Shown here piece after piece: positions 1 to 14,260 of a DNA stretch of 14,260 nt. Both the position numbers and the translations under genes were made by a program. Position 1 is the stretch's first letter, and each line of letters opens with the position of its first letter. Location of the stretch: contig JAILZY010000084.1 of NCBI GenBank assembly GCA_023512255.1, forward strand, positions 1-14,260, read 5' to 3'. The notes beneath the pieces are model-generated. The model did not search any database. It was not told the DNA's origin and worked only from the letters and a program-made list of their open reading frames with translations. The stretch comes from a bacterium. Its GTDB lineage: Bacteria; SZUA-182; DTGQ01.

Positions 1-434
1 ACTTTCTTCTCTCTTTATTTTCTCTCCTCCCCTTTATATTTTCAACATTATTTTTTCAACATGGGGAACATCTGCTTATTTGAAACCTAACCGGAAAGGT
101 CGTGCCAAACAGCCAAGTCGTAACTAAGATTAAACATACTACGTCTGTAATTAAGTATTATTGTCTATTAGCTTTTTTTTAAAAAAATTTTTAATCGGCT
201 AATCAGGCAAGCAGCCAGGGGGCGGAAGTTTTGGCTGGGATCTTTTGGCTTGGATATAGAGCCTTTAGCTGGACATAGAAAGGAGGGTATGAATCTTGCT
301 TTAATTTTTAGAGATAAGGCCTGCTCGCAAGAAGAGCAAAAATATTATGCATACTAAAATTTTTAATTATAGAGCATTTTTAGTTTGCTGTTTAATCCTG
401 TTTTCATGAGACCTCACAGAATGGAGGTAGGTCA
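1..434. other. AT-rich intergenic region upstream of the giant secreted protein
   Basis: No gene is convincing here. The first 45 bases are a pyrimidine-rich tract. A 10-bp direct repeat, ttttcaacat, occurs at 39-48 and 53-62. A T8A7 run at 173-187 is flanked by attagc (167-172) and gctaat, which could fold into a weak AT-rich hairpin. A 22-codon ORF starts at ATG 289 behind AGGAGGG, but its Shine-Dalgarno spacing is only about 2 nt, so translation is doubtful. No clear -35/-10 pair was found for the downstream gene. Confidence 0.6.
423..428 (+). promoter_or_regulatory. Ribosome binding site of the giant secreted protein
   Basis: GGAGGT lies 6 nt before the ATG at 435. It supports this start over the in-frame ATG at 486, which has only a weak GAGAG upstream. 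Confidence 0.8.
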
Positions 435-3400
435 ATGAGTACGTGTAAGTCTAATAAATTAGTACGTTTTTCCCTGAGAGCAGCAATGCGCAGGTCAGCC
501 TGGATTTGTTTAATAGCTCTTTTGATCCTCATGGGACGTGGCCTCACTCAAGTTGAGGGTCTGACCAAAAGTGTAGCCCAAGGTGGCATCAGGGGAAAGA
601 TCACCGATCAGAGCAGCCGCTCTCTGGCCAATATTCAGGTTATGGCCATAAAGCAGCCAGAGACAAGTTTCCCGTATGGATATTATGCTTATGGGTATCC
701 TACCCCCTATGACATAGGCCTTCTGCCGCCCTGGATGCCTAAGGAATTAAGCCAAGAATTCAACCATGCTTCCAATCCCTATCTTTATCCGTATAGACCG
801 TATGGCTCCTATGGTCCGTATGTCTCTAGCAGCGATTTCTTGCCCCCTGAGGTTTACCAAACCCTGAGCGCAGCAGATGGAAGCTTTTCCCTCACCGGCC
901 TGCCGGAAGGAAGGTATAGGCTTTGGGCCTATGATTCTGATAGCTGCAAATATGCGCCTTCGATCTTCGGCCTTGATGCCTCGCAGGCAATAGCTGGGCT
1001 ATATTATTATCCATCGAGCAACGCTGGTATCCTGGTTAAGGTTAAGAGTGGGCAGACTACCGAGCCGATCAATCTGTCCATGTCTTTGGCCGGAAAGCTG
1101 TCCGGCAAGGTAGTTGATGCAGCTACAGGTTCGCCGATCAGCAGCGCCCGCATCCAGGCGATGGGTCCATATTGTTATCCTCCCTTCTGGACCCTTTCTG
1201 ACTCTAGTGGGAAATTCACCTTTTCTGCTCTGCCAGAGGGAGAATACAGGCTGAGCGCGATGGCTGAAGGATACATTGCCGGATATTCCGGTTATGGGCA
1301 GTATGGGCTGGAGGATGTATATCAGGTCCTGCCTGGGCAGGAAATATCTGGTTGCACTTTGAGCTTGAAACTTGGCGGCGCAGTCTCTGGCAGGATCACC
1401 AGCCAAGTTGATGGGAAACCGATTGCCGGGGCTGAGGTTATCTGCTTTATGACCGCTGATCAGCCAGGTTATGTGGTCTCTAGTCCGGTTCTCAGCCAGG
1501 CTGATGGCACCTACCGAATTAGCGGCCTTGAGCCTGGCAGCTATGTCCCCCTGGTTCAATATGCTCCTGGTTTTCAGGGTGCGTATTGTCCGAATACGCA
1601 GGATAGAGAGCAGGCCAGGCAAATCTTAGTAGAAGCGGGAGTCGAGACCGGCTCGGCTGATATCCAGCTTGCTCCAATAAAAGCCAAAGGGATTATCCGG
1701 GGGCGGATCATTGATAAGGCTAGCGGCCTTCCGGTGGCTGGGATCCAGGTCAGTCTTACAAGATTAGATTATGAACCGTATATTGGCCCACTTCTACCCA
1801 CAGAGCCAGGAAAGGTAATTATCATGAGAAATCGGGCTGAGGCAGTCGCAGGTTCTGCCCCGGCTGCGGGCACGGCCTCCTCGCCTACCGTCATAACTTC
1901 CTCGCCTAATGCATATGATGCTCCGGTTGCGGCCCCGCAAGCCTCTCTGCTCATGACTCCGGCCACATCGGATACGGGCATGGTTATGACCGGATACGTC
2001 TCTTCCAGCAGCCCTGGATTGTCATCTTATTATCTTCCCTATGACCCTTACTACTATAGCCCTGCTGGCGAGCCCTCTCCACTCTTCTATTTGCCGTCTG
2101 TGGCGGCAGCCCGGATTAATCCAGTCCTGACCGATGAGCAGGGAAGGTTTGAATTCGGCGGCCTGGAAAACGGAAAATATGAATTGACCATCTATGATCC
2201 GCAAGGCAACTACCTTGGCAGCCGCTATCCAGAATATCCAGCGATCAACTGGGCTGACTCCTATTTACCTCCAGAGTACCTTGAGCTGTCCGAAAAGAAG
2301 ACCTTAATCGAGGGCATCGAAATCTCTCTGGTCCGTGGAGGATGCCTTGAGGGCAAGGTCCTGACCGGCTCTACTCCCTTGGCTGGAATTTGTGTCAGTG
2401 CCATATCGGTAAATATGGGCTATAAAGGAGGATATTACTATTATTATGGCGGCAGCGGATCGCAGAATGTAACCGATACGGCCGGAGAATTCACTATCCG
2501 CGGCCTGGCTGAGGGAGAGTATATGCTGGTGGCCAGAGATGAGATAGGAAATCGAAATTACTTAGCCACCTTCTGCCAGAGCGCCGGAGAGGATAAGCCT
2601 CAGGTATTTAAAGTAACCTCAGGTAGTACCACCTCTGGCCTAGTAATCTACATGAAGCCGGGAGCCTCGATCAGCGGACGGGTTTTGGACCAGGCTGGAG
2701 CTCCTCTGGCTGGAATCACGGTCAGTGCAAATATTGAGCAATGGCCTGCTCTTGATCCGAACAAGCCTTGGGCTTATTACTCCTTATCAACCAGCGCAAG
2801 CGCTATGACTGCCAAGGATGGCACCTACACCCTGGTCGGCTTATCTGAAGGGAGCTATGTGCTGAGGACCTGGGATAAGGATCAAATCTATCTTGAGGGC
2901 TGTCAATCTGGCCTGACTGTGTCTGCTACGGATAGCCTATTTGCACCTGATATGGTCTTGACCAAGAGCTCGATTCTTTCCGGTAAGGTAACCTCCTCAA
3001 CCGATGGCCAGCCTTTGGCTAATATCTTGATTTTGGCAACCAGACAATACCTTGCCGATTATTCTTTGAGCGGAAACAAAGGCGAGGCACCTGCTTACGA
3101 TGAAGCCCCTTACACCTACTCTGACTACTGCGGCGCTTCTCAGATCACCTATCAAGCCCAAGCCTACACCGGCAAGGACGGCACTTATCGAATATGCGGC
3201 CTTGCGGCTGGAAGCTACCAGCTTGAAGCCCAAGATCACCAGAGGGAATATCTACCAGTCCAATACGGCTTAGGAGCTTCCCCTGGGTTGGTATCTGTCA
3301 CTTTAGGCGAGGAGAAAAGCGGCCTTGACTTTTCCCTTGTTCGGGGCGGAATGATTCGAGGCACAGTTCGGGATGCGGTTAGTGGTGAGCCAGTTTCTGG

Positions 3401-6299
3401 AGTAACAATTATGGCCCAGATGGTGTCCCAGTTAGGGTATTCCGGCAGCAGCCAGGCAAGTGGCGGTGGATATACTACCAGCGGCAGCAGTGGATATGTC
3501 TCTTATTACGGTTTAGCCTATTCTGTCCCGCCAGTGGAGGTAAGCTATGGATATGCCGCTGTTCCACCAGAAGCAGGAGCAGGGGCGCTTATGTTGAAAG
3601 GAGAGCAACCTATTTCAGATGCTAGCCGGGGATCTCTCTATATCAAGATGATTCGGGGCCAAATAGGCCAAGAGGTTGAGATTCCGATTATCCTCAGCAC
3701 AGGCTCGAGCGAGGTTTTCTCCCTTGGCTTTGAAGTAGTCTATGATCCAGGTGCTCTGGAATACCTTGGCTTTGAAAAGGGGACTTTAGCCTCTTCCTTG
3801 AGCATGTTCGATGCCTCCCTGATTGAGCCTGGAAGAATTAGAGTCGGCGGATACTCTTTCGTTGCCTCCATTCCAAGCGGAGCAGCCGATGAGCTGATCA
3901 TTTTGAAATTCAAGGTCGATGGTGGGCTGTTGAATCAATGTTATCCCTTGGAGCTAGAAAATCTCATGGACGATCTGGCTGGCTTTGCCGCTAATTCTGG
4001 ATTTTTCTGCACCGGCACTGCTGAGCCTGCTGGAACTTATGCCGGCCCCTCCCCTACCTCGATGCCTGCTGAGCCAGCTTCTGGCTTGACAGTTGAACCC
4101 ATGATATCTGCTCTGCCTATGGTCATGCCTGTATCCACACTAGTTGCTCCTGTGGAGCCGCCTCCTGTGCCGCCAAGCGGTATCACCCCACCAAGCGGCG
4201 GGCTAACTAACTATGGACAGTATCCTGCCCCAGAGATGATCACCGGGGGGATTTACGCCTCGACTCCCACTGACAGTCAAGGGAGGTATATCTTGATAGG
4301 GCTGCCGCCGGGAAAATACCTGCTGTTTGTTTCACCGGCTGAGAAAAACTACCTGGTTCAGTATTATGGAGGTACTGACGAAAATGAAGCAGCGCCGATA
4401 GAGATCGCGGCCGAGCAGGTGATCGAGAATATCAATTTCAACCTGACCGCAGGCATAATTCTCAAGGGCACAGTCAAAGACGCAGCATCCGGCAAGCCTA
4501 TCACTACCGGATGTTCGGTCAGCCTGGCCACTGAGCAGGGATCATATCTTAAGACCACTTACACCAACTTAGCCGGAGAATACCAATTCAGCGGGCTTCG
4601 TCCAGGAAGCTACCTAGTTACGGCCTCAGGCTGTCAGGATTACCACGATGGCTCATACCGCTTGCCAGGGACCGATCCGAAGGCAGCAAGCCCGATCAGT
4701 GTCTCTGCCCCAGGTCCGATAAAGGGGATCGATATCCTTCTCCAGCCTAAAGCCTCAATCAGCGGTCGGGTAGTTGATGAGTTCGATAAGAAGCCACTTC
4801 CCAAAATATTGATTGCAGCCATTCCAAAATCGCTCTCTTCGCCTTTCTATAGCAGCGTTTATTCTTCAGATGTTTATCCTTATCCCTATTATGGATCTCA
4901 AGCCATAACCGATGCTGATGGCCGCTACACGATCAAGGGGCTGGAAGAGGGGGATTATCTGATCCTGGCTCGCGATCCTGTCCATATCTACGGTCAGGAG
5001 TATTACCAAAATGTCCCTGTTAGCCAGCCAAACAAGGCTGCTGTCATCCATGTAAGCCGCTCAGAAGCCAAAGAGGGAATCGACCTTGAGCTTCAGGTTG
5101 GGGAAACCTATAGCGGCCAGGGAAGCAGCAGCAGTCAGGCTCAGCCAGCCACGACTAGCCAAAATTATGGGTATTCTTCAGGTTACCTAGCCATTACCGG
5201 AAGCTCCAACCTTTATGGCTCCAGCACTTTCTTAGGAGGGGCTGGCTATGGCGCTATTGATCCTAGTCGGCAGGCACAATGGGGTGAGCTTGTAACAGGT
5301 CAAAATCCGGCTCAACCTTCACCTTCCTCTCAACAGCAGGTACCAGCCAATATTCAGCCTCCACAAATCATCTCATCAAACTCTGTGGATAAGATCAAGG
5401 CTGGCCGCACCTTCAAATATCAGCTCAAGGTCGATAGCCAGGCAGCTAATAACGACCTGCTTACCTACAGCCTGACGCTTGGCCCTGAAGGGATGGAAAT
5501 TGATCCTAACACCGGCCTGGTTCAATGGAAACCATCCAATCAAGATGCCGGCTCACACATCGTTCAGATTTTGGTTGATAATGGCTATGGGCAGATAGCT
5601 TCCCAGGCATTTCGTTTGCGGGTTGAGGAAGATACTACGCCGCCGCCTGAGGTTACTAACCTGACCGCAGTCAAAGGGGATGGAAAAGTCATCCTCTCCT
5701 GGACCCCGCCTGTGGACCGAGATGAAGACCTGGCGGATCAAATCCTCTATATTGGGGAAGGAAAAGAGTATGGTGCAGGAATAAGCCTTGGGAAAAACAC
5801 CAGAGGGTATACCGTAGAGAACCTAAAAAATGGCCAGTCGTATACCTTCAAAATCGTAGCTGTGGATGTGCTGGGGAATGCTAGCCGGGAAGCGACCACA
5901 TCTGCAACTCCAGCCAAAGAGCAGACCGCGGCAGCTGGCGGAGGCGGCACTGCCTTGTGGCCGAGCTGGTATTCAGTATTTCCGTCAACAAACCCATTCC
6001 TGGGAAATACTACTCTGGGAGGCCTGTGGGGAAATAGCTGGCTATCCTCCCTGAACGCTCCTTCAATCTGGTCAGCCTCTTCGCTATGGTCTGGCAGTCT
6101 ATTCAACAACGCCTGGTGGGGCAACAACACCTGGAACACCTGGTGGGGCAACAACACCTGGGGAATGACCTCTTCCCTCTGGACATCTCCATCCTGGTCA
6201 TCATTGCTTTGGCCTGGCAGCGCATCTGTTCTGGGAGGGCTAGGGGATTCTTGGTGGAATTATCCCCAAAATTCGTGGAGCTGGAAATTGAATTGGTGA
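435..6299 (+). CDS. Giant secreted multidomain surface protein: ~10 carboxypeptidase-regulatory-like repeats, cohesin, Ig, Fn3, Trp-rich tail
   Basis: This 1954-aa protein has an Arg-rich N-terminus and a hydrophobic segment at about 22-34, consistent with a Sec signal peptide. About ten CarboxypepD_reg/CnaB-like repeats follow (starts near 51, 221, 316, 419, 636, 744, 846, 972, 1341, 1440). Each has a G-x-(V/I)-x-(D)-x-x-x-G-x-P-(L/I)-x-x strand pair and ends in a D-G-x-(Y/F)-x-(I/L)-x-G-L-x-x-G-x-Y motif. Loops between the two halves are rich in Tyr, Pro and Gly. Residues about 1064-1195 look like a cohesin domain (VEIPI, FEVVYDPGALEYLG and LILKFKV strands), inserted within repeat eight. 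A Ser/Gln-rich linker (1555-1640), a putative-Ig domain (1641-1732) and a fibronectin III domain (1735-1825) come next. The last 114 residues hold 20 Trp. No catalytic motif is visible, so a structural, adhesive or scaffold role is inferred. Transcription stands alone, convergent with the permease gene. Confidence 0.9.
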   Translation: MSTCKSNKLVRFSLRAAMRRSAWICLIALLILMGRGLTQVEGLTKSVAQGGIRGKITDQSSRSLANIQVMAIKQPETSFPYGYYAYGYPTPYDIGLLPPWMPKELSQEFNHASNPYLYPYRPYGSYGPYVSSSDFLPPEVYQTLSAADGSFSLTGLPEGRYRLWAYDSDSCKYAPSIFGLDASQAIAGLYYYPSSNAGILVKVKSGQTTEPINLSMSLAGKLSGKVVDAATGSPISSARIQAMGPYCYPPFWTLSDSSGKFTFSALPEGEYRLSAMAEGYIAGYSGYGQYGLEDVYQVLPGQEISGCTLSLKLGGAVSGRITSQVDGKPIAGAEVICFMTADQPGYVVSSPVLSQADGTYRISGLEPGSYVPLVQYAPGFQGAYCPNTQDREQARQILVEAGVETGSADIQLAPIKAKGIIRGRIIDKASGLPVAGIQVSLTRLDYEPYIGPLLPTEPGKVIIMRNRAEAVAGSAPAAGTASSPTVITSSPNAYDAPVAAPQASLLMTPATSDTGMVMTGYVSSSSPGLSSYYLPYDPYYYSPAGEPSPLFYLPSVAAARINPVLTDEQGRFEFGGLENGKYELTIYDPQGNYLGSRYPEYPAINWADSYLPPEYLELSEKKTLIEGIEISLVRGGCLEGKVLTGSTPLAGICVSAISVNMGYKGGYYYYYGGSGSQNVTDTAGEFTIRGLAEGEYMLVARDEIGNRNYLATFCQSAGEDKPQVFKVTSGSTTSGLVIYMKPGASISGRVLDQAGAPLAGITVSANIEQWPALDPNKPWAYYSLSTSASAMTAKDGTYTLVGLSEGSYVLRTWDKDQIYLEGCQSGLTVSATDSLFAPDMVLTKSSILSGKVTSSTDGQPLANILILATRQYLADYSLSGNKGEAPAYDEAPYTYSDYCGASQITYQAQAYTGKDGTYRICGLAAGSYQLEAQDHQREYLPVQYGLGASPGLVSVTLGEEKSGLDFSLVRGGMIRGTVRDAVSGEPVSGVTIMAQMVSQLGYSGSSQASGGGYTTSGSSGYVSYYGLAYSVPPVEVSYGYAAVPPEAGAGALMLKGEQPISDASRGSLYIKMIRGQIGQEVEIPIILSTGSSEVFSLGFEVVYDPGALEYLGFEKGTLASSLSMFDASLIEPGRIRVGGYSFVASIPSGAADELIILKFKVDGGLLNQCYPLELENLMDDLAGFAANSGFFCTGTAEPAGTYAGPSPTSMPAEPASGLTVEPMISALPMVMPVSTLVAPVEPPPVPPSGITPPSGGLTNYGQYPAPEMITGGIYASTPTDSQGRYILIGLPPGKYLLFVSPAEKNYLVQYYGGTDENEAAPIEIAAEQVIENINFNLTAGIILKGTVKDAASGKPITTGCSVSLATEQGSYLKTTYTNLAGEYQFSGLRPGSYLVTASGCQDYHDGSYRLPGTDPKAASPISVSAPGPIKGIDILLQPKASISGRVVDEFDKKPLPKILIAAIPKSLSSPFYSSVYSSDVYPYPYYGSQAITDADGRYTIKGLEEGDYLILARDPVHIYGQEYYQNVPVSQPNKAAVIHVSRSEAKEGIDLELQVGETYSGQGSSSSQAQPATTSQNYGYSSGYLAITGSSNLYGSSTFLGGAGYGAIDPSRQAQWGELVTGQNPAQPSPSSQQQVPANIQPPQIISSNSVDKIKAGRTFKYQLKVDSQAANNDLLTYSLTLGPEGMEIDPNTGLVQWKPSNQDAGSHIVQILVDNGYGQIASQAFRLRVEEDTTPPPEVTNLTAVKGDGKVILSWTPPVDRDEDLADQILYIGEGKEYGAGISLGKNTRGYTVENLKNGQSYTFKIVAVDVLGNASREATTSATPAKEQTAAAGGGGTALWPSWYSVFPSTNPFLGNTTLGGLWGNSWLSSLNAPSIWSASSLWSGSLFNNAWWGNNTWNTWWGNNTWGMTSSLWTSPSWSSLLWPGSASVLGGLGDSWWNYPQNSWSWKLNW
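6112..6161 (+). repeat. 27-bp-period tandem repeat in the Trp-rich tail
   Basis: An identical 23-bp block occurs at 6112-6134 and 6139-6161, a period of 27 bp (9 codons). It encodes the heptapeptide WWGNNTW twice, at residues 1894-1900 and 1903-1909. This suggests recent tandem duplication within the coding sequence. Confidence 0.9.
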
Positions 6300-6306
6300 T
6301 GGGGCA

Positions 6307-6427
6307 TTATTATTAAGAGGTTTAAGGGGGGAAACCTTTTTAAGGGGGAAAAATCTTATTTAAGGGGAAAACCCTTTTGAAAAAGGGTTTTCCCCTTAAA
6401 ACCCCTTTCCTAAAACTTTAATAATAA
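6307..6427. repeat. Intergenic inverted-repeat element filling the gap between convergent genes
   Basis: Perfect 10-bp terminal inverted repeats, ttattattaa (6307-6316) and ttaataataa (6418-6427), bound the element. Three degenerate direct copies of a TTTAAGGGGG-AAA-CCTTTT unit of roughly 20 bp start near 6321, 6340 and 6359. Their complement follows on the right. The design resembles a MITE or REP-like element but encodes nothing. Whether it recurs in the genome cannot be seen from this window. Confidence 0.6.
6359..6400. terminator. Probable bidirectional terminator with a perfect 20-bp stem
   Basis: Positions 6359-6378 pair perfectly with 6381-6400 around a 2-nt loop (ga). The stem is built of TTTAAGGGG, AAAA and CCCTTTT blocks. 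It sits between the stop of the giant protein gene (6299) and the stop of the permease gene (6430), so it could terminate both. There is no long uninterrupted T-tract directly after the stem on either strand, so termination is inferred from position and stem strength. Confidence 0.6.
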
Positions 6428-6429
6428 CC

Positions 6430-7866
6430 TTATTCTACACTCAATACTTCTAACGCTGCCGATGGATCTTCTGCATCTTCCCTTTTCGCACTCTTTCTGA
6501 AATAAAGATAAACAAGATAGCCTAATCCAATAGTTCCCAAACCATACAAAGAAACAACAAGTCTGCTTCTTATCGAATAATATATAATCCAAAGATTACC
6601 CAAAATAAAAAAAATCGCACTAAAGGGATAGCCAAAGGTTTTATATTCTCTTTTTACCTCAGGATACTTTATCCTAAGAATCATAAGACCCACCACAGTC
6701 ATCATGGCAAACAGAGAAAGGGTAAAGCCAATATAAATAAGCAGCGTATCAAAGGCTGAGGTAAGTACCATAAAGATAGCAATAGATGCCTGAAGAAAAA
6801 GAGATCGAGATGGTGTTTTATATATCGGATTAACCATAGCAAACTGCTTGAAAAAAATCCCATCCTTGGCCATAGCGTAATAAACCCTGGGGCCAGCTAC
6901 AATCATGGCACTTGTGGCTGAGAGAATGCCTATGGAAATCGCCACGGCAAGATAGGGGCTAATATGATGGCCAAATAAGGCGGCTGCAGCTCGCTCTCCA
7001 ACTTCTAGCACCCCACTCATTTCGGTAATTGGCAAAGCATAGATAAAAACGGCATTTAGGAGAAGATAGAGACAAATAACCAAAAATGTCCCACTAAATA
7101 GGGCCAGGGGAATATTGCGGGCAGGATTTTTGATTTCACCACCAAGATAAACCGCTGCATTCCAGCCACTATAGGCAAAGGAAATAAATATTAGAGAAAC
7201 AGCAAATTTATCTGAAAATATGGTTCCTAAATTCAACTGAGTGAGAAAATTTTCTCCTGCGCCCCGGCCAAACCAAAAACCAGCCATGACTAATAGGATT
7301 ATAAAGGCGATTTTGAAAATGGTTAATCCATTTTGAACCTTGCTGCCCAAAAATAAACCCCAAGAGTGAATTAGAGAAAAAAAGACAATAATAGCTACAG
7401 CCAGCAAGGTATGAGGAGAAATCGTAACTAGGTTATTCCCTAGGAGGGAAATGACTACACTCCCTCCAGTGGTGATTGGACAAGCTTTAAAAAAATAGGT
7501 AGCAAAGGCTACAGCCGAAGCGGCAATGGGAGCAGAAAATCCTACAATTAACGATATCCAGCCAGAGAGAAAGGCCATTGCCTGACCAAAGCTCTCCCGC
7601 AGGAACACGTATTCTCCCCCTGAGTGAGGAAACATGGCTCCCAATTCTCCATAACACAGGGCGCCGCAGAGGGCAAAAATCCCCCCCAACAGCCAGCAAA
7701 GGAGCATAGCCCCAGGATCACCCAATTCCTTGATGATAAATCCTGAGGTGGTATATATACCAGTGCCGATCATATTGGCCACAACTAAAATAAATGCCGA
7801 AAATAGGGTAAGTTGTCTCTCTAGGTGAGCAGTGCTTTTTTCTCCCTTTATTTTTCCTTTATTCAT
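6430..7866 (-). CDS. APC-superfamily amino acid permease
   Basis: This is a 478-aa multi-spanning inner-membrane transporter with about 12 predicted helices. Family signatures visible are the glycine-rich substrate loop GTGIYTTSG at 34-42 in TM1, a G-E-L-G-A-M-F-P-x-S-G-G-E-Y segment after TM2, and Y-S-G-W-N-A in the middle of the chain. Together these are typical of LAT/YfnA-like amino-acid transporters that move amino acids by proton symport or exchange. The substrate cannot be told. The start chosen is ATG at 7866, preceded by GAGAAGGA with about 9 nt spacing. A longer in-frame reading back to a TTG at 8067 would translate through a GC-rich hairpin and is rejected. It lies 201 nt after the DUF4198 gene, so membership of the metal operon is uncertain. 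Confidence 0.88.
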   Translation of the reverse strand: MNKGKIKGEKSTAHLERQLTLFSAFILVVANMIGTGIYTTSGFIIKELGDPGAMLLCWLLGGIFALCGALCYGELGAMFPHSGGEYVFLRESFGQAMAFLSGWISLIVGFSAPIAASAVAFATYFFKACPITTGGSVVISLLGNNLVTISPHTLLAVAIIVFFSLIHSWGLFLGSKVQNGLTIFKIAFIILLVMAGFWFGRGAGENFLTQLNLGTIFSDKFAVSLIFISFAYSGWNAAVYLGGEIKNPARNIPLALFSGTFLVICLYLLLNAVFIYALPITEMSGVLEVGERAAAALFGHHISPYLAVAISIGILSATSAMIVAGPRVYYAMAKDGIFFKQFAMVNPIYKTPSRSLFLQASIAIFMVLTSAFDTLLIYIGFTLSLFAMMTVVGLMILRIKYPEVKREYKTFGYPFSAIFFILGNLWIIYYSIRSRLVVSLYGLGTIGLGYLVYLYFRKSAKREDAEDPSAALEVLSVE

Positions 7867-8024
7867 GTTTTTGATTCCTTCTCGTTTAGGATCCGATACT
7901 CTCTCTCTGCCCAAGCGAATACCCTCAACCCAAAGTCCGCTTCCTTTGGTGCCTATTGAGCCGCAGAGAGGTGGAGCAGGCAGATGCCAAATTTCGATTA
8001 CCTCAGCATGAAGGATCCCTCCCC

Positions 8025-8054
8025 AATCGGCGGGATCAGAAGACCCCGCCGATT
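8025..8054 (+). terminator. GC-rich hairpin with T-tract on the plus strand
   Basis: The arm aatcggcggg (8025-8034) pairs perfectly with cccgccgatt (8045-8054) around a 10-nt loop. The T-run follows the stem only on the plus strand (gatttttcc). On the minus strand, where the flanking genes lie, the A-run precedes the stem. It could block antisense transcription, or act as a post-stop mRNA hairpin after the DUF4198 gene. Confidence 0.5.
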
Positions 8055-8067
8055 TTTCCTTCCACAA

Positions 8068-8838
8068 TTATTCAAGGCCAAGAGTCAAGGTTATCCGATA
8101 GGTAGATTTATCGCACTCAGTCTTATCAGCAAAGGGCACCTCATGAGTGGCCGTAATAAGCCAGGGACCCTTAGAAGACAACTTTATCCGCGCCATTCCC
8201 TGAGCATCACTTTTAACCTCCTGTCCCCACTTGCCCTCATGCTGAAGAGCTGTTTCTTTATCAGTAGCGCTGACCTTGGCTCCGCTGAGCGGCTTGCCCT
8301 GATAGATCACTTTCAGCAGCAATTCATCCCCTACTTTCAGCTTGCCGAAATTTTCAGGCAGCGCAATTTCAAGCGGCAGATCGCCGGATTTAGAAGGAGC
8401 GCTAACCTTTGCGCCGACATTGATCAGCGCCTTGGCATTCATCGTAAATTGAAAACAAGAAATAGCGTCCGGCAGGGTTTTTTTGCTCCCCATCTTGCGA
8501 CTAGTGGGAGTATCCGAGACAAAGCCCGACTTCATTTTGATAATTACCTCATACAGACCTTCGGTGTTGGGTGAGAAGGCATATTTAGCCGAAGCCACTT
8601 TTTCAATCGGCAGCTCCTGCCCTTTGGGGGCGCGGATAAAAATCTTCTCAATACTTTCTTCACTCAACTCCTCGGTATGAGGGTATTTATGTCCAAAGCC
8701 AATGTCTACAGTAATCTTCTCTCCTACCCGTGGAGAATAATTGCTGGCACTTAGCCAGAGCATGTGTCCCTGAGCTGATGCTGATACCAAGCCTATTATC
8801 GCCAGAGTCATTAAAAGGGTTATCCAAGTCTTTTTCAT
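8068..8838 (-). CDS. Secreted DUF4198-family protein, probable nickel/cobalt uptake component
   Basis: This 256-aa protein has a clear Sec signal peptide (MKKT, then a hydrophobic core to about residue 18). An A-Q-G cleavage context would leave His25 as the first residue of the mature protein. That gives a possible N-terminal metal ligand, with further His at 50 and 54 (G-F-G-H-K-Y-P-H). The HMLW start, the two beta-sandwich segments and the late G-K-P-L-S-G-A-K-V and A-Q-G-x-A-x-I blocks match DUF4198. Members of that family are often found with nickel or cobalt transporters in Gram-negatives. ATG 8838 follows AAGGAGAAACCTG with good spacing. It is 123 nt behind the methylase-fold gene, and both proteins are predicted to be periplasmic. 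Metal specificity is inferred. Confidence 0.8.
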   Translation of the reverse strand: MKKTWITLLMTLAIIGLVSASAQGHMLWLSASNYSPRVGEKITVDIGFGHKYPHTEELSEESIEKIFIRAPKGQELPIEKVASAKYAFSPNTEGLYEVIIKMKSGFVSDTPTSRKMGSKKTLPDAISCFQFTMNAKALINVGAKVSAPSKSGDLPLEIALPENFGKLKVGDELLLKVIYQGKPLSGAKVSATDKETALQHEGKWGQEVKSDAQGMARIKLSSKGPWLITATHEVPFADKTECDKSTYRITLTLGLE

Positions 8839-8842
8839 CAGG

Positions 8843-8875
8843 TTTCTCCTTATTTGGTAATTTTCTCCTTATTGG
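8843..8875 (-). repeat. Duplicated Shine-Dalgarno segment before the DUF4198 gene
   Basis: The plus-strand segment ttctccttatttgg (about 8844-8857) is followed by a near copy, ttctccttattgg (about 8863-8875). On the minus strand this gives AAGGAGAA twice. Only the copy nearer the gene has usable spacing to ATG 8838. Confidence 0.6.
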
Positions 8876-8961
8876 TTTTATAGCTTCTTATTATGCTGTC
8901 CTCTCGCTAAAAAAGCGTGCAATTTGAGCGCCCCCCTTGTGTCCGCCCCTACAATCAGCTC

Positions 8962-9873
8962 TTATTTATCAGCCGTCTTATAACGGTTGGTTATAAAATC
9001 GCCGACATAGATCAGGTGTTCAAAGGGCAGTTTTTCTCCTTTCGTTTTTTCCAGAATCGTATCTAGCGTGCCCTGGATGATTTTCTCTTTCTCCCGATAG
9101 CCTGCATACAGCACGATAGCAATAGGGGTTTGCGGGGGGTAATGGGTCTTGAGCTTTTTCACTACCTTTTCAAGATCGAGAAACATGGTGAAAAAGACCA
9201 TTGTCGCCTGAGTGGCTGCAAGGTTTTCTATGCTGTCTAGGCCGCTATACTCCTCATTTCCGAATGAGGCGGTGAGAATAACCGAATGCGTTTTCTTACC
9301 TGAGGTAACGCCTTTTTTTAAGGCAGCATTAGCGGCATTAAAGCAGCTAATGCCAGGCACGATTTGCGGATTCAGGTCCTCAAAGGCTTCCATGTACCAC
9401 ATATTAGGCCCATAAATGGTCGGGTCTCCGCTGTCCAACACGGCTACGGTTTTTCCCTCACTGACGGCTTTGCGGATAATAGAGTTTATTTCATTAAATT
9501 CCTTAATCTTTTCTTCATAATTAAACCGCTTGTTCTTCTTTGCCTCTTCCGGGGATTTCCCATAGATGGCGAAAATGCCAAACCCAGGATCGTGAATTTC
9601 CTTCCCCTGAAGGAGAATGGGAAACCTATCCCGCATCTCTTTATCACAGAAAATGATATCCGCGTCCTTGATCACATTGACTGCCCGCAGGGTGATGTTG
9701 TCAGGATCGCCGCTTCCAACACTCACTAGATAAAGCTGCGGTCTTGAGCCTCCGCGAGCAGCAAAAGCATAGTTAGCTGCCCCTGCCAATAGGGCCACAA
9801 AAATCATCAGCATACCTACAATAACTTGAACTTGGCTAAATCTTTTGGTTCTTCTAGCTAATGAGCTCATCAT
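8962..9873 (-). CDS. Tetrapyrrole (corrin/porphyrin) methylase-fold protein with an N-terminal export signal
   Basis: This 303-aa protein has a catalytic fold typical of uroporphyrinogen/precorrin methyltransferases. Seen are the N-terminal loop V-G-S-G-D-P (52-57) preceding I-T-L-R-A, the L-D-S-G-D-P-T-I-Y-G signature (146-155), V-P-G-I-S (172-176) and a late Y-A-G-Y-R-E-K-E-K-I-I-Q-G-T-L segment (256-270). The last most resembles precorrin-4 C11 methylases (CobM/CbiF). The oddity is residues 1-38: R-R-T-K-R, then a long hydrophobic helix ending in A-F-A, a standard signal peptide or N-in/C-out anchor. The domain would therefore sit in the periplasm, where SAM is not expected. ATG 9873 follows AAGGAG with 6 nt spacing; the ATG at 9870 is a less likely alternative. 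It lies between the TonB receptor and DUF4198 genes. A non-catalytic tetrapyrrole-binding role is possible. Confidence 0.85.
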   Translation of the reverse strand: MMSSLARRTKRFSQVQVIVGMLMIFVALLAGAANYAFAARGGSRPQLYLVSVGSGDPDNITLRAVNVIKDADIIFCDKEMRDRFPILLQGKEIHDPGFGIFAIYGKSPEEAKKNKRFNYEEKIKEFNEINSIIRKAVSEGKTVAVLDSGDPTIYGPNMWYMEAFEDLNPQIVPGISCFNAANAALKKGVTSGKKTHSVILTASFGNEEYSGLDSIENLAATQATMVFFTMFLDLEKVVKKLKTHYPPQTPIAIVLYAGYREKEKIIQGTLDTILEKTKGEKLPFEHLIYVGDFITNRYKTADK

Positions 9874-9929
9874 GTCGATCTCCTTATCTTTAACACTATA
9901 CTCCCTTTTTCTCTTCTGAAAACATGTCT

Positions 9930-10007
9930 GCTAGTGAGGTAATAATCTCTGCTACTTGAGGTAATAAATAGATTAAAACCTGATTTTGTAGATTAAAACC
10001 CGATTTT
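9930..10007. repeat. Short tandem duplications after the TonB receptor gene
   Basis: A 17-bp segment, gattaaaaccYgatttt, occurs at 9971-9987 and again at 9991-10007 with one mismatch, a period of 20 bp. The second copy covers the last codons and stop of the receptor gene. Just beside it, tgaggtaataa occurs at 9935-9945 and 9957-9967, a period of 22 bp. Replication slippage at the gene end is the simplest explanation. Confidence 0.8.
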
Positions 10008-12146
10008 GGCCGATGCTCCGATAATCCTTCCAGGCATTGGGTAACCAAAGAGCTCTTCATACTGTTTATCAAAGAGATTTTCCGCATACAGGCCGATCTC
10101 ACCACGCTTGGCCACCTGTATCTTTAGCTCGATATCTGTGGTGGTATAGGAGTCAAGCTCTCTGAGCTTATTGTTGTTGATGGTCTCTTGCTCGCCTACA
10201 AACCTTATCCTGCCGCTGAAAGTCGCCCCTTGATAGGGAAGCTTCAGATCAAAGCCGGCCATGCCCTTCCACTCAGGCAGGTATTCGAGCTCATCGGTGA
10301 GTTTGGCCGTATCCATGATGTCGCCCTCTTTTTTGCTTGTCTGCCAAGTGATGTTTCCCCTAAGTGTCAGCCAACTCATGATTTCACCGGCTCCGTCGAT
10401 CGATCCTCCGGTAAGTTTCACTTGGTCGATGTTATAACATCCTCTCTTTCTATCAGGGCGGGAGTAACGCTTAATATAATCATCGATCTTATAATGATAA
10501 AGAGAAAGTCTGGTGTAGGCCTTTTGTGAAAAATCATGATTGAAAGCTAGCTCTAGGGCATCATTTTTTTCCATTTTTAAGGGGGTGGTATATAGCCCGT
10601 TCATATATCCTTCATACCACCACCAGGCATCGGGCGGTGAAGGGGTGAGATATTTTCTATAGATCGAGGCGGTAAGAGTGTCGCTGGCCGCAAGTTTGTA
10701 TGTGCCGGTGGCCGAGAGGCTCAAACCTTCCTCTTCTATGCTTTTTTCCACCCCCAATCCTTCTTCTGTGGCCTTATAGGTATCATAGCGGACACCTAGG
10801 GTAAGCAGGAGGCTTTCGGCTGCGGCCCAGTTATCCTGAACGTATCCTCCCCACAGATGACTTGTTTGGCCGCTGCTATTGGTAACCGCTCCCCTTGTGC
10901 CATACTTATAATCTACGTAATGAACTTCCTGGCCTCCAGTAGCGATTACCTTCCCTTCGATTCCAGCCAAAAGGTCGTGATTTTTATTAAATGGTAGGGA
11001 GAGCTCTCCTCCGCCGCCATATGACTTATCAGGCTTCACGGTTCGGTCAAAGACCAGTTTGCCATTCGGATAGGCAGGGTTTATCCAACTCGCCGAGTAA
11101 TTTTTCTCATCCCTCTGCTCGCGATTTTTGTAAGCCTTAAGCTCAAGCACGGCATTTTTAATCGGCTGTTTATAAGCAATATCGAGAAGATATTTTGTCT
11201 TCTCCCACTGAGCGCCTGGACCAGGAGTGGTTATATTACCCTGCCCAGGAGAGAAGCTCTCTCCAAGGGAGAGGGGATAGTCGGGATTTCTTTTTACTGA
11301 AAATTTTGGATCATCAGGATTATCAGATAGCCTATTCTGGATGGCAAAGCCGCGGTCTACATCGGTGTATTGAGCCCCTAAAGACAAGGTAGCTTCAGCC
11401 GGCATATCCAAATAAAGCTTAGTGGCATAATTTTGAGCTTCATAATCATTGTTCCACAGAAATTCATCCGCCTTCTGATAGCTTGCGGCCATGGAATATC
11501 CAAGCGGGCCAATCTTATAGGTATGGGTGATCCGATAATTTTGGCTGTAGCTGATATCCTCCCCTGCCCCATAGTTGCTATAAAATGAAAAGGTCGGTTT
11601 TTCGGTTGGTTTTTTGGTGATGACATTGATGACCCCACCTCCGGCATTATGGCCATATTTGACCACACTGCCGCCTTTCATAACCTCAATTCTTTCAATG
11701 TTATCCAGGGGGATAGTGCTCCAGTCGATGAAATAGCCGCCCTGCACTCCGGCAGCATTGATTGGCCGGCCATCAATATTCAGCATGATCCTGTTTCCTG
11801 AAAGCCCTCTGATCTTAAGGGTGTCGCTTGTGTCGCCAATCAAAGCCTTTCTGTTAATGTCTATCTCAGGCTCATACTTCAAAACCTCAGGAATGGTGGT
11901 ATTTTTCCCCTTATCAATGGTCTTCTCACCAACCACAGTTACCGAGGGCTCATAAGCTGCCTCATCTGTGACCACAATCTCGTCCAGGGTGAGATGTTTC
12001 ACCGGCTGCTCCTTCTGGCCAGTCTCTGAGGCCGGCTCACCAGCGAAAATTACTGAAGCAGGAATTGAAACCATAATCATGAGTAAGAATGCGGCTATAC
12101 TCAGAAATTTTTCCGATTTTCTAAACAAATTCAATAAGTTTTTCAT
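9993..12146 (-). CDS. TonB-dependent outer-membrane receptor
   Basis: The 717-aa length is normal for the family. The signal peptide covers about 1-35 (hydrophobic core 16-34, ending in F-A). A TonB box, LDEIVVTD, lies at 53-60. The plug domain runs roughly 62-180, with K-I-R-G-L-S-G-N-R-I, L-N-I-D-G-R-P-I-N, I-E-R-I-E-V-M-K-G-G-S-V-V-K-Y-G and G-G-V-I-N-V-I-T. The beta-barrel follows and ends in Phe717, with an N-L-F-D-K-Q-Y segment before it, as expected for outer-membrane insertion. It imports a ligand using the proton-motive force through TonB-ExbBD, none of which are in the window. The substrate is not readable from the sequence. Neighbouring CooT, DUF4198 and methylase-fold genes suggest nickel, cobalt or a metallo-tetrapyrrole. 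ATG 12146 follows AAGGAG with 8 nt spacing. Its own upstream region carries promoter-like and operator-like elements. Confidence 0.95.
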   Translation of the reverse strand: MKNLLNLFRKSEKFLSIAAFLLMIMVSIPASVIFAGEPASETGQKEQPVKHLTLDEIVVTDEAAYEPSVTVVGEKTIDKGKNTTIPEVLKYEPEIDINRKALIGDTSDTLKIRGLSGNRIMLNIDGRPINAAGVQGGYFIDWSTIPLDNIERIEVMKGGSVVKYGHNAGGGVINVITKKPTEKPTFSFYSNYGAGEDISYSQNYRITHTYKIGPLGYSMAASYQKADEFLWNNDYEAQNYATKLYLDMPAEATLSLGAQYTDVDRGFAIQNRLSDNPDDPKFSVKRNPDYPLSLGESFSPGQGNITTPGPGAQWEKTKYLLDIAYKQPIKNAVLELKAYKNREQRDEKNYSASWINPAYPNGKLVFDRTVKPDKSYGGGGELSLPFNKNHDLLAGIEGKVIATGGQEVHYVDYKYGTRGAVTNSSGQTSHLWGGYVQDNWAAAESLLLTLGVRYDTYKATEEGLGVEKSIEEEGLSLSATGTYKLAASDTLTASIYRKYLTPSPPDAWWWYEGYMNGLYTTPLKMEKNDALELAFNHDFSQKAYTRLSLYHYKIDDYIKRYSRPDRKRGCYNIDQVKLTGGSIDGAGEIMSWLTLRGNITWQTSKKEGDIMDTAKLTDELEYLPEWKGMAGFDLKLPYQGATFSGRIRFVGEQETINNNKLRELDSYTTTDIELKIQVAKRGEIGLYAENLFDKQYEELFGYPMPGRIIGASAKIGF

Positions 12147-12176
12147 ATCAGTATCTCCTTCCCATTACCTCCTTAT

Positions 12177-12194
12177 CCTGAATTTCTATTCAGG
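12177..12194 (-). promoter_or_regulatory. Small perfect hairpin just upstream of the TonB receptor ribosome binding site
   Basis: On the plus strand, cctgaat (12177-12183) pairs with attcagg (12188-12194) around a 4-nt loop. On the minus strand it lies directly before ATAAGGAGGTAATGGGAAGGAG, which contains two Shine-Dalgarno-like blocks. It could affect translation of the receptor mRNA. The effect is inferred from position. Confidence 0.45.
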
Positions 12195-12222
12195 TCTAAA
12201 GCCTTCATGGCTTTTTTGTCAA
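12195..12222 (-). promoter_or_regulatory. Candidate promoter for the TonB receptor with a dyad in its spacer
   Basis: A perfect TTGACA (-35) lies on the minus strand at 12217-12222. At 16-18 nt spacing the only -10 candidates are weak (for example TTTAGA at 12195-12200). The spacer contains the dyad AAAGCC-N5-GGCTTT (12198-12214). A good -35 with a poor -10 and a dyad between them suggests a regulated promoter, although the dyad could instead be an RNA hairpin. Confidence 0.4.
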
Positions 12223-12225
12223 TCT

Positions 12226-12243
12226 TTTAAGTCTAGTCTTAAA
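12226..12243. promoter_or_regulatory. 18-bp near-perfect palindrome next to the -35 element, candidate operator
   Basis: TTTAAGTCTAGTCTTAAA matches its reverse complement at 16 of 18 positions. It sits three bases upstream of the minus-strand TTGACA. The size and place fit a dimeric transcription-factor site. It is not a recognisable Fur or NikR box. Confidence 0.45.
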
Positions 12244-12247
12244 CTGT

Positions 12248-12309
12248 GATCTGATCCGAAATTTTTGCCTCTTCATGAGGCAATTTTTAATCTCAGCGAT
12301 CTGATCCGA
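12248..12309. repeat. 12-bp direct repeats flanking a stem-loop upstream of the TonB receptor
   Basis: The sequence gatctgatccga is repeated exactly at 12248-12259 and 12298-12309, 50 bp apart. Between them is a hairpin, ttgcctc (12265-12271) with gaggcaa (12277-12283) and loop ttcat. The spacing of about five helical turns would put two bound proteins on the same DNA face. Confidence 0.55.
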
Positions 12310-12338
12310 TAAGTCTTTTGGCGGCTATAAAAGGCATA

Positions 12339-12539
12339 TCAGCCGATTTCTGTTTTCTCTAAAAGGATCTTATGGTTAAGCAATGAGATATGTTTTATTT
12401 TACCTTGGATGATTTTTTGATCACCAAAGATATCAACAATCAACAATCTGCCGTCAGTTTCAGGGTGAATCATATCGACCGATTCCATAAAAAGCTCTTC
12501 ATGTCCCGCTATTTCAAGGTAGACATTTGCTTCGCACAT
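12339..12539 (-). CDS. cooT: CooT-family nickel-binding protein
   Basis: This 66-aa cytoplasmic protein has no signal peptide. The start M-C-E-A-N-V-Y is the family hallmark: in characterised CooT proteins Cys2 binds Ni(II) in a dimer of SH3-like domains. The remaining beta-rich pattern (ELFMESV, LLIVDIFGDQKIIQGKIKHISLLNHKI in part) fits a small SH3-like barrel of usual length. CooT is known as an accessory to maturation of nickel carbon monoxide dehydrogenase, but no CODH gene is in this window, so the role here is more probably general nickel handling or sensing. ATG 12539 is 18 nt after the DUF3842 stop, with a weak GAGGG upstream, so translation may be coupled to the gene before it. Confidence 0.8.
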   Translation of the reverse strand: MCEANVYLEIAGHEELFMESVDMIHPETDGRLLIVDIFGDQKIIQGKIKHISLLNHKILLEKTEIG

Positions 12540-12557
12540 GATACTTTACCCTCATCA

Positions 12558-12977
12558 TCAATCTCGATTCATCATTTCCTTAATCTTTTGAATAAGCTTA
12601 TCAGTCAAATGGGGCAGAGGCTCATATTGATAGCCTATCAGGGAGATATTCTCCATAGGGAGGGGGAGCAAGAACTTATAGGCCCTGCTATTGGCAATCG
12701 CCTCGGCCATCTTAGGCGTTAGCTCACCCAACATGGAATTAGGGATAATCACTTGAGCCGCTCCAACAATAATATCTACTCGACTGGCAACATAGCTGAT
12801 AGCATTTTCTCCAGAAGCCCCTCGATTAGCCTTGGCTTTCATCATAGCCGACGTAGCTAGAGAATTCGTGCCGAGGGCGATGATTTCCAGAGACTGCAAT
12901 TCCACCTCCTCTCTAATCCGCTTGACGATGTAACTTCCGATACCACCGCCATGACCATCGACCACTGCGATGACCAA
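12558..12977 (-). CDS. DUF3842-family protein with glycine-rich nucleotide-binding-like loop, TTG start
   Basis: This 139-aa soluble protein is recognised as DUF3842, whose function is unknown. It opens with a beta strand and a glycine-rich loop, V-V-D-G-H-G-G-G-I-G (5-14), reminiscent of a Rossmann-like fold. A strand-helix alternation follows, with A-L-G-T-N-S-L-A-T-S-A-M-M and V-D-I-I-V-G-A-A-Q-V-I-I. The start is a TTG at 12977, chosen because AAGGAGG lies 7 nt before it and the glycine loop begins immediately after. It is the first gene of the cluster, directly after the long leader, and is 18 nt upstream of cooT. The pairing suggests a shared nickel-related job, which is inference. Confidence 0.78.
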   Translation of the reverse strand: MVIAVVDGHGGGIGSYIVKRIREEVELQSLEIIALGTNSLATSAMMKAKANRGASGENAISYVASRVDIIVGAAQVIIPNSMLGELTPKMAEAIANSRAYKFLLPLPMENISLIGYQYEPLPHLTDKLIQKIKEMMNRD

Positions 12978-13417
12978 TAAAGTACCTCCTTATGATCGCA
13001 ACCGCAAGTTTTGAGGGTTTGATCAGCCCCCGAATTCTCCAGCCATAAAAGTAAACTCGCATCCTGCAAGGCGCTGCGATTTGTATAGGTTAGTTAAATG
13101 CGCCGGGTCATATTTTCTTGTCTTGCATTAAGCTGGGCCATATTCTTCATTGAATACGGCCCAGGGATATAAAATGATAATGGATCTTCTGCCCCGGCGG
13201 CAGAATCTTAGCCTTTCCCGAAAATAATTCCTGCCCGAAGCCTAGTGAAAAACAAAAAAAGCCATGAAAGCTTTTGCTTCGGATATTCCATCCGAAAAAA
13301 AGCCTTCATGGCTTCCATTATTATTCGATTATTATAACAATAGCCTTCCTTCTCCACCTCCAGTGGTGAAGAAGGTGACAACTCCTGATTTTTTTTCAAA
13401 AATATCTCATTTAGGTG
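12978..13417 (-). ncRNA. Long hairpin-rich leader RNA of the metal-acquisition locus
   Basis: From the promoter at 13424-13452 to the TTG at 12977 there are about 440 nt without a convincing gene. In transcript order the stems are: 13375-13348 (11 bp with one wobble), the long hairpin 13313-13260 followed by a U-tract, 13205-13187 (7-bp stem with 5-nt loop), and 13164-13133 (13-bp stem with one mismatch, 6-nt loop). I do not recognise a cobalamin, NiCo (czcD), fluoride, TPP or Moco aptamer. The layout of promoter, about 100 nt, then a terminator hairpin fits either an attenuated leader or a small RNA of about 165 nt. Confidence 0.5.
13247..13313 (-). terminator. Intrinsic terminator/attenuator hairpin in the leader
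   Basis: On the minus strand the arm complementary to 13290-13313 pairs with that complementary to 13260-13284 around a 5-nt loop, with only a few mismatches over about 24 positions. The stem is followed by a run read as TTTTTTTGTTTTT. There is no upstream minus-strand gene for it to end, so it would act on the leader transcript. The 5' arm also contains its own small hairpin (AAGCC-ATGAA-GGCTT), which is mutually exclusive with the long stem. Confidence 0.6.
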
Positions 13418-13423
13418 ATTAAA

Positions 13424-13452
13424 TTAATAACAGTATTCGCTGAAGTTGTCAA
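13424..13452 (-). promoter_or_regulatory. Sigma70-type promoter of the metal-acquisition locus
   Basis: On the minus strand, TTGACA (13447-13452) is separated by exactly 17 nt from TATTAA (13424-13429). A perfect -35 and optimal spacing make this the best promoter candidate in the window. Transcription would start near 13417. Confidence 0.7.
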
Positions 13453-13494
13453 GTGAGTTGTTTCACTTTTCCCAAAATAAATCGGAAACTAATC

Positions 13495-13523
13495 TTGACT
13501 TCCCCTTTATGTTAATATACATT
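13495..13523 (+). promoter_or_regulatory. Divergent promoter of the truncated glycosyltransferase gene
   Basis: TTGACT (13495-13500) is followed after 17 nt by TACATT (13518-13523), five and four matches to the sigma70 consensus. It lies about 80 nt before the ATG at 13605 and is divergent from the metal-locus promoter. Confidence 0.5.
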
Positions 13524-13604
13524 TAGACAAAAAACTATTATAAAAATGGTATCTTATAGAGTCTGGGTTTTCAATGCCTTCAAAGCTAGAGTCTAATCTC
13601 AACT

Positions 13605-14204
13605 ATGTCAAAAAAACAAAGAACAAAAAGTGAAGCCCTATCTAAAGGTACGCTCAAGAGATGGCCTATAAATGAATCTAATGTGGGTAAATTCATTGGT
13701 AACAAAACAGTCTTTGGGTTAGTTATTGTTGGAGCATTGGTAGGAATATTAGCCACGATCTCCATATTGTACCCAACCAAAACACTGGACTACCGGCAGA
13801 ACTTATATCCTCCATATTCCGAATCTCAAAAGCCAATAGTTTACCTCTCCCTGGCTTTAGTCCTTATCTTAAGCGGCTGTGCGCTCTATATTTCGGAAAT
13901 ATTTAACCGCTTCCAGGTTGTGGTCGAATACGTAGATAAACACAAAGGCATTGCTCTATCGGTTATTCTCATTATCTATTTTGTCTTCTGGCATCGGCTT
14001 TTTACGGCCCATTTTTGTCGAGATGACTATATGCATCTGGCCGCAGCCAGTGAGCGGATAAAAACGATCGCCGACTGGGGTAAAGCTTTCTTTCGACTTG
14101 ATGCCGTTGACCGCAACTTTCGGCCTTTATCTACCGATATCTATTTATCGGCTTGCCGAATGTTGTTTGGATACAGAGAATGGGCAGATGTTCCCCATGT
14201 TTAA
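13605..14204 (+). CDS. N-terminal fragment of a GT-C-type membrane glycosyltransferase, probably truncated
   Basis: This 199-aa protein has three hydrophobic helices at about 36-55, 77-97 and 114-132. They are followed by R-D-D-Y-M-H-L (139-145) and N-F-R-P-L-S (171-176). An acidic DD/DDY motif in the first outside loop and a later F-R-P-L motif are typical of polytopic GT-C glycosyltransferases of the O-mannosyltransferase/TMTC-like group, which use lipid-linked sugars. Those proteins normally have about 9-12 helices and 500 or more residues. Here the frame stops (VPHV, taa) just after the FRPL region, so most of the enzyme is missing. No Shine-Dalgarno is visible before ATG 13605. The fragment could reflect a rearrangement, a frameshift, or assembly error near 14170-14200. 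It is not obviously related to the metal locus. Confidence 0.55.
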   Translation: MSKKQRTKSEALSKGTLKRWPINESNVGKFIGNKTVFGLVIVGALVGILATISILYPTKTLDYRQNLYPPYSESQKPIVYLSLALVLILSGCALYISEIFNRFQVVVEYVDKHKGIALSVILIIYFVFWHRLFTAHFCRDDYMHLAAASERIKTIADWGKAFFRLDAVDRNFRPLSTDIYLSACRMLFGYREWADVPHV

Positions 14205-14260
14205 ATTAGGAGGAGGAGATAAGCCGCAGGGTAAGGGTATTGAGGTAAAAGACAATAGTA
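14188..14260 (+). CDS. Possible partial reading frame running off the window end
   Basis: A frame from ATG 14188 (or ATG 14197) stays open to the last base and reads M-F-P-M-F-K-L-G-G-G-D-K-P-Q-G-K-G. It overlaps the end of the glycosyltransferase fragment in another frame. No Shine-Dalgarno precedes either ATG and I do not recognise the protein. Confidence 0.2.
   Translation, partial: MFPMFKLGGGDKPQGKGIEVKDNS

Follow-up and report, generated by a model that had tools for sequence, protein, structure and literature searches.

A predicted exported protein with a corrin-methylase fold as a putative binding partner of TonB-dependent receptors in cobalt or nickel uptake

The tetrapyrrole methylases known to date are SAM-dependent enzymes of the cytoplasm. 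Within the window analysed here (the whole stretch of 14,260 nucleotides from contig JAILZY010000084.1), one gene encodes a methylase domain of this type directly behind an N-terminus resembling a signal peptide, and its neighbours encode a TonB-dependent receptor and a DUF4198 protein. Is the export signal genuine, and what might a methylase fold do outside the cytoplasm? The co-occurrence of a signal-like N-terminus and a complete tetrapyrrole-methylase domain was confirmed, and the features discussed below are listed in Table 1.

Table 1. Positions of the features of the window and of two riboswitch-associated sister operons (L048, L086); TPM, tetrapyrrole-methylase-fold gene
Feature	Positions	Strand	Basis or remark
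Window			
Predicted exported tetrapyrrole-methylase-fold protein, 303 aa	8962..9873	−	
Signal-peptide-like N-terminus, residues 1–38, ...NYAFA|A	9760..9873	−	Charge, hydrophobicity and fast evolution
TP_methylase domain, residues 47–273	9055..9735	−	Pfam PF00590, 3.9e-44; mature model
First glycine loop VGSGDP, residues 52–57, Ser54 replacing Pro	9703..9720	−	
LDSGDPTIYG, residues 146–155, cofactor-loop motif kept	9409..9438	−	
Trp159, position of the substrate-site Glu (NirE E114)	9397..9399	−	Residue comparison
TonB-dependent receptor, 717 aa	9993..12146	−	Same strand, 119 bp upstream of the methylase-fold gene
DUF4198 protein, 256 aa	8068..8838	−	Same strand, 123 bp downstream of the methylase-fold gene
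His25 of the DUF4198 protein (AQG|HMLW), predicted residue 1 after signal cleavage	8764..8766	−	Sequence
APC-family amino-acid permease	6430..7866	−	Pfam PF13520, 3.3e-58
DUF3842 protein, upstream of the receptor	12558..12977	−	Near the locus in 4 cases
Sister operon L048			
Riboswitch	4349–4536		
Receptor	5024–7165		
TPM	7200–8819		
DUF4198	8883–9728		
Sister operon L086			
Riboswitch	12369–12179		
Receptor	to 9886		
TPM	9809–8157		

The reading frame is intact, starting with ATG and free of internal stops. TP_methylase (PF00590) was the sole Pfam family matched in the 303-aa product, with a score of 151.6 bits against a gathering score of 27.8 and coverage of model positions 2–211 of 212. 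By sequence, the closest solved relatives were CobM (4e16; 7e-23) and CbiF (1cbf; 7e-17), and the CobM/CbiF equivalog TIGR01465 was matched with 132.6 bits, below its curated cut-off of 259.65. The original prediction had described the methylase signatures as intact. VGSGDP, LDSGDPTIYG and VPGIS (residues 172–176) are indeed all present, but the first loop reads GSGD rather than the usual GPGD, and the proline replaced by serine was invariant in 10 cytosolic controls.

The N-terminus consists of MMSSLARRTKRFSQVQ (+4), followed by VIVGMLMIFVALLAGAA and then NYAFA|A with a possible cleavage site AFA|A; its n-region thus carries a charge of +4, and the Kyte–Doolittle (KD) hydrophobicity of its core reaches 3.1 over 12 aa. 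A hydrophobic N-terminal core (KD ≥ 1.8 over 12 residues) was retained in 39 of the 40 aligned relatives, which represent at least four phyla judging by record titles; no such core was seen among 23 cytosolic superfamily proteins drawn from these and additional genomes. The n-region was positive in 37 of the 40; in 34 it exceeded the c-region in positive charge. An AxA-like site, as called by the simple rules used for cleavage throughout the family, was found in 37. Comparison with the sister genome G001 gave a dN of 0.60 and a dS of 0.87 for the first 42 residues, against a dN of 0.061 and a saturated dS of about 1.7 for the rest of the protein. The sequence of the segment is therefore free while its property is kept, as in signal peptides. 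All six copies in the genome family of the window (G000 to G003) had such an N-terminus, and in two of these it contains a cysteine of the lipoprotein type (FSAIFGCS, FSAISGCS). Across the family, lipoboxes were present in L028, in L031 and in two proteins of L045. Sec export, recognised by the positive n-region, hydrophobic core and AxA site or lipobox found here, is the natural reading, and cleavage would probably follow; the export signal sets the protein apart from the signal-less cytoplasmic CobM/CbiF type. Tat export was rejected because the twin-arginine motif was not conserved (RR in 5/40 aligned proteins, including that of the window). The signal peptide proposed originally is thus borne out by the relatives, the cytosolic members and the dN contrast. 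Homologues lacking the N-terminus, the case that would speak against it, were represented by one only, L060, whose long branch is nested in the exported group.

Modelled with AlphaFold, the mature domain (pLDDT 88.3, pTM 0.84) matched CobM 4e16 with a Z of 22.5 and an rmsd of 2.4 Å over 224 aa, showing a two-lobed fold with a cleft; Foldseek agreed, and other superfamily members gave lower Z values. Three rows of cytosolic CbiF stood in the alignment behind this model and may have aided the orientation of the lobes. The full-length model, signal included, had confident lobes in an odd mutual orientation (rmsd 14 Å).

Pocket positions were mapped through the CobA of the window genome onto the NirE positions of PMC4731766 and compared between 52 exported and 10 cytosolic proteins. 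In NirE, E114Q lost 84% of activity and R111K lost 94% (PMC4731766). At the E114 position, 9 of the 10 cytosolic controls have Glu, whereas 47 of the 52 exported proteins have Trp; the R111 position was Pro in 44/52, CbiF-type controls having Ala there. These changes make ordinary tetrapyrrole methylation unlikely, and should the ligand be a tetrapyrrole, it would not be bound in the usual way. Part of the cofactor pocket was kept (G149 and A257, each in 51/52; I/L/V at 153). The Asp of the GDP motif (D150) was present in 34/52 and replaced by Asn in 18/52, and the first glycine loop was altered in most, the GPGD Asp being Gly in 33/52; the window protein retains both D56 and D150. The old cofactor pocket might still accommodate a nucleotide-like or other ligand.

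A genome scan detected 48 loci, mostly in Desulfobacterota; the others came from Planctomycetes, from Aminicenantes and from a single MAG carrying the label Bacteroidales. The phylum of the window comprises only 9 genomes. Among cultured bacteria, domain matches numbered 7 in Desulfonema magnum (G060), 7 in Desulfocarbo indianensis (G061) and 11 in Dethiosulfatarculus sandiegensis (G062), most of them high-scoring. The extracytoplasmic methylase fold predicted from a single gene was thus supported and generalises to dozens of loci. When the exported proteins were placed in one tree together with 23 cytosolic members, they fell on one side of a branch with SH-aLRT 73, separate from CbiF and CobA; a single origin of the group is likely, though not certain, on this topology. 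The signal-less L060 was nested among them with a branch length of 2.58; its gene (L060:5568–6275) adjoins MFS-like and amidohydrolase-like ORFs. The family comprised single-domain and tandem two-domain forms, the latter of about 540–565 aa (L044, L046, L047, L048, L051 and L086). Two O-methyltransferase-fold proteins with signal-like N-termini were observed in an Aminicenantes MAG (L080:10425–11126, plus strand, and a relative at 13138–13803), representing another SAM fold that is apparently exported.

The window genome holds separate cytosolic superfamily members, which can be read from sequence and position as CobA, CbiL, CbiF, CbiH and CbiE. Given this set, no gap in B12 synthesis is left for the exported protein, and the idea that it supplies a missing pathway step was rejected. 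Plasmid records contained ordinary methylases only, among the matches listed, and no publication on exported tetrapyrrole methylases was found in the open-access literature.

In the window, the methylase-fold gene shares a same-strand operon with a TonB receptor and a DUF4198 gene, the combination by which TonB-dependent nickel or cobalt uptake is recognised. The best NCBIfam match of the receptor was TonB_dep_CU (259 bits, under the cut-off of 700); it has SPPDAWWW where the selenocysteine (Sec) type has CPUDYYWW, with neither Sec nor Cys in this stretch. For the APC permease, the Met codon at position 7866 is the probable start; the ORF as listed opens with TTG at 8067. Whether the DUF3842 gene is linked to the operon is uncertain. 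Elsewhere in the window (435–6299, plus strand), a 1954-aa protein with a signal-like start contains seven CarboxypepD_reg stretches, cohesin-like, He_PIG and fn3 domains and a C-terminal Trp/Asn-rich stretch.

This arrangement recurred across the family. Within 6 kb, a TonB receptor was found at 40 of 47 loci, DUF4198 at 29/47 and an APC permease at 21/47. The next same-strand upstream gene encoded the receptor in 32/44 cases, with gaps mostly below 150 bp, and the next downstream gene encoded DUF4198 in 21/40. Neither receptor nor DUF4198 matches occurred around the cytosolic members of the window genome. The transport role suggested originally by the two neighbours thus extends to dozens of loci. 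Passages of PMC12537917 describe Ni2+ binding by DUF4198 through its N-terminal His with a Kd of 18 nM. By rule, AxA|H was present in 35/37 of the DUF4198 partners, and 9/10 nucleoside hydrolase-FmdE proteins and 5/8 NikL-like small proteins would likewise begin with His after cleavage, the rest being judged by eye; unlike in these partners, an N-terminal His was not conserved in the methylase-fold protein itself. The exported nucleoside hydrolase-FmdE fusion, found at L030:4360–5841 (minus strand) and nine other loci, has an intact DTDxxxDD motif (AHTYKxSxxxDTDMALDD). Other neighbours at some loci were the cobalt transporters CbiM and CbiQ, FmdE proteins, an ABC transporter with a PF01497 binding protein, ChlI/ChlD-like subunits, an AraC-type regulator, an MFS carrier and an O-methyltransferase.

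Fourteen partner receptors were interrupted by an in-frame TGA followed by a homologous open frame, with two motif types, LPCP-U-DYYWWARCA and CxxU. Read with TGA as Sec, the L055 receptor scored 1104.6 bits to NF049947 (the NCBIfam PCPU type), and tRNA-Sec was above the cut-off in 6/6 genomes tested. Sec TonB receptor types are already known from NCBIfam (NF049944–NF049947) and from passages of PMC12013277 and PMC13188914, which make no mention of a partner gene. The exported methylase-like gene provides a partner for these orphan receptor types. In-frame-TGA receptors of the LPCP-U-DYYWWARCA type adjoin it at L055:5764–7833, L069, L073, L077, L081 and others.

Genes for B12 synthesis, B12 receptors and the transport of cobalt are known targets of B12 riboswitches. 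In two sister operons, L048 and L086, the receptor and an exported two-domain gene directly follow a cobalamin riboswitch (Table 1), an arrangement that favours cobalt or a corrinoid as cargo. Close to the Desulfonema cluster (L083), another one precedes a receptor and an MFS carrier. At L085:1569–4609 (minus strand), ChlI- and ChlD-like chelatase subunits stand behind a cobalamin riboswitch and adjoin an exported methylase-like gene. NikR boxes in the window were not above chance: allowing 3 mismatches gave 7 matches, where 4.5 were expected.

A role in the TonB-dependent uptake of a metal complex is well supported by these findings. The receptor would bring in a cobalt or nickel complex, and the methylase-fold protein might bind it in the interlobe cleft, possibly as a Co- or Ni-tetrapyrrole and possibly as another chelate. 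The complex or its metal could then be handed to DUF4198, which would hold nickel through its N-terminal His, and onward to inner-membrane carriers such as the APC permease, CbiM/CbiQ or a FecCD-type ABC transporter. From the altered substrate site we infer that the protein is most likely no longer a methyltransferase. To the full proposal, namely a Sec-exported CobM/CbiF-fold protein without methyltransferase activity that acts as a binding component in TonB-dependent uptake of cobalt or nickel complexes, we attach an even chance of being right. Against it count the failure to identify a ligand or metal site in the exported protein; the Planctomycete and Aminicenantes copies with no TonB receptor in view (L039, L041, L042 and L080); and the lack, in the window, of a cobalamin or nickel riboswitch, even at a loose threshold, and of a convincing NikR site. 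The retention of several cofactor-pocket positions also counts against binding of this kind, being unexpected if nothing nucleotide-like binds there.

That retention could instead indicate that the exported protein is a periplasmic enzyme whose substrate is a tetrapyrrole or metal chelate, working either without SAM or with a co-exported cofactor, for example by releasing or changing a metal complex. Strong constraint has preserved the fold and some of the cofactor pocket, and enzyme-like exported neighbours occur (the nucleoside hydrolase-FmdE fusion at 10 loci, FmdE, and the ChlI/ChlD-like subunits at L085). However, the catalytic Glu is replaced by Trp in nearly all members, the scarcity of twin-arginine motifs argues against export with a bound cofactor, and SAM is not expected in the periplasm; we thus consider such an enzyme unlikely. 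The same pocket residues would also suit extracytoplasmic binding of SAM, SAH or a related thionucleoside, scavenged with the help of the nucleoside hydrolase, with its intact motif at 10 loci, and of the amino-acid permease. The hydrolase accompanies only part of the family, however, and the TonB receptors, nickel-binding DUF4198, CbiM/CbiQ and cobalamin riboswitches all point to a metal, leaving scavenging distinctly improbable.

If the N-terminus were an uncleaved anchor with the domain facing the cytoplasm, the protein could be an ordinary membrane-tethered SAM enzyme. A long helix (residues 3–39) was predicted with fair confidence in the full-length model, and the c-region carries a charge of +1 or +2 in some members. 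The charge distribution in most relatives nevertheless predicts the N-terminus inside and the domain outside, and the AxA-like sites, the lipoboxes in at least four proteins, the TonB/DUF4198 partnership and the substrate-site change likewise speak against such tethering, which appears very unlikely; the suggestion that the helix serves as an unusual anchor is weakened by the same sites and lipobox variants. A wrong start or a chance hydrophobic stretch ahead of an ordinary CbiF is scarcely credible and was rejected, since a sister gene of 84% identity has the same structure and operon, nearly all relatives keep the segment, and in most of them the start codon is the only one, or the first, ahead of it.

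Returning to the binding role, the exported corrin-methylase-fold family as a whole may, as a tentative generalisation, represent the periplasmic cargo-binding partner of TonB receptors, often of the Sec type, capturing Co/Ni tetrapyrroles or another chelate in anaerobes. In that case an enzyme of the B12 pathway would have given rise to a novel type of periplasmic binding protein. Cobalt and nickel are needed for B12, hydrogenase and CO dehydrogenase. If the proposal is true, the orphan Sec TonB receptors would gain a testable cargo, and it would show how sulfate-reducing and related anaerobes acquire these metals. Automatic annotation likely labels the exported genes as precorrin methyltransferases, so that B12 synthesis genes would be overcounted. 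Our results suggest that an enzyme fold of the B12 pathway has been reused extracytoplasmically for cobalt or nickel compounds.

An exported protein with a tetrapyrrole-enzyme fold has a precedent in the periplasmic cobaltochelatase CbiK(P) of Desulfovibrio, although that protein belongs to a chelatase fold family and the present one has a methylase fold. With the (cobalt-)precorrin-4 C11-methyltransferase CobM/CbiF, the window protein shares the fold, the best solved-structure matches and the GDP and PG motifs; it differs in being exported, in having Trp for the substrate-site Glu, in its equivalog score (132.6 against 259.65 bits) and in lying outside a B12 cluster. Uroporphyrinogen-III methyltransferases (CobA/CysG-C/NirE) have the same superfamily fold (Z about 20), whereas R111 and E114, needed for NirE activity (PMC4731766), are Pro and Trp in the exported protein. 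The neighbours are those of the DUF4198/TonB nickel systems, and the window DUF4198 likewise has a predicted N-terminal His; the passages of PMC12537917 on these systems do not mention a tetrapyrrole-methylase partner. Finally, the Sec TonB receptors (NF049944–NF049947; passages of PMC12013277) correspond to direct operon partners of the exported family, whereas the window receptor, at 259 bits and under the cut-off, is a non-Sec relative of them.
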